This document shows, one piece after another, positions 1 to 64,000 of a DNA stretch of 64,000 nt. The notes beneath the pieces were generated by a model. That model did no database searches and was not told the DNA's origin. It saw only the letters and a program-made list of their open reading frames with translations. This DNA is from Sporichthya polymorpha DSM 43042 (GTDB lineage Bacteria; Actinomycetota; Actinomycetes; Sporichthyales; Sporichthyaceae): contig NZ_KB913029.1 in assembly GCF_000384115.1 (NCBI RefSeq), forward strand, positions 1,026,907 to 1,090,906, written 5' to 3'. How positions within the stretch are numbered: position 1 is the first letter of the stretch; each line of letters begins with the position of its first letter. Position numbers and translations under genes: made by a program.

Positions 1-1544
1 GCGCGCACCATCGCGGGCACGGCGTTCTCCCCGGCCGCGGTCGCGCCGCGGACATCCCGCAGCGCGGCCCGCACCGGTTCGAGGTCCCGCGCCGCCTTGC
101 GCTCGCGGAACGCCGCGAGGTGCGCGACCACGGCGGCGTGGTCGACCGAGAACCGCGGCGGCGGGGTGGAGTGCGTCGGGCGGAACGCGTTGACCCCGAC
201 CTTGAGCCGCTCCCCGGCCTGCATCTCCCGTTCGACGCGATGGTTGTGGTCGTCGATCAGCTCCTCGAGCCGGCCCGACCCGACCGCCGGCAGCAGCCCC
301 TGGGCCTCGATCTCGCCGAGCAGCTTGAGCGCCGCGGCCTCGAGCTCGTCGGTCAGCGCCTCGACGTACCAGCTGCCGCCGAGCGGGTCCGCGGTCCGCG
401 CGGCCCCGACCTCGTGGGCGAGGATCTGCTGGGTGCGGATCGCGAGCTCGCGCGCCTCCGGGGTCGGGATGGACACCGGCTCGTCGTAGGTGCACGTCTC
501 GACCGACTGCACCCCACCGAGGATCGCGGCGAGCGTCTGGACCGTCGCGCGCGCCAGGTTGTTCAGCGGCTGCTGGTACGGCAGCGAACGACCCGAGGTG
601 TGGCAGGCGATGCGCAACCGCTGACTGCGGACGTCCTGCGAACCGAACCGGTCCCGCATCGTCCGCGCCCACACCCGCCGCAGTGCGCGGAACTTCGCGA
701 CCTCCTCGAACAGGTCCACGTCCGCGGTCGAGACCCACGCCATCGACGGCGCGATCTGATCGACGCCGATGCCACGCACCGCGAGGTCGGCGAGGGTCTG
801 GTTGACGATCGCCATCCCGACCGCGATCTCCGAGACCGGCGTCAGGCCCCGCTCGCGCAGGTTGTAGCACTGCGGGAACCCCGTCGCCCACCGCGGCGTG
901 TACCGGGCGACGTGCTCCAACACGTCCACCGTCGCCCGCTGCGCCAGATCGACGGGCAGCAGCTTCTCGCCGTACCCGGAGAGGGTGAGCGTCACGTGGT
1001 CGGGCATGTGCGATCCCTGAAGCCGCGTCAGGTCGTAACCCTGCTGCTCGGCGTAGGCCAGCACCAACGGGTACAGCCCGACGGTGGCGTGCCACGCGAT
1101 GTCCGTCGTCGTCAGGTCGATGCCGTCGAGCAGGACCTCCAGGTCCGGCAGCCAGGTCAGCGAGCAGCCCTCGCTGCCGACCTCCGGCTCGAACATCGGG
1201 TGGTCCGGGTCGAGCGCCTCCTGGCTCAGCGTGTCCAGGACGACGTCGAGGCCCGTCGCGCCCTGAGCGCGCGCGGCCTCCAGCCCGGCTCGGGTGTCGG
1301 CGGGAGTCCCGTAGCCGACGATCGTGCGCTGGGTCCACATCCGGCTGCGGTACATCTGCGGGTACGACCCGCGGGCGAACGGGAACTGACCCGGATCGCC
1401 GAGGCTCTCGGCGTAGGTCTCGTCCGGCTCCGCCGGGCCGTACGCCGCCTCGGTCTCCAGCCCGCCCCAGGTCCGCGTGCGCGAGAGCCGCAGGTGGGCG
1501 TCGTCGACCTCGGGGAACGACCGGCGCTCGTCGGGGCCGCTCAC
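1..1544 (-). CDS. Cobalamin-dependent acyl-CoA mutase, large subunit (partial, C-terminus beyond window)
   Basis: Member of the methylmalonyl-CoA mutase large-subunit family, the TIM-barrel that binds the acyl-CoA thioester and performs adenosylcobalamin radical rearrangements. The 514 visible codons start at a GTG overlapping the stop of the B12-binding subunit gene (GTGA) and run off base 1. Family blocks are clear: QRTIVGYGTPADT near the N-terminus, PRWATGFPQCYNLRERG mid-protein and ARTADPLGGSWYVEALTDEL late. By eye, residues that define methylmalonyl-CoA mutase are changed: the Tyr89 position is Ile, the Arg207 region is rewritten (SGYGEKLLP) and the His244 position is Asn. There is no B12 domain on the visible part, matching the separate small subunit as in isobutyryl- and 2-hydroxyisobutyryl-CoA mutases. 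The family is secure; the substrate is unknown. Confidence 0.88.
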   Translation of the reverse strand, partial: MSGPDERRSFPEVDDAHLRLSRTRTWGGLETEAAYGPAEPDETYAESLGDPGQFPFARGSYPQMYRSRMWTQRTIVGYGTPADTRAGLEAARAQGATGLDVVLDTLSQEALDPDHPMFEPEVGSEGCSLTWLPDLEVLLDGIDLTTTDIAWHATVGLYPLVLAYAEQQGYDLTRLQGSHMPDHVTLTLSGYGEKLLPVDLAQRATVDVLEHVARYTPRWATGFPQCYNLRERGLTPVSEIAVGMAIVNQTLADLAVRGIGVDQIAPSMAWVSTADVDLFEEVAKFRALRRVWARTMRDRFGSQDVRSQRLRIACHTSGRSLPYQQPLNNLARATVQTLAAILGGVQSVETCTYDEPVSIPTPEARELAIRTQQILAHEVGAARTADPLGGSWYVEALTDELEAAALKLLGEIEAQGLLPAVGSGRLEELIDDHNHRVEREMQAGERLKVGVNAFRPTHSTPPPRFSVDHAAVVAHLAAFRERKAARDLEPVRAALRDVRGATAAGENAVPAMVR

Positions 1545-1933
1545 GACGCCCTCGCCAGTCCGCCGACGTAGTCCAGGATCGCGTCCGCGGTCGAGTCCTG
1601 GCCGAACACCACCGCGACGCCGAGCGAGCGCAGGTGCTCGACGTCCTCGGGGTGGATCAGCCCGCCGACCATCACCGGGATGTCCTCCGCGCCGACGCCG
1701 CGCAGCTCGCTCATGAGCTCGGCGACGTAGTGCGTGTACGTGCTGACGCTGAAACTGACCCCAATCGCGTCGACGTCCTCGGCGACGGCCGCGGCCGCCA
1801 TGCCCGCCGCGCTGTTGTGCTCGCCCAGGTAGATGACCTCGAACCCCGCGTCGCGCAGGATCCGCGACACCGTCCGCAAACCGCGGGAGTGCACGTCGAC
1901 CCCGAGCATTCCCAGAAGCACCCGCACCCTCAT
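1541..1933 (-). CDS. Cobalamin-binding small subunit of acyl-CoA mutase
   Basis: A 130-residue stand-alone B12-binding (Rossmann-like) domain. The DxHxxG motif is present as D13-V-H15-S-R-G18, which supplies the lower axial His to cobalt, followed by a GVSFSVST segment (the SxS/L loop) and MVGG, both of which line the nucleotide tail. It overlaps the ferredoxin gene upstream (ATGA) and the large subunit downstream (GTGA), so the two subunits are probably made in equal amounts and assemble as in IcmA/IcmB or HcmA/HcmB. One departure: the Lys that normally precedes the DxH motif (Lys604 of P. freudenreichii mutase) appears to be Met9. Confidence 0.9.
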   Translation of the reverse strand: MRVRVLLGMLGVDVHSRGLRTVSRILRDAGFEVIYLGEHNSAAGMAAAAVAEDVDAIGVSFSVSTYTHYVAELMSELRGVGAEDIPVMVGGLIHPEDVEHLRSLGVAVVFGQDSTADAILDYVGGLARAS

Positions 1934-2247
1934 GACGCCGCCTCAGTCGGCAAACGTTTGACGCCGCGCTTGGTGACGACGACGTCGCCGGTCACGGTGG
2001 TCTGGCAGGCGAGCCGGTGTCCGCCGTCCTTGGACTCCTTCAGCGCGTCGAGACCTTCGGCCTCGAGGTCACCGATCGGGCCGCAGTTCTCGCGGCCGGA
2101 CTCGACGGTCATGACGCAGGTCCGGCAGGTGCCGTTTCCCCCGCAGATCGTCGGCCAGCGGTAGCCGAGGCGGACCGCGGCAGCGAACACGGTCTCGCCC
2201 GGTTCCGGGTCAATGCGGACCTCGGCGGGGCGGACGCGGACGGTCAC
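1930..2247 (-). CDS. Plant-type [2Fe-2S] ferredoxin
   Basis: A 105-residue ferredoxin with the C-x5-C-x2-C-x36-C arrangement of [2Fe-2S] proteins: Cys35, Cys41, Cys44 and Cys81, in the local sequence CGGNGTCRTC. It starts at a GTG overlapping the stop of the lipocalin-like gene. It is the only ferredoxin in the operon, and no ferredoxin reductase is seen in the window. It could pass electrons to the Rieske oxygenase, the P450, or both; which one cannot be decided from sequence. Another cysteine (Cys55) lies outside the motif. Confidence 0.92.
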   Translation of the reverse strand: MTVRVRPAEVRIDPEPGETVFAAAVRLGYRWPTICGGNGTCRTCVMTVESGRENCGPIGDLEAEGLDALKESKDGGHRLACQTTVTGDVVVTKRGVKRLPTEAAS

Positions 2248-3245
2248 CCGAGCCCCTCGGCGGCGATGCGATCGCGGAAGCTCTCCAGCCAGGTGTGGCC
2301 GGCTGCGACGCGACGGGAGTCACCGACGCGGTGCGTGCGTCCGGTCTGGGCCCGGTACGCCGGGCCGCGGGCGGCCGAGAACTGGGACATGCGGCTCTCG
2401 GCCGGGCCCGTGAACTCGTACTGCCGGTCGCCCAGGTCGTACGACACCGTCGTCGGCCAGCCGGCGTCGTCGACGACGTACTTGGCCTGCAACCCCGTCG
2501 TCGACGCGACCAGGGAGTCGCCGTGAACGATCGCCCCGGTGGTGAACCCGTCGCGGCCGACGACGAAGTGACCCCACTCGAGCGACCCGTCGTCGAACCG
2601 GTTGCAGAAGATCTGCCACGAGATCTCGACGTCGGTCCAGTAGACGTCGTCCTTGTAGTCGCGGCCGTGCGTCCAGTACGCGTTGTCCATCCAGAGCGGG
2701 CCGCTGACCTGCTTGCCCAGGATCGTGCCGGTGACCCAGTGGGCGATAATCGTGTAGAGCATCGCGTTCTCGCGGGCGGCCGAGAAGACCTGGATACCGA
2801 GCCCGGCGCTCGGGCCCGCGAGGCTGAGGATGTCGCCCTCGCTGTAGTCGATCGAGTCTCCGCGCCAGCGCAGGTCCATCGGCTGCTCGCCGTGGGTGAC
2901 GACGTCGCCCGGCAGCTTGGAGAACACCGGCTCGTACCAGCGGCGCTCCGGGCCGTGGAGGACACGCTTCACCTCGCCGCGGGACGTGCGGCCCGTCGCC
3001 GGGTCGAGGCCCAGCTCCCCGTTCCCCCGCTGGGTCATGACGAAGCAGCCGCTGGTCAGCCCACCGACGAACTTGCGCTCCAGCCCGTACGTGCGGCCCT
3101 CGTCGTCGGAGAAGAATCCGTAGAGGTAGGTGGTCTGGAGCGGCAGGCCGAACTGGGGCTCCTCGACGCGCATCGTCTCCGGGTCGGGCCGGAAGGCGCC
3201 GACGACGGCGCGGTGGTCGAAGTCGCCGAACAGATAGCGCGGCAT
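2244..3245 (-). CDS. Lipocalin-like (CrtC/AttH-type) protein of unknown function
   Basis: A 333-residue protein without signal peptide or membrane segment, beginning MPRYLFGDFDHRAV. It is clearly paralogous to the protein at 30930-31955: shared blocks include YGFFS/V-D/E-G near the start, HWVTGT/YWVTGT-LG in the middle, the FxNxxxDGSxE-G segment and a closing TWLESFxxRI. The two-lobed beta-rich pattern suggests the hydroxyneurosporene-synthase/AttH lipocalin-like superfamily, but that is inference. Its ATG shares one base with the TAA of the P450 gene, so the two are translationally coupled. All three such genes in the window lie next to oxygenases, which suggests binding or hydrating a hydrophobic P450 product. 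Confidence 0.75.
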   Translation of the reverse strand: MPRYLFGDFDHRAVVGAFRPDPETMRVEEPQFGLPLQTTYLYGFFSDDEGRTYGLERKFVGGLTSGCFVMTQRGNGELGLDPATGRTSRGEVKRVLHGPERRWYEPVFSKLPGDVVTHGEQPMDLRWRGDSIDYSEGDILSLAGPSAGLGIQVFSAARENAMLYTIIAHWVTGTILGKQVSGPLWMDNAYWTHGRDYKDDVYWTDVEISWQIFCNRFDDGSLEWGHFVVGRDGFTTGAIVHGDSLVASTTGLQAKYVVDDAGWPTTVSYDLGDRQYEFTGPAESRMSQFSAARGPAYRAQTGRTHRVGDSRRVAAGHTWLESFRDRIAAEGLG

Positions 3246-4555
3246 TACGCCTCCTTCGGGGTGAAGCGCAGCGGAAGCTCCGGGTAGCCGTGCAGGACGA
3301 AGCTGCCGTGCCGGCGCAGGTCGGCCGGGTCGCAGCCGAGGGCCAGGTCGGGCAGCCGGGTCAGCAGGAGTTCGGTCGCGAGCCGGAGTTCGAGGCGCGC
3401 CACCGCGGACCCGAGGCAGAAGTGCTCGAACCGGCCGAACGTGAGGTGGGGCTGGCTCTTGCTCGACGCGTCCGGGGGCGGCAGCTCGTCGGGGTGCGGG
3501 AACGCCTCCGGATCCCGGTTCGCGGAGCCGAACACGACCCAGAGCAGCGCACCCTCCGGCAGGTCGACCTCGCCCAGCCGTGTCGGCCGGGTCGTCACGC
3601 GGAACATGCCCTGCACGGGCGCGTCGAGGCGGAGCATCTCCTCCATCAACCCCGGGATCAGCGCCGGCTCCTTGCGGACGCGGTCCGCCAGCGCGGGGTC
3701 GGTGGCGAACCGGTACGCCGCGGAGGTGATCATCAGCGTCGTCGTCTCGTGCCCGCCGACGATGAACTGACTCATCATCAGCAGGATCTCGTCGACGGAG
3801 AGGGGCTCCTCGCCGTCCATGCGGGCCGAGAGCAGGTCGGTGATCAGGTCGTCCTGCGGGTGCGCGCGCCGCGACTCGATCGCGGCGGTGAAGTAGTCGT
3901 AGAACGCGTCGATGTCGGCGAACATCTGCGCGATCTCCTCGGCCGTCCGGTCCGCCCCGACGCCGGCGGTGAACGCGTCCGCCCAGCGCTTGAAGTCGGC
4001 CATGTCCTGCGGCGGGACGCCGAGCAGGGTGGCGATGACCGTCATCGGCAGCGGCAGCGCGAACTCGGAGACCAGCTCCACCGATCCCCGCGCCGCGAAG
4101 CCGTCGATCAGCTCGGTCGCGAGGCGGCGGACCTCCGGCTCGAGCGCGTTGATGCGCTTCGGGCTGAACGCCGCGGAGACCAGCTGCCGCTGGCGCTTGT
4201 GCTGCGGCGGGTCGGTGAGCAGCAGCACCGGCGTCTGCGCCATCCGCAGCCGGCGCGCGGCCTGGGCGCGCAGCGTCTCCGGCGTCGCCGGGTCGTCGAC
4301 GAGCCGCTGTGCCAGGCCCGTCACCGACGAGGGGCCACTCGCCATCGTCGAGGAGTAGGTCTCGTGGTCGCGCAGGACCTCGATGGCGTCGGCGTACCGG
4401 GTCACGGCGTAGGCACCGATTCGCTCGGCGTACGCGACCGGCTCCTCGGAGCGCAGCACCTCGTACAGCGGGTACGGGCACCGCACGAGCTCCGGCTCCC
4501 CGGCGACGAGCCGCGCCAGGTCGGCGGGCCGGTAGGGGCAGGTGGGTGCGGTCAT
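3245..4555 (-). CDS. Cytochrome P450
   Basis: A 436-residue soluble bacterial P450. The I-helix oxygen-activating motif is GGHETTT, the ExxR of the K helix lies in MEEMLRLDAPVQ...R, and the heme-thiolate loop reads FGRFEHFCLG. Start chosen at ATG 4555, which overlaps the stop of the preceding gene (ATGA). It is strikingly similar along its whole length to the P450 at 10217-11497, including the rare FEHFC loop and the block SAFSPKRI, marking a recent paralogue pair. Electrons probably come from the operon ferredoxin. The substrate is unknown. Confidence 0.93.
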   Translation of the reverse strand: MTAPTCPYRPADLARLVAGEPELVRCPYPLYEVLRSEEPVAYAERIGAYAVTRYADAIEVLRDHETYSSTMASGPSSVTGLAQRLVDDPATPETLRAQAARRLRMAQTPVLLLTDPPQHKRQRQLVSAAFSPKRINALEPEVRRLATELIDGFAARGSVELVSEFALPLPMTVIATLLGVPPQDMADFKRWADAFTAGVGADRTAEEIAQMFADIDAFYDYFTAAIESRRAHPQDDLITDLLSARMDGEEPLSVDEILLMMSQFIVGGHETTTLMITSAAYRFATDPALADRVRKEPALIPGLMEEMLRLDAPVQGMFRVTTRPTRLGEVDLPEGALLWVVFGSANRDPEAFPHPDELPPPDASSKSQPHLTFGRFEHFCLGSAVARLELRLATELLLTRLPDLALGCDPADLRRHGSFVLHGYPELPLRFTPKEA

Positions 4556-4890
4556 TCGGACACCGGAAGGTAGAAGGCGGCCCGCACCGACGAGACGTCC
4601 AGCGTCGGGCTGACGCCCCTGCTCAGGTGCTTCGTCTGCGCCAGCCGCTGCTGGATCTTCTCGACGTCCCCGACGGTCTCCGCGTCGATCTCGTACACGG
4701 CCGCGTAGGTGGGCAGCTCCGGGAACGCCGGCGAGAGCGGGATCCCGCTGGCCTTGAGCCGCCGGAACGAGATCGCCGCTCCGCGCTCGATGATCTCCGG
4801 TGCGTGCTCCTCGGTGTACCAGCGGTTGAACTCGTCCTCGTCGGCGCCCTCGGCGCACTCGGACACGACGATCAGCAGACCCTTGGGCAT
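4552..4890 (-). CDS. Small ferredoxin-like-fold (EthD/Dabb-type) protein
   Basis: A 112-residue protein starting MPKGLLIVVSE. The segment EDEFNRWYTEEHAPEI resembles the EthD and dimeric alpha-beta-barrel families, in which small dimers assist or perform oxidations in degradation clusters. ATG 4890 was chosen because it overlaps the previous stop by one base; an upstream start would add a Pro/Arg-rich stretch with no family likeness. It sits between the Rieske-associated small gene and the P450. Its biochemical role is not known. Confidence 0.72.
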   Translation of the reverse strand: MPKGLLIVVSECAEGADEDEFNRWYTEEHAPEIIERGAAISFRRLKASGIPLSPAFPELPTYAAVYEIDAETVGDVEKIQQRLAQTKHLSRGVSPTLDVSSVRAAFYLPVSE

Positions 4891-5135
4891 CAGGACTTCC
4901 CCTCGGTGGCGCGCCGGACGGCGAGGCGGCCGATCCAGCCCAGCAGTTGGCGGTTGGCATAGGTGAGGTCGCCCTCGTGCCACTGCCCCAGGTCGTCGAA
5001 GATCCCAGTCTTGCCGGTGGCGGGATCGGTGACGTCCACCCGGCCGTCGGGGCGGGCCGTGTACACGTAGCCGTTGATGGGGTCGATCAGTTGCTTGGGC
5101 TTGGCCGCATCAGAGGCCGCATCGGAGGCCGCCAT
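4890..5135 (-). CDS. Hypothetical 81-residue protein following the Rieske oxygenase
   Basis: Not recognised. An 81-residue protein with an Ala/Ser/Asp-rich N-terminus and a core containing PINGYVYTARPDGRVDVTDP and IFDDLGQW. No cysteines, signal peptide or membrane segment. Both ends overlap neighbours by one base (TGATG), so it is a real member of the operon rather than spacer. Its position directly after the oxygenase alpha subunit suggests an accessory or small-subunit-like role, which is inference only. Confidence 0.65.
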   Translation of the reverse strand: MAASDAASDAAKPKQLIDPINGYVYTARPDGRVDVTDPATGKTGIFDDLGQWHEGDLTYANRQLLGWIGRLAVRRATEGKS

Positions 5136-6544
5136 CACCGCTCCAGGTAGGTCGTGAGGGTCTGGTGGAACTGGCGGATCCGGCTCTCCTGGTACTGACC
5201 GAGCGTCAGACCGGACTTGCGGGTCGTCTTCATCCCCCGCTGGACCGAGACCATGTTGTCGATGTCCTGGTCGAAGACCGGGCCGAGCAGACCGAGCTCG
5301 GGGACGTCGGTGAAGGCCGTGTCCTCCGGCACCCAGATCACCTTCGCCGGCGGCGGTTTCGGGCCGCCGGCGGGCGGGTCGGCCAGGATGAACGTCTCGA
5401 AGATGCAGGTGTCCGGGTCGAAGCCGTTGGGCCGCCAGCGGTAGCAGATGTTCGACTTCATCCCGCCCCACGGGTGGAAGTTCGGGAAGACCGTGTGCTG
5501 CACGGTGTCGAGCAGTTCCGAGTCCGAGAGCTGCGAGAAGTCGCGGCCGGAGATCCTTTCGAACTGCTTGCGGGTTTCCTCGGCGAGCACCTCACGGGCC
5601 GTCTTGCCGGGCGGGATCTCCGGCAGCCCGTTCTCCCCCGGCTGCAGGTCGCGGCCGGTGTCGGCGGAGTAGAACGTCCGCGCGGCGTAGAACGACTCGA
5701 GGACGTCCTCCTCGTCGACGAAGTCCGCGACGTGCGGGCTCGGTGCGCCCTGGACGTTGATCATCCGGTTCCAGTGCGGCTCGTCGGAGGTCGCGTCGTA
5801 CTGGGTGTTGGCGTCGGCCGTCCACGTCAGGATCTGAGGGTGCGTCGCGATGACGTGGTAGGTCTCCATGAAGGCCTCCTGCGCGGCCTTCCAGTTCAGC
5901 GGCAGGATCTTCGCGGTGTGGACCGCCTTGTAGCGCTCCTCGATCGGCCAGATCCAGAGCTCGTCGAACTTGCCGAGGAACTCCGCCAGGGTCTGGGTGG
6001 AGGTCTCGTCCGGGTTGAGAAAGACCCAGCCGCGCCAGGTGTCCACGCGGGCCTCGGGGAGCTGCATCGTCGAGCGGTCGACGTGCGGGAAGTCCCACTC
6101 GCACGGGATGTTCTTCAGGCTGCCGTCGAGGTTCCAGGTGAAGCCGTGGAACGTGCACCGGATCTCGGGGATGTTCCCGCCGCGGTCGCGCAGCATCCGC
6201 GCCCGGTGCAGGCAGGCGTTGACGTACGCCCGGATGCCGCCTGAAGTCCGCATCACGATGTAGGAGAGGTCGCCGATCTCGTAGAGCACGTGGTCCCCGA
6301 CGTTCGGGATCTCGTCCTCCAGGCAGACCATCTGCCAGACGCGGTACCAGAGCTTCTCCATCTCGAGCTTCGCGAACTCGGGCGAGATGTAGCGCTCGAT
6401 CGGGATGTCGGTCGGGTCGTCCTGGTCGTTGCGGTTGTAGCGCAGCGAGTCCGGCACCGGGCGACTGTCGCGGTCCAGGTACTCCTGGACGCTCGGGCCG
6501 GGCGACCGGGGCCGGTCGGTGCTCGGCCGTTCGGTGGTGGTCAT
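5135..6544 (-). CDS. Rieske non-heme iron oxygenase, alpha subunit
   Basis: A 469-residue terminal oxygenase subunit. The Rieske [2Fe-2S] ligands are C111-L-H113 and C130-x2-H133. The mononuclear-iron motif follows as E227-x2-H230-x4-H235 in METYHVIATH. These enzymes use O2 and ferredoxin electrons to hydroxylate or dihydroxylate rings, or to demethylate. No classical beta subunit follows, so it may act as a homo-oligomer like ketosteroid hydroxylase (KshA) or demethylase types. Start at ATG 6544 overlaps the TetR stop (ATGA). It is the first enzyme of the operon. Confidence 0.93.
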   Translation of the reverse strand: MTTTERPSTDRPRSPGPSVQEYLDRDSRPVPDSLRYNRNDQDDPTDIPIERYISPEFAKLEMEKLWYRVWQMVCLEDEIPNVGDHVLYEIGDLSYIVMRTSGGIRAYVNACLHRARMLRDRGGNIPEIRCTFHGFTWNLDGSLKNIPCEWDFPHVDRSTMQLPEARVDTWRGWVFLNPDETSTQTLAEFLGKFDELWIWPIEERYKAVHTAKILPLNWKAAQEAFMETYHVIATHPQILTWTADANTQYDATSDEPHWNRMINVQGAPSPHVADFVDEEDVLESFYAARTFYSADTGRDLQPGENGLPEIPPGKTAREVLAEETRKQFERISGRDFSQLSDSELLDTVQHTVFPNFHPWGGMKSNICYRWRPNGFDPDTCIFETFILADPPAGGPKPPPAKVIWVPEDTAFTDVPELGLLGPVFDQDIDNMVSVQRGMKTTRKSGLTLGQYQESRIRQFHQTLTTYLER

Positions 6545-7158
6545 GCGTTGCCTCCAGCGAGGACGGGCGGGACGACGAAGTCGGCGAACCAGGCACGGAC
6601 GTCGCCGTCGGGGACGAGCACGGGTCGTTCGGAGACGAGGACGTGGTTGGTGAGGAACCAGCGGACGATGCGCTCGTTCGTCAGGTGCGCCGCGATCTCC
6701 CCGCGGGCCCGGCCGTACTCCAGCAGCGGGCCCCAGTACTCGTACTGGGCCGCGGCGAGCGCCTCGTCGTGGCTCATCAGGTCGGCGGTGATCGCGGTCG
6801 CCTCGGCCACCAGCGTCACGTTCGCCATGTAGTCGTGCGCGAGGTCGTGGCCGGCGACGAGCGAGTCGAGGATCAGCGGCGCGACCGGGCCGGACAACGT
6901 GATGCGGCTCCACCGTTCCGCGTTGACCGCACGCACCTCGGCGATCATCACCTGCCGGACGAGTTCCTCGCGGCTGGAGAAGTACCGGTACAGGTTCGGC
7001 CGCGCGACCCCCGCGAGCGCCGCGACCTCGTCCAGCGGCGTCGCCGCTATCCCGTTCTGCCGGAACGCCGACCGGGCGGCGTCGAGAATCCGCTCCCGCG
7101 CGGTCCGCGGGACGGCCACCTCCGCCGGTCCCGCCACTGACGCCGACGCCTTCGCCAT
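6541..7158 (-). CDS. TetR-family transcriptional regulator, first gene of the mutase/oxygenase operon
   Basis: A 205-residue TetR protein. The DNA-binding helix-turn-helix is in residues about 20-70 (RERILDAARSAFRQNG, then VARPNLYRYFSS), and the C-terminal ligand domain is divergent. It is cotranscribed with, and overlaps, the Rieske gene, so it likely autoregulates the operon. A promoter with -35 TTGATA and -10 TATCGT separated by 17 bases lies just upstream, with an inverted repeat across the spacer. The start ATG is only 6 bases past the -10 box, suggesting a leaderless mRNA. The inducer is probably a pathway intermediate, but is unknown. Confidence 0.9.
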   Translation of the reverse strand: MAKASASVAGPAEVAVPRTARERILDAARSAFRQNGIAATPLDEVAALAGVARPNLYRYFSSREELVRQVMIAEVRAVNAERWSRITLSGPVAPLILDSLVAGHDLAHDYMANVTLVAEATAITADLMSHDEALAAAQYEYWGPLLEYGRARGEIAAHLTNERIVRWFLTNHVLVSERPVLVPDGDVRAWFADFVVPPVLAGGNA

Positions 7159-7164
7159 GCCTCG

Positions 7165-7193
7165 ACGATACGCAACAGCCCCTGTTGTATCAA
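7165..7193 (-). promoter_or_regulatory. Promoter with embedded operator of the TetR/Rieske/P450/mutase operon
   Basis: Read on the minus strand, TTGATA (7193-7188) and TATCGT (7170-7165) are separated by 17 bases, and the TetR ATG follows 6 bases later. The spacer is palindromic: GATAC at 7167-7171 pairs with GTATC at 7187-7191, with inner arms CAACAG and CTGTTG. A repressor bound here would cover both promoter boxes. Confidence 0.6.
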
Positions 7194-7211
7194 TACCCGC
7201 GCCGCGCCTAT

Positions 7212-7285
7212 GCGCTTCACTCGCCGCAGCCAGGCCTTACTCGCTCGGTCGGGCGAGTAAAGGCTGGCGGTGGCGAGTGAAGCGC
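7212..7285. repeat. Dispersed palindromic element, family B copy 1
   Basis: A 74-bp imperfect palindrome. The outer arms GCGCTTCACTCGCC (7212-7225) and GGCGAGTGAAGCGC (7272-7285) match perfectly, and inner arms CCAGGCCTTACTCGC and GCGAGTAAAGGCTGG match except for one position. A second copy with the same architecture is at 62283-62356. It lies between the end of the SDR gene and the TetR operon promoter. It may act as a terminator or be a REP-like mobile palindrome. Confidence 0.75.
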
Positions 7286-7314
7286 GATCCCGGGGGTGCG
7301 GGGCGGCGCACAAC

Positions 7315-7339
7315 GATACGGCGGGCGGAGCGGTGTATC
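7315..7339. promoter_or_regulatory. Second GATAC-N15-GTATC inverted repeat
   Basis: GATAC (7315-7319) and GTATC (7335-7339) are separated by 15 bases, exactly as in the repeat inside the TetR promoter at 7167-7191, 148 bases away. The spacer sequence differs. It is a plausible second binding site for the same repressor, though the match is short. Confidence 0.4.
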
Positions 7340-7384
7340 GGCGGGACGGGGCCCTGCGAGCGCGGCGGAGGCAGCGAGATCCGG

Positions 7385-8131
7385 TCAGATGCCGCCGGAC
7401 TGGGCCGCCTGGAGGAGCGGGACGGTGTTGATGGTCAGGCCGCCGTCGACGCGGAGGACCTGGCCGGTGACGTAGGCGGCGCCGGTCGCGAGGGCGCAGA
7501 TCGCCTCGGCGACGTCCTCGGCGAGGCCGGAGCGGCCGAGCGGGATCAGGGCGTTCGTGCGGGCCTCGCGGGCAGGGTCGCCCTGGCGGTCGGCGGTCAT
7601 CTCGGTGCTGATGCGGCCCGGGGCCACGGCGTTGACGCGGATTCCGCGCGGGGCGTACTCCAGTGCCGCGGCCTCGGTGTACGACGCGACGGCGGCCTTC
7701 GCCATCGAGTACACGCCGGTGCCCGGGACCGGCATGAACGCCGACATCGAGGCGACGTTGACGACGGACCCGCCGCCGTCAGCGGCAAGGGCGTCGGCGA
7801 AGTGACGGGTCATCAGCAGCGGGCCGAGGACGTTGACGTCGAAGACCTTGTGGAAGTGCTCGGGGGTGACGTCCGCCAGCTTGCCCGGCAGGTACATGCC
7901 GGCGTTGTTCACCAGCACCGCGAGGTCGGAGATGCCGGCCGCGACGGCGGCGACCGACGCCTCGTCGGCGACGTCGACCTGCGCGACCTTGGCGCCGATC
8001 TCCGACGCCGTCGTCTCGGCGGCCGCGCCGTCGAGGTCGGCGACGATCACCTCGAAGCCGGACTGCACCAGCCTCGCCGCGGTCGCGCGGCCGATCCCCC
8101 GGGCCGCGCCGGTCACGAGTGCAAGAGCCAC
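7385..8131 (-). CDS. Short-chain dehydrogenase/reductase
   Basis: A 248-residue classical SDR. The NAD(P)-binding TGAARGIG motif is at residues 7-14, NNAG follows near residue 75, and the catalytic Ser...Tyr-x3-Lys is in VASMSAF...GVYSMAK. A closing VTGQVLRVDGG is typical of the family. Asp near the end of beta-strand 2 (IVADLDG) suggests NAD(H). It starts at GTG 8131, one base after the stop of the E1-beta gene, so it shares that operon and may oxidise a hydroxy intermediate feeding the 2-oxoacid dehydrogenase. Substrate unknown. Confidence 0.92.
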   Translation of the reverse strand: MALALVTGAARGIGRATAARLVQSGFEVIVADLDGAAAETTASEIGAKVAQVDVADEASVAAVAAGISDLAVLVNNAGMYLPGKLADVTPEHFHKVFDVNVLGPLLMTRHFADALAADGGGSVVNVASMSAFMPVPGTGVYSMAKAAVASYTEAAALEYAPRGIRVNAVAPGRISTEMTADRQGDPAREARTNALIPLGRSGLAEDVAEAICALATGAAYVTGQVLRVDGGLTINTVPLLQAAQSGGI

Positions 8132-8132
8132 G

Positions 8133-9155
8133 TCAACGTCCCATCAGCTGGTGGACCGCCGCGACGAGGTCGTCGGAGGTCGGGTGGAAGTCGAGGCCCG
8201 CCGCGAACGGGACGGGCGAGTACCCCGCGCCGAGGCGCAGGACGGGCGCGAGCAGGTCGGCCCACAGCGTCTCGGTGATCTGGGCCGCGAGCTCGGCGCC
8301 GGGGCCGCAGAACGTGTGCGCGTCGTGAAGGACGACGGCGCGCCGCGTGCGCTCGACCGACTCCAGCACCGTCTCCATGTCGAGGGGGACCAGCGTGCGC
8401 AGGTCGATCACCTCGGCCGAGATCCCCTGCTCCGCCAGGGTCTCCGCGGCCGCGACCGCGTTGCGCACCTGCGTCCCGTAGGTGATGACGGTGACGTGCT
8501 CACCAGGGCGGCGTACGGCCGCCTTCCCGAGCGGCACCTTGTGCAGCCCGACCGGCACCTCGTCCTTCTGCGTGAAGACCAGGTCGAAGTGCTCGACGAA
8601 CAGGCACGGGTCCGGGTCGTCGATGCAGGAGGCGAGCAGACCCTTGGCGTCGGCCGCCGTCGAGGGGACGACGACCTTGATGCCGGGCGTGTGCATGAAC
8701 CACGCCTCGAGGTTCTGCGCGTGCTGGGCGCCGAAGCGCCGGGTGCCGACGCCCGTCCGCACCGTCAGCGGGACCGGCGTGTGACCGCCGGACATGTAGC
8801 GCAGCTTCGCGGCGTGGTTGACGATCTGGTCGATGCAGACCGTCGTGAAGTCCATGAACATGATCTCGGCGATCGGCTTGTAACCACCCATCGCGAGCCC
8901 GACGGCCGCGCCGATGATGCCGGTCTCCGCGATCGGCGTGGGGCGCACGCGGTCGCGGCCGTACTTCGTCGACAGGCCCTTCGAGATCTTCAGGACGCCA
9001 CCGATCGGGTCGGCCACGTCCTCGCCGAGCAGCAGGACCTTTGAGTCGGCGTCCATCGCGAGGTGCAGGGCGGAGTTCAGCGCCTGCGCCATCGTCATGA
9101 CCTCGGTCTGCGCGGCGCCCGAGGAGTCGTCGGAGAGGAAGGCGGACGTGCTCAC
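8133..9155 (-). CDS. 2-oxoacid (pyruvate/acetoin-type) dehydrogenase E1, beta subunit
   Basis: A 340-residue transketolase-like beta chain of an alpha2beta2 thiamine diphosphate E1. Typical segments are LLLGEDVADPIGG, PIAETGIIGAAVGLAMGG, the FMDF block and VEVIDLRTL-like AEVIDLRTLVPLD. It starts at GTG 9155, overlapping the alpha-subunit stop (GTGA). Together the chains decarboxylate a 2-oxoacid (or acetoin) and acylate the lipoyl group of an E2. No E2 or E3 gene is in the window, so those must come from elsewhere. The exact substrate cannot be told. Confidence 0.92.
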   Translation of the reverse strand: MSTSAFLSDDSSGAAQTEVMTMAQALNSALHLAMDADSKVLLLGEDVADPIGGVLKISKGLSTKYGRDRVRPTPIAETGIIGAAVGLAMGGYKPIAEIMFMDFTTVCIDQIVNHAAKLRYMSGGHTPVPLTVRTGVGTRRFGAQHAQNLEAWFMHTPGIKVVVPSTAADAKGLLASCIDDPDPCLFVEHFDLVFTQKDEVPVGLHKVPLGKAAVRRPGEHVTVITYGTQVRNAVAAAETLAEQGISAEVIDLRTLVPLDMETVLESVERTRRAVVLHDAHTFCGPGAELAAQITETLWADLLAPVLRLGAGYSPVPFAAGLDFHPTSDDLVAAVHQLMGR

Positions 9156-10159
9156 AGCGCCACTCCCGTCCCCGCCAGGGCGGCGGTGTCGGCGAAGACG
9201 TCCCGGTACCGCAGGTCCTTCTCCGGCGGCGGGCTCGCCTGGGCGAAGGCGAAGGCGTCGTCGACCTGCGCGACCACCTCCGCGTCGAGGGCGGCGAGGT
9301 CGGCCTCGCTCGCGGCACCGGACTCGAGCAGCCGGCGGCGGAACGTCGGCACCGGGTCACGCTCGAGCGCGGCCGCGAGCTCGTCGGCCGGCATGTAGCT
9401 GTAGTCGGCGGAGCCGCTGTGCCCGGTGAGCCGGTAGGTGACGGCCTCGACGAACGTCGGGCCCTCGCCGTTGCGGGCGCGGGTGAGCGCGTCGCGCAAC
9501 ACCTCGGCGGTGGCGACCGGGTCGAACCCGTCGACGCGGACGGTGCGCATCCCGTACGCCTGCGCGCGGCCGGCGAGGTCGGTGTTCGCGGCGTACTCGG
9601 CGATCGGCGTGTGCTCGCCCCACTGGTTGTTCTGGCAGAGGAAGACGACGGGCAGCTTCCAGAGCCCGGCCATGTTCATGCCCTCGTGGAAGGCGCCGAT
9701 CGAGGTGGCGCCGTCACCGAAGGTGGTGACGACCGCGCGCCCGGTGCCTTCCGAGCTCGGCCCGTCGAGCTGCGCCGCGATCCCGAGCCCCACGGCGATC
9801 GGGATGCCGGAGCCGACGATGCCGGTGCTCGTCATGAAGCCCATCGAGGTGTCGTGCAGGTGCATCGGGCCGCCCTTGCCGCCGCACACCCCGTCGGACC
9901 GGCCGTAGATCTCGGCGATCACCCGCCGCAGGTTCGACCCCTTCGCGAGCGCGTCGCCCAGCGAGCGGTAGGTGGAGACGAGCTGGTCCTGCGGGGTCAC
10001 CGCGATCGAGAGCGCGCCGCAGACGCCCTCCAGTCCGCGCACGGGGTAGAAGGCGGACTGCAGGGAGCCGCTCTTCACCTCCGCGGACGCGCGATCGCTG
10101 GTGGCCGTGATCAGGGCCATCGTCCGGTACATCTGCAACATCTCGGCCGTCGTCAGCAC
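9152..10159 (-). CDS. 2-oxoacid (pyruvate/acetoin-type) dehydrogenase E1, alpha subunit
   Basis: A 335-residue alpha chain carrying the thiamine diphosphate motif GDG (148-150) with the closing Asn pair at 177-178 (CQNNQWGE). The block GKGGPMHLHD, common in acetoin and pyruvate dehydrogenase E1-alpha, is also present. The length is normal. It starts at GTG 10159, first of a three-gene leftward operon (E1-alpha, E1-beta, SDR), and is divergent from a P450 gene across 57 bases. Confidence 0.92.
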   Translation of the reverse strand: MLTTAEMLQMYRTMALITATSDRASAEVKSGSLQSAFYPVRGLEGVCGALSIAVTPQDQLVSTYRSLGDALAKGSNLRRVIAEIYGRSDGVCGGKGGPMHLHDTSMGFMTSTGIVGSGIPIAVGLGIAAQLDGPSSEGTGRAVVTTFGDGATSIGAFHEGMNMAGLWKLPVVFLCQNNQWGEHTPIAEYAANTDLAGRAQAYGMRTVRVDGFDPVATAEVLRDALTRARNGEGPTFVEAVTYRLTGHSGSADYSYMPADELAAALERDPVPTFRRRLLESGAASEADLAALDAEVVAQVDDAFAFAQASPPPEKDLRYRDVFADTAALAGTGVAL

Positions 10160-10169
10160 CCGGCCAATT

Positions 10170-10182
10170 TAGTCGCGTACTA
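10170..10182. promoter_or_regulatory. TAGT-N5-ACTA inverted repeat in a divergent promoter region
   Basis: The 57-base gap between the E1-alpha gene (leftward) and the P450 gene (rightward) contains TAGTCGCGTACTA, a 4-base inverted repeat with a 5-base centre. A TACCGT box (10205-10210) sits 6 bases before the P450 GTG and could be a -10 element of a leaderless transcript. The MarR protein encoded after the P450 is a candidate ligand of the repeat. Evidence is weak. Confidence 0.3.
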
Positions 10183-10216
10183 GACTTTTTGGCAATCTAC
10201 GGTTTACCGTCGCACC

Positions 10217-11497
10217 GTGGTCGAGACCTCTGATCTGACGCGCCTGATCTCCAACGACCCCGGGCTCGTGCGGTGCCCGTGGCCGCTGTACGACGTGCTG
10301 CGGACCGAGGCGCCGGTGACGTACGACGAGACGCTCAAGGCGTTCGTCGTCACCCGCTACGCCGACGTCATCGAGGTCCTCAAGGACACCGCGACCTTCT
10401 CCTCCGCGATGGCGAGCGGCCCGAGCTCGGTGACCGGGCTGGCGAAGAAGCTGATCGCCGACCCCGAGACGCCGGAGCGCCTGCGCGCCCAGGCCGAGCG
10501 TCGACTCAAGCTCGCCGAGTCTCCCGTCCTGCTCTTCACCGACCCGCCGCTGCACAAGCGGCAGCGCCAGCTGGTGTCCGCGGCCTTCAGCCCGAAGCGC
10601 ATCAAGCAGCTGGAGCCGGAGGTCCGGCGCCTCGTCGACGAGCTCATCGACGGCTTCATCGCGGACGGGAAGGTCGACCTCGTCCCGCAGTTCGCGATCC
10701 CGCTGCCGATGACGGTCATCGCGACGATGCTCGGCGTCCCGCCGCAGAACATGGACCAGTTCAAGCGGTGGTCGAACGCGTTCACCGCCGGCGTCGGCGC
10801 CGTCGAGCAGACCCGCGAGGAGATCGCCGAGATCTTCGACGAGGTCGACACCTTCTACGACTACTTCACCGACGAGATCGAGCGCCGCCGCGTCGAGCCG
10901 CAGGACGACCTGCTCACCGACCTCGTCGAGGCGCGCATGGCCGGCGAGGAGCCGCTGACGCTCGACGAGATGCTCAACATGCTCGTCCAGTTCCTCGTCG
11001 CCGGGAACGAGACGACGACGAACTCGGCCGGGATGCTCGTCAACCGGCTCGCGCAGGAGCCCGGCCTCGCCGACCGCGTCCGCGAGAACCACGCGCTGAT
11101 CCCGACGCTCGTCGAGGAGATGCTCCGCGTCGAGGCCCCGGTGCAGGGCATGTTCCGCGTCGCGACGACCGACGGGACGATCGGCGACGTCGCCGTCCCC
11201 GCCGGCTCGGTGGTGTGGCTGGTCTACGGCTCGGCCAACCTCGACCCCGAGACCTTCGCCGAGCCCGGCACCCTCGACCTCGACGGCGACCGTGCGCCCC
11301 ACCTGACCTTCGCCCGCTTCGAGCACTTCTGCCTCGGCGCGAACATCGCCCGGCTCGAGCTCCGCATCGCCGCCGAGCGACTCCTCGACCGGCTCGCGGA
11401 CATCCGCCTCGCCTGCGACCCCGCCGAGGTCCCGTACCACCGCAGCTTCGTCCTCCGCGGCCCCGCGAGCCTCCCGCTCACGTTCACCGCCCGCTGA
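10217..11497 (+). CDS. Cytochrome P450, close paralogue of the operon P450 at 3245-4555
   Basis: A 426-residue P450. The I-helix motif is AGNETTT, with Asn where the first paralogue has His; ExxR lies in VEEMLRVEAPVQ; the heme loop is FARFEHFCLG. The N-terminal third is nearly superimposable on the other copy (for example SSxMASGPSSVTGLA and TDPPxHKRQRQLVSAAFSPKRI), so they should act on related substrates. GTG 10217 is the start that gives a normal N-terminus (DLTRLISNDPGLVRCP). It is followed after 47 bases by a MarR gene in the same direction. Confidence 0.93.
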   Translation: MVETSDLTRLISNDPGLVRCPWPLYDVLRTEAPVTYDETLKAFVVTRYADVIEVLKDTATFSSAMASGPSSVTGLAKKLIADPETPERLRAQAERRLKLAESPVLLFTDPPLHKRQRQLVSAAFSPKRIKQLEPEVRRLVDELIDGFIADGKVDLVPQFAIPLPMTVIATMLGVPPQNMDQFKRWSNAFTAGVGAVEQTREEIAEIFDEVDTFYDYFTDEIERRRVEPQDDLLTDLVEARMAGEEPLTLDEMLNMLVQFLVAGNETTTNSAGMLVNRLAQEPGLADRVRENHALIPTLVEEMLRVEAPVQGMFRVATTDGTIGDVAVPAGSVVWLVYGSANLDPETFAEPGTLDLDGDRAPHLTFARFEHFCLGANIARLELRIAAERLLDRLADIRLACDPAEVPYHRSFVLRGPASLPLTFTAR

Positions 11498-11544
11498 GCG
11501 CGCCACCCGGACCGGCGGCGCACGCCCGCCGTTAGAGTTCGGGC

Positions 11545-12066
11545 ATGCCGTCGCCGACCTCGAAACCCGCGAAAGCGGGTCAGCGGTCGGACCCGCTCAC
11601 CCGGGCGCACAAGTACTGGCGCGGGGAGCACCTCGGGATCGACGAGGACTCGTTCATCGCGATGACGTCGGTCCTGCGGCTGCACCGGCTGATGACGACG
11701 AACATCGAGGCCGAACTCAAGCGGCACGACATCAAGCTCACCGACTTCATGCTGCTGGTGACGCTGGAGATGTCCGACAACCACACCCGGTCGGTGTCCC
11801 GGCTCGCGAAGTCGCTGCTGGTCCACCCGACGACGGCGACGGTCGCGACCGACCGCCTCGAGGCCCGCGGGCTCCTCGTCCGCACCCCGCACCCGAGCGA
11901 CCGGCGCGCGACGCTGGTGACGATCACTGAGGAGGGCCGCGACCTGCTCCAGCGGGCCTCCGCCGTCCTCGACGCGGTGGAGTACGGCCTGCCCGGCGCC
12001 TCCCCCGCGGAGCGCGCCTCCCTGGTCGAGGCGATCGACGCCGTCCGCGCCGCCGCCGGCGACTGA
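11545..12066 (+). CDS. MarR-family transcriptional regulator
   Basis: A 173-residue winged-helix regulator. The recognition region and wing read TTATVATDRLEARGLL followed by RTPHPSDRRATLVTITEEG, the standard MarR signature. An N-terminal extension of about 25 residues is rich in Lys and Pro. TAGAGT (11533-11538) lies 6 bases before the ATG, resembling a leaderless start. As the gene after the P450, it probably controls the P450 and/or the E1-SDR operon in response to an aromatic or acyl ligand. Confidence 0.88.
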   Translation: MPSPTSKPAKAGQRSDPLTRAHKYWRGEHLGIDEDSFIAMTSVLRLHRLMTTNIEAELKRHDIKLTDFMLLVTLEMSDNHTRSVSRLAKSLLVHPTTATVATDRLEARGLLVRTPHPSDRRATLVTITEEGRDLLQRASAVLDAVEYGLPGASPAERASLVEAIDAVRAAAGD

Positions 12067-12086
12067 CGCCCCTCCGCCGACGTTCA

Positions 12087-12132
12087 AAAAGGGTGACACC
12101 CCTTACTGCGCAGTAAGGGGTGTCACCCTTTT
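12087..12132. repeat. Perfect 46-bp palindrome, family A copy 1 (bidirectional terminator position)
   Basis: Two 23-base arms meet with no loop: AAAAGGGTGACACCCCTTAC plus TGC on the left and its exact complement on the right. It sits between the convergent MarR and histidine-phosphatase genes and covers the latter's stop codon. A nearly identical element is at 47785-47828. It could form a strong hairpin terminator in either direction; the sequence identity between copies suggests a repeated element rather than chance. Confidence 0.85.
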
Positions 12133-12746
12133 GTGACAAGGGGCGGGGGCAGGTGCTGGGTCTCGTTGAGGGAGGCGAGGCGGACGCCGCCGGAGGTGTC
12201 GGCGACGAGGCGGTTGATTCCGCAGTTGTCGGGGTGGAAGAACCACATCCGGTCGATGCCGACCGCGGCGCCGAGGAGGACGTTGAGCACCCCGCCGTGG
12301 CTGACGACGAGAGCCCGGCCGCCGGCGTGGGTCGTCAGGATCTCGGCGAGGACCTCGCCGGCCTCGGCGCGGAAGGTCGGGAGGTCGATGCCCCACGGCG
12401 TGAGGTCGCCGGCCATGCAGGCGTCGAAGCGGGGGTCACCGGCGGCGCGGAGTTCACTCAGCAGGACGTACTCCGTCGAGCGGCGGTCGAACTCGGCGAG
12501 CCCGTCGCGGACCTGCGCCCGGAGGCCGAGTTCGGCACACAGCGGAGCGGCGGTCTCCAGCGCCCGGCGCTGGGGCGAGCAGTAGACCGCCTCGACGGGT
12601 TCACCGGCGAGCGCCTTGGCGACCGCGTTCGCCTCCTCGCGGCCGCGCGCGGACAGGCCGGGGTCGGTCGTCCCGCGCTCCGCCTGACCGTGGCGGACCA
12701 GGACGACCGTCGTGTGGGCGACGACCTCGAGGCCGCCGGGCCTCAA
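12123..12746 (-). CDS. Histidine phosphatase family protein, coupled to a LivG-type ATPase
   Basis: A 207-residue member of the branch-1 histidine phosphatase superfamily. The phospho-accepting RHG is in VVLVRHGQAE near residue 18; the second catalytic His is in LVVSHGGVLN; YCSPQRRALETA is the other typical block. It probably starts at TTG 12746, overlapping the ATPase stop (TTGA); PGGLEV after this start is conserved in the paralogue at 22192-22833, supporting that start. The stop codon lies within the family A palindrome. Substrate unknown. Pairing with an ABC ATPase occurs twice in this window. Confidence 0.85.
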   Translation of the reverse strand: MRPGGLEVVAHTTVVLVRHGQAERGTTDPGLSARGREEANAVAKALAGEPVEAVYCSPQRRALETAAPLCAELGLRAQVRDGLAEFDRRSTEYVLLSELRAAGDPRFDACMAGDLTPWGIDLPTFRAEAGEVLAEILTTHAGGRALVVSHGGVLNVLLGAAVGIDRMWFFHPDNCGINRLVADTSGGVRLASLNETQHLPPPLVTKG

Positions 12747-13546
12747 CTCGCGAGCTCGTCGGTCTCGAGCTCGGGCGCCTCGGAGCCGAGGTACGCGCTG
12801 CGGACCAGCTCGGACGTCTGCACCTCGCGCGGCGTGCCCTCGAAGATCGGCTTGCCGAAGTCGAGGACGTGGATGTACTCGCAGGTGCTCATGACGAGCG
12901 CCATGTCGTGCTCGACGATGAGGATGCCGAGGCCGCGCTCGGCGACCAGCGTCCGCAGGATCTCGCCGAAGCGCTCGGTCTCGGAGCCGTCCAGACCGGA
13001 CGAGGGCTCGTCGAGCAGCAGCAGCCGGAAGTCGCCGGCGGAGACGCGGGCCAGCTCGACGAGCCGGCGCTGACCCGTGGAGAGGTCGGCCGGACGCCGG
13101 TCGGCGAGGTGGGAGATGCCGCAGAGTTCCATCGCCTCGGCGGCGTGCTGCTTGGTCGCGCGGCGCTCGGCCGGACGCGCGGCGAGGTGCCGCAGCGGGT
13201 TCCGGCCGGCCATCGCGGCCTCGCGCCCCATGCGCACGTTCTCGCGCACCGACAGCGTCTCGAACAGCTCCATCCGCTGGAACGTGCGGCCCAGGCCCTT
13301 GAGCGCGCGGGCCTGCGGCGGGGCGGAGGTGACGTCCTCACCGAAGAGCACGACCTTGCCCGCGGCCGGGCGCACGACGCCGGTGATCGCGTTGAAGGTC
13401 GTGGTCTTGCCGGCACCGTTGGGCCCGATCAGCCCGGTGATGCGGCCACGCGGGGCCGTCAGGGTCTGGCCGTCGACGGCGGTCAGACCGCCGTAGCGGA
13501 CCGTGAGGTTCTCCACATGCAGACCATCGACGGTTCCCTCGGCCAT
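12743..13546 (-). CDS. livG: Branched-chain-type ABC transporter ATPase (LivG-like)
   Basis: A 267-residue ATPase with Walker A GPNGAGKT, signature LSTGQ, Walker B LLLLDEPSSGLD and a switch His in IVEHDM. The long insert after GRTFQRMELFETLSV is typical of LivG. ATG 13546 is preferred over GTG 13558 because GGAGGT lies 4 bases upstream. No permease or binding protein is adjacent; the transporter operon at 22.8-27.1 kb has LivF but no LivG, so this gene likely supplies the missing subunit. It is divergent from a small HTH gene. Confidence 0.9.
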   Translation of the reverse strand: MAEGTVDGLHVENLTVRYGGLTAVDGQTLTAPRGRITGLIGPNGAGKTTTFNAITGVVRPAAGKVVLFGEDVTSAPPQARALKGLGRTFQRMELFETLSVRENVRMGREAAMAGRNPLRHLAARPAERRATKQHAAEAMELCGISHLADRRPADLSTGQRRLVELARVSAGDFRLLLLDEPSSGLDGSETERFGEILRTLVAERGLGILIVEHDMALVMSTCEYIHVLDFGKPIFEGTPREVQTSELVRSAYLGSEAPELETDELAS

Positions 13547-13661
13547 ACCGACCTCCACGATTGGGGTACGAGCGCAATTGTCTATTCCTAGAGTAATCCT
13601 CCGCGGCTGGCAACGGTCAGTCCTGACGGGGTGGACCGATTCGCCTGCGCCGCGCCCGAAT

Positions 13662-13673
13662 ATTGTTCACAAT
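13662..13673. promoter_or_regulatory. ATTGT-TC-ACAAT inverted repeat in a divergent intergenic region
   Basis: A 12-base AT-rich inverted repeat in the 164-base gap between the LivG-like gene and the small HTH gene. It stands out against the GC-rich background and could be an operator or part of a promoter. Nothing ties it to a specific regulator. Confidence 0.35.
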
Positions 13674-13710
13674 TTTCTGAACGACGTGAAGACCGAGCGG
13701 AGGGAGGGAC

Positions 13711-13986
13711 GTGAGCTCCCCGCACCCCGAGGACCAGCCCGAGACGCCGGACGCTGCGGCCGCTCCGGACGCCCCGGCCGTTCCGGGCGCCTCGGCCCGG
13801 TTGGACCCTGCGGTCGTCGAGGCGCTGCTCGCCCGCGACCACGCCGCCTCGCTGCAGACCGTCGCCCGGGAGCGGGTCTGGCTGCTGGAGGCCCTCCGCA
13901 ACGGCGAGGACATCGACGAGCTCGCCCGGCTCCTTCACGTCACCCCGCGGGCGATCCGGCACCTGCTCGGACGAGACACGGCCTGA
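13711..13986 (+). CDS. Small helix-turn-helix protein
   Basis: A 91-residue protein. Residues 1-30 are Pro/Ala/Asp-rich and probably disordered; residues about 40-88 form a helical HTH-like unit ending EDIDELARLLHVTPRAIRHLLG, which resembles the helix-turn-helix of sigma-like or resolvase-type proteins. GTG start at 13711 is preceded by GGGAGGG. Divergent from the LivG-like gene. A DNA-binding function is likely from the fold pattern, but the target is unknown. Confidence 0.7.
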   Translation: MSSPHPEDQPETPDAAAAPDAPAVPGASARLDPAVVEALLARDHAASLQTVARERVWLLEALRNGEDIDELARLLHVTPRAIRHLLGRDTA

Positions 13987-13995
13987 CGCGGCGCG

Positions 13996-14514
13996 TCAGC
14001 TGACGACGGGCTGTTCGAACCACCGGCAGTCCCCGCGGAAGAAGATCAGCGGCTCGCGGTGGAAGTTTCGGTAGCGGAGCACCTCGCCGACCAGCACGAC
14101 GTGGTCGCCGGTGACGAACTCTCCGGCCAGGCGGCACTCGTACTGGGTCGCGCAGCCGGCGATCAGCGGCGCCCCGGTGGTCCCGACCGTGGTCTCGACC
14201 CCGGTGAACCGGTCGTCCGCCGGGGTGGCGAACTGCCGCGAGACCTCCTCCTGCTGCCAGGCGAGGACGTTGACGCCGAAGTGCCCCGCCGCCCGGTAGA
14301 CCGGCAGGCTCGACGAGCAGGTCCGCAGGTTCCACAGCACCAGCGGCGGGTCCAGCGAGACCGAGCCGAACGAGTTCGCGGTCAGCCCGACGCGACGTCC
14401 GTCGTGCGCGGCGGTCATGACGGCGATCCCGGTCGGGAACGTCCCGAGCGACTGCCGGTACGCGCGGAGGTCGTCACCCGGGACCGCGAACGCGACCTCG
14501 GGTGCCACGTTCAC
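13996..14514 (-). CDS. Flavin reductase (StyB/HpaC-like)
   Basis: A 172-residue flavin reductase of the flavin_reduct (FMN-binding split-barrel) family. Typical blocks are the N-terminal FPTGIAVMTA, LTANSFGSVSLDPPLVLW and VNVLAWQQEEVSRQFA. It uses NAD(P)H to reduce FAD or FMN, which diffuses to a partner oxygenase. It starts at GTG 14514, overlapping the stop of the StyA-like gene (GTGA), so the pair is a two-component monooxygenase. It converges on the small HTH gene across 9 bases. Confidence 0.92.
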   Translation of the reverse strand: MNVAPEVAFAVPGDDLRAYRQSLGTFPTGIAVMTAAHDGRRVGLTANSFGSVSLDPPLVLWNLRTCSSSLPVYRAAGHFGVNVLAWQQEEVSRQFATPADDRFTGVETTVGTTGAPLIAGCATQYECRLAGEFVTGDHVVLVGEVLRYRNFHREPLIFFRGDCRWFEQPVVS

Positions 14515-15788
14515 ACCACCCCAGCCGGCACCGCCGCGACCGTGCGCCCGCGGGCCGCGTAGCCGGCGCGCGCCCCCGCGGCCGCGACGAACGCCTCCGC
14601 GGTCGCGGGGTCGGCGAGGAAGTTCGGGAGGTCGGTCGGGTCGTCGAAGACGTTGCAGAACCGGTGCGCGACCTCGGGGATCTGCGTCGCCGCCCCGAGC
14701 ACCGCGAGGGCGTACGGCGGCGGGGCGAGCATCGTGTTGGTGAACCCCGTCGGAAACTGCGCGTAGGACCAGAACTCGTCGAACGTCGACTGCAGGAACG
14801 CGTCGTCGAACGGTCCGTCCCCCGCCGCCGTGATGAGCCGGTGGACGATGTCCGCGTGCATGCAGGCGTTGTTGGCGCCCTGGCCGCAGCACGGGTCGTT
14901 GAGGACGACGACGTCGGCGATGCCCACCACCTTCGCCCCGGACGGCAGGGTCGCGATCGGCTTGCGCACCAGCGGCGGGACCGCGCCGCACAGCCAGGCA
15001 TTGGCGTCGGCGAGCTCGGCATCGCGGACGCGGTCGTTCTCCCACGGGAAGAAGTCGGAGAACACACGCTTCGTCAGATCCAGCATCGACGAGGGGTCGG
15101 TGGCCGCGCCCCAGCGGTCCATCGGCCCACCGGGAACGGCCTCCATGACCCAGGCGATCGCGGGGCCGGCGTGCGTGACCATCGGGATGCCGAACGCCTC
15201 CCCGACGCCGGGCCGGATGTTGTAGTACACCCCGTCAGGTGCGTCGTGGACGCAGCCGACGAGCGCCGCCATCCCGATCGAGCGCTGCGGCCGGTCGTAG
15301 GTGAGCATCGCGGTGTTCACCTCGAACAGGCGCGTGATGTCGCCCTTCCCGGCGGAGATGATCGTGAGGTCGGCGGTCGCGGCGATGCTCTCCAGCGTCG
15401 GGACGTCGACCGTGCCGTAGACGACCTTCCCGCCGCGGTCGGAGAACAGGTTCAGCCACGTGCCGAACTTGAGCCGCTGGTCCACCGACTGCGCGTGCCG
15501 GGCGAACCGGCCGTCGAAGCTGAGCGCGAGGTCCCCCTCGGGGCCGTCGGCGATGCGGCAGAACGTGTAGTCGATCAGCGGCTGCTCGCCGTCCCACAGG
15601 CAGATGTCGAGCGCCCGCTCCCGGTCGAGGTTGCGGCTGAACATCGCGTTCGACGACGGCAGCCGCGACGCCGCCATCTGCTCGGCCGTGCGGTCCGAGT
15701 ACAGCGTGACCTCGTGGCCGTCACGGTGGAGCGCGAACGCGAGCTGGAGGCCGGACTGGCCGGCCCCGACGATGGCGATGGTGGGCAT
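14511..15788 (-). CDS. StyA-like (styrene/indole) FAD monooxygenase, oxygenase component
   Basis: A 425-residue FAD-dependent epoxidase-type monooxygenase resembling styrene and indole monooxygenases. The Rossmann motif G8-A-G10-Q-S-G13 is followed by LQLAFALHRDGHEVTLYSDR, characteristic of StyA, and by the conserved late block DPCCGQGANNACMHADI. Reduced FAD is supplied by the overlapping flavin reductase. Reactions in the family are epoxidation or sulfoxidation of aryl alkenes and indole. ATG 15788 is preceded by GAGGCC. No styrene-oxide isomerase or phenylacetaldehyde dehydrogenase is nearby, so the native substrate is open. Confidence 0.88.
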   Translation of the reverse strand: MPTIAIVGAGQSGLQLAFALHRDGHEVTLYSDRTAEQMAASRLPSSNAMFSRNLDRERALDICLWDGEQPLIDYTFCRIADGPEGDLALSFDGRFARHAQSVDQRLKFGTWLNLFSDRGGKVVYGTVDVPTLESIAATADLTIISAGKGDITRLFEVNTAMLTYDRPQRSIGMAALVGCVHDAPDGVYYNIRPGVGEAFGIPMVTHAGPAIAWVMEAVPGGPMDRWGAATDPSSMLDLTKRVFSDFFPWENDRVRDAELADANAWLCGAVPPLVRKPIATLPSGAKVVGIADVVVLNDPCCGQGANNACMHADIVHRLITAAGDGPFDDAFLQSTFDEFWSYAQFPTGFTNTMLAPPPYALAVLGAATQIPEVAHRFCNVFDDPTDLPNFLADPATAEAFVAAAGARAGYAARGRTVAAVPAGVV

Positions 15789-15850
15789 GGGTGGCCTCCT
15801 CGGCCGGACGCGGGACTCGTCGCCCCCGAGCCTGACGCGGCGCGCACGGG

Positions 15851-15862
15851 TGCGCATGCGCA
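15851..15862. promoter_or_regulatory. TGCGCATGCGCA palindrome upstream of the styAB-like pair
   Basis: A perfect 12-base palindrome in the 113-base gap upstream of the StyA-like gene and downstream of the LuxR-type regulator gene. It is well placed to be an operator of the monooxygenase operon, possibly for the adjacent regulator, but in GC-rich DNA such short palindromes also arise by chance. Confidence 0.35.
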
Positions 15863-15901
15863 GAACTACGTGACGCACTACGCGATGGGCTTTGCGATGG
15901 G

Positions 15902-18226
15902 TCAGGTACCGGGCCGGGCGTCCCGCGCCCAGAGCCCGATCTCCACGCGGGAGTGGAAGCCCAGCTTGGCCAGGATCCGCCGGACGTGGCCCTCGACCGT
16001 CCGCGTCGAGAGGACGAGCGCGGCGGCGATCTCCCGGTTGCTCCGGCCCTGCCTGATCAGCTCCGCGACCTGACGCTCACGCGGGCTCAGGTCGGCGTCG
16101 TCGTCGGGGCCTTCCTCGTCGTCGACGGGACTCTCGCCGAGCAGCAGCGCGCGGGCGGCGGCCGGGGTCAGGGTCCGGCCCGCCTCGAGGGCGGCGTCGA
16201 AGGCGGCTGTGCCGAGGACCTCGCGCGCCCGGGCGGCGGACCGGTCGTGCGTCGCGGCCAGGGCCGGCCCGAACGCGTTCATCCGGGTCCCGGCGACCTC
16301 CCACACCGCGGTGGCGACACCGAGGACGCGCGCCCCGTGCTCGATGTCCCCGCGCGAGACGAGCACGCTGCCGAGCACCTCGGCGACCAGCGGGATGCCG
16401 ATCGTGTCGAACTGCTCGTACTTGAGGCGCAGCGCGCGGCGGGCGTAGTCCTCCGCCTCGTCCAGCCGACCCGAGGACCACGCGTCGTGGCCGAGGACCC
16501 AGAGCGCGTAGGAACCGGCGAAGGTCTCCCCCACCGACTCGCTCAGCTTGAGCGCGTCGGCGCACGCGGCGCGCGCCTTCTCCGCGTACCCGAGCAGCGA
16601 GGCCGTGACGCCGAGCTGAAACAGCGTCATCAGCGCACCCTCGGCGTCGCTCGCCGCCGCGTGCCGGCCGGCCGCGAGCTCGAACTGCGCGAGGGCGCGG
16701 GCGAGGTCGCCGTTGAACAGCTCGAGCGTCCCGCGCCAGGTCGCGGCGTGGGCGGCGGCGGTGGTCAGCCCGTGCCGGTCCGCGAGGGCGTCGCACTCGT
16801 CGAGCCGCCGCTCGACCGCGGCGTAGTCGCCCTGCAGCACCGCGACCCACGCGCAGGTCCAGAGCGCCTCGGCCCGCAGCACCGGGTCGCACGCGGCGGT
16901 GGCGTCGAGGGCGCGTTCCAGCCATCGCCGCCCCTCGCGCAGGACGCCGCCGGTGACCCAGTAGAACCGCAGCGCGGTCGCGAGCCGGAGCGCGTCGGGG
17001 GCCGCGCCCACGGACATTCGGTCGTCGAACGCGACGGCGAGGTTCGCGTGCTCGGTGCGGATCCGCACCAGCCAGCGCTGCTGGTCGCGGCCCCAGAACC
17101 CGGCCGACGCCTGCGCGGCCAGCTCGCCGTAGTACGCCGCGTGCCGGTCGCGGAGGCGCGCCGTGTCGCCCGCCGCCGCCAGCCGTTCGCGGCCGTGCTC
17201 GGCGATCGTCTCCAGCAGCCGGTAGCGGACGCGTTCGGTCCCGGCCTCGGGCAGCAGGATCGACTTCGCGACCAGACCGTCGACGAGGTCGAGGATCTGT
17301 TCCGTCGTCAGATCCCCGCCGGAGCAGACCATCTCGGCCGCGTCGAGGTCGAATCCGCCGGCGAACACCGAGGCCCGCGCCCACAGCGTCCGCTCGCCGG
17401 CCGAGCACAGGTCGGAGCTCCACTCGACCAGTCCACGGAGCGTGCGGTGCCGCTCCCCCGCGGTCGGGTCGCCACCGGTCAGGGTGGCGAAGCGGTCGTC
17501 GAGGCGGGTCAGCAACTGCTCGACCGACAGCACGCGGAGCCGCGCGGCGGCGAGCTCGATCGCGAGCGGCACCCCGTCCAGCCGCGCGCAGAGTCGGGCG
17601 GCGGCCGCGAGGTTCCCGCCGGTCAACGCGAACCCAGGTGCGATGCGGGCGGTCCGGTCCTCGAGCAGGGCGAGCGCGCCGAACTGCCGGGCCTCGTCCG
17701 GGCTGAGACGTCGCGTCTCGTCCGGGACGGGCAGCGGGTGGACGTCGACGAGGTGCTCGGCGGCGAGCCCGAGCGGCTGGCGGCTGGTCGCGAGTACCCG
17801 CAGATCGGGGGCGGCGCGCAGCAGCCGGTCGACGAGCACCTGACACCCGGGGAGCACGTGCTCACAGTTGTCGACGACGAGCAGCATCGACCGTGACGCG
17901 ACGTAGGAGCTCAGCTCCGCGAGGGCACCGGTCGGGGCGGAGCCACCGATGCCGAGTGCGGAGACCAGCGCCTCGGCGACGTCGCCCGGATCCCGGAGGT
18001 CGGCGAGCTCGACCAGCCACACTCTGTCCGGGAAGGCCGGGGCGACGACGGCGGCGATCTCCAGCGCGAGCCGGGTCTTGCCGACGCCGCCGGGCCCCGT
18101 GAGCGTCGTCAGCCGGTAGCCGGCGATGAGGTCGCGGGCCCCGGCCAGCTCCTCCCGGCGGCCGACGAAGCTGGTGGCCGGCGCGGGGAGGTTGCCGACG
18201 CGCGCGCGAGCCACCCCTTTGGCCAC
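15902..18226 (-). CDS. Large ATP-binding LuxR-family regulator (NB-ARC, TPR-like, LuxR HTH)
   Basis: A 774-residue signal-transduction ATPase. It begins with NLPAPATSFVGRREE, then Walker A GPGGVGKT near residue 45 and a Walker B LLVVDNCEH, as in AfsR/NB-ARC STAND proteins. The middle about 300 residues are Ala-rich helical repeats of TPR type. The C-terminal about 60 residues are a LuxR helix-turn-helix (LSPRERQVAELIRQGRSNREIA...LSTRTVEGHVRRIL). It starts at GTG 18226, 6 bases after the P450 stop, so it is in an operon with that P450. It likely activates this operon or the styAB-like genes downstream. Confidence 0.88.
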   Translation of the reverse strand: MAKGVARARVGNLPAPATSFVGRREELAGARDLIAGYRLTTLTGPGGVGKTRLALEIAAVVAPAFPDRVWLVELADLRDPGDVAEALVSALGIGGSAPTGALAELSSYVASRSMLLVVDNCEHVLPGCQVLVDRLLRAAPDLRVLATSRQPLGLAAEHLVDVHPLPVPDETRRLSPDEARQFGALALLEDRTARIAPGFALTGGNLAAAARLCARLDGVPLAIELAAARLRVLSVEQLLTRLDDRFATLTGGDPTAGERHRTLRGLVEWSSDLCSAGERTLWARASVFAGGFDLDAAEMVCSGGDLTTEQILDLVDGLVAKSILLPEAGTERVRYRLLETIAEHGRERLAAAGDTARLRDRHAAYYGELAAQASAGFWGRDQQRWLVRIRTEHANLAVAFDDRMSVGAAPDALRLATALRFYWVTGGVLREGRRWLERALDATAACDPVLRAEALWTCAWVAVLQGDYAAVERRLDECDALADRHGLTTAAAHAATWRGTLELFNGDLARALAQFELAAGRHAAASDAEGALMTLFQLGVTASLLGYAEKARAACADALKLSESVGETFAGSYALWVLGHDAWSSGRLDEAEDYARRALRLKYEQFDTIGIPLVAEVLGSVLVSRGDIEHGARVLGVATAVWEVAGTRMNAFGPALAATHDRSAARAREVLGTAAFDAALEAGRTLTPAAARALLLGESPVDDEEGPDDDADLSPRERQVAELIRQGRSNREIAAALVLSTRTVEGHVRRILAKLGFHSRVEIGLWARDARPGT

Positions 18227-18232
18227 GACCGC

Positions 18233-19456
18233 TCAGCCCCGGCGCAGCCGCAGCGACTGCGGGCCACGGAACGACACGTTGGGCGGGAAGGTGAGCTGCT
18301 GGCCGGGGACGAGTTCGAGGTCCGGGGCCCGTGCGGTCAGGAGCTCGAGCACGGTCCGGACCTCGATCCGCGCGAGCGGGGCGCCGAGGCAGAAGTGGAT
18401 GCCCTTGCCGAACGCGAGGTGGTCGCGCACGCCCTCCCGCCGGATGTCGAAGGTCTCGGGGTCCGGGAACGCCGCGGGGTCGTGGCCCGCGCTCGCGAGC
18501 GAGAGCAGCAGCCGCGCGCCCTCGGGCACCGCGACGCCACCGATCTCGACCGGCCGCGTGGTGATGCGACGCCAGGCGATGACGCTGGTGTCGAAGCGCA
18601 GGACCTCCTCGACCGCGTTCTCGATCAGGCCCGGCTCCGCGCAGAGGGCCTTCCACGCCTCCGGGTGCTCCAGCAGCCGGCGGACCGCGTTGGTCGTCAA
18701 GTTCGTCGTGGTCTCGTGACCGGCGAAGCTCAGGCCGTAGACGATGCCGACGATCTCGTCCCGGGCCAGCTCTGCGGCGTCCGCGAGGTGCACGCGCACC
18801 AGGTCGGAGGTGAAGTCGTCGACCGGGTCCGCGATGCGGCCGTCGACGAACCGCTCGCAGTACTGCCAGTACCGGACCATGTTCTGCGCGATCTCGACCT
18901 GCTCGTCCACCGACGGCCGGCCCCAGCTGAACAGCGTCCGGTTGCCGCACCAGCTCTTGAGCAGTTCGGTGTCCTCGGACGGGAAGCCGAGGAAGGAGAA
19001 GATCATCCAGGCCGGGAGCGGGAACGTCAGCCCCTCGACGAGGTCGAACTCGCGCTCGGTCAGCAGGTCGTCGAGCAGCTCCGCGGCCTTCGCCCGCACG
19101 AGCGGCTCGACCGCCGCGATGCGCCGGGCGGAGAACGAGCGCAGGTTGTGCCGCCGGATCCGCGTGTGCTTGGGCGGGTCGGCGTTCGACATCGTCGCCC
19201 CGGCGCGGAAACCGGTCGCGAGCACGGCGCGGGTCTCGTCCGCGAGCGGGTGGAGCGGGTCCTGCGCGATCGCGGCGGAGAACGTCGCCGGGTCACGGAA
19301 GATCGCCTCGATGTCCGCGTGCCGCGTCACGACCCACATGTCGAGCACCGGCGAGTGGAACACCGGCCCGGCCTCGCGCAGCGGGTTCAGCGCCGCATAC
19401 GGGTCGGCGAGGAACTCCGCCGAGAGCGGGTCGACGTCCCAGGCCGGGCAGGTCAT
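18233..19456 (-). CDS. Cytochrome P450
   Basis: A 407-residue P450 with the canonical I-helix AGHETTT, ExxR in VEEVLRFDTSVIAWRR, and the textbook heme loop FGKGIHFCLG. ATG 19456 (MTCPAWDVDPLSAEF) is preferred to GTG or ATG codons further upstream that would add an unrelated stretch. It is the first gene of a leftward operon with the large LuxR-type regulator. No redox partner is adjacent. It belongs to a different subgroup from the 3245/10217 pair. Confidence 0.92.
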   Translation of the reverse strand: MTCPAWDVDPLSAEFLADPYAALNPLREAGPVFHSPVLDMWVVTRHADIEAIFRDPATFSAAIAQDPLHPLADETRAVLATGFRAGATMSNADPPKHTRIRRHNLRSFSARRIAAVEPLVRAKAAELLDDLLTEREFDLVEGLTFPLPAWMIFSFLGFPSEDTELLKSWCGNRTLFSWGRPSVDEQVEIAQNMVRYWQYCERFVDGRIADPVDDFTSDLVRVHLADAAELARDEIVGIVYGLSFAGHETTTNLTTNAVRRLLEHPEAWKALCAEPGLIENAVEEVLRFDTSVIAWRRITTRPVEIGGVAVPEGARLLLSLASAGHDPAAFPDPETFDIRREGVRDHLAFGKGIHFCLGAPLARIEVRTVLELLTARAPDLELVPGQQLTFPPNVSFRGPQSLRLRRG

Positions 19457-19535
19457 GCGCCCGAGGATGCCGCCGATTCGCGACCAGGCCAACCCCTTGA
19501 CGCGATCTCGAGGCCCGTCCTTGACACGACCGCGG

Positions 19536-19549
19536 ACCTCGGCCGAGGT
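19536..19549. promoter_or_regulatory. ACCTCGGCCGAGGT palindrome between divergent genes
   Basis: A perfect 14-base palindrome in the 131-base gap separating the leftward P450/LuxR operon from the rightward MBL-fold/monooxygenase operon. Its position suits an operator for one or both promoters. No second copy was noticed in the window. Confidence 0.4.
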
Positions 19550-19587
19550 TTGCCTTTCCCCCGCACTCGACCGAAGGGGCCCTCCTC

Positions 19588-20556
19588 GTGAGCGCCAAGC
19601 CGTTCGCCTCCTCCGCCGACCTGGCCGCGAAGACCGAGACGCTGGAGGTCCTGGCGGACGGGGTCTACGCCCTCACCGCCGAGGGTGATCCCAACGTCGG
19701 GGCGATCGAGGGCGAGGACTTCCTCGTCGCGTTCGAGGCCCGGGCGACACCGGCCGCCGCGCGCGACTGGCTGGCCCGCTTGCGCGACCACACCGACAAG
19801 CCCGTCCGGTACCTGGTGCTCAGTCACTACCACGCGGTGCGGGTCCTCGGCGCGAGCGCGTTCGACGCCGAGGTGATCGTCGCGCACGAGAACACGCGGA
19901 AGCTGATCGCCGAGCGCGGACAGGAGGACTGGGACTCCGAGTACGGCCGAATGCCCCGCCTCTTCAAAGAACCGGAGGAGATCCCCGGCTTGACCTGGCC
20001 GACGCTCACCTTCTCGGACCGGCTGACCATCGACCTCGGCGGCGACCGCGGCCACGTCGTCCTGCAGTACTGCGGACGCGGACACACGGCCGGGGACATC
20101 GTCGCGTGGATCCCGCGGGAGCGGATTCTGTTCGCCGGCGACCTCGTCGAGGCGCAGGCCGCGCTCTACACCGGCGACGCGTTCCACACCGACTGGTCGA
20201 CCGGGACGCTCGACCGCGTCGCCGGCTTCGGCGCCGAGGCGGTCGTCGGCGGTCGCGGTGCGGTGCCGCGCGGCCGGGACGCGGTCACCGCGGCGATCGA
20301 GCAGACCCGCGACTTCCTGCTCGTGATGCGGGAGAAGGTCGGCGCGGTCCACGCCCGCGGCGGCACCCTGCGCGAGGCCTTCGCCGACACCCACGCCGCC
20401 CTCGCCCCGCAGTACGGCGCGTGGCCGATCTTCGAGCACTGCCTGCCGTTCAACGTCCAGCGCCTGTGGGACGAATTCGACGGCGTAAACTGGCCCCGCG
20501 TCTGGACGGCCGAGCGCGACCGCGAGGTCTGGGACCAACTCCAGGGCGAGGCGTGA
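19588..20556 (+). CDS. MBL-fold metallohydrolase-like protein with altered metal motif
   Basis: A 322-residue metallo-beta-lactamase-fold protein. The fold is seen in VLADGVYALTAEGDPNVGAIEG, the later GRGHTAGD and the FAGDLV strand. The usual HxHxDH is reduced: LSHYHAVRVLG keeps both first histidines but has Val-Arg where Asp-His are expected, so the dinuclear zinc or iron site would be incomplete. It overlaps the following flavoprotein monooxygenase (GTGA). In catabolic clusters such proteins may act as hydrolases of ring-cleavage or lactone intermediates; here the chemistry is uncertain. GTG start with AGGGG upstream. Confidence 0.85.
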   Translation: MSAKPFASSADLAAKTETLEVLADGVYALTAEGDPNVGAIEGEDFLVAFEARATPAAARDWLARLRDHTDKPVRYLVLSHYHAVRVLGASAFDAEVIVAHENTRKLIAERGQEDWDSEYGRMPRLFKEPEEIPGLTWPTLTFSDRLTIDLGGDRGHVVLQYCGRGHTAGDIVAWIPRERILFAGDLVEAQAALYTGDAFHTDWSTGTLDRVAGFGAEAVVGGRGAVPRGRDAVTAAIEQTRDFLLVMREKVGAVHARGGTLREAFADTHAALAPQYGAWPIFEHCLPFNVQRLWDEFDGVNWPRVWTAERDREVWDQLQGEA

Positions 20557-22142
20557 ACTCACCCGGCGGGGTGGTGGTCGTCGGCAACGGGCCGGTCGGC
20601 CAGACGACGGCCCTGCTGCTCGCGCGGTGGGGCATCCCGGTGCTGCTGCTCGACGCCCGTCCCGAGCGTGACGCAGTCGGGTCGAAGGCGATCTGCCAGC
20701 AGCGCGACGTGCTCGACATCTGGGCCTGTGTCGGGGGTGAGGCGATCGCCGCGGAGGGCCTGACCTGGACCACCGCGCGCACCTTTCACCGCGACGCGGA
20801 ACTGCACGCCTGGTCGTTCGTCGACAACGGCTCGTCCCCGCTGCCGCCGTTCGTGAACATCGGCCAGGACCGGACCGAGGAGATTCTCGACGAACTGATC
20901 GACCGTCAGGAACTGATCGAGGTCCGCTGGGGGTACGCGGTCACCGGGTTGCGGCAGTCCGACGAGAGCGTCACGCTCACCTGCGTGAGCGAGGTCGGGC
21001 GCAGCGAGATCGAGGTCGACCACGTCGTGATCGCCGCCGGGGCCCGGGCGACCGCCCTGCGCGAGGCGCTCGGCGTCCGGTTCGAGGGCGAGAGCTTCGA
21101 CGACCGGTTCCTGATCTGCGACGTCCGCGCCGACCTGCCCGGGTGGGAGTCCGAGCGCCGGTTCTGGTTCGACCCGCCGTGGAACCCGGACCGGCAGGTG
21201 CTGATCCATCCCTGTCCCGGCGGCCGGTTCCGCATCGACTGGCAGGTCCCGGACGACTTCGACCTCGACGCCGAGCTCGCGAGCGGCGGCCTCGAGCGGC
21301 GGATCCGGCAGATCCTCGGCGAGACGCCGTACGAGCTGATCTGGACGACGGTCTACCGCTTCCACTCCCGGCTGGCCGACCGGATGCGGGTGGGCCGCGT
21401 CCTGCTCGCGGGCGACGCCGCGCACCTGGTCGCCCCGTTCGGCGCGCGCGGACTGAACTCCGGCGTCGCCGACGCCGAGAACGCGGCGTGGAAGCTCGCC
21501 GCGGTGCTGCACGAGTGGGCGCCGGTCGAGCTGCTGGAGACCTACCACGACGAGCGGCATGCGGCCGCGGCCGAGAATCTGGAGATCACCGCGGCGACGA
21601 TGCGCTTCCTCGTCCCGTCCGACGCCGACGGGTGGGAACGCCGTCGCGTCCTGCTCGAGGCCGCCCGCACCGACCCGGCCCGCCGCGCCGAGATCGACTC
21701 CGGCCGCTTCGCCGAGCCGTACTGGTACGTCGACTCACCGTTGACCACACCGGACCCGACCCGCCCCTTCGGCGGGCGGCCGGCCAAGGGCCACGCCCCT
21801 CTGCCCGGGCCCGGCGTCCTCGTCCCCGACGTGCCGGTGGGCATCCCGACCCGCCCCGCGGTGACCCGGTTCCGTCAGCTGGTCCGCGACGGCTTCCTGA
21901 TCCTGACGGTGGATCAGAGCCTCGACCAGCAAGTCGTGTCGGCCGCGGTCGAGGCCCCCGTCCGGGTCCTCGCCGCCACGGACCTCACCGGCGGCGACGC
22001 CGTCCTCGCTGCTCTCGGCGCGAAACCCGGCGAGGCGTGGGTGATCCGCCCCGACGGCCACGTCGCCGCCGTCGTCCCCGCGGCCGTCGACGCCGTCACC
22101 CCGGCGGTGCGCCGCGCGCTCGCCCTCCCGGAATCCCCGTAA
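20553..22142 (+). CDS. Class A flavoprotein monooxygenase (MhpA/PHBH-like)
   Basis: A 529-residue FAD monooxygenase. It starts at GTG 20553, overlapping the MBL stop, and goes straight into the Rossmann loop VVVGNGPVGQTTALLLARWG. The second FAD motif is VLLAGDAAHLVAPFGARGLNSG, the GD motif of aromatic hydroxylases such as 3-(3-hydroxyphenyl)propionate hydroxylase. The C-terminal about 120 residues resemble the thioredoxin-like tail of the longer family members. It hydroxylates an aromatic or enolic substrate using NAD(P)H and O2; which one is unknown. The gene ends at a hairpin shared with the convergent phosphatase gene. Confidence 0.9.
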   Translation: MNSPGGVVVVGNGPVGQTTALLLARWGIPVLLLDARPERDAVGSKAICQQRDVLDIWACVGGEAIAAEGLTWTTARTFHRDAELHAWSFVDNGSSPLPPFVNIGQDRTEEILDELIDRQELIEVRWGYAVTGLRQSDESVTLTCVSEVGRSEIEVDHVVIAAGARATALREALGVRFEGESFDDRFLICDVRADLPGWESERRFWFDPPWNPDRQVLIHPCPGGRFRIDWQVPDDFDLDAELASGGLERRIRQILGETPYELIWTTVYRFHSRLADRMRVGRVLLAGDAAHLVAPFGARGLNSGVADAENAAWKLAAVLHEWAPVELLETYHDERHAAAAENLEITAATMRFLVPSDADGWERRRVLLEAARTDPARRAEIDSGRFAEPYWYVDSPLTTPDPTRPFGGRPAKGHAPLPGPGVLVPDVPVGIPTRPAVTRFRQLVRDGFLILTVDQSLDQQVVSAAVEAPVRVLAATDLTGGDAVLAALGAKPGEAWVIRPDGHVAAVVPAAVDAVTPAVRRALALPESP

Positions 22143-22185
22143 CGTCAGCGAAAGCGCGCGCTATAGCGCTCGATCTCGCTGACGT
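22142..22185. terminator. Hairpin between convergent genes
   Basis: ACGTCAGCGA (22142-22151) pairs with TCGCTGACGT (22176-22185), with a further self-complementary centre AGCGCGCGCTATAGCGCT. It lies exactly between the end of the flavoprotein monooxygenase gene and the end of the histidine-phosphatase gene, so it can terminate both transcripts. Confidence 0.7.
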
Positions 22186-22191
22186 CAGGAG

Positions 22192-22833
22192 TCAGTCCAG
22201 CGCGCGGAGGTGGCTGAACTCGTTGAGGGTGATGATCCGCATCCGGTTGCGGTGGTGGTCGACCGCGACGCGGCAGATGCCGGTGTGCTTCGGGTAGAAG
22301 AACCACATCCGGTCGAGGCCGAGGACCGCGCCGAGGATGGTGTTCAGCGCCCCGCCGTGGGAGAAGGCGAGGACGCGCTGACCGGCGTGCTTGGTGGTGA
22401 TCTCGGTGATCGCCTCCATCACCTCGGCCTTGAACGCCGGGTAATCGGTGTTCCAGGCGGAGAGGTCGCCGCGCAGGCAGGCCTTGTAGCGAGGATCGCC
22501 GGCCTTCTGGAGGTCCTCGAAGAACAGGTACTCGTCGGAGTGCTTGTCGAACTCCGCGAGGCCGTCGAGCGGGACGACCTCGATGCCGCGGTCGGCGGCG
22601 AACGGCGCGGCCGTCTCCATCGCGCGCTTCAGCGGCGAGGAGTAGATCGCGTCGAAGTGCTCGGCCGCGAGGAAGTCGGCGACGGCGCGCGCCTCGGCGC
22701 GGCCCCGCTCGGAGAGACCGGGGTCGCTGCGGTCGGGACCGGTGAGTCCGCGTTCGGGCAGGCCGTGCCGGACCAGCACCAGCTCGCCCTGCGGGGCGAC
22801 CTCGAGACCTCCGGGCTTCGGTTCGTCGCTAAT
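22192..22833 (-). CDS. Histidine phosphatase family protein, coupled to LivF
   Basis: About 213 residues, paralogous to the protein at 12123-12746: both have PGGLEV, LVRHGxxERG, YSSPLKRAMETA-like and FSHGGALNTILGA-like blocks, plus the shared GLDRMWFF segment and a Glu-Phe-containing DGLAEFD. The catalytic His is in RHG and the second in SHGG. No ATG, GTG or TTG is available upstream of the conserved PGGLEV, so translation may start at ATT 22833, which overlaps the LivF stop codon; a later GTG is possible but would remove conserved residues. Last gene of the transporter operon. Confidence 0.8.
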   Translation of the reverse strand: MSDEPKPGGLEVAPQGELVLVRHGLPERGLTGPDRSDPGLSERGRAEARAVADFLAAEHFDAIYSSPLKRAMETAAPFAADRGIEVVPLDGLAEFDKHSDEYLFFEDLQKAGDPRYKACLRGDLSAWNTDYPAFKAEVMEAITEITTKHAGQRVLAFSHGGALNTILGAVLGLDRMWFFYPKHTGICRVAVDHHRNRMRIITLNEFSHLRALD

Positions 22834-23524
22834 GCCCGCCTCCGACGTACTCCGCCGCAATCGCGTCGGCATCCACCTCGGACACCTCGCCGGCGAAGGA
22901 GACGCGGCCGCGGTTGAGCAGGTAGACGTAGTCCGCGACGTCGAGCGCACGCGTGACGTACTGCTCGACGAGCAGCAGCGCGGAGCCCTCCGCGGCCAAC
23001 CGGCCGAGGAATTCGAAGATCTCGTCGACGATCTTCGGCGCGAGGCCCATCGAGACCTCGTCCAGCAGGACGAACCGCGGCTTCTGGATGTAGGTCCGGG
23101 CCAGGGCGAGCATCTGCTGCTCACCGCCGGACATCGTCCCGGCGAGCTGCGCGAGCCGCTCCCCGAGTCGCGGGAACGCGGAGACCGCGCGCTCGATCGA
23201 CTCCTTCTCCTGGCCGGCCTTGCTCTGCAGGATCAGGTTGTCCCGCACCGTCAGGCTCGGGAAGATGCCTCGCCCCTCGGGCACGTGGCACAGACCCCGC
23301 GCGCACAGGTCGTGCGGCGGCATCCCGAGGACCGACTCCCCGCCGAGCACGATGTCCCCGCCCATCGGGCGGATCAGCCCGGAGGCGGCACGCAGGAGGG
23401 TCGTCTTGCCCGCGCCGTTCGGCCCGAGCAGGGCGACGATCGAGCCGTCGGGGACGATCAGGTCGACCCCGCGCAGGACCTGGGTGCCGCCGTAGCCGGC
23501 GTCGAGCCCGCGAAGTTCGAGCAT
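22829..23524 (-). CDS. livF: Branched-chain-type ABC transporter ATPase (LivF-like)
   Basis: A 231-residue ATPase with Walker A GPNGAGKT, signature MSGGEQQMLALAR and Walker B FVLLDEVSMGLAP, the last being characteristic of LivF. It starts at ATG 23524, sharing one base with the stop of the binding-protein gene, and its stop overlaps the start of the histidine phosphatase. It would form a heterodimer with a LivG subunit, which is not in this operon. Confidence 0.93.
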   Translation of the reverse strand: MLELRGLDAGYGGTQVLRGVDLIVPDGSIVALLGPNGAGKTTLLRAASGLIRPMGGDIVLGGESVLGMPPHDLCARGLCHVPEGRGIFPSLTVRDNLILQSKAGQEKESIERAVSAFPRLGERLAQLAGTMSGGEQQMLALARTYIQKPRFVLLDEVSMGLAPKIVDEIFEFLGRLAAEGSALLLVEQYVTRALDVADYVYLLNRGRVSFAGEVSEVDADAIAAEYVGGGH

Positions 23525-25191
23525 CAGCCCCTCCGTCGGCCCGCGGTCTGACGCGCACTCACTCCACCGGCCAGGACGGCCAGTTGCGGCGAGGAGTCCG
23601 CCTTCGAGTCCGAACGCTGCGCCGGGGCCGACGACCCGTCGATCAGCGCCGCGGCCGCGTTCTCGAGTTTCTTGTCAGCGCCGTAGCAGACCGGCTTGCT
23701 GCCGTTCGGGGCGCCGAAGCCCTTGTCGTCCAGCCGCAGGCCGTAGTAGCAGTCGATCGACTTGGCCGGCGAGCCCTTCGTGAACGTGGCACCCGGGGAC
23801 AGCCCGTCGAGCTTCTCGTTCTTCAGCTGCCAGAGGCCGTCGAGAATCATCTCGGTCGTGATGTTGCCGGCGCGAGCCTTCGCCGACACCTTCTCCATCG
23901 CGGCCTCGAGCAGCTTGCCGGCGGCCCAGCCGAGCAGCGTTTGCTGGTCCTCGGGCGACGAGGGAGCCCAGCGCTTGGTCGCGGCGTGGAACTCCTTGAT
24001 GCCCGGGGTGTCGGTCGTCATGTAGGGCACGACGCCACTGCCGAGGAAGGTCTTGTTGCGGCGCAGACCCGCATCGGCCGCGGCCGCGGCGCTGACCGCG
24101 ATGGCGCCGGTGGCGATCGTCGGGAAGTAGTTCAGCGACGCGCACGACCGGGCGGCGCGGATGCTGGCCGAGCCGTCGAGGCCGAAGAACAGGATGTTGA
24201 CGCCGGCCGACTTCATCGTCTGACACTCGGAGGTGAAGTCCGGCTGGGTGAGGGAGACCGCCTGGATCGGCCCGAGGGCCGCCCCCGCGCGCTCCGCGCT
24301 CTTCGGGTAGTTGTTCTTCAGACCGGTGCAGATCGAGGCCTCGACGCAGTAGAAGATGCCGGCCTTCAGCGAACCCGACGTCACCTTCGCGGCGTCGACG
24401 ACGCCACCGTCGTAGGACGTGAGCGGCGTGCCGCCGCTCGGGAACAGGAAGGGACTCTGCACCCAGTCGATGGCCGTGACGTCGCCGCCGACCACCGGAA
24501 TCTTGTCGCGCTCGGCGGCGGTACGCAGCGCCGCGATGGCGATCGGCACACCGCCGCCGACCATGGCGACGGCGCCGCGGTCCTTCATGATCTGGTTCCA
24601 GTTCGAGGAGACGCGCGCCGGGTCGGAGGCGTCGTCGAGCTGGATCAGCTGGACGGGGTGGCACTGCAGACCACCCCGGGCGTTGATGTCCTTCGCCCAC
24701 ACCGCGAGGCCCGTGCGCAGGCCGCCGATGGCCGCGCCCACGAGACCGGAGGACGCGAGCGTCTGGCCGAGGACGACCGGCGCGAGCTGCTGCGTGCAGG
24801 CCGTCGACGCGGTGCCGGCGGTACCGCCGGTGCCGCCCTTCGCGCCGGCGTTGGCGCCCGGCTTCGTGCCGGGGCCGGCGTTCGTGCCGGGGGCGGTGGA
24901 GGCGCCGGGGTTGACGCCGGGAACCTGCGCCCCCGGGGCGGCCGTGTCGTTGCCCGGAGCGACCGTGCCCGGGTCGACGCCGGGCGCTCCGGCATTTGGG
25001 TCCACCGCACCAGGAGCCACGGCGGCACCGGAGTTGTCGCGGGCGGCGTCGACCGGCCCGTATCCGTTGCCCACCGCGGCGACCTGTTCGTGGTCGACGC
25101 GGTTGCCGCATCCGGCGACGAGCGCCAGTGCCACCGCGCCGGCGAGGAACGCGGCGCGGGTGGACTTCTGTCGAGACGTCAGGCGAGACAT
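23524..25191 (-). CDS. ABC transporter substrate-binding lipoprotein with long disordered linker
   Basis: A 555-residue type I periplasmic-binding-fold protein. A lipobox LVAGC places the lipid anchor at Cys28. Residues about 50-135 are a Gly/Pro/Ala/Thr/Asn-rich linker with PGVDPG and PGTNAGPGT-type repeats, likely a flexible tether through the cell wall. The binding domain follows (VVLGQTLASSGLVGAAIGGLRTGL, then AMVGGGVPIAIAALRTAAERDKIPVVGGD). A short Ser/Ala-rich tail ends with Arg-Arg-Arg. The architecture matches the branched-chain amino-acid/amide family; the cargo is probably an organic acid or catabolic substrate, not necessarily an amino acid. Confidence 0.9.
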   Translation of the reverse strand: MSRLTSRQKSTRAAFLAGAVALALVAGCGNRVDHEQVAAVGNGYGPVDAARDNSGAAVAPGAVDPNAGAPGVDPGTVAPGNDTAAPGAQVPGVNPGASTAPGTNAGPGTKPGANAGAKGGTGGTAGTASTACTQQLAPVVLGQTLASSGLVGAAIGGLRTGLAVWAKDINARGGLQCHPVQLIQLDDASDPARVSSNWNQIMKDRGAVAMVGGGVPIAIAALRTAAERDKIPVVGGDVTAIDWVQSPFLFPSGGTPLTSYDGGVVDAAKVTSGSLKAGIFYCVEASICTGLKNNYPKSAERAGAALGPIQAVSLTQPDFTSECQTMKSAGVNILFFGLDGSASIRAARSCASLNYFPTIATGAIAVSAAAAADAGLRRNKTFLGSGVVPYMTTDTPGIKEFHAATKRWAPSSPEDQQTLLGWAAGKLLEAAMEKVSAKARAGNITTEMILDGLWQLKNEKLDGLSPGATFTKGSPAKSIDCYYGLRLDDKGFGAPNGSKPVCYGADKKLENAAAALIDGSSAPAQRSDSKADSSPQLAVLAGGVSARQTAGRRRG

Positions 25192-27083
25192 CAGGCGGTA
25201 CCTCCGAGGGACAGGCGCATCCGGCGCCCGGCGGGGCCTTCCGCGCGAGCGGCGTTTCGCTGGGCGCCGCGGGCGAGCCAGTTGTCGACCCCGCCCTGGG
25301 ACGCCGCGGCGGCGAAGATCGCGCCGAGACCGAACCCGAGCTGCAGCCACGCGGCTGCGTTCTCCTGGGTGAAGTAGAGGGGGACGACGTACAGCAGGGC
25401 CGGGGCGACGAACGCCGCGGTGATCGTGCGGCTGCCGGCGATCGCGAGGACCGCGAGCGCGAGCAGCGACTGGACGTAGTTGAAGGTGTCCTGGGTGACG
25501 CCACCGAAGAGCGAGGCGTACAGGCCACCGGAGATGCCGGCGAGGAAACCGGAGATGCAGAACACGATGACGCGGGAGATGTTGACCGACGTGCCGAGCG
25601 TGGTGAGCGCGAGCGGGGAGTCCGACATCGCGCGCAGCAGCCGACCGAGGCGGGAGCGTTCGACGGCGAGGACCACCAGCACACCGGCGATCGCCATCGC
25701 GAGCAGCAGGTAGTAGTAGTCCTTGTCCTGCTCGAACCCGTCCGGCCGGCGGGTCAGCAGCTGACCGCCACCGAACATGTAGGACTTCGAGTAGGCGAAC
25801 TGGCTGAGCACGATCCCGAAGCCGAGGGTCGCGAGCGCCAGGTACAGACCGGACAGGCGGATCGCGGGCACCGAGACGATCAGCGCGAGCGGGATGCACC
25901 ACAGGCCGCCGATCAACAGCGCCAGGAAGAACGGCGCCCCGTTGTTCGCCGAGTGCCCGAACCCGGCGGCACCGACGGCGGCGAAGCCGAAGTGGCACAG
26001 CGAGATCTGGCCCGAGGTCCGCACCAGCAGGTGCAGCGAGACGAACAGCAGCACCTGCGTGAGCGCCACGTTGTAGCCGGGGAGCTTCGCGCCGACCACG
26101 TGCGGGATCACCAGCAGGACCGCCAGGCCCACGCACAGCGCGCCGATCCGGGCCTGCGGCGGCAGGATGCTCGCCGCCGGCGGACGCGCCCGCACCATGC
26201 GGCCGACCTCGACCAGCTTCTTGCGCGGGATGACCAGCAGACCGACGAACAGGACGAGGAACGGAACCGTCAGGCCGAGGCCCTGGAGCTGCTCGTTGCT
26301 GCCGGTCGCCTTGCCGATGACGGCCTGCAGGACGCCGACGATGATGCCGCCGACGAACGCCATCGGCAGGTTGGTGAATCGGGCGATCGTCGCGGCGCCG
26401 AAGGCCTGGACGACCAGCAGCGAGAGCACGTTGATGTCGAGCTGCGACTGGTTCTGGGCGAACAGGATGCCGGAGACCGCCGCGAAGGAGGACCCGATCA
26501 TCCACGACGCCCGGCGCACGCGCGCCGGGGCGGTGCCCGACATCGAGAGCAGCTGCGGGTCGTCGACCACGCCGCGCATCGCGACGCCCAGGCGCGACAT
26601 CCGGAAGAACAGGAACAGCGCGATCGCAGCGACGGTGCCGGCGGTGAACGTGTAGAGGTCGTCCACCGACACGGTCGCGTCGAAGAGCGTAAACGCTTCT
26701 TCCTGCGACAGGAACGGGTTGAACACCAGGCCGACGTCGCCGAAGCTCAGGTCGAGGATCGCGCGGATGGCGACCAGCAACCCGACGGTGCCGACGATGC
26801 GCATCGCCGTCGACACCGGCGCGAGTACGACGGCCAACCGTTCGAGGATCAGGCCGGCGATCGGGCCGAAGACGAACACGACGATCAGGAACGCCAGTTG
26901 CCAGGGCATGCCCTGGTTCTGCCGCAGTTCGTAGAAGCCGTAGGCCGCCGCGGCGCACACCGCACCGTGCCCGACGTTGAACACGCCAGAGGTCTTGTAG
27001 GTGAGCACGAGGCCCATCGCGGACAGGCCGTAGATCGCTCCGGTGATGATGCCGAAGACGATGAACGGGGAGTAGTCGCTCAC
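25191..27083 (-). CDS. Fused LivH-LivM permease
   Basis: A 630-residue membrane protein with about 16 or more hydrophobic segments. The N-terminal half carries LivH features (GIITGAIYGLSAMGLVLTYKTSG, FNVGHGA; RAxxDDPQLLSMSGT). The C-terminal half from about residue 320 carries LivM features (SGQISLCHFGFAAVGA, PAIRLSGLYLALATLGFG, SPLALTTLGTSVNISRV). Normally two separate proteins, here one chain. Start set at GTG 27083, overlapping the stop of the preceding gene and preceded by GGAG; longer starts are possible. Its end shares a base with the binding-protein start. Confidence 0.92.
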   Translation of the reverse strand: MSDYSPFIVFGIITGAIYGLSAMGLVLTYKTSGVFNVGHGAVCAAAAYGFYELRQNQGMPWQLAFLIVVFVFGPIAGLILERLAVVLAPVSTAMRIVGTVGLLVAIRAILDLSFGDVGLVFNPFLSQEEAFTLFDATVSVDDLYTFTAGTVAAIALFLFFRMSRLGVAMRGVVDDPQLLSMSGTAPARVRRASWMIGSSFAAVSGILFAQNQSQLDINVLSLLVVQAFGAATIARFTNLPMAFVGGIIVGVLQAVIGKATGSNEQLQGLGLTVPFLVLFVGLLVIPRKKLVEVGRMVRARPPAASILPPQARIGALCVGLAVLLVIPHVVGAKLPGYNVALTQVLLFVSLHLLVRTSGQISLCHFGFAAVGAAGFGHSANNGAPFFLALLIGGLWCIPLALIVSVPAIRLSGLYLALATLGFGIVLSQFAYSKSYMFGGGQLLTRRPDGFEQDKDYYYLLLAMAIAGVLVVLAVERSRLGRLLRAMSDSPLALTTLGTSVNISRVIVFCISGFLAGISGGLYASLFGGVTQDTFNYVQSLLALAVLAIAGSRTITAAFVAPALLYVVPLYFTQENAAAWLQLGFGLGAIFAAAASQGGVDNWLARGAQRNAARAEGPAGRRMRLSLGGTA

Positions 27084-27640
27084 GAGTCGCACACTCCGCA
27101 ACGCCCGTAGTTCTCGATCTGGTCGGCCGGCACCGGCGTCGTCTGCTTGCCCCGCAGGAGCAGGCAGCCGGGCCGGTGGACCCGCGTCATCTGACCGGAC
27201 GTCACCAGCTCGCCGGTGGCGATCGGGCCGGTCTCGTCCGCGCTGTCTGCGGCCCGGCGGTCGGTCGCCCCACCGCGCACCCGGCTCAGGCCGAGGGCGG
27301 CGCGCTGGTCGCGGCGCAGGTCACGGAAGCCGTGGCGGACGCGGCGCAGGCCGATGAGGACCCACAGGACGCCGGCGACGCCGACGAGCCCGGTGGAGAA
27401 GATCGCCCCGACGAGCCAGCCGCTCTGCTGCCGCCAGACGGCTTCCTCCGTGGCGCCGATCCAGCACGCGACGACACCGACAACTCCGAGCAGCGCGAGC
27501 AGCCCGCAGATCAGCATGTCGCGACGGCGCCAGGGCGAGGGGTCGCGGCGGTAGGACACGGAACGGGCCGGGGTGTCCGGGGGCGTCGCAGCCTTCTCCG
27601 GGACCTCGGGAATCTCCGTCTGGTCGATCGTGGCGGTCAA
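27080..27640 (-). CDS. Small membrane protein with C-terminal Cys/His cluster
   Basis: About 186 residues from TTG 27640. A charged N-terminal 50 residues is followed by two hydrophobic segments (MLICGLLALLGVVGVVACW and WLVGAIFSTGLVGVAGVLW) and a basic cytoplasmic-type stretch. The C-terminus has VHRPGC and then YGRCGVC, an H-x3-C...C-x2-C pattern that could bind zinc. It overlaps the fused permease gene and is therefore likely an accessory subunit of the transporter. Family not recognised; the start codon is uncertain. Confidence 0.7.
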   Translation of the reverse strand: MTATIDQTEIPEVPEKAATPPDTPARSVSYRRDPSPWRRRDMLICGLLALLGVVGVVACWIGATEEAVWRQQSGWLVGAIFSTGLVGVAGVLWVLIGLRRVRHGFRDLRRDQRAALGLSRVRGGATDRRAADSADETGPIATGELVTSGQMTRVHRPGCLLLRGKQTTPVPADQIENYGRCGVCDS

Positions 27641-27647
27641 GATCGTC

Positions 27648-27962
27648 TCAGCCGTTCCGCCGCCCGGGAGCCTTGCCCGAGTTGGCTGCCTCGTTCTCGA
27701 GGAACGCACGCAGGTCGTCGCCCTGGGCCGCGAGCTCACGCCACTCGTCGCGCAGGTCGGCGGACAGCCACAGCACACCGGCGACCACGAACAGGATCAC
27801 CGCGGTCAGGCCGCCGGAGATCACGTACGGGATCTGCTCGGCGATGTACTCGGTGTCGGACGTGCCGAGGTAGCCGAAGATCAGCACCACGAGGCCGAGG
27901 AAGGCCGCCACGACGGCGCCGGCGCGGTCCCACTGGACGCGGACGTACTTCAGGAGGTTCAT
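27648..27962 (-). CDS. Small two-helix membrane protein in the transporter operon
   Basis: A 104-residue protein: MNLLKYVRVQWDRAG, then two membrane segments (VVAAFLGLVVLIFGYLG and PYVISGGLTAVILFVVAGVLW), and a charged C-terminal helix (DEWRELAAQGDDLRAFLE). ATG 27962 lies 10 bases after the stop of the secreted-protein gene, with AGGAGG-like complement nearby. Not assigned to a family. Sitting between the surface protein and the second small membrane protein, it probably belongs to one envelope complex with the transporter. Confidence 0.75.
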   Translation of the reverse strand: MNLLKYVRVQWDRAGAVVAAFLGLVVLIFGYLGTSDTEYIAEQIPYVISGGLTAVILFVVAGVLWLSADLRDEWRELAAQGDDLRAFLENEAANSGKAPGRRNG

Positions 27963-27972
27963 GCCGTCACCT

Positions 27973-29340
27973 TCACCGCGAACGCACTCCCAACCAGGAG
28001 AGACCGCCGACCGACAGCAGGCCCAGCAGGCCGAGTGCCGCGACGGAGAGATAGATGCTGTCCAGACCGAGGCCGATCTTGAACCCGGCCAGCGAGATGC
28101 TCGGTGCTCCACCGGCGCCGGCGACCGGCGACAGCGGCACGGTCGGAACCGCGCCGGCGTCACCCAGGCTGGGCAGGCCGGCCTGGTCGACCGGGGCCAG
28201 CGAGTCCGGGGCGGCGACGCCGTCGACCGAGTCGGTCGGCGCCACCGGCGTCGAGCCGGTGCCGTCGGTGACGACCGGCTGCAGGTTCACGCTCGCCAGG
28301 GCGTAGGCCGTGCTCTGCGTGATCTTGGTGGCGCCGTTGTAGTAGCCGTTCGGCGGGGGCTCGGCGATCGTGTACTGGAAGATGTACGCGCCCGCGATGA
28401 CGCCGGTCGCGGTCTCCTGCGGAGCCTGGAACCGCATCGTGACGCCGAGCGCCTTGAGGCCCTCCAGCACCGGCCCCGACGGGACCGCGTACTTCTGCAC
28501 GGTGCCGTCCTGAGGCGCCGTCACCACGAAGTACCCGTCCTGGATCCCCAGCTCGGGATTGTGGAACGTCTGGCCACCACCCGGGAACGGGAACGGCGGA
28601 ACCTCGATCGGCGCCTGGTTCGGGATGCCTGGGATCGGCACCGGGATCGGGATCTGACCCGGGCTCTGCTTCGGCACCGTGAAGCTCAGACCGGGGAACG
28701 AGATCTTCCCGATCGAGCTCGACGTCGTGCGCGTCAGCTTGCCGGAGAAGCCGTCCGCCTTCACCGTCGCGACGCTCTTGACGTCCGAGAGCGTGCCGTA
28801 CGGGCCGATCTTCACCGTATCGGCGCCGGTCGTCGCCGTGGCGACGACGTCACCGGAGCGCGCCTCGTCGATTCGCGCATTCGCGCTCGCACCCGAGCCG
28901 GCCTGGCCCAGCACCGAGGACGCCTGCGTGGTGAAGTCCCCGCTCTCGGCGTGCAACTCCACGCCCGGGTACGAGACCGACTGCGGCGGCGAGCCCGCGT
29001 TGGAGGAGGCGATGAACGGGTACGGCGGCGCGGTGAAGCCGAACAGACCGGCCCCGATGCCGGGCAGGCCCGGGACCGTGTCGCCGGCGTACGGCAGCTG
29101 CGCGCTCGCGTCCGAGATGCCGACGCTGTCCTGCCGGACGCTCGCGGCCGGACCACCGCCCTCGATGTCGATGCCCGTGGGGATCGACGGGTTGGCGATG
29201 TTGAGCGTGAAGGTCTCGGTTCGAGCGGTCGCGTCGTAGCTGGACTCGGCCCCCGCCGAGCCGGCCGGCAGCACGACCAACCCACCGGTGGTGACCAGTG
29301 CGGCCACCCCGAGGGGGATCGAGTAGCGCCGAAGGTTCAT
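27973..29340 (-). CDS. Secreted surface protein with C-terminal membrane anchor
   Basis: A 455-residue exported protein. The N-terminus is a signal peptide (MNLRRYSIPLGVAALVTTGG, cleavage near AGSAGA). The mature part is Ser/Thr/Gly/Val-rich and beta-like, with a proline-rich section around residues 235-275 (IPIPVPIPGIP). A Pro/Ala/Asp linker precedes a C-terminal hydrophobic helix (YLSVAALGLLGLLSVGGLSW) and a basic VRSR end, i.e. a tail anchor without LPXTG. First gene of the transporter operon. A role in capturing or channelling substrate at the cell surface is inferred from position. Confidence 0.8.
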   Translation of the reverse strand: MNLRRYSIPLGVAALVTTGGLVVLPAGSAGAESSYDATARTETFTLNIANPSIPTGIDIEGGGPAASVRQDSVGISDASAQLPYAGDTVPGLPGIGAGLFGFTAPPYPFIASSNAGSPPQSVSYPGVELHAESGDFTTQASSVLGQAGSGASANARIDEARSGDVVATATTGADTVKIGPYGTLSDVKSVATVKADGFSGKLTRTTSSSIGKISFPGLSFTVPKQSPGQIPIPVPIPGIPNQAPIEVPPFPFPGGGQTFHNPELGIQDGYFVVTAPQDGTVQKYAVPSGPVLEGLKALGVTMRFQAPQETATGVIAGAYIFQYTIAEPPPNGYYNGATKITQSTAYALASVNLQPVVTDGTGSTPVAPTDSVDGVAAPDSLAPVDQAGLPSLGDAGAVPTVPLSPVAGAGGAPSISLAGFKIGLGLDSIYLSVAALGLLGLLSVGGLSWLGVRSR

Positions 29341-29555
29341 ACAGACCTTCCGAAGGGGGACGGACGGTGAGCGGGCGGTGACCCACATCACCAATTAGTC
29401 AAGTTCACGACTTTTGTAGCACAGGTCTTCGGTGGCGGACAGGCATTGACGATCCCGGGCAGAAGGGGCGACGAAACCGTGATCCGGACGCGATGTCTGG
29501 ACGAGGTGATGCAAGCGATCACTGGCTAGCGGCGACACGGGCCGAAAACCCCCTC

Positions 29556-30914
29556 TCACCTGGGCGTTTCGATCAGAGCCGGGGGGATGACCGTGGGGTC
29601 CTGGGCGGCCGGCGTGCGTCCATCGGCGATCCAGGCCGCGACTTTCTGCGCAATCCCCGGCGACCGCAGCGGGGCGGTGTCGAAGAAGTGGCCGGCGGTC
29701 TTCAGCGCGAGGGCAACCTCGGGGTCCTCGGTCGCCAACTGGCTCAGGGCGCGACCGGACGTGACCGCCTCGGGGTCGGGCGCCGTGACGCCCACGAGCT
29801 CGGCACCCGGGTAATGGGCGTCGGTGCTCACGACCATGTGGAAGACGGTGTCGACCACCGGCGTGAACGCCGCCTGGGCCCGTCCGGCGAGGCCGGGGTC
29901 GGCGACGCCGGTCCGCCCGACCTCGTCGTGCAGGATCCGCGCCTCGCTCGCCGCCACCGACATGCCCTGGCCGTAGAGCGGGTTGAACGACATCACCGCG
30001 TCGCCGATCGCGAGGAAGCCCGGCGGGTGCGCGGGCAGGTCCTCCCACATCCGGCGCAGGCTGCCCCGGACCTTGTAGACCGTCGGCTCCTCGACGAACT
30101 CGGCCTTCGCCGCGACCTCGGCGACGAGTCGGCTCGGCGCCGCCTCGAGGTGCGACTGGAAGCCCTCGCGGTCCTTGGGCGGGTCGGCCTTCATCATCCC
30201 GAGCGCCGCGACCTGGTAGAGCCCGTTGTCGCAGGGCACGACCGCGGACCCACGCAGCGCGCCGGGATGCGGGTGACTGAGGATCCCGACCACGCCGGGC
30301 GGGAAGACGCCGTCGGGCAGGCGCACGGTCGCCGTCGCGTACCCGACGTAGGAGCGCAGTTCCTTTGTCGCGGGCGCGGGACACCCGAACTCGGCGAGCC
30401 ACTCGGCGGCCTTGGAGTTTCGGCCGGTGGCGTCGACGATCAGGTCGGCGGCCAGGGTGCTCCCGCCCTGGAGCGTCGCTCCGGTGATGCGGTCGGAACT
30501 GCCCGTCAGCCCGGTGACGACGCCGGAGACGGCGCGAACATTCGGCAGGGCGAGCACCCGGCGGCGCACCACGGTCTCGAGGACCGGGCGCCGCATGAAC
30601 ACGACGTGGGCCTCACTCGGGACCCGGCCGGCCCAGCCCTGGGCGCCGTAGATCGCGACCTCGTGCGGGGAGTCCACGAGCCGGCCGCCCGCGGTGACGA
30701 GGTCGTCGACGATGCCGGGCAGCAGTGCCGCCATGGCCCGCTGGCCGGCACCGAGCAGCGCGTGCACCTGCGTCCCCTGCGGGACGCCGCGGCGGTTCGG
30801 TTCGAGCAGGTCCTCCCGGTCGACGAGCGTGACCGTCTCGACGTGGGGGGACAGCGCCGCCGCCGCGAGCAGGCCGGCGATGCTGCCACCCAGGACGAGG
30901 GCAGAGCCATTCAA
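29556..30914 (-). CDS. FAD-dependent monooxygenase/oxidoreductase
   Basis: A 452-residue flavoprotein of the PHBH/geranylgeranyl-reductase-like superfamily. The FAD motif GGSIAG comes immediately after the N-terminus, a DG-type motif is in LIVDATGRNSKAAEWL, and the second FAD block is LAIGDAVMSFNPLYGQGMS. The start is TTG 30914: the nearby ATG (30910) is out of frame. It lies 15 bases downstream of the lipocalin-like gene and is in the same operon, divergent from a TetR. It probably hydroxylates, epoxidises or reduces a hydrophobic substrate; no closer assignment is possible. Confidence 0.85.
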   Translation of the reverse strand: MNGSALVLGGSIAGLLAAAALSPHVETVTLVDREDLLEPNRRGVPQGTQVHALLGAGQRAMAALLPGIVDDLVTAGGRLVDSPHEVAIYGAQGWAGRVPSEAHVVFMRRPVLETVVRRRVLALPNVRAVSGVVTGLTGSSDRITGATLQGGSTLAADLIVDATGRNSKAAEWLAEFGCPAPATKELRSYVGYATATVRLPDGVFPPGVVGILSHPHPGALRGSAVVPCDNGLYQVAALGMMKADPPKDREGFQSHLEAAPSRLVAEVAAKAEFVEEPTVYKVRGSLRRMWEDLPAHPPGFLAIGDAVMSFNPLYGQGMSVAASEARILHDEVGRTGVADPGLAGRAQAAFTPVVDTVFHMVVSTDAHYPGAELVGVTAPDPEAVTSGRALSQLATEDPEVALALKTAGHFFDTAPLRSPGIAQKVAAWIADGRTPAAQDPTVIPPALIETPR

Positions 30915-30929
30915 AGAAGTGACGTCCCG

Positions 30930-31955
30930 TCAGTCAAGAGAGTCGAACGCCAGGCCGGCGTCGCGGATGCGGTGATCGAACGACTCCAGCCAGGTGATGC
31001 CGGAGACCAGTTCCCGCTCGTCGCCGAGTCGGCGGGTGACGCCGAACTGGGCGTGATAGCCGTTCCAGCGGGAGGCCGAGAACTCCACCATGTTGTTCTC
31101 GTCCTTGCCGCGGAACTCGTAGACGTGACCGCCCGCGCCACCCACTGAGTAGCGCGCGTGGCGGATGAAGCCGTTGTCGTTGAGGACGTAGCGGCCGGAG
31201 ACGGTACTGCTGCCGGCGGTGAGGCGGTGGTCGTCGACGACCATCGCGGCCTGGAAACCGTCCTTGCCGATGACGATCTTCCCGTACTCGATCGAGCCGT
31301 CGGCGTAGAGGTTGCCGAAGATGTTCCAGGAGTACTGGATGTCGGTGAACATCTTCGTCTCCTTCCACTCCGTGCCCGGCTTGAGGTGCACGCGGTCGAA
31401 GTAGACGAGCCCGGTGGTCGGCCGGCCGAGGACGGTGCCGGTGACCCAGTACGGAATCGAGGTGAAGAACAGGGGCTCCTCCGCGGACGCCGCGTAGAAC
31501 TGCACGCCGAGCGTCTTGATCTCGCCCTCGAGGTGGCACAGCTCGCCCTGGTCCCAGAGGAACTTGTCGCCGTCGAGCTCGAGCAGGTACGGCAGGTCGC
31601 CCTCGCGCCGCGCGGACTCCGGGAGCCGCAGCATCACGGGGTCCGACCATTTGCGGTACTTGTCCTCGATCGTGCGCCGGACCTCGCCGCGGTAGCTGCG
31701 CGTGGTCTCCGGCTGGACGTTCATCCCGCCGTGCCCGTCGGTCCGCATGACGAACGTGCCGGTCGAGACCGAGCCGACGAACTTCTGCTCCAGGCAGGTG
31801 ATCGTCCCGTCCTCGCCCACGAAGAACCCGTAGACGTACTCGATCTGCTGCTCCAGACCGAAGTGCACCGCACCCGGGTGCAACTGCGACAGGTCGTTGA
31901 CGAAGCCGCTGACGACGGTCCGGTAGTTGAAGTCGCCGTAGGTGTACGAGTCCAT
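30930..31955 (-). CDS. Lipocalin-like (CrtC/AttH-type) protein, paralogue of 2244-3245
   Basis: A 341-residue protein starting MDSYTYGDFNYRTVV. It shares with the 2244-3245 protein the order of blocks YGFFV, the central PYWVTGTVLG, the NxxxDGSIEYGK segment, and a terminal TWLESFDHRI, giving a full-length alignment by eye. No signal peptide. It is first in a two-gene operon with the FAD oxidoreductase, and its promoter region carries an AATAGT-N10-ACTATT repeat facing the TetR gene. The function is unknown; binding or conversion of a lipophilic product is inferred from repeated association with oxygenases. Confidence 0.75.
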   Translation of the reverse strand: MDSYTYGDFNYRTVVSGFVNDLSQLHPGAVHFGLEQQIEYVYGFFVGEDGTITCLEQKFVGSVSTGTFVMRTDGHGGMNVQPETTRSYRGEVRRTIEDKYRKWSDPVMLRLPESARREGDLPYLLELDGDKFLWDQGELCHLEGEIKTLGVQFYAASAEEPLFFTSIPYWVTGTVLGRPTTGLVYFDRVHLKPGTEWKETKMFTDIQYSWNIFGNLYADGSIEYGKIVIGKDGFQAAMVVDDHRLTAGSSTVSGRYVLNDNGFIRHARYSVGGAGGHVYEFRGKDENNMVEFSASRWNGYHAQFGVTRRLGDERELVSGITWLESFDHRIRDAGLAFDSLD

Positions 31956-32000
31956 GCGGACCTTCCTGGCGGACGTGGGGCCCAAATATGTCTTCCGTTC

Positions 32001-32022
32001 AATAGTTTGTACTGCGACTATT
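32001..32022. promoter_or_regulatory. Operator AATAGT-N10-ACTATT, copy 1 (divergent TetR promoter)
   Basis: A 22-base site with perfectly complementary 6-base ends, in the 124-base gap between the lipocalin-like gene (leftward) and the TetR gene (rightward). It matches the site at 34062-34083 at 18 of 22 positions, including 9 of 10 at the left end (AATAGTTTxT) and all of GCGACTATT at the right end. Two such sites around one TetR gene strongly suggest its operator. Confidence 0.65.
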
Positions 32023-32079
32023 TCCGGCGCAAGCCCCAACCGTGCGGGTCCCGCGACCCCGTCCGGAAGACTGCACGGC

Positions 32080-32736
32080 ATGGCACGCCCCCGCATCGAC
32101 GACTCAGCGCGGCAGCGGCGGCGGCCGGCGGACTTGCGGGCACTGATCCTCGTCGCGGCGGAGGAGACGTTCGCGCGGCTCGGGTACAGCGACACCACGA
32201 CAATCGAGGTGGCGCGTGTCGCCGGGGTAAGTCGGTCGGTCCTGATCCGCCACTTCGCCACCAAGCAGGAGCTGTTCCGCGCCGCGATCGAGCAGCCGCT
32301 GCTGCGCTTCGTGGAGGAGTGGGTCCCGGCCTGGACGGCCCAGCTCGACGCCCCGGTCCCGAACGCGACGCTCATGCGCGAGTTCGTCGGCGACCTGTAC
32401 CGCAATGCGCGCGAGCACCGGGGGGCCGTGCGGATCCTGCTGCTGCACGGCGACCAGCTCGACCCCGAGGTGCGTGACCAGGTCTGGGGCGCACTCAACG
32501 TCGGGCTGGCCGCACTGCGCGAGGCCGGTGAGCGCGAGCTGGCCCCGCGCGGGTTCCCGACGACGCGCGTCGGCCTCACGGCCCGCGCCGTGCTGAGCCT
32601 CGTCCTCGGCTACGTCGCCCTCGAGCCGGCCCTGGACTCCCTCGACGGCACGAGCGAGGACCCCGAGGTGGTCGTCGACCACCTGGCGGCGCTGCTGCTG
32701 CACGGGTTCGGGCTCGGGGAGGGCCAGGACTCTTAA
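32080..32736 (+). CDS. TetR-family transcriptional regulator
   Basis: A 218-residue TetR protein. The DNA-binding domain spans residues about 15-65 (ILVAAEETFARLGYSDTTTIEVARVAGVSRSVLIRHFAT, here given in part as VAGVSRSVLIRHFAT). The rest is a helical ligand domain. ATG 32080 was chosen; an upstream frame extension crosses the likely operator. It is divergent from the lipocalin-like/FAD operon and directly precedes the P450 operon, so it probably controls both through the two AATAGT-N10-ACTATT sites. Confidence 0.9.
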   Translation: MARPRIDDSARQRRRPADLRALILVAAEETFARLGYSDTTTIEVARVAGVSRSVLIRHFATKQELFRAAIEQPLLRFVEEWVPAWTAQLDAPVPNATLMREFVGDLYRNAREHRGAVRILLLHGDQLDPEVRDQVWGALNVGLAALREAGERELAPRGFPTTRVGLTARAVLSLVLGYVALEPALDSLDGTSEDPEVVVDHLAALLLHGFGLGEGQDS

Positions 32737-32812
32737 GGGTCAGTATTGACCCTTGACGTCCCGGCCACCGGGCGCGCACACTCGGCGCACCCCTTCGCCC
32801 CCGGGAGCCGGA

Positions 32813-34033
32813 ATGAGCCTGCTGGACATCGAGCGCACGCCGTTCAACCCGTTCGACGCCGAGGTCATGGCGGACCCGTACCCGTACTTCCGCTGGATGC
32901 GGGAGAACGATCCGGTGCACATGGTCGACGCGCTCGGGATGCCGCTGATCACGCGCGCCGAGGACGTCGAGGGGGCGCTGCGCGACGTGAAGACCTTCTC
33001 CTCCGTCGGGTGGATGGAGCTGATGTTCGGCGACTACCTGGTCGTGCCCGAGGTGAAGTTCCTGCTCTCGCTCGACCCGCCGGAGCACACCCGGCTGCGG
33101 CGCCTGGCCAACACCGCCTTCACCCGGACCATGGTGGCCAACCTCGAGACGACGATGGTGCGCATCGTCGACGAGTGCATGGCGACGATGGCGGAGAGCG
33201 AGGCGCCGGACATCGTCCGCGACGTCGCGATTCCGCTGCCAATCAAGGTGATCGCCGAGATGACCGGCGTCGACCCGGACATGCACGCCGACTTCGCCCG
33301 CTGGGGCACGCTGATCGTCGACGCGATCAATGCCAACGTGTCCGGCGAGGTCCCCTACGAGGGGTTCAACGACGACGTCGCCGACGCGATCACGAATCTG
33401 CGCGCTTACTACTTCGGCCTGGTGGAGGACCGCCGGCGCGCGCCGCGCAACGACCTGGCAACCGCGCTGGTCCAGGCCTCCGACGAGGGCAACAAGCTCA
33501 ACGAGTTCGAAGTGGTCAGCCTCCTGAACTTCTCGGTCAACGCCGGGTTCGAGACGACCGGCAAGCTGATCGGGAACCTGTTGCTCGCCCTGTTCCAGCA
33601 CCCGGATCAGTTCCGGGCCGTCCGCGAGGACCGTTCGTTGATTCCGGCTGCGGTGCAGGAAGGTCTGCGCTACGACAGTCCCGCCCTGTTTCTGCCGCGG
33701 CGCCTGACGCGGGATCACGTCGTCGCCGGCACGCCGATGGACGAGGGGTTCTGCCTCGTCAGCTTCGCCTCGGCCAACCACGACCCCGCCAAGTTCCCGG
33801 ATCACCCGGAGGAGTTCGACATCTTCCGCGACACCAAGGGTCACGTCGCCTTCGGTCTCGGTCCGCACTTCTGCCTCGGCGCCCACCTGGCCCCCCGCGA
33901 GACCGAGCTCGTCCTGGACGGCGTGCTGCGCTGGTTCTCCAAGATCGACCACGACCCGGACGGGGTCCAGCGCGACCCGACCTTCTTCCTCCGCGGGCTC
34001 AAGTCGCTCCCGGTCTCGGTCCGCCCGGCCTGA
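32813..34033 (+). CDS. Cytochrome P450
   Basis: A 406-residue P450. The I-helix motif reads NAGFETT, with Phe in place of the usual His; ExxR lies in VQEGLRYDSPALFLPRR; the heme loop is FGLGPHFCLG. ATG 32813 has GGGAG upstream. It is followed by a limonene-epoxide-hydrolase-like gene, so alkene epoxidation is an attractive reaction, by inference. An operator for the neighbouring TetR lies just after it, suggesting a promoter for the downstream genes as well. Confidence 0.92.
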   Translation: MSLLDIERTPFNPFDAEVMADPYPYFRWMRENDPVHMVDALGMPLITRAEDVEGALRDVKTFSSVGWMELMFGDYLVVPEVKFLLSLDPPEHTRLRRLANTAFTRTMVANLETTMVRIVDECMATMAESEAPDIVRDVAIPLPIKVIAEMTGVDPDMHADFARWGTLIVDAINANVSGEVPYEGFNDDVADAITNLRAYYFGLVEDRRRAPRNDLATALVQASDEGNKLNEFEVVSLLNFSVNAGFETTGKLIGNLLLALFQHPDQFRAVREDRSLIPAAVQEGLRYDSPALFLPRRLTRDHVVAGTPMDEGFCLVSFASANHDPAKFPDHPEEFDIFRDTKGHVAFGLGPHFCLGAHLAPRETELVLDGVLRWFSKIDHDPDGVQRDPTFFLRGLKSLPVSVRPA

Positions 34034-34061
34034 ACGCCCCTTGCGGAAAGGACGAGCCCTC

Positions 34062-34083
34062 AATAGTTTATAGCGCGACTATT
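34062..34083. promoter_or_regulatory. Operator AATAGT-N10-ACTATT, copy 2 (upstream of epoxide-hydrolase-like gene)
   Basis: A second 22-base site with the same ends and the same GCGACTATT right half as at 32001-32022. A possible promoter is TTGCGG (34041-34046), 17 bases, then TAGTTT (34064-34069), which places the -10 box within the operator. It lies 27 bases upstream of the start codon. Confidence 0.6.
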
Positions 34084-34110
34084 CGCCCAGCCCTGGCGGA
34101 GGCACGCGCG

Positions 34111-34557
34111 ATGCTGATTCACCCCGGCGCCGAGCCGCAGAACGACGACGAGAAGGCGGTCGTCGGCTTCCTCGACGACTGGGGGCCGGGCGCCTGGCCG
34201 CACATGCTCGACTGCTACGACCGGTGGCTGACCGACGACTTCCTCTGGGAGAACACCGGCTCCCCGCCGACCTACGGCAAGGCCGCGGCGATGGAGTTCC
34301 TGTCCAAGCTCCACGACACCCTCGAGATGGAGTGGTGCACCGCGGAGCTGCGGAACCTGGCCTCCCGGAAGGCGGCGAACGGCGACGGCATCGTCCTCAC
34401 CGAGCGCGTCGACCGCATCTTCCTCGCCGACGGGACCGAGGCGATCGCGATCCCGATCATGGGGTGCTTCACGGTCCGCGACGGGAAGATCGCGCGGTAC
34501 GCCGACTACAACGCGGACTCCCCGATCAAGGAGCGCTTCCCGAGGCATCGTCACTGA
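34111..34557 (+). CDS. Limonene-1,2-epoxide-hydrolase-like protein
   Basis: A 148-residue SnoaL/NTF2-like-fold protein with the limonene epoxide hydrolase signature: Arg99 and Asp101 in TERVDRIF and Asp132 in RYADYN, the Asp-Arg-Asp proton-shuttle triad of that family, together with Asn48 in the water-binding segment, where the usual nearby Tyr appears to be Trp46. Such enzymes open epoxides to vicinal diols in one step without a covalent intermediate. GGAGG lies upstream of ATG 34111. It follows a P450 and overlaps a second SnoaL-like gene, so it may hydrate a P450-made epoxide. Confidence 0.82.
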   Translation: MLIHPGAEPQNDDEKAVVGFLDDWGPGAWPHMLDCYDRWLTDDFLWENTGSPPTYGKAAAMEFLSKLHDTLEMEWCTAELRNLASRKAANGDGIVLTERVDRIFLADGTEAIAIPIMGCFTVRDGKIARYADYNADSPIKERFPRHRH

Positions 34558-34997
34558 TGGACCTCGAAGCGCGCATCGCGCGGCTGGAGGCGGTCGAGGA
34601 AATCCGCCGGCTGAAGGCGCGGTACTTCCGGTGCGTCGACCTGCGGGAATGGGACGAGTTCGCAACCCTCTTCACCGAGGATTTCGTCCCGGACTTCGGT
34701 GAGTCGACGTCAGGTCCGGTGGACAAGGCGACATTCGTGGCGTCGGTCGCGCGGCACTTCGCGTCCGGGATCTCGATCCACCACGGGCACGAGCCGGAGA
34801 TCGACGTCCTCGACGAGACGAACGCGCGGGGCCTGTGGCCGATGTACGACCTCGTCGAATCGCCCGACAACTCCGGCTACCGCAACCACACCGGCTGGGG
34901 CCACTACACCGAGACCTACCGCAAGGTCGACGGCCGGTGGCTGATCGCGACCACCAAGCTGACCCGCATCAAGTACGTCGAACTTCCGAAGGGATGA
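34557..34997 (+). CDS. SnoaL-like (NTF2-fold) protein
   Basis: A 146-residue SnoaL_4-type protein: LEARIARLEAVEEIRRLKARYFRC is cut here to its core EIRRLKARYFRCVD, followed by LFTEDFVPDF, a His-rich SIHHGHEPEI segment and HYTETYRKVDGRWLI. These proteins are small cone-fold dehydratases, isomerases or hydroxylases that act on polycyclic or terpenoid intermediates. It overlaps the epoxide-hydrolase-like gene by one base (TGATG), implying coupled translation. The specific reaction is unknown. Confidence 0.85.
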   Translation: MDLEARIARLEAVEEIRRLKARYFRCVDLREWDEFATLFTEDFVPDFGESTSGPVDKATFVASVARHFASGISIHHGHEPEIDVLDETNARGLWPMYDLVESPDNSGYRNHTGWGHYTETYRKVDGRWLIATTKLTRIKYVELPKG

Positions 34998-35001
34998 CGG
35001 G

Positions 35002-35898
35002 ATGACGACCGTCGGGTTGTGCCTGCCCCAGCTCGGGCCCGCGGTCGACGCCGGTCTGGTCCGGGACTTCGCGCAGACCGCGGAGGGCATGGGGTTCGAT
35101 CACCTCTGGGTGCAGGACCACTTCCTCTACGCGCTCGAGCAGGAGGGCGAGTACGGCGGGAGCGCGCAGGCGCAGCCCGAGCGCTACAAGTCGGTGTGGG
35201 CGCCGACCGAACTTCTCGGCGCGGTCGCGGCCTGGACTTCGACGATTCAGCTCGGCACCTCGGTGCTCGTCGGCGGCAACCACTACCCGGTGCAGCTGGC
35301 CCAGCGACTCGCGACGGTCGACCAGCTCGCGAGCGGCCGACTCGACGTCATCGGCCTCTCCGTCGGCTGGTCGGTCGAGGAGCACCGCGCGATGGGCGTC
35401 GACCCGACGACCCGCGGCAAGCGCATGGACGACTTCGTCCCGACGCTGCGCGCCTGCTGGGGCCCCGACCCCGTCGAGTACTCCGGCCCGTTCTTCGAGG
35501 TCGGGCCGTGCCTGATGCAGCCCAAGCCGGTGAGCGAGTTCCGGCTCATGTCGGGCATGTGGTCCGGGCCCGGACTCGCCCGCACCGCCGCACAGTTCGA
35601 CCTGTGGAACCCCGGGTCACTCCCGATCCCGACCGTGCTGGAGATGCTCGCCGGCGTCAACGCCCAGCGCGCGGAGGGCCAACCTCCGGTGGACGTGATC
35701 TACCGCGTCGCGCTGGAGAGCACCGCCGGAAAGCGCCTGAGCGTCGACGAGGTCGCCGAACGCACCGCCGAGGTCCGGGACGCCGGCCTGGAAGGCGTCA
35801 TCGTCGAGACCAACTTCTGCTCCGAGATCGACTCGCCCGCCGCGTGGATGTCCCTGCTCTCCGGCCTTGAGCCCATCCTCAAGGCCGCCCACTCCTGA
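35002..35898 (+). CDS. LLM-class, probably F420-dependent, oxidoreductase
   Basis: A 298-residue luciferase-like TIM-barrel flavin/F420 enzyme. Family features are the N-terminal VGLCLPQLGP, GFDHLWVQDHF, IQLGTSVLVGGNHYPVQLAQ and VDQLASGRLDVIGLSVGW. In actinomycetes this subgroup usually uses coenzyme F420 to reduce or oxidise lipophilic substrates. It lies 4 bases after the SnoaL-like gene and is part of the same run. The substrate is unknown. Confidence 0.88.
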   Translation: MTTVGLCLPQLGPAVDAGLVRDFAQTAEGMGFDHLWVQDHFLYALEQEGEYGGSAQAQPERYKSVWAPTELLGAVAAWTSTIQLGTSVLVGGNHYPVQLAQRLATVDQLASGRLDVIGLSVGWSVEEHRAMGVDPTTRGKRMDDFVPTLRACWGPDPVEYSGPFFEVGPCLMQPKPVSEFRLMSGMWSGPGLARTAAQFDLWNPGSLPIPTVLEMLAGVNAQRAEGQPPVDVIYRVALESTAGKRLSVDEVAERTAEVRDAGLEGVIVETNFCSEIDSPAAWMSLLSGLEPILKAAHS

Positions 35899-35915
35899 CC
35901 CCCTCGGAGGACCCG

Positions 35916-36356
35916 ATGACTCGAACCCGTGGACTTCGCCGCAGCGCGGCCGCCGTCCTGACCGCCGCCGCCCTCACGCTCTCCGCGGCACCGGCGGGCG
36001 CGGCGTCCGACCCCAAGGCCGCGGCCTCCCAGGCCCTCGGCCGCGGTGACGGCGCCGCCGCCGCGGCCGCGATCCGGGAGGCGAACGTGGCCGCCGACCC
36101 GGCGACCCTGGCCGAGATCATCTACGACGGCGGGGTGATCGCCGTCGACGCCGGCAAGGGCGACGCGTTCGCCGACGCCGTCCCGGTCGCGTTCGTCGAC
36201 GGCGGCGTCAGCTTCGTCAACGCCAACGAGGCCTTCCGCCACGCGTTCGGGATCGTCGCCGCGAACGGCGTCACCCCCGAGCAGGGGCGCGTCGGCGGGA
36301 CCGCGATCGTCAAGACGGAGGCGGCGTACGCCAGCACCGGTAACGTCGGGCCATGA
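35916..36356 (+). CDS. Small secreted protein
   Basis: A 146-residue exported protein of unknown function. The N-terminus is a signal peptide (MTRTRGLRRSAAAVLTAAAL, cleavage after AGA near residue 29). The mature part is Ala-rich with VDAGKGDAFADAVPVAFVDGG and no cysteines. It has GGAGG upstream, and its stop overlaps the start of the molybdopterin enzyme gene (ATGA), so the two are coupled although one product is secreted and the other appears cytoplasmic. Confidence 0.7.
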   Translation: MTRTRGLRRSAAAVLTAAALTLSAAPAGAASDPKAAASQALGRGDGAAAAAAIREANVAADPATLAEIIYDGGVIAVDAGKGDAFADAVPVAFVDGGVSFVNANEAFRHAFGIVAANGVTPEQGRVGGTAIVKTEAAYASTGNVGP

Positions 36357-38575
36357 CCACTGTCGAACGCCCCGACACCTCGCCTGACCTCCAGCTCACC
36401 GACGTCTCCGGGGCACGCACCGTCCACACCTTCTGCCGCTACTGCCTCGCGGCCTGCGGGCTGGAGGTGACGGTTCGGGACAACAAGGTCCTCAAGATCG
36501 CACCGGACAAGCAGAATCCGCATACCTGGCACGACTTCTGCGCGAAGGGGCGGACGGCGGGCGAGCTCGTCGAGCACCCGCGGCGGATCCTCACGCCGAT
36601 GCGCCGCGTCGGCGACGGCTACGTCGAGGCCACGTGGGAGGAGGCGATCGCCGACATCGCGACGCGGATGAAGAGGCTGATCGCCGAGGACGGCCCCGAC
36701 ACCGTCGCGACGTACTGGGGCAACCCGGCCGGATTCTCCTCGTCCAACGTCATGTTCCAGCTGGCGTTCATGGACGCGATCTCCTCGAACAGCCGGTACT
36801 TCGTCGGGTCGGTCGACCAGAACAACATGCACGTGGTCGCGACCGCGATGTACGGCTCGCAGCTGATGGCGCCGGTCTCGGACATCGACAACTGCGACTA
36901 CTTCCTGCTCGTCGGGGCGAACCCGGCGGTCAGTGCGTGGGGTTGGCTCGAGACCGTGCCCGCGGGCTGGCGGCGTTGCCTGGAGCGGCAGAAGGGCGGC
37001 GCGAAGCTTGTCGTCGTCGACCCGGTCGCGACCGAGACGGCCCGCAGGGCCGACGAGCACCTCGCGGTCCGGCCGGCGCAGGACTGGGCACTGCTGCTCG
37101 GCATGATCAAGGTGATCCTCGACGAGGGGCTTGAACACAAGGCCGACTGCGACCCCGTCAGCGGGATCGCGACCGGCGTCGAGGACCTGCGGCGCCTCGT
37201 GCGCGAGGCCGACCTCGACGATCTCGCCGCGCGCTGCGAGATCCCGCGCGAGCAGATCGAGCGCATTGCCCGCGAGTTCGCCGGAGCGCGCACCGCGATG
37301 GCGATCACCCGCACCGGCGTCGCGCTCCACGAGACGGGCACGATCGGCGAGTGGCTCGGCCACGTCCTCAATGTCGTCACCGGCCGGATGGACCGCCCGG
37401 GCGGGCGCCGCTACGAAGAGGGCTACGTCGACAGCATCAAGCTCTTCGACATGATGGCCAAGCCGATGACGCACAAGTCGCGGGTCCAGGGCCGCGACAT
37501 GGTCGCCGGCCACCACGGCCTCGACGAGCTGCCGGGCGAGATCACCACCCCCGGCAAGGGCCGCGTGCGGGCGCTGATTATCAACGCCGGAAACCCGGTC
37601 GTCTCGGGCCCGAACGGCGACAAACTCGACGCCGCGCTCGCGCAACTGGACCTGCTCGTCGTCCTCGACCTCGTGCAGCGCGAGAGCCACCGGCACGCGC
37701 ACTGGCTGCTGCCGGTGCCGCACTGGCTGGAGCGCGACGACCTGCACGCGCTCACGTCCGGCCTGCAGGACCAGCCCTACGCCCACTACGGCCGCCGCGC
37801 CGTCGAGCCGCCCGTCGGGGTCCGCGAGGAGTGGCGGTTCTGGACCGACCTGTCCCTCGCCCTCGGCAAGCCGCTGTTCGGCTACCGGGGCGTGAACACC
37901 TTCGTCAAGGTGTCCCGGAAGCTCGCGCGGAGGACGGGCCGCCCGGGCCTGGAGTTCTCCCCGCACCTGATCGACCGGTTGCTCGTCGCGAGCGGTCGCA
38001 AGGTGAAGTGGAAGGACATCGTCTCCCGGCCGCACGGCTACGTCTTCGGCAAGCGTGAGTTCGGCAACCTGAGGAAGGCGCTGAAGACTCCGGACAAGAA
38101 GATCCACGCCGCCCCGCCGGAGTTCCTCGCCCGGACCCGAGAACTGATGACCAGTCAGCGCGACGAGGCGCCGACCGGTTACCCGTTCCAGCTCGGGAAC
38201 CGCCGCAATCGGCACGCGATGAACTCGTGGCTGAACGAGCTGCCAAGCCTGCACCGGTCGGGCAAGCGCAACGAGGCCGTGATCAATCCTGCGGACGCCG
38301 CGGAGCTCGGGATCGCCACCGGCGACCTCGTGCGTGTGTACTCCCCGACGGGCTCGATCGAGGTGCCCGCGCTGGTGAGCGACGATCCGAGGCCGGGCCT
38401 GGTGCTCGTCGACCACGGGTGGGGGTCGCGCGTCTTCGACCCCCGCGGCGGGGCGGAGCCGATCTCCTACGGCGCGAACCGGAACAAGCTCATCGACGGG
38501 TCGAAGCTCGACCCGCTGTCCCAGACCCCGGCCCTGAGCTCCTCGTGGGTTGCTGTGGAGAAGCTGAATCCGTAA
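36353..38575 (+). CDS. Molybdopterin-dependent oxidoreductase with N-terminal [4Fe-4S] site
   Basis: A 740-residue DMSO-reductase-family enzyme. Four cysteines, C28-x2-C31-x3-C35 and C63, bind a [4Fe-4S] cluster. The molybdopterin domains follow, including YWGNPAGFSSSN, VGSVDQNN, VVVDPVATETARRAD and the C-terminal dinucleotide-binding domain (INPADAAELGIATGDLVRVYS). No Cys or Ser is evident at the expected metal-ligand spot; the local VGSVDQNN suggests Asp or another ligand, as in many actinobacterial relatives. No Tat signal is seen, so it is probably cytoplasmic. Substrate unknown; formate dehydrogenase- or BisC-like labels would be guesses. Confidence 0.88.
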   Translation: MTTVERPDTSPDLQLTDVSGARTVHTFCRYCLAACGLEVTVRDNKVLKIAPDKQNPHTWHDFCAKGRTAGELVEHPRRILTPMRRVGDGYVEATWEEAIADIATRMKRLIAEDGPDTVATYWGNPAGFSSSNVMFQLAFMDAISSNSRYFVGSVDQNNMHVVATAMYGSQLMAPVSDIDNCDYFLLVGANPAVSAWGWLETVPAGWRRCLERQKGGAKLVVVDPVATETARRADEHLAVRPAQDWALLLGMIKVILDEGLEHKADCDPVSGIATGVEDLRRLVREADLDDLAARCEIPREQIERIAREFAGARTAMAITRTGVALHETGTIGEWLGHVLNVVTGRMDRPGGRRYEEGYVDSIKLFDMMAKPMTHKSRVQGRDMVAGHHGLDELPGEITTPGKGRVRALIINAGNPVVSGPNGDKLDAALAQLDLLVVLDLVQRESHRHAHWLLPVPHWLERDDLHALTSGLQDQPYAHYGRRAVEPPVGVREEWRFWTDLSLALGKPLFGYRGVNTFVKVSRKLARRTGRPGLEFSPHLIDRLLVASGRKVKWKDIVSRPHGYVFGKREFGNLRKALKTPDKKIHAAPPEFLARTRELMTSQRDEAPTGYPFQLGNRRNRHAMNSWLNELPSLHRSGKRNEAVINPADAAELGIATGDLVRVYSPTGSIEVPALVSDDPRPGLVLVDHGWGSRVFDPRGGAEPISYGANRNKLIDGSKLDPLSQTPALSSSWVAVEKLNP

Positions 38576-38628
38576 CGGTTGGCCGAAAGTGACCCGGTCC
38601 AGGCGCCGGGCCGTGGCACGCTGAGATC

Positions 38629-39972
38629 ATGATCGTCCGGGGGGCTCGGCGTCGCCGTGTGCTGGGCGCGGCTGCGGCCGTGCTCGCGCTCGCGGCGTGC
38701 TCGTCCACCGACGGCTCCCCCGTCGCTCTGGCCCCCGTCGCTCTGGCCCCCGTCGGCGGGGCGTCGGCGGAGCCCACCGGTGACGCGACGACCGCGCCCG
38801 ACGCCCCCGACTCCCCCGGCGTGGCCCGCGTCGGGCCGGAGGCGCTAGGTCCCGTCGCGCCGGGCGAGCGGCCGCCGCAAGTGGTCGCGGTGGCGTTCGA
38901 CGGCGCCGGGGTCGCGGTCGGGGGCACGTACCCGCAGTTCCAGTTCTGGCGGGACGTCAGCCGGGACGCGAACGCGCGCTTCACGTACTTCCTGTCGGGG
39001 CCCTACCTGCTGACCCACGACAACATCGGCACGTACACGGCTCCGCAGCTCGGGACCGCGACCCAGTCGATGCCGTTCCAGGTCTCGGGCGTCCTGCCGC
39101 TGCCGGGCCAGAGCGAGACCGACGCCGTCCGTTACGAGCTCGAGCAGTTGCGCGACGCCCACGCCGAGGGCAGCGAGATCGGGACCCACTTCAACGGGCA
39201 CATCTGCGGCGACCAGAAGGGCTCGGTCGCCCGGTTCACCGCGGAGGACTGGCAGCTCGAGCTCGACCAGTTCACGTCGATGATCGACAACGCCAATTCC
39301 ACCAACGGGATCGATCCGCCTGTCGAGCTCGGGTTCACCGGGGACGACGTCGTCGGCTCGCGCACCCCGTGTCTGGAGGGCGACTACCAGGTCCTGTACC
39401 CGGTGCTGGAGAAGGCCGGCTTCCTCTACGAGACCAGCCCAACCCCGGACGCGTCGTCGCCGACGGCGTGGCCGCAGCGCGGGTGGCCCGAGACCGGCCC
39501 GACGTCGCTGTGGGTGTTCCCGCTGCCGTACGTCCCCTCCTACGGGACGGACCGGCGGATCCTCGCCATGGACTACAACTTCTGCTTCCAGCACGACCGC
39601 TGCAACACCAAGGCCGCGTACCCGACGTCGACGACCGACGCCTGGGGCCAGCAGGCCCTCGACACCTACCGGCAGTACTTCCAGCGCAACTACACCGGCA
39701 ACCGGGCGCCGGTGATCCTCGGCAACCACTTCGCGATGTGGCACAACGGCGCCTACTCCAACGCGCTCGCCGACTTCGTCACCGAGACCTGCCGCAAGCC
39801 GGAGGTACGGTGCGTCAGTTATCGCGAGCTCGCGGAGTGGCTGAACGCGACACCCGAGGACCAGCTGAAGTCCTGGCGCCTTGGCGAGTTCGACAAATTC
39901 GTCGACCCGAACCCGCCGGCGTACGGCCAACCGGTGCCGAACGCGCCGCGTCCGCAGGCCGCCGAGGGCTGA
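38629..39972 (+). CDS. Lipoprotein related to polysaccharide deacetylases
   Basis: A 447-residue exported lipoprotein. The lipobox LALAAC places the anchor at about Cys24, followed by a short VALAP duplication and a Pro/Thr-rich linker. The body has NodB-like features: VVAVAFDG, a GSEIGTHFNGHICG segment matching the second metal-binding motif, and a late VILGNHFAMWHNGAY. Family members remove acyl groups from cell-wall glycans. The first-motif Asp-Asp is not obvious (AFDGAG), so catalysis is uncertain. It stands alone between the molybdoenzyme and the lactate permease. Confidence 0.78.
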   Translation: MIVRGARRRRVLGAAAAVLALAACSSTDGSPVALAPVALAPVGGASAEPTGDATTAPDAPDSPGVARVGPEALGPVAPGERPPQVVAVAFDGAGVAVGGTYPQFQFWRDVSRDANARFTYFLSGPYLLTHDNIGTYTAPQLGTATQSMPFQVSGVLPLPGQSETDAVRYELEQLRDAHAEGSEIGTHFNGHICGDQKGSVARFTAEDWQLELDQFTSMIDNANSTNGIDPPVELGFTGDDVVGSRTPCLEGDYQVLYPVLEKAGFLYETSPTPDASSPTAWPQRGWPETGPTSLWVFPLPYVPSYGTDRRILAMDYNFCFQHDRCNTKAAYPTSTTDAWGQQALDTYRQYFQRNYTGNRAPVILGNHFAMWHNGAYSNALADFVTETCRKPEVRCVSYRELAEWLNATPEDQLKSWRLGEFDKFVDPNPPAYGQPVPNAPRPQAAEG

Positions 39973-40046
39973 CATTTCGGGGTAACGGCAGGTAAGTTCC
40001 GCGCCATCCCACCCACCCGGGACCATCGGCGCTCCTGGAGCTCAGC

Positions 40047-41762
40047 ATGCTGCTGGCGACCTATCAACCGGACATCCGGTCGATCAACGACTCGCTCACG
40101 GCCTCGGCACTGATCGCCGCGTTGCCGCTCGCGACGTTGTTCTTCCTCCTCGGCGTCCTGCGGATCACCGCGTGGATCTCGGGCCTGGCCGCGCTGGCGG
40201 TGGCCTGGGTCGTCGCGATCGGCGGCTTCGACATGCCCGTCGACCAGGCCGCGGCGGTGTCGACCTGGGGTGCGGCCTTCGGGTTCTTCCCGATCATGTG
40301 GATCGTTATCAGTGCGATCTGGGTCTACAACATGACGGTCGAGACCGGGCACTTCGACGTCCTACGCCGGTCGTTCGCGACGATCAGCGACGACATGCGG
40401 ATCCAGGCGATCGTCATCGCCTTCTGCTTCGGCGCGCTGATGGAGGCGCTCGCCGGGTTCGGGACGCCCGTCGCGATCAGTGCGGTCATGCTGATCGCGT
40501 TGGGCTTCCCGCCGATGAAGGCGGCCGTACTCGCTCTGGTCGCGAACACCGCGCCGGTCGCGTTCGGTGCGCTCGCGACGCCGGTGGTCACGCTCTCGAA
40601 GGTGACCGCACCGGCGAACTCCGACCCCGCGCTGGCCGACCACTTCACCGAGGATCACCTCGGCGCGCTCGTCGGGCACCAGACTCCGGTGCTCGCGGTG
40701 TTCGTCCCGCTCGTGCTGGTCGCGATCGTCGACGGCCAGCGCGGGGTGCGCCAGTGCTGGCTGCCGGCGGTGGTCGGCGGTCTCGCGTTCGCGGTCGCGC
40801 AGTGGCTCACCTCGACCTACTTCTCGGTGCAACTGACCGACGTGGTCGCCGCGCTGGTCAGCGCGCTGGCGATCGTGATCCTGCTGCGCGTCTGGCGTCC
40901 GGCGGAGACCTTCAGCGAGCTCGCGGACGGCGACGAGCCGACCGGCGGGTCCGGCGGCAGCGCGCGGGCCGCGAAGCCGGCGCCGACCGGGGGCGGGACC
41001 ATCACCCTGGAGGACACCCGCGTCGAGGTGGCGCGGGCCTACGCGCCGTACCTCGTCATCATCGCGATCTTCTCGATCTTCCAGATCGACGGCGTGAAGA
41101 AGGAGATGGCGAAGGAGCCCTGGACCTACCTGTTCCAGTGGCCCGGCCTCGACCTCGTCACCGCGAGCGGCAAGCCACCGGCGGACTTCACCCTCAACTG
41201 GCTCGCCGCCGCCGGCACGCTGACGATCATCGCCGGTCTGATCACGATGCCTATCATCGGCATCAAGCCTGGGGCCGCGCTGCGGGCCTACGGAAAGACC
41301 TACCAGCAGTTGTGGCGCGCGATCGTCACCGTCATGGCCGTGCTCGCGCTCGCCTACGTCATGAACAACTCCGGCCAGACCGGCGCGCTCGGCAACTGGC
41401 TCGCGGACACCGGGGACGCGTTCGCGGTGATTTCCCCGATCCTCGGCTGGCTCGGCGTCGCGGTCACCGGCTCGGACACGTCGTCGAACTCGCTGTTCGG
41501 CGCGCTTCAGGTGACGGCGGGTCAGGGAGCGGGGTTGGACCCGGCGCTGATGGCCGCATCGAACTCGTCCGGCGGCGTCCTCGGCAAGATGATCTCGCCC
41601 CAGAACCTCGCGATCGCCGCCGGCGCGGTCGGGCTCACCGGGCGCGAGGGCGACATCTTCCGCAAGGTCGTCGGCTGGAGTCTCGTCCTGCTCGCCGGGA
41701 TGTGCCTGCTCGTCTTCCTCCAGACCAACGTGCTCGAGTGGATGCTGCCTGAGGCAGGCTAG
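40047..41762 (+). CDS. lctP: L-lactate permease (LctP family)
   Basis: A 571-residue transporter with about 13 membrane segments. Conserved LctP blocks include FGALMEALAGFGTPVAIS, LALVANTAPVAFGA, ALAYVMNNSGQTGALG and GVAVTGSDTSSNSLFGALQ. It takes up lactate or glycolate with protons. A hydrophilic loop around residues 285-325 is Gly/Pro-rich. GGAG precedes ATG 40047. No lactate dehydrogenase genes adjoin it. Confidence 0.93.
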   Translation: MLLATYQPDIRSINDSLTASALIAALPLATLFFLLGVLRITAWISGLAALAVAWVVAIGGFDMPVDQAAAVSTWGAAFGFFPIMWIVISAIWVYNMTVETGHFDVLRRSFATISDDMRIQAIVIAFCFGALMEALAGFGTPVAISAVMLIALGFPPMKAAVLALVANTAPVAFGALATPVVTLSKVTAPANSDPALADHFTEDHLGALVGHQTPVLAVFVPLVLVAIVDGQRGVRQCWLPAVVGGLAFAVAQWLTSTYFSVQLTDVVAALVSALAIVILLRVWRPAETFSELADGDEPTGGSGGSARAAKPAPTGGGTITLEDTRVEVARAYAPYLVIIAIFSIFQIDGVKKEMAKEPWTYLFQWPGLDLVTASGKPPADFTLNWLAAAGTLTIIAGLITMPIIGIKPGAALRAYGKTYQQLWRAIVTVMAVLALAYVMNNSGQTGALGNWLADTGDAFAVISPILGWLGVAVTGSDTSSNSLFGALQVTAGQGAGLDPALMAASNSSGGVLGKMISPQNLAIAAGAVGLTGREGDIFRKVVGWSLVLLAGMCLLVFLQTNVLEWMLPEAG

Positions 41763-41767
41763 GACGC

Positions 41768-42394
41768 GTGACGTTCGACGGCATTCCCACCGCAGCACTG
41801 GACTTCTACGACGACCTGGAGGCGGACAACTCCAAGACGTTCTGGACCGCGCACAAGCACGTGTACGAGGAGTCGGTCCGGGCACCGATGGAGGCCCTGG
41901 CTGCGGCACTGGCGAAGGAGTTCGGCGAGGGGAAGCTGTTCCGGCCGTACCGGGACGTCCGGTTCTCCAAGGACAAGACCCCGTACAAGACCCACCAGGG
42001 CGTGTGGTTCGAGGAGTCCCGCGTCTACGTGCAGGTCTCGGCGGCCGGGCTGTTCGTCGCCGCCGGGTACTGGCGGACGGAGACCTCGCAGGTCGCGCGG
42101 CTGCGGCGAGCGGTCGACCACGACCTGCACGGGCCGGCGCTCGAGGCGGCGATCGCGAAGGTGACGAAGAAGGGGTTCCGGATCGGCGGGAACCAGCTCG
42201 CGCGCGTCCCGAAGGGCTACGACAAGGAGCACCCGCGCGCCGACCTGCTCCGGTACAAGACGCTGACCGTCGCGAAGGAACTCGGCTTCCCGGACTGGCT
42301 CTCGACGCCGCAGGCCAAGGCCCAGGTCGCGAAGGAGTGGCGCGCGATGGCGCCCCTCGTCGAGTGGCTGGACCGGCACGTGGGGCCGGCCTGA
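41768..42394 (+). CDS. DUF2461 family protein
   Basis: A 208-residue protein of the DUF2461 family (TIGR02453 type), recognised by FYDDLEADNSKTFWTAHKHVY, RDVRFSKDKTPYKTHQG and a late DLLRYKTLTVAKEL. The function of the family is unknown. GTG start 5 bases after the lactate permease stop, so probably in one transcript. Its stop TGA is immediately followed by the reverse stop of the CBS gene on the other strand, so the two genes converge with no gap. Confidence 0.88.
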   Translation: MTFDGIPTAALDFYDDLEADNSKTFWTAHKHVYEESVRAPMEALAAALAKEFGEGKLFRPYRDVRFSKDKTPYKTHQGVWFEESRVYVQVSAAGLFVAAGYWRTETSQVARLRRAVDHDLHGPALEAAIAKVTKKGFRIGGNQLARVPKGYDKEHPRADLLRYKTLTVAKELGFPDWLSTPQAKAQVAKEWRAMAPLVEWLDRHVGPA

Positions 42395-43102
42395 CTACAG
42401 ACGGCCGCCCGGGTTGGGGTCCCGCGGGAACAGCTGCGAGTCGACGGCGACGACGCCGGGGATCCGCGTGACGGCGGTGAGCACCGCCGGCAGGTCGGCG
42501 GGTACCCGCACCGAGCCCCACAGGTGCACGACCCCGTCGGTGACCTGGCAGAGCACCGCGAGCTCGGTCGGCAGCGTCGGGTCGGCGAGCGCGGCCTCGA
42601 CGTCGACGGCGAGTTCGGCGTCGGTGCGCGCGAACGGGCGCAACAGGTCCTGGCGCGCGACGATGCCGACGACGCGACCCTCGTCGAGGACGGGCATGCG
42701 CTTGAGCCGGCGCTGCAGCATCCGGCGGGCGACGGCGCGCAGGTCGTCGCCCGGGGCCACCGACTCGACGTGCGGGGTCATCAGATCCGCGGCGGTGCGA
42801 CCCGCGGCCTTCGCGGCCCAGTTCGTGTCCCGCCGGCGGAACCGGTCGAACATCCGCCGGCCGCGGCCCGACGCCCGGTAGGCCTCCTTCGCGATGAGGT
42901 CGGCCTCGGTCACCATCCCGAGCAGTACTCCGTCGGCCCCGACGACGGGCAGCCCACCCACGTCGTGCTTCAGCATTGCGGCCCGGATCTCAGTGTACCC
43001 CGCCTGCGGGCCCACCGAGACGACCTCCCGCGTCATCACGTCCCCGACCGAGCGCGGCCGCGGCACGTCACCCGATTTCCCCCGAAGATTCTCGACCGTC
43101 AC
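42395..43102 (-). CDS. CBS-pair protein with C-terminal BON domain
   Basis: A 235-residue protein: two CBS motifs (VGDVMTREVVSVGP...GMVTEADLIAKE and TAADLMTPHVESVAP...VVGIVARQDLLRPF) followed by a BON domain (VTDGVVHLWGSVRVPADLPAV...VVAVDSQL). CBS pairs bind adenosyl ligands; BON domains bind membranes or other proteins. Relatives include the hypoxia-response CBS proteins of mycobacteria. GTG 43102 is preceded by GGAGGGG. It is divergent from an Rv2629-like gene, and the shared 186-base region holds a DosR-box-like sequence. Confidence 0.9.
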   Translation of the reverse strand: MTVENLRGKSGDVPRPRSVGDVMTREVVSVGPQAGYTEIRAAMLKHDVGGLPVVGADGVLLGMVTEADLIAKEAYRASGRGRRMFDRFRRRDTNWAAKAAGRTAADLMTPHVESVAPGDDLRAVARRMLQRRLKRMPVLDEGRVVGIVARQDLLRPFARTDAELAVDVEAALADPTLPTELAVLCQVTDGVVHLWGSVRVPADLPAVLTAVTRIPGVVAVDSQLFPRDPNPGGRL

Positions 43103-43174
43103 GGCTTCCCCTCCGCCCGGCCGGACAAGTCCGCCCATGCTCCTGAGCGTGCTCGTGCGCGAGCCCTCGGACCA

Positions 43175-43188
43175 GGGACCAAAGACCT
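43175..43188. promoter_or_regulatory. DosR-box-like sequence
   Basis: GGGACCAAAGACCT agrees at 11 of 14 positions with the core GGGACTWWAGTCCC of the mycobacterial DosR box. It lies between genes whose homologues belong to the DosR dormancy regulon (CBS protein and Rv2629-like). No DosR/DosS gene is in the window, so binding is only suggested by site and context. Confidence 0.4.
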
Positions 43189-43288
43189 CTTCAGTCGGGA
43201 GAGGGCCCGTGAAATCCCGGGACCGTGAGATCCGCCGGCCCGGGTAGGGCTCGAGGAGACCCTCCGACGATCCTCGAAGGCGGTGCCC

Positions 43289-44395
43289 ATGGACCTGCGC
43301 GAGTTCCAGCCCCTGTTCACGGACCAGAACGGCCCTCGGCTCACCGCGGCCCTCGACGTGTCGCGGGACAACGAGAACGGCGCGGAGGAGGTCGCCCTGC
43401 GCTGGCGGGGTCTGCGCGACCAGCTCTCCGACGTCCCGGCCGCCCTGCTCGACGTCGCGCAGGAACGCCTGCTCCGCGAGACCGCCGAGGGCGGGCCGTG
43501 CGAGCGTGACGTCGTCGTGGACGCCTCGGGCGTCCGACTCGAACGCGTCTTCCCGGGACGTCGCGAGACGTTCGCGCACTGCGGCCCGTTGCCGCGGCTG
43601 ACCCACGTCGTGACCGCCGAGGACGCGCGCGTCCCCTACGCGTTGGTACAGATCGACCGGACCGGCGCCGACATCACCGTCCGCACCCGCGACGGCGAGT
43701 GGCAGCTTGAGGTCGACGGCGACGACTTCGAGATCTCGAAGGTCCGCGCCGGCGGCTGGTCCGAGCTGCGCTACCAGAAGCGCAGCGAGAACCTCTGGGA
43801 ACGCAATGCCGGCGAGGTCGCGCACTTCCTGGACCGGGTCGTCGACGGCACCGACGTCGAGCTCGTCGCCGTGGCCGGTGACGTGCGCGCAGCGACCCTG
43901 CTCTCCGACGCCGTCACGGGCGGGACGCGGGAGAAACTGCACGTCCTCGACGGCGGGAGCCGCGGTGAGCACCAGCCCGACGGGCGGCTCCCCGACGAGC
44001 TGACCGCCCTGCTCGAGGGCCACGCCGCGGCGCGGGTGCGGGCCGTCGGGCAGCGCTTCGCCGAGGCCGGCGGGCACGGGCTCGCGGTCTCCGGGCTCGC
44101 GGACGTCGTCGACGCCCTGCGCCGCGCGCAGGTCGACACCCTCCTGCTGCCGCCGGACTGGACCGACGAGACCGACGCGTGGTTCGGCCCCGACCCGTTG
44201 CAGCTCGGGCTCTCGGCCGACGAGCTGACGGCGCTCGGGGTCACCGACCCGCAACGCGGCCCCGCGTGCGACGTCGTCCTCCGCGCCGCCGCCGGCAGTG
44301 ACGCGGTGGCCGTCGTGGTCCCGCCGGAACTCCACGACCTCTCCGGCGCCCCCGCCGCGATCCTCCGCTTCACCGACGCCTCGACCGCGACCTGA
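43289..44395 (+). CDS. Rv2629-like, eRF1/Vms1-related protein
   Basis: A 368-residue protein resembling mycobacterial Rv2629 and the bacterial baeRF/Vms1 eRF1-like group. It starts MDLREFQPLF, has mid-section strands TVRTRDGEWQLEVDGDDFEI and a Rossmann-like second half (VDGTDVELVAVAGDV...LLPPDWTDE). A GGQ loop is not evident. ATG 43289 is preferred to GTG 43283. The proposed role is ribosome-associated stress or dormancy response, based on homologue regulation only. It converges on the 54-residue gene across an array of palindromes. Confidence 0.78.
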   Translation: MDLREFQPLFTDQNGPRLTAALDVSRDNENGAEEVALRWRGLRDQLSDVPAALLDVAQERLLRETAEGGPCERDVVVDASGVRLERVFPGRRETFAHCGPLPRLTHVVTAEDARVPYALVQIDRTGADITVRTRDGEWQLEVDGDDFEISKVRAGGWSELRYQKRSENLWERNAGEVAHFLDRVVDGTDVELVAVAGDVRAATLLSDAVTGGTREKLHVLDGGSRGEHQPDGRLPDELTALLEGHAAARVRAVGQRFAEAGGHGLAVSGLADVVDALRRAQVDTLLLPPDWTDETDAWFGPDPLQLGLSADELTALGVTDPQRGPACDVVLRAAAGSDAVAVVVPPELHDLSGAPAAILRFTDASTAT

Positions 44396-44417
44396 CCCTC
44401 CCCCACTGGACCCCACT

Positions 44418-44506
44418 GGAGATGACATCTCCACCGGAATCGGCTCGTCCGGGTGGAGATGTCATCTCCAGTGAAATCGGCCTTCCCCCGTGGAGATGTC
44501 ATCTCC
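44418..44506. repeat. Three tandem palindromes with 37-bp period
   Basis: GGAGATGACATCTCC at 44418-44432 and GGAGATGTCATCTCC at 44455-44469 and 44492-44506: each is a 15-base palindrome, spaced exactly 37 bases apart start to start. The intervening 22 bases are partly conserved (AATCGGC in both), so this is a degenerate 37-bp tandem repeat. It fills the gap between convergent genes. Too few and too contiguous for a CRISPR array. Confidence 0.85.
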
Positions 44507-44526
44507 ACCGGGGTTGTGCGCGCCCG

Positions 44527-44691
44527 TCAGGCCTGGTCGGTGTCGTCCGCGGCTTCGGGATCGGGGCGGGCGGCCTCGGTCTCGCGGTGGGGCTCGGCGC
44601 GGTTCGGCTGGCCGCTGCGCACCATGCCCTCGGTCTCGTGCTGCATCTCGTCGTCCAGCCGCGGGCTGTGCTTGGTGCTGCCTCGTTCCAT
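44527..44691 (-). CDS. Conserved small acidic protein (54 residues)
   Basis: A short gene from ATG 44691 to TGA 44527 encoding 54 residues: MERGSTKHSPRLDDEMQHET, then EGMVRSGQPNRAEPHRETEA and an acidic tail. The pattern of a basic start, then SPRLDDEM and a GMVRSGQPNRAE segment matches a small family I recall from actinomycetes, of unknown function. A GAGGAGGC Shine-Dalgarno stands 5-12 bases before the ATG. It is probably disordered or partly helical. Located 45 bases after the PAP2 gene on the same strand. Confidence 0.75.
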   Translation of the reverse strand: MERGSTKHSPRLDDEMQHETEGMVRSGQPNRAEPHRETEAARPDPEAADDTDQA

Positions 44692-44736
44692 GGCTGCCTC
44701 CTCGTGCGTCGGGCCGAACGGCCCCGTGCCGAACCA

Positions 44737-45393
44737 CTACCCGGACGACGGGGCGTGAACGTTCCGCGCCGCGACGCGGCGTTCGAGGGCGGGGAGGGCG
44801 GGCTGCCACGCAGCGACCCAGGCGACGGTCCACAGCACGCCGGCGACGACGTCGGACAGGAAGTGGCCGCCGAGCGTGAGGCGGGTCCAGCCGGAGAGCA
44901 GCGGGATCACGACGACGCCGGTCACCAGCGCGGCGTGGCCGACCGGGCCTGGCCGAGGCCAGAACACGACGGCGAGGGCGGCGCAGATCAAACCCGCGCT
45001 CGCGGCGTGGCCGGACGGGAAGCTCAGGCCGTGAAACGTCTCGACGGGGTCGGGGACGACCGGGCGCTCCCGGTCGAACAGCGCCTTGAGTCCGGGGTTG
45101 ATCGCGGTCCCGACGCCGACGACCGCGCCCAGCCACACCGCGGCGACCGGGCGGCGCGCGACGGCGAGCCCGATCGCGACCAGCGCGGCGTAGAGCAGCA
45201 CCAGTTGGGAGTGCAGCAACCACGTCGCGGTCTTCATGGCGTCGCGGTAGGCCTCGTGGTCGCGGGCGAGGTCGACGGCCGATCGGGTGATGTCCGAATC
45301 GAGTTCCAGCAGCGGCGAGAACTCAGTACGAACCAGTACCGCAATGACCCCGAAGGCAACGCCGGTTCCGATTGCCACCCGTCGCGCGCGCAC
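44737..45393 (-). CDS. PAP2-family membrane phosphatase
   Basis: A 218-residue protein with about five to six membrane helices and the three PAP2 motifs: KALFDRERP, FPSGHAAS and WTRLTLGGHFLSD, which hold the catalytic His residues and phosphate-binding Arg/Lys. Such enzymes dephosphorylate lipid phosphates (phosphatidate or polyprenyl pyrophosphate) at the membrane. The third motif begins TR rather than SR, which is tolerated in the family. GTG start at 45393. Confidence 0.9.
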   Translation of the reverse strand: MRARRVAIGTGVAFGVIAVLVRTEFSPLLELDSDITRSAVDLARDHEAYRDAMKTATWLLHSQLVLLYAALVAIGLAVARRPVAAVWLGAVVGVGTAINPGLKALFDRERPVVPDPVETFHGLSFPSGHAASAGLICAALAVVFWPRPGPVGHAALVTGVVVIPLLSGWTRLTLGGHFLSDVVAGVLWTVAWVAAWQPALPALERRVAARNVHAPSSG

Positions 45394-45431
45394 GGGGTCA
45401 CCGTAGAGGCAAGGACTGTGTCCGCAGCCCG

Positions 45432-45459
45432 TTGACCTGTGCGCCGTCCGGACTAGCCT
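45432..45459 (+). promoter_or_regulatory. Promoter of the TetR gene (leaderless layout)
   Basis: TTGACC (45432-45437) and TAGCCT (45454-45459) are separated by 16 bases, and the GTG start codon at 45468 is 8 bases after the -10 box. No Shine-Dalgarno sequence precedes the GTG. This fits a leaderless mRNA beginning at or beside the start codon. Confidence 0.5.
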
Positions 45460-45467
45460 GACTCCCA

Positions 45468-46061
45468 GTGACTTCTCAGCTGAGGCAGGACCCGGAGACG
45501 CGCACGGCCTCGATCCTGGCCGTCGCGCAAGAGCTGTTGCGCGAGGTCGGGTACGAGAACTTCCTGCCGGCCGAGGTCGCGCGTCGCTGCGGAATTTCCG
45601 AGGGCCTCGTCTACCGCTACTTCCCGACCAAGCGGTCGCTGCTGACGCGCGTCGCCGAGGACTGGTTCGCCGAGATCCTGTCGCTGGAACCGGAGCTCGC
45701 GAGCGTCGAGGGGCCCCGTGCCCGGCTGCGGTACGTCATCGCCTACTCCCTCGGCGTCGTGCGCAAGGAGCCGAAGCTGACGCGCTTCGTCTACCTGGAA
45801 CTGCGGCCGTCCTCGGACTACCGCGAGACCCGCGCCTACGAACTGAACCGCCGGTTCACGGGCATCCTCCAGCAGGTCGTGCGCGAGGGCGTCGCCGCCG
45901 GGCACTTCCGTCCCGACGTCGACCCGCACCTGCTCCGCGACTTCGTGTTCGGCGCGATCGAGTACCAGTCCTGGGGATACCTGCGCGGCGAGAACGCCCC
46001 GTCGGTCGAGGAGACCGCGGACGCGATCGCCGATCTCGTCTACCGCGCCATCGCGGTCTGA
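45468..46061 (+). CDS. TetR-family transcriptional regulator
   Basis: A 197-residue TetR regulator with HTH in residues about 12-60 (TASILAVAQELLREVGYENF, then CGISEGLVYRYFPTKRSLL). The C-terminal domain (YELNRRFTGILQQVVREG, FGAIEYQSWGYL) is of the type found in fatty-acid and CoA-ester regulators. It is 111 bases upstream of a thiolase gene in the same direction, which it may control. GTG start; promoter boxes suggest leaderless translation. Confidence 0.9.
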   Translation: MTSQLRQDPETRTASILAVAQELLREVGYENFLPAEVARRCGISEGLVYRYFPTKRSLLTRVAEDWFAEILSLEPELASVEGPRARLRYVIAYSLGVVRKEPKLTRFVYLELRPSSDYRETRAYELNRRFTGILQQVVREGVAAGHFRPDVDPHLLRDFVFGAIEYQSWGYLRGENAPSVEETADAIADLVYRAIAV

Positions 46062-46171
46062 ACCTTCACCTGACGCTCCGTCACTACGCTCGTTCGGACG
46101 GCTGGCCCCGACGGGCCAGGGACCGCCTCCTAGGCTGAGGCAAGTCGGTCCCCCGCTTCCGAGGAGGAGCA

Positions 46172-47398
46172 ATGCCTGAGGCCGTCATCGTCGCCACCGC
46201 CCGCAGTCCGATCGGGCGCGCGTTCAAAGGGTCGCTGAAGGACATCCGTCCCGACGACCTCACCGCCCAGATGATCTCGGCCGCCATGGCCAAGGTCCCC
46301 CAGCTCTCCTACGACGACGTCGACGACCTGATGCTCGGGTGCGGCCTGCCCGGCGGCGAGCAGGGCTTCAACATGGCCCGCGTCGTGGCCGTGCTGCTCG
46401 GGCAGGACCAACTGGCGGGCACGACGATCACGCGGTACTGCTCGTCCTCGCTGCAGACGACCCGCATGGCGATGCACGCCATCCGCGCCGGTGAGGGCGA
46501 CGTGTTCATCTCTGCGGGCGTGGAGACCGTGTCGCGGTTCGTCAAGGGCAACAGCGACTCGCTGCCGGACACGATGAACCCGCTCTTCGACGCGGCCCAG
46601 CAGCGGACCGCGAAGACCGCCGAGACCGGCGCCGCGGCGTGGGAAGACCCGCGCGCCAACGGCGACGTCCCCGACGTCTACATCGCGATGGGCCAGACCG
46701 CCGAGAACGTCGCCCTGCACGCGAACGTCTCCCGCGAGGACATGGACGCCTTCGGCGTGCGCTCGCAGAACCTCGCGGAGAAGGCGATCGCGGACGGGTT
46801 CTTCGCGCGCGAGATCGTGCCGGTCACGCTGCCCGACGGGACGGTCGTCTCCTCCGACGACGGCCCGCGCGCGGGCGTGACCCTGGAGGCCGTGCGTGAG
46901 CTCAAGCCGGTGTTCCGCCCCGACGGGCGCGTCACCGCCGCCAACTGCTGCCCGCTGAACGACGGCGCGGCCGCGGTGATCGTCATGTCCGACACCAAGG
47001 CCCGCGAGCTCGGGATCACCCCGCTCGCGCGCGTCGTCGCCACCGGTGTCTCCGGGCTGTCGCCGGAGATCATGGGCCTCGGCCCGGTGGAGGCGTCCAA
47101 GCAGGCCCTCGCCCGCGCGGGGATGTCGATCTCGGACATCGACCTCGTGGAGATCAACGAGGCCTTCGCCGCGCAGGTGATCCCCTCCGCGCGCGAACTC
47201 GGCATCGACCCGTTCGGTGACCAGCTCAACGTGCACGGCGGCGCCATTGCCGTCGGGCATCCCTTCGGTATGACCGGTGCCCGCATCACCGCCACGCTGC
47301 TCAACGGCCTCCAGACCCGCGACAAGCAGTTCGGGCTGGAGACCATGTGCGTCGGCGGCGGCATGGGCATGGCAATGATTCTCGAGAGGCTCAGCTGA
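46172..47398 (+). CDS. fadA: Acetyl-CoA acetyltransferase (thiolase)
   Basis: A 408-residue thiolase. The nucleophilic Cys90 lies in ITRYCSSSLQT, the His of the NHGG-like block is in NVHGGAIAVGHPFGMTGAR, and the second catalytic Cys is in MCVGGGMGMA. The NEAF motif is also present (VEINEAFAAQ). It carries out thiolytic cleavage of 3-ketoacyl-CoA, probably in beta-oxidation, or the reverse condensation. AGGAGGAG precedes ATG 46172. It overlaps a small membrane-protein gene by one base. Confidence 0.95.
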   Translation: MPEAVIVATARSPIGRAFKGSLKDIRPDDLTAQMISAAMAKVPQLSYDDVDDLMLGCGLPGGEQGFNMARVVAVLLGQDQLAGTTITRYCSSSLQTTRMAMHAIRAGEGDVFISAGVETVSRFVKGNSDSLPDTMNPLFDAAQQRTAKTAETGAAAWEDPRANGDVPDVYIAMGQTAENVALHANVSREDMDAFGVRSQNLAEKAIADGFFAREIVPVTLPDGTVVSSDDGPRAGVTLEAVRELKPVFRPDGRVTAANCCPLNDGAAAVIVMSDTKARELGITPLARVVATGVSGLSPEIMGLGPVEASKQALARAGMSISDIDLVEINEAFAAQVIPSARELGIDPFGDQLNVHGGAIAVGHPFGMTGARITATLLNGLQTRDKQFGLETMCVGGGMGMAMILERLS

Positions 47399-47760
47399 TG
47401 GCGTTCCCGATCCCCCTCACCATCGCCGCGACCCGCATCGGCGCCGGCATCCTCACCTACGCGGCGCCGGAGACCGCGGCGAAGATGTTCGGCATCCGGG
47501 ACGCGGAGAACTCCTCGGCGTACCTCGCCCGCCTGTTCGGCAGCCGCGACCTCGTCCTCGGGCTCGCCCTGCTCTCCGGCAACTCCGCGGTCCGCCGCAA
47601 CACGCTCCGCCTCGGGCTGATCGTCGACAGCTGCGACGCCGTCGCCGGCCTGATCGAGACCAAGCGCGGCAAGCTCACCCCCGTCGGCTCCGCCGTCCTC
47701 GTCGGTGGCGCCGTCGCCTTCGCCGCCCTCGGCTACACCGCCCTCCGCGACGCCGACTGA
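47398..47760 (+). CDS. Small membrane protein following thiolase
   Basis: A 120-residue protein with three to four weak membrane segments (ITIAATRIGAGILTYAAP-type start, LVLGLALLSG, GSAVLVGGAVAFAALGYTAL). It resembles DUF4267-type proteins with the AYLARLFGSRDLVLGLALL block. The start ATG shares one base with the thiolase stop. The function is unknown. Followed by the family A palindrome, which probably terminates the transcript. Confidence 0.78.
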   Translation: MAFPIPLTIAATRIGAGILTYAAPETAAKMFGIRDAENSSAYLARLFGSRDLVLGLALLSGNSAVRRNTLRLGLIVDSCDAVAGLIETKRGKLTPVGSAVLVGGAVAFAALGYTALRDAD

Positions 47761-47784
47761 CCCTGCCCGGCCGACCTCGTCAGA

Positions 47785-47828
47785 AAAGGGTGACACCCCT
47801 TACTCCGCAGTAAGGGGTGTCACCCTTT
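47785..47828. repeat. Palindromic element, family A copy 2
   Basis: Twenty-base perfect arms, AAAGGGTGACACCCCTTACT (47785-47804) and its complement (47809-47828), with a 4-base centre CCGC. Except at the centre, it is identical to the palindrome at 12087-12132. Here it lies between two same-direction genes, so it would serve as a terminator for the thiolase operon or as a repeated element. Confidence 0.85.
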
Positions 47829-47880
47829 CTTGACATCGCTGCTTGGCGGGGTGTCGGCGGGGCGGGTTAGCCTGCCCCGC

Positions 47881-48243
47881 GTGGCGAGCGCGGAGGATGT
47901 GCGGGCGATCGCGCTGGGGCTTCCGCACGTGGTGGAGATCCCGAGCGACGGGTTCGACTTCCGGGTCGCGAACAAGGGGTTCGTCTGGTCGTACCCGGAG
48001 AGCGTGCCGGGGAAGCGACGCGTGATCCGTGACGACATCGCGGTGCTCTACGTCGGCGACGAGGCCGAGAAGCAGGCCCTGCTGCTCGGCGAGCCCGAGC
48101 TGTTCTTCACCACGCCCGGCTACGACGGGTGGCCGCTGGTCATGCTCCGGCTGCCCAAGGTCGGCAAGCGCCGGCTGACCGAACTCGTCACCGACGCCTG
48201 GCGCATGCGCGCGCCGGAGGAACTGCTCGCCGAGGCGGAGTGA
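47881..48243 (+). CDS. MmcQ/YjbR family protein
   Basis: A 120-residue protein of the MmcQ/YjbR family, a small CyaY-like DNA-binding-type fold: SAEDVRAIALGLPHVVE, then FVWSYPES and a C-terminal ELVTDAWRMRAPEELL. GTG 47881 is chosen because TAGCCT (47868-47873) lies 7 bases before it and an upstream TTG adds no conserved sequence. It stands alone between the palindrome and a convergent gene. The cellular role is not established. Confidence 0.85.
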   Translation: MASAEDVRAIALGLPHVVEIPSDGFDFRVANKGFVWSYPESVPGKRRVIRDDIAVLYVGDEAEKQALLLGEPELFFTTPGYDGWPLVMLRLPKVGKRRLTELVTDAWRMRAPEELLAEAE

Positions 48244-48256
48244 CCCCAGCGGCGGT

Positions 48257-48754
48257 TCAGGGCGCGAGCGCGGCCGTCACCTCGGCGGGCCAGTCCCCGT
48301 GGACGGTGACCCGGCCGGCGGCGGGGTCGACGACGAGCACAGCCTCCTCGGCGATCAGGACCACCTCGGACGCCAGGGTCGGCAGCGCCGTGGCGACGGC
48401 GGACAGCAGGACCCCGGCCGAGCGGGCCTCGATCCAGCGGGCCTCGGGCTCGTCGCGGAAGGTCGCGGACGCGGGTACAGCGGGCGCGGCCTCGCCCGCC
48501 GCGCGCAGGGCCGCCGCGAGCGCGGCGCCGTCGGCGAACTGCTGCTGCTGACCCTCGGCGAGGCCGGCAATGCGCTGGTCGAGCTCGTCCGCGGTCGGCG
48601 GTTCGCACCAGCGGCGTTCGAGCCGTTGGAACCCGGGGCGCGCGTCGATCTTCTGCTGCGCCGCGACCATGCGGCGCATGCGGATCGCGAGCGTCAGCTT
48701 GTCGGGCTTCGCCGCCGGGTCGACCGGCTTGGGCCGGAAGAGCTTCCAGGCCAT
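48257..48754 (-). CDS. Hypothetical protein (165 residues)
   Basis: Not recognised. It starts MAWKLFRPKPVDPAAKPDKL, followed by a helical, Gln- and Ala-rich middle (AGLAEGQQQQFADGAALAAA) and a C-terminal region with VVLIAEEAVLVVDPAAGRVTV that looks like beta strands. No signal peptide, membrane helix or cysteine pattern. It follows the enoyl-CoA hydratase gene with one base between, so it belongs to that transcript. Codon bias is like its neighbours, supporting a real gene. Confidence 0.65.
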   Translation of the reverse strand: MAWKLFRPKPVDPAAKPDKLTLAIRMRRMVAAQQKIDARPGFQRLERRWCEPPTADELDQRIAGLAEGQQQQFADGAALAAALRAAGEAAPAVPASATFRDEPEARWIEARSAGVLLSAVATALPTLASEVVLIAEEAVLVVDPAAGRVTVHGDWPAEVTAALAP

Positions 48755-48755
48755 G

Positions 48756-49559
48756 TCAGCGACCGCGGAAGTTCGGGGCTCGCTTCTCCTGGAATGCCGT
48801 GACGCCCTCGATGTGGTCCTCGGTCTCGGCGTTGCGCTGCTGCAGGTCGGCCTCGCGCGCGAGCCGGGCCGCGAGGTCGGAGACGACCGCGTTGAACTGC
48901 TCCTTGGCGCCGGCGTGCGCGATCGTCGGGCCGGCGGCGAGCTGCGCCGCCAGCGCCTGCGCCGCGGACAGCACCTCGCCGTCCGGGTGGACGGCGTTGA
49001 TCAGGCCCCATTCCAGCGCCAGCTCCGCCGACACCCGCTCCCCCAGGTAGATGAGCTGCGCGGTGCGGGTGATGCCGATACGCGCGGCGCAGTGGGCGAC
49101 GAGGCCACCGTCCGGGCTCAGGGCGACGCCGGAGAAGGCGCTGACGAACTTCGCGGACTGCGCCGCGAGGATCAGGTCGCACGCGAGCGCGACGCTCATG
49201 CCGATGCCCGCGGCGACGCCGTTGACGGCCGCGATCACGGGCTTCGGCATAGCGCGCAGCTCGGCGATGACCGGGTTGTAGGCCTCCAGCAGCCGGGTCC
49301 GGTAGTCCGGGGGACCGGTCTCCGCCGTCGGGATCTCGCCGCCGACGTCCGCCCCGGGGCAGAAGCCGCGCCCGGCACCGGTGACGACGACCGCGCGGAC
49401 CTCGGGGTCCTTGCCGACGGCGGTCAGCTCCGCCGCGAGCGCCTCGGCGAGCTCGACCGAGAGGGCGTTCAGAACGTCCGGGCGGTTCAGCGTGAGCGTC
49501 GCCACACCGCCGTCGCGAGCGACGAGGAGTTCGGGTCCTGGAGTTCCGTCGGCAGTCAC
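48756..49559 (-). CDS. Enoyl-CoA hydratase/isomerase family protein
   Basis: A 267-residue crotonase-fold enzyme. The oxyanion-hole segments are RGFCPGADVGG and AAVNGVAAGIGMSVALACDL. The catalytic region reads SGVALSPDGGLVAHCAARIG, with Asp rather than the Glu of classical hydratases, similar to PaaG-type 1,2-epoxyphenylacetyl-CoA isomerases. So isomerisation or another crotonase reaction is as likely as hydration. GTG start at 49559. It is first of a two-gene leftward unit. Confidence 0.9.
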   Translation of the reverse strand: MTADGTPGPELLVARDGGVATLTLNRPDVLNALSVELAEALAAELTAVGKDPEVRAVVVTGAGRGFCPGADVGGEIPTAETGPPDYRTRLLEAYNPVIAELRAMPKPVIAAVNGVAAGIGMSVALACDLILAAQSAKFVSAFSGVALSPDGGLVAHCAARIGITRTAQLIYLGERVSAELALEWGLINAVHPDGEVLSAAQALAAQLAAGPTIAHAGAKEQFNAVVSDLAARLAREADLQQRNAETEDHIEGVTAFQEKRAPNFRGR

Positions 49560-49587
49560 CGGCGCATCGTATGCGCGCCCGAAATGC

Positions 49588-49628
49588 GGAACCGCCGTGC
49601 CCCGTCACGGGTGGGGCACGGCGGTTCC
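49588..49628. terminator. Strong hairpin
   Basis: Perfect 16-base arms GGAACCGCCGTGCCCC (49588-49603) and GGGGCACGGCGGTTCC (49613-49628) enclose a 9-base loop. It lies just upstream of the enoyl-CoA hydratase start and downstream of the secreted-protein gene on the same strand, so it can terminate the latter. Confidence 0.65.
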
Positions 49629-49685
49629 GGTGCTTCCGGCGAGGGAGGACGCCGGACACATCTGGGGTTCGGCTGCGCCCGCGGG

Positions 49686-49717
49686 GGCGGTGAGGTCGGA
49701 GCGAAGACCTCACCGCC
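49686..49717. terminator. Second hairpin downstream of the secreted-protein gene
   Basis: Twelve-base arms GGCGGTGAGGTC (49686-49697) and GACCTCACCGCC (49706-49717) enclose an 8-base loop. A third, weaker hairpin (GTCTCT...AGAGAC) lies near 49750-49770, nearest the end of the gene at 49791. Several hairpins in a row suggest a robust terminator block. Confidence 0.6.
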
Positions 49718-49790
49718 GCCCCGCGGACAGACCCGGTCACTGCGGTGCACCGTCTCTCCCCCCGAAGAGACCCGCAGGCCGGTGGTGGGA

Positions 49791-50306
49791 CTAGTGGATC
49801 CCGATCCCTCCGGCGAACTGCCCGGAGTGGACGGCGTCCTGCGCGCACTTGTACTCCGCGCCGGCGGCATAGCGCCCCCACGCCATGCCCACGTGACTAC
49901 CCGTCAGGGCACCCTTCGTCACGGTGCCGTAGGACCCGGTCCCGTACGTGAAATCGCCGGACTTCATGACGATCTCACTGACCTTGCCGTTCGACCATTC
50001 GATCCTGTAGACGGCCTCGCTGAAGCCGCCGAAGCAGCCGAGCAGGCCCTTGCCCTTGCCGGTGAGCACGCCGTGGGAGAACTCCTCCGACGTGCAGTCG
50101 AGGACGCCCTTGACGTCGTACGTGCCGTCGGTCGGCGCGTAGGAGACGCCCTGCGGGCTCGAGAGGCTGCCGGCGACCGAGCAGGCGTTGCCCGCGGCGT
50201 GGTCGCCGCCGGGCGAGGCCCAGGCCGTGCCGGCCGGGATGAGGGCGGCCGCCGCGAGGACGGCGGCGGTGCCGGAAGCGCCGGCGAAGGCGATCAGGCC
50301 TTTCAT
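49791..50306 (-). CDS. Secreted protein of unknown function
   Basis: A 171-residue protein with a signal peptide (MKGLIAFAGASGTAAVLAAA, cleavage near AWA). The mature domain has four cysteines (ACSVAG, VLDCTSE, LLGCFGG, EYKCAQ), suggesting two disulfides, and a beta-rich pattern. It resembles small exported proteins found widely in actinomycetes, without known function. It is followed by a row of hairpins and preceded by a 277-base gap in which no gene was seen. Confidence 0.75.
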   Translation of the reverse strand: MKGLIAFAGASGTAAVLAAAALIPAGTAWASPGGDHAAGNACSVAGSLSSPQGVSYAPTDGTYDVKGVLDCTSEEFSHGVLTGKGKGLLGCFGGFSEAVYRIEWSNGKVSEIVMKSGDFTYGTGSYGTVTKGALTGSHVGMAWGRYAAGAEYKCAQDAVHSGQFAGGIGIH

Positions 50307-50583
50307 GGGGAACTCCGTTCTGCGGGAGGGACTTCCGGAGCGGTGTCTACGTCGAATCGGTTTTCCTCCGGTGGCCGGAGAATCGCCGACTCGACGCGTA
50401 ATCCCAGGTCAGAGGGTGTGTGACCGCCCCCGAGCGACACCCTCACGACCCATAAGCTACCCGATGTCGGATTTATTGTGCGGCCAGCATGCGTCACCGG
50501 GGCGCACGATGTCCAGAGGGTTGTCCGCAGAATTTCTCAGGGAACGCGAACGCGCAGGTCAGGCGGCGTGGCGCGAGGACGGG

Positions 50584-51009
50584 TCAGCCGCGCAGCGCGG
50601 CGACGCCGAGCACGACGAGCGCGGCGACCTTGACCACCTCGGCCGCCACGTAGATCAGGTGCACGCGGGAGCCCCCGGCGTCCTCGCCGGCGAGCACGCG
50701 GTTCGAGCGCTTCGTGAGGGCGGGCCGGACGAGCAGGAGCTGCGCGATCAGCACGCCGATCGGCACGCACGCGGCGGTCAGCAGGCCGTCCGCAGTGTCC
50801 CCGAAGGCCAGCGCGCCGGCGATCAGCACCGCGAGGACGAGCTCGACGAGGTTGAGCGCCTTGAAGACGATGCGCCCGATGCCGAGGCCGAGCCGCAGGT
50901 CGACGCCCGGGGCGCGGAACTTCAGGGGGGCCTCGAGGAACGAGATCGCCAGCACCATGCCGAGCCACACGAAGGCAGCCGCCGCCACCGTGCCCTGTCC
51001 GCCGCTCAT
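50584..51009 (-). CDS. Four-helix membrane protein
   Basis: A 141-residue integral membrane protein with four hydrophobic segments (AAAAFVWLGMVLAISFLEAP, LNLVELVLAVLIAGALAF, LLTAACVPIGVLIAQLLL, VVKVAALVVLGVAAL). The short polar loops include LKFRAPGVDLRLGLGIGR. Similar to DUF4149-type proteins, with low certainty. No obvious functional partner; it is followed on the left by the 277-base gap. Confidence 0.7.
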   Translation of the reverse strand: MSGGQGTVAAAAFVWLGMVLAISFLEAPLKFRAPGVDLRLGLGIGRIVFKALNLVELVLAVLIAGALAFGDTADGLLTAACVPIGVLIAQLLLVRPALTKRSNRVLAGEDAGGSRVHLIYVAAEVVKVAALVVLGVAALRG

Positions 51010-51072
51010 CTCACCTACCTGGTGTCCGCCGCCGTGGCGGTCTTACCTCAGTTCTAGCAGCGGTGGCGGAGG

Positions 51073-51921
51073 TCACCGGGTGTAGACCAGCCACTCCTTC
51101 TGCACCGTCAGACCGACGGAGCGGTACAGCCCGATCGCCCGGTCGTTCGACGCCTGGACGGTGAGCCCGAGATCGGCGGCGCCCTCGGCGACGAGCCCGG
51201 CGAAGGAGTGCAGCAGCAACGCGCGGCCGAGGCCGTTGCGCCGTTCCGACGTCGCGACGGCGAGCTGGTGGACCCAGCCGTGCCCGTCGTCCTGGACGCG
51301 CCCGACGATCCAACCGACGGGGCGCCCGTCGCGGTGCGCGACCCAGCCGCGGGTGTTCTCCGCGGTGTGCATCTGCTGCCACATCTCCAGCGGGCGGTCG
51401 TAGTGCCCGGGGACCGAGGCGTAGTCGGCCTCGACGTAGATGAGGTGGTGCACCGCGGCGTCGTCAGGCCCGCGGTCGTACGGCCGCAGCGCGACGCCGT
51501 CCGGCCAGACCGGCTCGGCCAGTGGCGCGTCGCCCGGCATCGTCAGGTCGAACACCGAACGGGTGTGGGTCCACCCGTCGGCGGTGAGCCAGGCGATGCG
51601 GTCGGTGTCGCGGGGCTGGAGTTCGATGTGCCGCGCCCCGCGCTCACGCACCCAGGGGTAGACGACGTCGAGGGGCGGCGCGGGGTCCGTGTGGTCGAGA
51701 ATCACCACCGCCTCGTTCGTCGAGGTGACGAGCGCGAACGCCCGCACCCGGCCGTCGTCGACGACGACCCCGGACTCCACCCCACCGCTGAAGCGCAGGT
51801 AGTGCGCGATCTCCTCGTGGCTGCTCTCGGCCGTCCCGAACCACGCGACCTCCTCGGCGTGGGCGAGGGCGACGACAGCGTCGGTGTCGGCGGGGGTGGC
51901 GGGGCGCAGCACGGCGGCCAC
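51073..51921 (-). CDS. GNAT-family acetyltransferase (tandem domains)
   Basis: About 282 residues from GTG 51921. The C-terminal GNAT domain is clear: GWVHQLAVATSERRNGLGRALLLHSF holds the acetyl-CoA loop (given in part as ATSERRNGLGRALL), followed by LTVQASNDRAIGLYRSVGL. The N-terminal half (LRPATPADTDAVVALAHAEE) is a second, degenerate GNAT-like unit. Tandem GNAT proteins of this type include mycothiol synthase relatives, but the substrate cannot be assigned. The start could also be GTG 51912. Confidence 0.85.
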   Translation of the reverse strand: MAAVLRPATPADTDAVVALAHAEEVAWFGTAESSHEEIAHYLRFSGGVESGVVVDDGRVRAFALVTSTNEAVVILDHTDPAPPLDVVYPWVRERGARHIELQPRDTDRIAWLTADGWTHTRSVFDLTMPGDAPLAEPVWPDGVALRPYDRGPDDAAVHHLIYVEADYASVPGHYDRPLEMWQQMHTAENTRGWVAHRDGRPVGWIVGRVQDDGHGWVHQLAVATSERRNGLGRALLLHSFAGLVAEGAADLGLTVQASNDRAIGLYRSVGLTVQKEWLVYTR

Positions 51922-51939
51922 CGTAGCGGGAGGAAACCC

Positions 51940-51989
51940 CGGACGTCCGACGATGTGGCTGCTATTGCGACCACATCTTCGGACGTCCG
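51940..51989. repeat. Palindromic element, family C copy 1
   Basis: A 50-bp inverted repeat with outer arms CGGACGTCCG on both sides and inner arms GATGTGG and CCACATC around CTGCTATTGCGA. A copy in opposite orientation sits at 60827-60874. It lies between the divergent GNAT and Ddn-like genes, where it could affect either promoter. Confidence 0.75.
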
Positions 51990-52028
51990 CGGGGGAATTG
52001 ACGCCAGGGGCGGCGCGTTGGGTGACGG

Positions 52029-52466
52029 ATGACACGTCAACTGAGGGAGCCCGCGGTGCGCGACATCGACGTCTGGAACCAGCAGGTCATCGCCGAGTTC
52101 CGGGCGAACGGCGGGGCGGTCGGGGGCCCGCTCGCGAACGTCCCGGTCGTCCTGCTCCACAACGTCGGGGCGAAGTCCGGAGAGGTGCGGGTGAACCCGC
52201 TCGCCTACCAGCAGCTCGACCACGGGTACGCGGTGTTCGGCTCCGTGGGCGGCGGGCCGAACAACCCCGCGTGGTTCCACAACGTCCAGGCCAACCCCAA
52301 GGTGACCCTGGAGTTCGGCGACCGGATCGAGGAGGCGATCGCCCGCGTCGCGACCGGCGACGAGCGCACCCGGATCTGGGAGAAGCAGAAGATCGACCAG
52401 CCCCAGTTCGCCGAGTACGAGCAGCGGACGACCCGTCAGATCCCTGTGGTCATCCTGGAACCCTAG
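52029..52466 (+). CDS. Ddn-like F420-dependent nitroreductase family protein
   Basis: A 145-residue split-barrel protein of the deazaflavin (F420)-dependent nitroreductase/Ddn family: VVLLHNVGAKSGEVRVNPLAY (core NVGAKSGEVRVNPL), VFGSVGGGPNNPAWFHNVQA and NPKVTLEFGD. Members use reduced F420 for quinone or other reductions. The stop codon TAG (52464-52466) shares the CTAG tetranucleotide with the stop of the convergent zinc-finger gene. ATG start. Confidence 0.9.
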   Translation: MTRQLREPAVRDIDVWNQQVIAEFRANGGAVGGPLANVPVVLLHNVGAKSGEVRVNPLAYQQLDHGYAVFGSVGGGPNNPAWFHNVQANPKVTLEFGDRIEEAIARVATGDERTRIWEKQKIDQPQFAEYEQRTTRQIPVVILEP

Positions 52467-52753
52467 GTGTGCGACGGGGCTGGGGCGGCGCCGGGGAGCA
52501 GGAAGCCCATGTCCTCGGGGTAGCACCAGAACCAGTCCTCGCCGGGCTCGAAGGAGCGGATCAGCGGGTGGCCGCTGCCGTGCCAGTGACCGGTAGCGTG
52601 TTTGCCGGGTGAGTTGTCGCAGCAGCCGACGTGGCCGCACTGCTGACACATCCGCAGATGGACCCAGCGGCCACCCTCCTGGAGGCACTCGTGGCAGCCG
52701 TCGTCACTGGGCGCGACGTCGGCGATGGTGTCGAGGTGGGAGCACGTCGCCAT
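52463..52753 (-). CDS. UBP-type zinc-finger protein
   Basis: A 96-residue ZnF-UBP protein. The zinc ligands are in CSHLDTI, GCHECL, MCQQCGHVGCCD and the His-rich KHATGHWHGSGHPLI segment, followed by a C-terminal FEPGEDWFWCYPEDMGFL. Eukaryotic relatives bind ubiquitin C-termini; bacterial copies are small, stand-alone proteins of unknown role. Start at ATG 52753. It converges with the Ddn-like gene, with overlapping stop codons. Confidence 0.9.
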   Translation of the reverse strand: MATCSHLDTIADVAPSDDGCHECLQEGGRWVHLRMCQQCGHVGCCDNSPGKHATGHWHGSGHPLIRSFEPGEDWFWCYPEDMGFLLPGAAPAPSHT

Positions 52754-52864
52754 GGCGGCCTCCGGGAGTTGTGATCTGCGACGTGCGCAGTATGCGCCGG
52801 TTCGCCCCCGGGTAGGGCAACGACGTCGCCACGGCGGCGACATCGAGAAGTTCCGGAGGGCACC

Positions 52865-53386
52865 GTGTTGCTGCTGCTGGCGCTGGTGGTGTTCCTGCTC
52901 TTCGCCGGGCTGGGGTTCTTCGCCCACGTGCTCTGGCTCGGGCTGATCGCGTCCGTGCTCCTGCTGGTGTTGCACATGTGGCGTGAGGGGCTGACGCGGG
53001 AGACCCCGACGTCGAGGTTCAACGTCCGGCTCGTCGCCGCCCTCCGCGGGTTCCTCGACGACCTCCTGACCTCCCGGGCCCGGCAGCGTGCGGCCCGCGT
53101 CCGCGAGACCGCCGACGCCGGGACGCGCACCCCGGCCCCCGCCGGCACCCCGACGCTCCCGCCCGGGGACGACCTCGACGCCGAGATTCAGGACGCGGAA
53201 ATCGTCGAGGACGAGACCGAGGCCACCGTCGCCAAGCGCCGCGCCAACCGCTGGCGCGCCATGACGCCGGCGAAGATCGCGCAGGCGCAGGAGATGGCCG
53301 ACGCCGGCGCGACGCAGAAGCAGATCGCCCGCAAGCTCGGCGTCAGCCGCAGCACCGTCTCCCGGCACCTGGCGGGGCGGAGCTGA
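52865..53386 (+). CDS. Membrane-anchored helix-turn-helix protein
   Basis: A 173-residue protein combining an N-terminal hydrophobic hairpin (VLLLLALVVFLLFAGLGFF and LIASVLLLVLHMW) with a C-terminal resolvase-type HTH (AQEMADAGATQKQIARKLGV, then SRSTVSRHL). A charged, Asp/Glu-rich linker joins them. The N-terminal unit resembles small two-helix membrane proteins of the DUF5670 type. A DNA-binding domain tethered to the membrane suggests a membrane sensor or a chromosome-anchoring role; both are inference. GTG 52865 has GGAGGG upstream. Confidence 0.75.
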   Translation: MLLLLALVVFLLFAGLGFFAHVLWLGLIASVLLLVLHMWREGLTRETPTSRFNVRLVAALRGFLDDLLTSRARQRAARVRETADAGTRTPAPAGTPTLPPGDDLDAEIQDAEIVEDETEATVAKRRANRWRAMTPAKIAQAQEMADAGATQKQIARKLGVSRSTVSRHLAGRS

Positions 53387-53410
53387 GGCGCGGAGCTGAG
53401 GCGCGGCCCG

Positions 53411-53818
53411 CTAGATCCGGGCCCACACCAGCCGCTGGGAGCGGCCGCCGGGGACCCGCGGCTCGACGGTGAGGGTCAGGCGGCCGTCCCGCTCGCCGAT
53501 CGTGCGCTCGAGGGTGGTGCCGATCCAGTCCGGGATCAGGGCGACCGCGACCTCGTGACGGACGACGTCGCCCTCCCGCGTCCAGGCGCCGGCGTAGGCG
53601 ACGAAGTGCTTCGCGATCGCGGCCCACTGCGCGTCGTCGGCCTCGCCGGCCCGGGTGCCGAGCGGCGGGCGTTCCGGGGAGCCGAGCATCGCGGACATCG
53701 TCCCGTCCGCGGCGTACTGGATGCGCCCGATCGGCGCGTCCCCGAACGGCGTCGTCACTGTGCCGTCGCCGGCCACCATCTCGAACGCCTCGAGCGTCCA
53801 CGTCCCGACCAGTTCCAT
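53411..53818 (-). CDS. Lipocalin-like domain protein
   Basis: A 135-residue protein of the bacterial lipocalin-like (Lipocalin_5) type: starts MELVGTWTLEAFEM, then GDAPIGRIQYAADGTMSAML, a central HFVAYAGAWTREGDVVRHEV and a closing LTLTVEPR. It probably binds a small hydrophobic ligand or acts as a small cyclase-like barrel. ATG 53818. It is 24 bases downstream of the LmeA-like gene and may be cotranscribed. Confidence 0.82.
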   Translation of the reverse strand: MELVGTWTLEAFEMVAGDGTVTTPFGDAPIGRIQYAADGTMSAMLGSPERPPLGTRAGEADDAQWAAIAKHFVAYAGAWTREGDVVRHEVAVALIPDWIGTTLERTIGERDGRLTLTVEPRVPGGRSQRLVWARI

Positions 53819-53842
53819 GACGCCCGTTCTACCGGGCGCGGG

Positions 53843-54523
53843 TCAGGAGACCTTGCAGGGGTCGTCGGGGAGCTTCACGTCCGTGCCGTCGAAGGTGAAC
53901 TCCAGGCCGCGGTCGGTGGGGTTGAGCGAGACATTCACGCCGGTCGGGAGCTCGCGCAGCGGGATGCGGATCTCCGGGAAGTCGGAGAAGTCCATGTCGC
54001 CGAACAGCGGGGTCGAGATCGAACCCGGTTGCAGGACGAGCTCGCCGTTCTCGATGCGCGGGGTGGTCGTCGCGGAGCCGGAGAAGATGCCGATGCCGCC
54101 GGTGATCTTCAGGCGCCCGTCGCCGCCGTCGGAGATCGTCATGCCCATCGCCTGCTCGCTCATCGCCTCGAAGGTGACGAGGCCGGAGCCGCGGAGGGAG
54201 TCCATCTCTCCCCCGGCGCCCTTGCGCTCGACCCCGGAGGCCTCGACCGACAGGTCCGCGACCCGGACGCCCTCGGCGTTGGCGTCGTGCGCGGTCATCC
54301 GCATGCCGTCCAGCCGGCCGCGGACGAGGTCGGGAAGCAGCGGGAATCCGGAGATCTCGACGTCGGGCTTGTCGGGGGTCTGCAGGCAGTCCTGGACCCG
54401 GCTCGCCACCATGCGCTCGACGACGACCTCGGCGCCGCGGTCGAGCCCGAACAGGCCGAGCGCACCGGCGAACACACCCACCGACGACCAGGTGGCGATC
54501 TTGCGACGACGTGACCAACTCAT
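53843..54523 (-). CDS. LmeA-like (DUF2993) phospholipid-binding protein
   Basis: A 226-residue exported or membrane-tethered protein. The N-terminus has RRRKIATWSSVGVFAGALGL as a signal or anchor segment; the mature part shows DUF2993 features (VASRVQDCLQTPDKPDVEISGFPLL-type strand, then VRGRLDGMRMTAHD). The mycobacterial homologue binds phosphoinositides and supports lipomannan elongation. GAGGGTGTC precedes ATG 54523. It lies 47 bases after the GMC oxidoreductase gene on the same strand, likely in one transcript. Confidence 0.85.
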   Translation of the reverse strand: MSWSRRRKIATWSSVGVFAGALGLFGLDRGAEVVVERMVASRVQDCLQTPDKPDVEISGFPLLPDLVRGRLDGMRMTAHDANAEGVRVADLSVEASGVERKGAGGEMDSLRGSGLVTFEAMSEQAMGMTISDGGDGRLKITGGIGIFSGSATTTPRIENGELVLQPGSISTPLFGDMDFSDFPEIRIPLRELPTGVNVSLNPTDRGLEFTFDGTDVKLPDDPCKVS

Positions 54524-54570
54524 CGGTGACACCCTCTCAGATCGCCCTTGGCCATCGGCTTCAGTGGTCG

Positions 54571-56148
54571 TCAGATGATCGTGCCGACGTCCTTGGCCAC
54601 GATGTGGTCCATCGCCCGTTCGGCGACCGCCGCGATCGTGAGCGAGGGGTTGCAGGCCGCGGTCGTGCCCGGCATCAGCGCCCCGTCGAGGACGTAAAGG
54701 CCCCGGTGGCCGAACACGCGGCCCTCCAGGTCGCACACCTCGTTCATCGACGCGCCGCCGAGCGGGTGCCAGGTCGTGGCGTCCATCCCGGTCGTGTCGA
54801 GGAGGAACGACGCGCCCCCGGCGATGTTCGTGACGCGCTCGTGGATGTGCTGCTGGATCCCCGCGTCGGCCTCCTTCGGCCAGCGCAGCACCGCCTCGTC
54901 CCGGCGGGAGTCCCACACGAACCGGCCGCGGCCGCTGCTGACGCCGTAGCCGACGAGCATCGTGGCGCGGTTGTTGCCAGGGACCGGCGGGAGCGAGGCC
55001 TGGATGACGGTGTTCGCCGTCGCCGGGTCGTCCCACGCCTTGCTGGCGTAGATCACGGGACCGCCCTGGGGCGAGCCGAACCGGTCCTGCAGGTCGGTCC
55101 ACATGTAGATGCGGTCGGCATTCGAGCCCCAGTTCGTGCCGAGCTTGTCCGGCAGGTCGCGGATCGCGCCGTGGTGGGCCGCGCGCATCAGCAGCTTCGT
55201 GGTGTTCGCGCTGCCGGCGGCCATGATCAGCGTGCGCGCCGTCAGGATCTTGCGCTCCTGGACGCGGCCCTCGGTGTCGATCCGCTCGACGTGGATCTCC
55301 CACCGGCCGTCCCGCGCCTGCGCGACGTCGGTGACCTGATGCAGCGTCAGCACCTGCACGCGGCCGGTCCGCTCGGCCTTCTTGATGTACGTGACGTCGA
55401 CGGAGTACTTGCCCCCGTTGTTGACGCCCATCGCACAGTCGCCGTTGGTGTACGACGGCTTCATCTCGCCGCGCAGCTCGGCGAGCGCGTAGTTCCAGTC
55501 GATCGGCATCGGGACCTTGGAGACCGCGTAGCCGTTCGCCCGCGCGCGGGAGGCGAAGACCCGGGCCGCGGTGTAGTTCGGGGTGTCGATGAGCTCGTCC
55601 GGTGCCGTCGCGAGGTGGAGCATCCGCGCGACCCGCGGGTAGTGGACGCGGTCGAGACGCTCGTAGTCGAGCTCCTCGGGGAACGTCGAGTGGAAGACCT
55701 CGGCCGTCGGCTGCAGGCTCATCCCCTGGTAGACCAGCGACCCGCCGCCGACGCCGGCCGCGCACATGATCGCCATGTGGTCGCCCTGGACCCGCTCGAG
55801 TAGACCGGTGTACCGGCGCTGCGGCAGCGGGATCGGCAGGAAGGTCGGCGACCCGAGCCAGGACAGGCGGTGGTCGAGGCTGCGGAGGTCGGGGTTGGTG
55901 TGCGGGAAGGTGTCGACGTTCGGAGCGGCTGGCCAGCGGATGCCGCGCTCGAGCACGGTGACGGGGACACCGGCCCGGGCGAGGCGGAGGGCGGCGATCC
56001 CGCCCCCGAAGCCGGACCCGATGACGACGACACGGTGGGACTCGCGGGTGGTGAGGATCCGCGCGGCGGACGCGGACGGTGCCTGGGCGAACGCCAGGCC
56101 CACGCCGGCGGCACCGGCGAGGAAGGTTCGGCGGGAAAGGACGGACAT
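54571..56148 (-). CDS. Tat-exported GMC oxidoreductase, cholesterol-oxidase-like
   Basis: A 525-residue FAD enzyme. The N-terminal SRRTFLAGAAG is a twin-arginine signal followed by ASASAA. The FAD loop VVVIGSGFGGG starts near residue 40; VGGGSLVYQGM, TWHPLGGASM (catalytic His) and AACNPSLTI (catalytic Asn) match class I cholesterol oxidases. It probably oxidises a 3-hydroxysteroid or similar alcohol outside the membrane, producing H2O2. ATG 56148 lies 9 bases downstream of the TTGACACT-N10-AGTGTCAA operator with GGGGG before it. A signal peptide starting further upstream would cross the operator. Confidence 0.9.
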   Translation of the reverse strand: MSVLSRRTFLAGAAGVGLAFAQAPSASAARILTTRESHRVVVIGSGFGGGIAALRLARAGVPVTVLERGIRWPAAPNVDTFPHTNPDLRSLDHRLSWLGSPTFLPIPLPQRRYTGLLERVQGDHMAIMCAAGVGGGSLVYQGMSLQPTAEVFHSTFPEELDYERLDRVHYPRVARMLHLATAPDELIDTPNYTAARVFASRARANGYAVSKVPMPIDWNYALAELRGEMKPSYTNGDCAMGVNNGGKYSVDVTYIKKAERTGRVQVLTLHQVTDVAQARDGRWEIHVERIDTEGRVQERKILTARTLIMAAGSANTTKLLMRAAHHGAIRDLPDKLGTNWGSNADRIYMWTDLQDRFGSPQGGPVIYASKAWDDPATANTVIQASLPPVPGNNRATMLVGYGVSSGRGRFVWDSRRDEAVLRWPKEADAGIQQHIHERVTNIAGGASFLLDTTGMDATTWHPLGGASMNEVCDLEGRVFGHRGLYVLDGALMPGTTAACNPSLTIAAVAERAMDHIVAKDVGTII

Positions 56149-56156
56149 CCCCCGAA

Positions 56157-56184
56157 CTTGACACTTGGCCCGAATAGTGTCAAG
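56157..56184. promoter_or_regulatory. Operator TTGACACT-N10-AGTGTCAA, copy 1
   Basis: CTTGACACT (56157-56165) and AGTGTCAAG (56176-56184) form a perfect 9-base inverted repeat with a 10-base centre, just upstream of the GMC oxidoreductase start. On the minus strand the distal arm includes TTGACA, a possible -35 box. The same arms and centre length recur at 58182-58207. Confidence 0.75.
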
Positions 56185-56198
56185 CGGAACGGCGCACC

Positions 56199-56786
56199 TC
56201 ACATGGACGACAGGCCCAGGGCCGGGCGGAGGACCCGGCTCAGGTAGCCCCGGAGGTCGTCGTCGCTGCGGATCAGGTCGCTGTCAAGGGTCAGGACGGA
56301 GAGCCCGAAGCGCAACAGGGTCTCCACGACGTCGGCCCGCCGCTCCTCCAGCTGCGGCGCCCGCTCGAACAGCGGGCCGACGAACGCCTCGGCGAACGGA
56401 ACGGCCCCGGCGAGGACCTCGGAGTCGAAGATCGGGTTGTCCGTGTCCGGGAAGAGCAGCACGGCCAGGGCCGGCGTCTCCCGGAAGGCGGCCCGGCCGG
56501 TGACGAGCAGCTCGACGGCGTAGTCGCCCGGGTCCTCGACCGACTCCAGCCGATCGATGATCTCTCCGAGCGCCCGCGAGCTCATGACCGCGATCGACTC
56601 GGCGATCATCTCCTCGCGCGTGCCGAACTGCGCGTACACCGTCTGCCGTGACACGCCCGCGGCTGCTGCCACGGACGCGATGTTCACGGCGCGCAGACCG
56701 CCCTCGGCGATGAGGCCTTCAACCGCTTCCAGAACCCGTTCCCGTGCACTCACCGACCCATTTCTACCAGCCGGCGCCAAGATCAA
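56199..56786 (-). CDS. TetR-family transcriptional regulator
   Basis: About 195 residues. The HTH is in residues 14-62 (ARERVLEAVEGLIAEGGLRA, VAAAAGVSRQTVYAQFGTRE), followed by a helical ligand domain. The start may be TTG 56786, overlapping the P450 stop (TTGA), or GTG 56753, which would give 184 residues and fits TetR N-termini better. It lies between the P450 and the GMC gene, and the flanking TTGACACT repeats are its likely operators. Confidence 0.88.
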   Translation of the reverse strand: MILAPAGRNGSVSARERVLEAVEGLIAEGGLRAVNIASVAAAAGVSRQTVYAQFGTREEMIAESIAVMSSRALGEIIDRLESVEDPGDYAVELLVTGRAAFRETPALAVLLFPDTDNPIFDSEVLAGAVPFAEAFVGPLFERAPQLEERRADVVETLLRFGLSVLTLDSDLIRSDDDLRGYLSRVLRPALGLSSM

Positions 56787-58171
56787 AGCTGACGTGCCGT
56801 CACCTCGCCGAGTCGCGCCGGCACGTGGATGTACCCCCGGAGCAGCGCGTTCGGCCCGAGCGTCGGCTCGCCGGCCTTGGCCAGGTTCGGGAACCGCTCG
56901 AACAGGCGCCCGAGGCCGACCTCGCCCTCCATCCGCGCGAGGGAGGCCCCGAGGCAGATGTGGACACCGGCACCGAGCGCCAGGTGTTCCTTGGCGTTCG
57001 CGCGGGTGACGTCGAAGCGGTTGGGGTCCGGGAAGACCGCGGGGTCACGGTTCGCGCCGGCGAGCAACAGCGCCACCATGCGCGAACGCGGGACCTTCAC
57101 GCCCTGGATGAGGGTGTCCTCGACCGGGTACCGCGCGGTGATCTGCACCGGGCCGTCGAGGCGGAGCATCTCGTCGATCGCGGAGCGCCAGTACTCGGGC
57201 TGGGCGCGCAGGATCTCGAGCTGCTCCGGGTGAGCGAGCAGGCGCAGCGTTCCCGAGCCAATCAGGTTCACCGTCGTCTCGAAGCCGGCGAACAGCAGCA
57301 GGCCGGCGGTCTGCATGAGTTCCTGCTCGGACAGACCGGCACCGGAGCGGCCCTCGTCGTCGGACGCGGCGACCATCCGACTGAGGAGGTTGTCGCCCGG
57401 GTTCCGGCGGAGCTCCGCGAAGTGCTCGAGGAACCAGCCGTTCATCTCCCGCAGCGCAGCCTCGATGTCGCGGTAGGTGCGGTACGGGACACCGAGCGCG
57501 GCGATCTGCAGGATGCGGTCGCCCCACGTCAGGAACGTCGGCTGCAGCTCTGCCGGAACCCCGAGGATGTCGGCGATGACGAGCACCGGCAGGGTGCCGG
57601 CGTACTCGTCGACGATGTCGGCGACGCTGCCGTCACGATGCTTGTGCTCCATGCGGTCGAGCAGCTCGTCCGCGATCTCCTCGGTGCGGGCACGGAGGGC
57701 GTCGATCGCCTTCGGCGTGAACGCGCGGCTGGCGATGCGCCGGATCCGCAGGTGCGTCTGGCCGTTCTCCATGATCATGGTCGGCCGTTCGGTGAACGGG
57801 ACCGCCAGCGGATCCTCGGCCCACGCGAGCAGACGACGCAGCGGCGCCGGCAGCATCTCGTCGGGAATGCCGGAGCGGAATGCCTCGTGCCGCAGCAGCT
57901 GGTACGACACGTCGTGCCGCGCGGTGGTCATCATGTACCGGCCGGGAACGACGGGCCCCGCTGCGCGGATCTGCTCGTAGATCGGCAGCGGGTTCCGCTG
58001 CAGGACGGGATCGGTGTTGAAGCGCGCGAACGGGTCGCCGGTCCGCGCACCGAGCTTCATGCTGATCGCGGGGGCGGCCTGGCGCAGCGACCAGCGCAGG
58101 GCCGACTTCAGGTCCGGCCGCGGAACCGGCCGGGCCGCGGGGGTCGTCGCCCGCGGCGAGGTGGGGGTCAT
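56783..58171 (-). CDS. Cytochrome P450
   Basis: A 462-residue P450 with an N-terminal extension of about 45 residues. The I-helix motif is AGFETT, ExxR is in IDEMLRLDGPVQITAR, and the heme loop is LGAGVHICLG. ATG 58171 is 10 bases from the operator. It begins the transcript P450-TetR. Given the cholesterol-oxidase-like partner under the same operator, a steroid or sterol-like substrate is plausible but unproven. Confidence 0.92.
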   Translation of the reverse strand: MTPTSPRATTPAARPVPRPDLKSALRWSLRQAAPAISMKLGARTGDPFARFNTDPVLQRNPLPIYEQIRAAGPVVPGRYMMTTARHDVSYQLLRHEAFRSGIPDEMLPAPLRRLLAWAEDPLAVPFTERPTMIMENGQTHLRIRRIASRAFTPKAIDALRARTEEIADELLDRMEHKHRDGSVADIVDEYAGTLPVLVIADILGVPAELQPTFLTWGDRILQIAALGVPYRTYRDIEAALREMNGWFLEHFAELRRNPGDNLLSRMVAASDDEGRSGAGLSEQELMQTAGLLLFAGFETTVNLIGSGTLRLLAHPEQLEILRAQPEYWRSAIDEMLRLDGPVQITARYPVEDTLIQGVKVPRSRMVALLLAGANRDPAVFPDPNRFDVTRANAKEHLALGAGVHICLGASLARMEGEVGLGRLFERFPNLAKAGEPTLGPNALLRGYIHVPARLGEVTARQL

Positions 58172-58181
58172 GCCGACATGG

Positions 58182-58207
58182 TTGACACTTTCGGACAAAA
58201 GTGTCAA
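58182..58207. promoter_or_regulatory. Operator TTGACACT-N10-AGTGTCAA, copy 2
   Basis: TTGACACT (58182-58189) and AGTGTCAA (58200-58207) with a 10-base centre, immediately upstream of the P450 start. On the minus strand it provides TTGACA as -35, an 18-base spacer and a weak AACCAT -10, which ends 6 bases before the ATG. Identical arms and spacing to 56157-56184. Confidence 0.75.
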
Positions 58208-58268
58208 GTGAACAGTTCGGGTCAGTGCTCGCACACTGACCCGAACGGCCTACTCGATCTGACGGCGC

Positions 58269-58865
58269 CTAACCCCGCGGCGTGGTCTTCGCCCCGTGGG
58301 CCGCGGCGACGACCCGGGTACGGGTCGGACGACGGGTGCTGCGAGTGCTCGACGGCGCCGGCCGCGGGGCCGGGACCTGCGCGTTTGCCCGGTCCACCAG
58401 GCGCGGGGCGATCATCTTCGGCTCCCGCGGCGCGGTCTTGCGGAGCTCGATCATCTCCGCGCCGATCTCCTGCAGCTGCTTGCGTCCGAGCGCCTCGCGC
58501 ACGTCGGGGAACCAGGAGGACTCCTCCTCGTCAATGTGATGCTCGACGCTCTCGATGAGCACGGTGACCTTCGCGCTGTAGCGCTCGTCGTCAGGACTCA
58601 TCTCCGCGAGCTCGGCGCACAGCAGGTCGGCGACGTGGTGCTCCTCGTAGGACTCGAGGATGTCCGACTCGATGTCCGGCACCATCTCGCGGACCTTTGG
58701 GTAGAGCCCCTCGTTCTCGATGTAGGTGTGCACCGCGAGCATCTCGAGGATCTGCCCGACGATCTTCTGCTTCTCCGCCGGCTTCTCCGCCTTTTCGAAA
58801 CGACGGAACAGCCGCTTGATCTCCTTGTGCTCCTCGCGCAGCACGACGATCGCATCGGTCGACAT
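58269..58865 (-). CDS. Hemerythrin HHE-domain protein
   Basis: A 198-residue protein. The HHE domain (residues about 1-145) shows the metal-binding pattern in REEHKEIKRLF, LAVHTYIENE, YEEHHVADLL and VEHHIDEEESSW, for a di-iron oxygen- or redox-sensing site. The C-terminal about 50 residues are Pro/Arg/Thr-rich and basic. ATG 58865 has GGAAGGA upstream. It is followed on its left by the P450 operator region. A role in oxygen or oxidative stress is inferred from the family. Confidence 0.9.
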   Translation of the reverse strand: MSTDAIVVLREEHKEIKRLFRRFEKAEKPAEKQKIVGQILEMLAVHTYIENEGLYPKVREMVPDIESDILESYEEHHVADLLCAELAEMSPDDERYSAKVTVLIESVEHHIDEEESSWFPDVREALGRKQLQEIGAEMIELRKTAPREPKMIAPRLVDRANAQVPAPRPAPSSTRSTRRPTRTRVVAAAHGAKTTPRG

Positions 58866-58988
58866 GGGGTTGTGTCCTTCCGGTACGGAGCGGGCGACTC
58901 CGGGAACTGTGGCCACAACCTGCCCGCGAATGCGCTTCGCATGCGGAAGCCGTGGGGTGGGCAGAGTCGGGGCGTCGAGCGCAGGGAC

Positions 58989-59145
58989 GGGTACTCACCG
59001 CTGCGCGACTACCTGGCCACCGACGACGGCTACTCCGTCGCGTTGATCGCGCCCGACGGGGGCGTGAACTGGCTCGCCGTCCCGCAGCTCGACCACCCGC
59101 CGACGTGGTTGGGTCTGCTCGACCCGGAGCCCGGCGGGCGGCGAA
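58989..59145 (+). pseudogene. Remnant of a GH15 glycosidase (trehalase/glucoamylase) N-terminus
   Basis: The frame reads GYSPLRDYLATDDGYSVALI, then APDGGVNWLAVPQLDHPPTW and LGLLDPEPGG, matching the N-terminus of GH15 glucoamylase/trehalase proteins (the PIxDYALIGDG...DGSIDWLCLPRFDSP region). After about 50 residues the similarity stops and the frame ends at 59235-59237. The missing 500 or more residues show this is a degraded fragment. It lies in a 554-base gap with no other gene. Confidence 0.6.
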
Positions 59146-59384
59146 GCTCGCCGACCTGGGCGAACTGCCCGGCGGCGGCCGGCGCCGGCAGACCGAAGCC
59201 GGGCGCATCCGCACCCTGGAGGAACGAGCACTGCTGATCCGAGCGTTGGCAGTCGTACCCACCCGGACACCGAGGACCTCGATGCGGGGGTCCTGCCAAC
59301 TCGTCCTGATCAACGCGCGTCAGCCACCGCTGACGCTACGTCAGAAAGTAGTGACAGTAGGGACAAATGAGGTTGCACTTCGAC

Positions 59385-59400
59385 TCGAATATATGTTCGA
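59385..59400. promoter_or_regulatory. LexA (SOS)-box-like site
   Basis: TCGAATATATGTTCGA differs by one base from the actinobacterial SOS box TCGAAC-N4-GTTCGA. It ends 19 bases before the start of the DUF222-HNH gene. A TAGAAT box (59408-59413) lies between it and the ATG, only 6 bases from the start codon, so the LexA-like site would cover the -35 region of a leaderless promoter. Confidence 0.65.
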
Positions 59401-59419
59401 ACGCGAGTAGAATCGTGGT

Positions 59420-60820
59420 ATGTCCGCAGGGGTGGGGATGCATCCGGCACTGGCGACGATCGCCAGTGCGGTGGAGGACGTCCGCAAGGTGGCGGCGATG
59501 CTCACCGCGGACGAGGTCTGGACGCTCACCGACGCTGATCTGGAGCTGATGGTGCGGGCGCAGTCCGAGTTGGACTCCGCCGTCGCGGCTGTCGGGGTGC
59601 GGGCGGTGCGGGAGGCCGATGTCCGCGGGCTGTCTCTGGCCGACGGGAAGATCTCGACCGCGGTCTGGCTGGGCCAGAAGCTGAACCTGCACCCGGTCGA
59701 GGCGCGGCAGCGCGTCAAGGACGCCGACATCCTCTCCCGCAAGGGCACCGCCACCGTCGAAGCTCTCGCCGACGGCAAACTCAACCGCGACCAGGCGCGT
59801 GCGGTCGCGCGGAGTCTGCGCAAGATCGAACCCATCGGCTCCGCATCGGAACTCGCGAAGGCGGAGACGTTCCTGCTGGCCAAGTCCCACGGCGCGGACC
59901 CCGGGGCGATCCTGCGCCTGGGTCGGCACATCGAAGAGGTCATCGACGAGGACGGCAAACCCCCGGCCCCGGACCCGGACGACCCCACCGGCGACGCCCC
60001 GGCGGAGTCCAAGCGGACGGCCCGGGCCCAGCGGAAGCGGTCGCTGACGATCACGGATCTGGGCAACGGGCTGCACCGGATTCGCGGGGAGCTGACCGAC
60101 GAGGTCGCCGCCCTCGTCAAGGCCGCCCTCGACCCCCTGGCCGCGCCCCGGCCGGCGGTGAACGGTCAGCGCGACGAACGCTCAGCGCCGCAGCGCCGCC
60201 ACGACGCCCTCGGGGACGTGTTCCGCCAGTTCCTCCGTTTCGGTGATCTCCCCCCGTCTCACGGGGTGCGTCCGCACCTGCATGTGACCGCGTCGGTGGA
60301 GACGATGGCCGGGGACACCGGGCACCCGTTCGCGAGGACCGCGACCGGTGAGGACCTGGACATCGCCACCGTGCAGCGGATCGCCTGCGATGCCGGGATC
60401 ACCCCGATCGTCGCCAACACTCTCGGGGTGCCGTTGGCGATGGGCCGCGAGGTCCGCACCGCCACCCCCGCCCAGTGGGCCGCACTGGTCGCCCGGGACA
60501 TCGGCTGCATCGGCGAGGGTTGTACGCGTCCCGCCGCGTGGTGCGAGGCCCACCATATTGAGTGGTGGGACCGGGACGAGGGCCCGACCGACGTGGACAA
60601 GATGGCCCTGGTCTGCTCGCACGAGCATTATCTGATTCATCATCAGGGCTGGGGAGTTCGGATGGCCGCGGACGGCCACCCGGAGATGATCCCCCCGAAA
60701 TGGGTGGACCCGGAGCAACGACCCAGACGTAACGCACACTGGCAACTCATCCGCAACGGACTCAAGGTTCCACCCGAGAACCCGGCCCCACCGTCGCCGG
60801 AAGCGCCCCGCCGCGAGTAA
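59420..60820 (+). CDS. DUF222 and HNH endonuclease-domain protein (13E12-repeat type)
   Basis: A 466-residue protein. The N-terminal DUF222 region (about residues 10-290) contains LELMVRAQSELDSAVAAV and LNRDQARAVARSL. The C-terminal HNH domain holds EGCTRPAAWCEAHHIEWWDRD and LVCSHEHYLIHHQGW, with the paired Cys and His residues of the metal-binding nuclease fold (given in part). Such genes are abundant in actinomycetes and several mycobacterial copies are SOS-induced. The LexA-like box and leaderless start fit that. Sometimes part of mobile elements, but no recombinase is nearby. Confidence 0.92.
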   Translation: MSAGVGMHPALATIASAVEDVRKVAAMLTADEVWTLTDADLELMVRAQSELDSAVAAVGVRAVREADVRGLSLADGKISTAVWLGQKLNLHPVEARQRVKDADILSRKGTATVEALADGKLNRDQARAVARSLRKIEPIGSASELAKAETFLLAKSHGADPGAILRLGRHIEEVIDEDGKPPAPDPDDPTGDAPAESKRTARAQRKRSLTITDLGNGLHRIRGELTDEVAALVKAALDPLAAPRPAVNGQRDERSAPQRRHDALGDVFRQFLRFGDLPPSHGVRPHLHVTASVETMAGDTGHPFARTATGEDLDIATVQRIACDAGITPIVANTLGVPLAMGREVRTATPAQWAALVARDIGCIGEGCTRPAAWCEAHHIEWWDRDEGPTDVDKMALVCSHEHYLIHHQGWGVRMAADGHPEMIPPKWVDPEQRPRRNAHWQLIRNGLKVPPENPAPPSPEAPRRE

Positions 60821-60826
60821 GACCCG

Positions 60827-60874
60827 TTGCGTCCGAAGAAGCGGCTGCAATAGCGGCCACATCGTCGGACGCAA
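60827..60874. repeat. Palindromic element, family C copy 2
   Basis: A 48-bp element with arms TTGCGTCCG (60827-60835) and CGGACGCAA (60866-60874). Read on the minus strand, its centre CGTCCGACGATGTGGC, then GCTATTGC, matches the element at 51940-51989 almost base for base, while the outer ends differ. It follows the HNH gene and precedes the thioesterase gene. Confidence 0.75.
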
Positions 60875-60911
60875 GGCGGGGTCACGCGGCGGCGGCGGTT
60901 AGGGTCGGCGC

Positions 60912-61337
60912 ATGAGCGAACCGATCGTCCGGGCCCCGATCCGCGTCCGGTACCACGAGTGCGACGGGCAGAAGATCGTCTTCAACGCGTGGTACCTCGC
61001 TTACGCCGACATTGCGGTCACCGAGGCAGCCCGGGCGCTGTTCGGCAGCTACGCGGCTCTCGAAGCCAAGGGCGCTGACATCGTCGTTGCGGAGGCGAAC
61101 GTCCGCTACTTCGGGTCGGCCGGGTTCGACGACGAACTCATCGTCGAGGTGTGGACCGAGCGGCTCGGGAACACCTCGATGGTGCTGCGTTTCGACGTGA
61201 TGAAGAACGGCGAGCTGATCACGCGGGTAACCACCCGCTACGTGTGGGTGGACACCGAGACGCTCAAGCCGAAGGCCCCGCCGACCGAGGTCCGCGAGGC
61301 CTTCGCTGCTCACCTGCTTGAGGAGCAGGCAAACTGA
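60912..61337 (+). CDS. 4HBT-family acyl-CoA thioesterase
   Basis: A 141-residue hot-dog-fold thioesterase of the YbgC/4-hydroxybenzoyl-CoA type: IRVRYHECDGQKIVFNAWYL is the active-site region (usually YxDTDxxGxVxxxxY), here with Cys-Asp-Gly in place of Thr-Asp. Then ADIVVAEANVRYFGSAGFDDELIV is the second family block, given in part as EANVRYFGSAGFDD. It hydrolyses acyl-CoA esters. TAGGGT (60900-60905) sits 6 bases before ATG 60912, suggesting a leaderless message. Convergent with the SDR gene. Confidence 0.88.
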   Translation: MSEPIVRAPIRVRYHECDGQKIVFNAWYLAYADIAVTEAARALFGSYAALEAKGADIVVAEANVRYFGSAGFDDELIVEVWTERLGNTSMVLRFDVMKNGELITRVTTRYVWVDTETLKPKAPPTEVREAFAAHLLEEQAN

Positions 61338-61344
61338 CTGGGGG

Positions 61345-62208
61345 TCAGCCCACCGGGTTACGGCCGACCTCGGCGCCGTCGAGGTCGGAGATCTCGTTCC
61401 AGCGGCGGCCGACCTCGTCGATGGTCGGGACGTCGGAGAACGTCACGCCCTTGCTCTGGAACTGCGCGACGCGGTAGACCCGTCCGCCACCGACGACGAA
61501 GACGCTGCCGGACTCGGTGAGCTCGTCGGTGCACAGGTGGCCGACGACCGGGGCGACGTGCCTGGGATCGAGAGCGGCGAGGACCTCCGGCGGGGCGACG
61601 TCCTCGGTCATACGCGTCGCGGCCATCGGCGCGACGGCGTTGGCGAAGATGTTCGCCTTGCGGCCCTCGATCGCGAGGGTGTTGATCAGACCGATCATCC
61701 CGCCCTTGGCCGCGCCGTAGTTGGCCTGGCCGAAGTTGCCGAAGATGCCCGAGGTCGAGGTCGCGACGACGATGCGCCCGTGCTGCTGCTCGCGCAGGTG
61801 CGGCCAGGCGGCGTGGATGGTGTGGAACGCGCCGTAGAGGTGGACCTGGAGCACGGCGTCCCAGTCCTCCGCGGTCATCTTGTGGAACGCGCGGTCGCGC
61901 AGGATGCCCGCGTTCGCGATCACGCCGTCGACGCGGCCGAAGGCGTCGAGCGCGGTCTGCACGATCGCCGCGCCCCCGGCCGCGGTGGCGACGCTGTCGT
62001 AGTTCGCCACGGCGGTCCCGCCGGCGCCGGTGATCTCGGCGACCACCGCATCCGCCGCGGCCGACCCCGCGCCCGTGCCGTCCCGCGATCCGCCGAGGTC
62101 GTTGACGACCACCTTCGCGCCGGCCGCCGCCAGCGCGAGCGCGTACTCACGCCCGAGGCCGTTCCCCGCCCCGGTGATGACGATGACCCGGTCCTGCACT
62201 CCCGCCAT
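61345..62208 (-). CDS. SDR of the MFE-2 (3-hydroxyacyl-CoA dehydrogenase) type
   Basis: A 287-residue SDR. The cofactor loop is TGAGNGLGREYALALAAAGA with VVNDLGGSRDGTG, which is typical of the dehydrogenase domain of peroxisomal-type multifunctional enzyme (HSD17B4-like). The active site is S...Y-x3-K in TSTSGIFGNFGQANYGAAKG. In actinomycetes such proteins oxidise 3-hydroxyacyl-CoA or 17-beta-hydroxysteroids. The start ATG 62208 has GGAG upstream. It is 7 bases from the convergent thioesterase gene. Confidence 0.9.
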   Translation of the reverse strand: MAGVQDRVIVITGAGNGLGREYALALAAAGAKVVVNDLGGSRDGTGAGSAAADAVVAEITGAGGTAVANYDSVATAAGGAAIVQTALDAFGRVDGVIANAGILRDRAFHKMTAEDWDAVLQVHLYGAFHTIHAAWPHLREQQHGRIVVATSTSGIFGNFGQANYGAAKGGMIGLINTLAIEGRKANIFANAVAPMAATRMTEDVAPPEVLAALDPRHVAPVVGHLCTDELTESGSVFVVGGGRVYRVAQFQSKGVTFSDVPTIDEVGRRWNEISDLDGAEVGRNPVG

Positions 62209-62282
62209 GGCTGCGCTCCCTGTCCACGTCCGTCGGTTACTCGGACAGACTGTACAGACGAGGTGCACGCCCCCACTCCCCC

Positions 62283-62356
62283 GCGCTTCACTCGCTGCAG
62301 CCAGGCCTTACTCGCCAGGCCGGGCGAGTAAGGCCTGTCGCCGGCGAGTGAAGCGC
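62283..62356. repeat. Dispersed palindromic element, family B copy 2
   Basis: Outer arms GCGCTTCACTCGC (62283-62295) and GCGAGTGAAGCGC (62344-62356), inner arms CCAGGCCTTACTCGCC and GGGCGAGTAAGGCCTG-type. It matches the element at 7212-7285 in length (74 bases) and in nearly all arm positions. It lies upstream of the SDR start and downstream of the lipocalin-like gene, both leftward. Confidence 0.75.
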
Positions 62357-62362
62357 GTTCCG

Positions 62363-62421
62363 GCGGGGAGGGGGGGCGGGGGCGGCGGGGCGGGGGCGGG
62401 GCGGGGCGGGGCGGGGCGGGA
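62363..62421 (+). repeat. G-rich tract of GGGGC units
   Basis: About 59 bases almost purely G and C on the plus strand, ending in four or more GGGGC units. It has many runs of three or more G and could form a G-quadruplex. It ends 2 bases before the stop of the lipocalin-like gene and follows the family B palindrome. Confidence 0.75.
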
Positions 62422-62423
62422 CG

Positions 62424-63488
62424 TCAGAGGCCGAGCGGGTGGTACCGGCCGATGATCAGGTGCTCGAGGAGGCCGCGGGCGGTCTCGGGGCCGGCGGCGC
62501 ACTCGACGTCCACGTCGCAGCGGACCTGGCGGTGCCAGCGGTGCAGCTGCGCCGGGTCGGGGGCGGCGAGGTCGAGGACCTCGCGGGCGAGCCGGTACTC
62601 CCCGTGGGGCAGGCCGTGGGCCCACTCGGGGTGGCGGTAGCCCAGGCCCTGCATCTCCAGGTGCGCGGTCGGCCGGTACCGCAGGCGCAGCTGCTCGCCG
62701 TCCTCCGCGAGCGCGGTGAGGGTCGCCGACCGCACCCACCGCGTGCCGGGCTCGAGGTCGAGCTCCATCGTCCCCCTGCCGTGGACGAACTTCTCCGGCC
62801 CGGACCCGTGCGGGCACAGTACGAGCTGGGTGTTCCAGGGCCGCCCGTCGGCGTCCGCCTTGGTGTGCCAGAACAGCGTGCGGCCCGGCAGGTGCACCGG
62901 GGTCCAGAGCCAGAAGTACTGCGGCTCCGCCGGTGGCTGAAAGGGCTGCGGGTCCCGCACCCCGACCGGTCGCACGCCCCACGACCGGTCCCGCAGGCCG
63001 TCGACCCCGGACAGGCGGTGCGTCCGGCCGGCGACGGTCACGGTGCCACTGACGTCACACGCCTGCGAGAGCCGCGTGTAGTCCATGAACGACCGGGTGC
63101 CGATGCGCTGAATGAACCGCGGCTCCTCGATCGGGAAATGACGCCCAGTCAGCGTCAGGTCGCAAGCGAGCTCGTCGTCCTCGACCACGACGTGGATCTC
63201 CTGCAGCGGCTCGACGACCTCCAGCCGCACCGGACCGATCGCCATCGGGGCGCGGTCGGTCAGGGTCTGCGAGACGTGCAGGCAGTGCTGCTTGCCGTCC
63301 AGGACGACGGACAGGTGCGCGTCCGCGACCCCGATGTTCGGGTAGAGCCCGAACGCGACGGTGACGAGCAGCCCGTCGTCGCCGAACGCGCCCAGATAGG
63401 CGCGGTCGTAGAAGTTGCGGTCGGTGCCGGCGACGGCGACGGGCTCAGGGGTCTGGTGGACGAACCACTCGTCGGCCCCGGTGAGCAT
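62424..63488 (-). CDS. Lipocalin-like (DUF7064/DUF7065-type) protein
   Basis: A 354-residue protein with a two-lobed beta-rich pattern: N-terminal FVHQTPEPVAVAGTDRNFYD, a middle PRFIQRIGTRSFMDYTRLSQ and DGLRDRSWGVRP, then a second lobe with WLWTPVHLPGRTLFWHT. The DRSWGxR motif is typical of CrtC/AttH-like carotenoid-hydratase-related proteins. It is distinct from the other two lipocalin-like proteins in the window but of the same broad kind. Its ATG shares a base with the P450 stop, so the two are coupled. Substrate unknown. Confidence 0.8.
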   Translation of the reverse strand: MLTGADEWFVHQTPEPVAVAGTDRNFYDRAYLGAFGDDGLLVTVAFGLYPNIGVADAHLSVVLDGKQHCLHVSQTLTDRAPMAIGPVRLEVVEPLQEIHVVVEDDELACDLTLTGRHFPIEEPRFIQRIGTRSFMDYTRLSQACDVSGTVTVAGRTHRLSGVDGLRDRSWGVRPVGVRDPQPFQPPAEPQYFWLWTPVHLPGRTLFWHTKADADGRPWNTQLVLCPHGSGPEKFVHGRGTMELDLEPGTRWVRSATLTALAEDGEQLRLRYRPTAHLEMQGLGYRHPEWAHGLPHGEYRLAREVLDLAAPDPAQLHRWHRQVRCDVDVECAAGPETARGLLEHLIIGRYHPLGL

Positions 63489-64000
63489 CAGGAGCCGACC
63501 TTGACCGGCAGCTTCTTGATGCCCCGGAAGAAGTTGGACCGCAGACGCTCGGGCTCACCCACGACGTCGAGGCGAAGGTCCCGCCGGATCAGCTCCTCCA
63601 GCAGGATCTCGCCCTCCAACTTGGCCAGGTGCGACCCGAGGCAGAAGTGCGGCCCCCACCCGAAGCCGAGGTGCTTGTTCGGGCTGCGATCGAGGACGAG
63701 CCGGTCCGGGTCGTCGAAGACGCGCTCGTCCCGGTTGGCGGAGGTGAACCAGAGCACGACCTTCTGCCCGGCGCGGATGTGCTTCCCGTGCAGCTCGACG
63801 TCGCGCGTCGTGGTGCGGCGCATGCAGACGATCGGGGAGATCACCCGCACGAGTTCGTCGACCGCGACCCGCGGCTTCACCTGACCCTCCTTCAGCCGCG
63901 CCCACTCGCCCGGGTTCTCGTGGAGCAACAGGACGGTGCCCGTCATGAGGTTCCGCGTGGTCTCGTTGCCGGCCACCAGCATCAGCAGGTAGTAGGCGTC
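63488..64000 (-). CDS. Cytochrome P450 (partial, N-terminus beyond window)
   Basis: About 170 residues of the C-terminal part of a P450. The I-helix AGNETTRN is at the right edge, ExxR lies in [16 protein letters not shown], and the heme loop is [10 protein letters not shown]. It reads in from beyond base 64000. AGNETT resembles the 10217-11497 P450, but the heme loop differs. The following gene is a lipocalin-like protein overlapping it by one base. Confidence 0.92.

Follow-up and report, generated by a model that had tools for sequence, protein, structure and literature searches.

Why should an operon for a Liv-type ABC importer begin with three genes for envelope proteins that belong to no recognized family, and are these proteins part of the transporter? 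The question is raised by positions 22192 to 29340 of the window, by which we mean the whole 64,000-nucleotide stretch of the Sporichthya polymorpha DSM 43042 genome that was analyzed. The initial annotation, made from the sequence alone, described an importer with unusual envelope parts and proposed that these provide a route across the wall for a large or hydrophobic substrate, one that perhaps supplies the P450 and mutase pathways encoded nearby. Bacterial steroid uptake is poorly understood (PMC4810484), and the Mce4 steroid uptake system (Mohn et al. 2008, cited in PMC4810484) is the known precedent for multi-protein importers in actinobacteria.

Results

The operon is compact and lies on the minus strand from 29340 to 22192 in the order SURF, TM2a, TM2z, LivHM, LivK-type binding protein, LivF, and histidine phosphatase, with intergenic gaps of 10 and 7 bp followed by start/stop overlaps between the later genes. 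The next gene upstream of SURF is about 215 bp away. As initially annotated, the operon starts with a secreted, tail-anchored protein of 455 residues (SURF, 29340-27973), followed by a two-helix membrane protein of 104 residues (TM2a, 27962-27648) and by a 186-residue two-helix membrane protein (TM2z, 27640-27080) with a zinc-like Cys/His tail of the form H-x3-C-x21-C-x2-C. The fused permease was also correctly recognized: LivHM (27083-25191, about 630 residues, with an alternative upstream start at 27101) is a single chain with two BPD_transp_2 halves (PF02653, 155 bits over two stretches). The 555-residue LivK-type substrate-binding lipoprotein (25191-23524) has a lipobox and the long Gly/Pro linker ascribed to it, a Gly/Pro/Ala-rich stretch of about 108 residues, in addition to its Peripla_BP_6 domain (PF13458, E 5e-33). 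The LivF-type ATP-binding protein (23524-22829) was assigned with Pfam and NCBIfam, and the last gene (22833-22192), which overlaps the end of livF and whose upstream boundary is uncertain, encodes a protein of the histidine phosphatase superfamily.

The description of this stretch as an ABC importer operon holds for the permease, the binding protein, and LivF, with the qualification that no LivG gene lies inside the operon. A LivG-type ATPase is encoded 10 kb downstream on the same strand (12743-13516; best model PRK11300 LivG, E 8e-58, under the curated cut-off) and is likely the second ATPase for this permease. With this pairing, which we infer, all the parts that define a HAAT/Liv-type importer are present, that is, two permease domains, a Peripla_BP_6-type protein, and LivF and LivG ATPases. 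The closest solved structures to the binding protein are Liv/HAAT amino acid binding proteins, and no component of the operon reaches the NCBIfam Liv equivalog cut-offs. The LivG-type gene is followed by a second histidine phosphatase gene (window 12123-13516), an arrangement that mirrors the pair formed by LivF and its phosphatase at 22192-23524. Possibly the phosphatase acts in connection with LivG/LivF-type ATPases; its role in transport is doubtful.

The operon is not the singular oddity that it appeared to be from the window, as it is one of 24 loci of this kind. In the single 5.5-Mb contig of the genome, 80 PF02653 halves make up 40 LivHM loci, all of which were searched with iterated profiles. 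The SURF module was found at 24 of the 40, and the 24 high-scoring fused permeases are all accompanied by SURF. TM2a is present at 23 of these 24 cassette loci and TM2z with an intact H-x3-C...C-x2-C tail at 21, and one locus (L106) is without both TM2 proteins. A distant SURF, a single TM2-type gene, or both occur at another four or five LivHM loci of greater divergence, and the iterated profiles found no SURF or TM2 parts at the rest of the 40, many of which have separate LivH and LivM genes. An unrestricted whole-genome search with TM2a gave 27 matches, all within 8 kb of LivHM (P about 5e-25) and 25 of them within 3 kb of a LivHM gene (P 2e-29), zones that account for 12.6% and 5.7% of the genome, respectively. 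Given this clustering and the presence of close orthologues in two other Sporichthya genomes (SURF identity 78-96%), the makeup of the operon is not due to chance. TM2a is 76% identical to the TM2a of a Sporichthya metagenome-assembled genome (MAG).

The module is also found far outside this genome. Five genomes of the family Sporichthyaceae have 5-23 SURF matches each, 46 of the 148 genomes searched from the class match the TM2z profile, and SURF profile matches extend to classes of the phylum other than this one. When named genomes were scanned with TM2a only, 43 loci were retrieved, from Sporichthya, Streptomyces antnestii, S. jeddahensis, Streptomyces sp. CB01635, Actinophytocola, Haloechinothrix halophila, Nocardioides marmoriginsengisoli, MAGs of Frankiales and Acidimicrobiia, and one MAG labelled Acidobacteria, and nearly all of the loci that were long enough had SURF-TM2a-TM2z-LivHM with ATPase and binding-protein genes. 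In a blind test, loci outside the family were fetched by SURF (15 loci, other classes) or by TM2z (20 loci, other families) alone, with the neighbors disregarded, and LivHM was present in 34 of the 35; in 20 windows picked at random from the S. polymorpha genome, it was absent throughout. For the SURF-seeded loci outside the class, the count was 14 of 15, and the exception was a 4.7-kb contig that still carried an ATPase gene. The small proteins, whose possible lack of conservation had been named as an argument against the initial annotation, are conserved beside LivHM, and the unusual envelope parts do belong with the transporter, which they track in numerous genera, including some outside the class. 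SURF, TM2a, and TM2z are an accessory module of HAAT-type ABC importers that is strongly expanded in Sporichthyaceae. At some loci of other families (L249-L254, L261, and L262), TM2z stands directly before LivHM with no detectable SURF, and SURF is therefore either not always needed or has diverged past detection.

In a tree of 92 permeases, all of the S. polymorpha cassette permeases included fall, together with those of the named genomes, into one clade (support 0.996). Its sister clade (the pair has support 1.0) holds loci of other families that also have TM2z and often SURF; the "none/part" labels in the tree understate the presence of the cassette, as the simple gene caller misses some short genes. 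The S. polymorpha copies are interleaved with those of other genera, and some copies stem from recent local duplications (e.g., L132/L135/L136 and L120/L124/L129), so that the repertoire of cassettes is both old and still expanding.

SURF has a signal peptide, a beta ectodomain of about 330 residues, a disordered linker of about 55 residues, a C-terminal transmembrane helix, and a basic tail. The structure prediction that the initial annotation had called for returned a secreted beta ectodomain with a C-terminal anchor helix: the AlphaFold2 model, built from the window SURF and 48 homologues (mean pLDDT 84, with most ectodomain blocks above 90), is a long antiparallel beta meander followed by a disordered linker (mature residues 343-398) and a single helix. 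The Haloechinothrix ectodomain, modelled independently (pLDDT 88, pTM 0.85), has a similar strand order. When the two models were compared with solved structures by Foldseek and VIA-align, the best VIA Z scores were 6.4 and 5.9, and the best matches were beta-barrels with TM-scores of at most about 0.26, which is the background level of unrelated beta proteins. We recognize no fold for the modelled domain and therefore claim it neither as known nor as new. Outer-membrane beta-barrels (porins, BtuB, and CymA) are among these weak matches, but SURF differs from them in having a helical C-terminal anchor. A profile search of PDB sequences with SURF gave no match, and SURF, TM2a, and TM2z gave only sub-threshold matches, and thus no family, in Pfam and NCBIfam. 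A strand-by-strand analysis of hydrophobicity found ordinary amphipathic alternation in the SURF strands, with no clear lipid face or obvious hydrophobic groove. As the ectodomain has no confident structural match, binding of a ligand or lipid by it is a guess. A divergent SURF gene elsewhere in the genome (L125, about 286 kb) is broken by a run of masked bases.

The alignment of TM2a shows a near-invariant QWDR before helix 1, of which D and R are invariant, and a near-invariant SADLRDEW after helix 2, of which A, D, D, and W are invariant. Assignment of TM2a to the phage holins (Phage holin 3_6/Holin-X) was rejected, as the PF07332 match, at 18 bits, falls short of the cut-off of 28.4. In TM2z, H155, C159, C181, and C184 are invariant among 29 aligned sequences from several families. 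This His and the three Cys are potential ligands for a metal. Profile searches of Pfam and PDB sequences with TM2z gave no match. The spacing of the tail resembles Ada-type and other H-x3-C/C-x2-C zinc motifs but differs from them in sitting on two transmembrane helices, and we regard it as a putative zinc-finger-like motif, predicted to be cytosolic. Basic residues flank both helix pairs, which by the positive-inside rule suggests that both ends of TM2a and TM2z are cytosolic, and the conserved motifs would then face the ATPases, with only a loop of about 12 residues outside. Several other families have one 2TM protein in which the PYLxSGG loop characteristic of TM2a and the TM2z-type Cys/His tail occur together, from which we infer that TM2a and TM2z probably arose by duplication of such a combined protein. 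At two sister cassette loci (L104 and L133, at 1.25 and 2.61 Mb), the second TM2 protein is without the Cys/His tail.

At the cassette loci, most binding proteins are lipoproteins in which 91-126 residues (median, 102) rich in Gly, Pro, Ala, Ser, and Thr separate the lipid anchor from the domain. Three apparent "linkers" of 4 residues, which result from wrong lipobox calls at the edge of the domain, were left out of this tally. Among other Liv binding proteins, the few with a measurable linker gave mixed lengths of 27 to 109 residues, so that the long tether is conserved yet not unique to the module. ATPase genes are unevenly distributed among the cassette loci, with two in about 16, one in about 6, and none in 2, which suggests that LivG and LivF are partly shared between loci.

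The genes neighboring the 24 cassette loci (n = 131) include acyl-CoA dehydrogenases (9), short-chain dehydrogenases/reductases (SDR; 9), P450s (8), and CoA ligases (6). Among 131 genes taken from 20 random windows, none of these enzyme types occurs more than once (pooled P 4e-7). As this control was drawn from random genome windows and not from Liv loci without the module, the metabolic link could be a property of Liv transporters at large. Thiolase, CoA ligase, aldehyde dehydrogenase, and GMC oxidoreductase genes are among the neighbors in Haloechinothrix, in a Frankiales MAG, and in an Acidimicrobiia MAG. Enzymes of these types occur in the catabolism of hydrophobic acids, terpenoids, or steroids, and based on the enrichment of acyl-CoA dehydrogenase, P450, CoA ligase, and SDR genes, our best guess for the substrates is hydrophobic carboxylic, terpenoid, or steroid-like compounds. 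The proposed route for a hydrophobic substrate fits this enrichment as well as the tethered, linker-bearing SURF and binding protein. The genome also has a separate six-MCE (Mce-type) cluster at 3.55 Mb, and lipid uptake may thus go another way. AveC-like genes (PF17198), of which the neighbor tally turned up two, lie near cassette loci (L104:1381-2424 and one further locus).

Discussion

What is new here is that three unnamed families are fixed partners of LivHM, while the core transporter is of a known kind. A specialist may be surprised both by a fixed partnership throughout the Actinomycetota and by its 24-fold presence in one genome. The three families, which have neither name nor model, are tied to a common type of transporter in numerous soil actinobacteria, among them Streptomyces and Nocardioides that can be cultured. 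A search of the open-access literature found no paper on the SURF/TM2a/TM2z module.

The operon shares BPD_transp_2 halves, a Peripla_BP_6 protein, and a LivF-type ATPase with the LivFGHM-JK and other HAAT importers. In contrast to the classical Liv system, LivH and LivM are fused, LivG is outside the operon, the lipoprotein tether is long, three envelope proteins are added, and there are 24 paralogous sets in one genome. The module suggests that machinery of another kind is concealed by the automatic label "branched-chain amino acid transporter". The likeness to Mce4 is of another sort, both being actinobacterial ABC importers that have several extracytoplasmic proteins of their own and are encoded near catabolic genes of the CoA/P450 kind. 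However, the Pfam search found no MCE (MlaD) domain in the operon proteins and the permease is of the BPD_transp_2 and not the YrbE type, and membership in the Mce lipid/steroid importers was therefore rejected. Uptake of steroids, terpenoids, and similar compounds by actinobacteria is poorly known, and the module provides defined genes with which to approach it.

We consider it probable that the product of the operon is a HAAT-type importer of several parts, equipped with an envelope module of its own, and that it works as follows. SURF, outside the membrane on its flexible stalk, would gather or hold a poorly soluble substrate at the wall, possibly an organic acid, a terpenoid, or a steroid-like compound, and the binding lipoprotein on its own tether of about 100 residues would carry this substrate to LivHM. 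TM2a and TM2z would dock the anchor helix of SURF to LivHM within the membrane, and their conserved cytosolic ends (SADLRDEW and the zinc-finger-like tail) may contact the permease, the ATPases, or a regulator. The paralogues would constitute a set of importers for different substrates that partly share LivG and LivF. A bolder form of this mechanism can be offered only tentatively: a wall-spanning relay from the stalked SURF to the long-tethered lipoprotein, with TM2a and TM2z as obligate LivHM adaptors, would be a hydrophobic importer in its own right beside Mce and simple binding-protein systems, of which Sporichthyaceae would have a repertoire of two dozen.

A different division of labor, in which LivHM, the binding protein, and the ATPases suffice for transport, seems unlikely to us. 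The TM2 proteins would then regulate permease assembly or activity, with TM2z sensing metal or redox state, and SURF would be a signaling receptor on the wall side. The invariant H-x3-C...C-x2-C motif on the predicted cytosolic side of TM2z, the otherwise complete permease core, and the retention of TM2z in some lineages without a detectable SURF are all in line with such regulation. However, nearly all Sporichthya copies in the permease clade keep the three proteins, which is lavish for a mere regulator, and neither SURF nor TM2a has a transduction domain in Pfam or NCBIfam.

We find it distinctly unlikely that ordinary amino acids, short peptides, or polar nutrients are imported, with the envelope proteins being a lineage-specific adaptation to the wall and the P450/CoA neighbors reflecting genome content. 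The permease and binding protein are recognizably of the Liv/HAAT type, as are the nearest solved structures, but HAAT binding proteins also take aromatic acids and other compounds, the CoA/P450 enrichment is absent from random windows of the same genome, and 24 divergent copies with distinct metabolic neighbors point to diverse substrates. That SURF is an adhesin or a structural protein of the wall, placed in transporter operons by chance or co-regulation, would agree with a secreted, anchored, beta-rich protein with no known ligand, but such a protein would hardly be expected to track LivHM over distant families as SURF does in the SURF-seeded loci outside the class, and we regard this explanation as highly improbable.

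The layout of the paralogous loci in S. polymorpha varies. At L121 (3.15 Mb) the order is shuffled to SURF, ATPase, LivHM, binding protein, TM2a, and TM2z, and at L110 (5.362-5.371 Mb) one LivHM is followed by five tandem binding-protein genes, as if one permease served several receptors.
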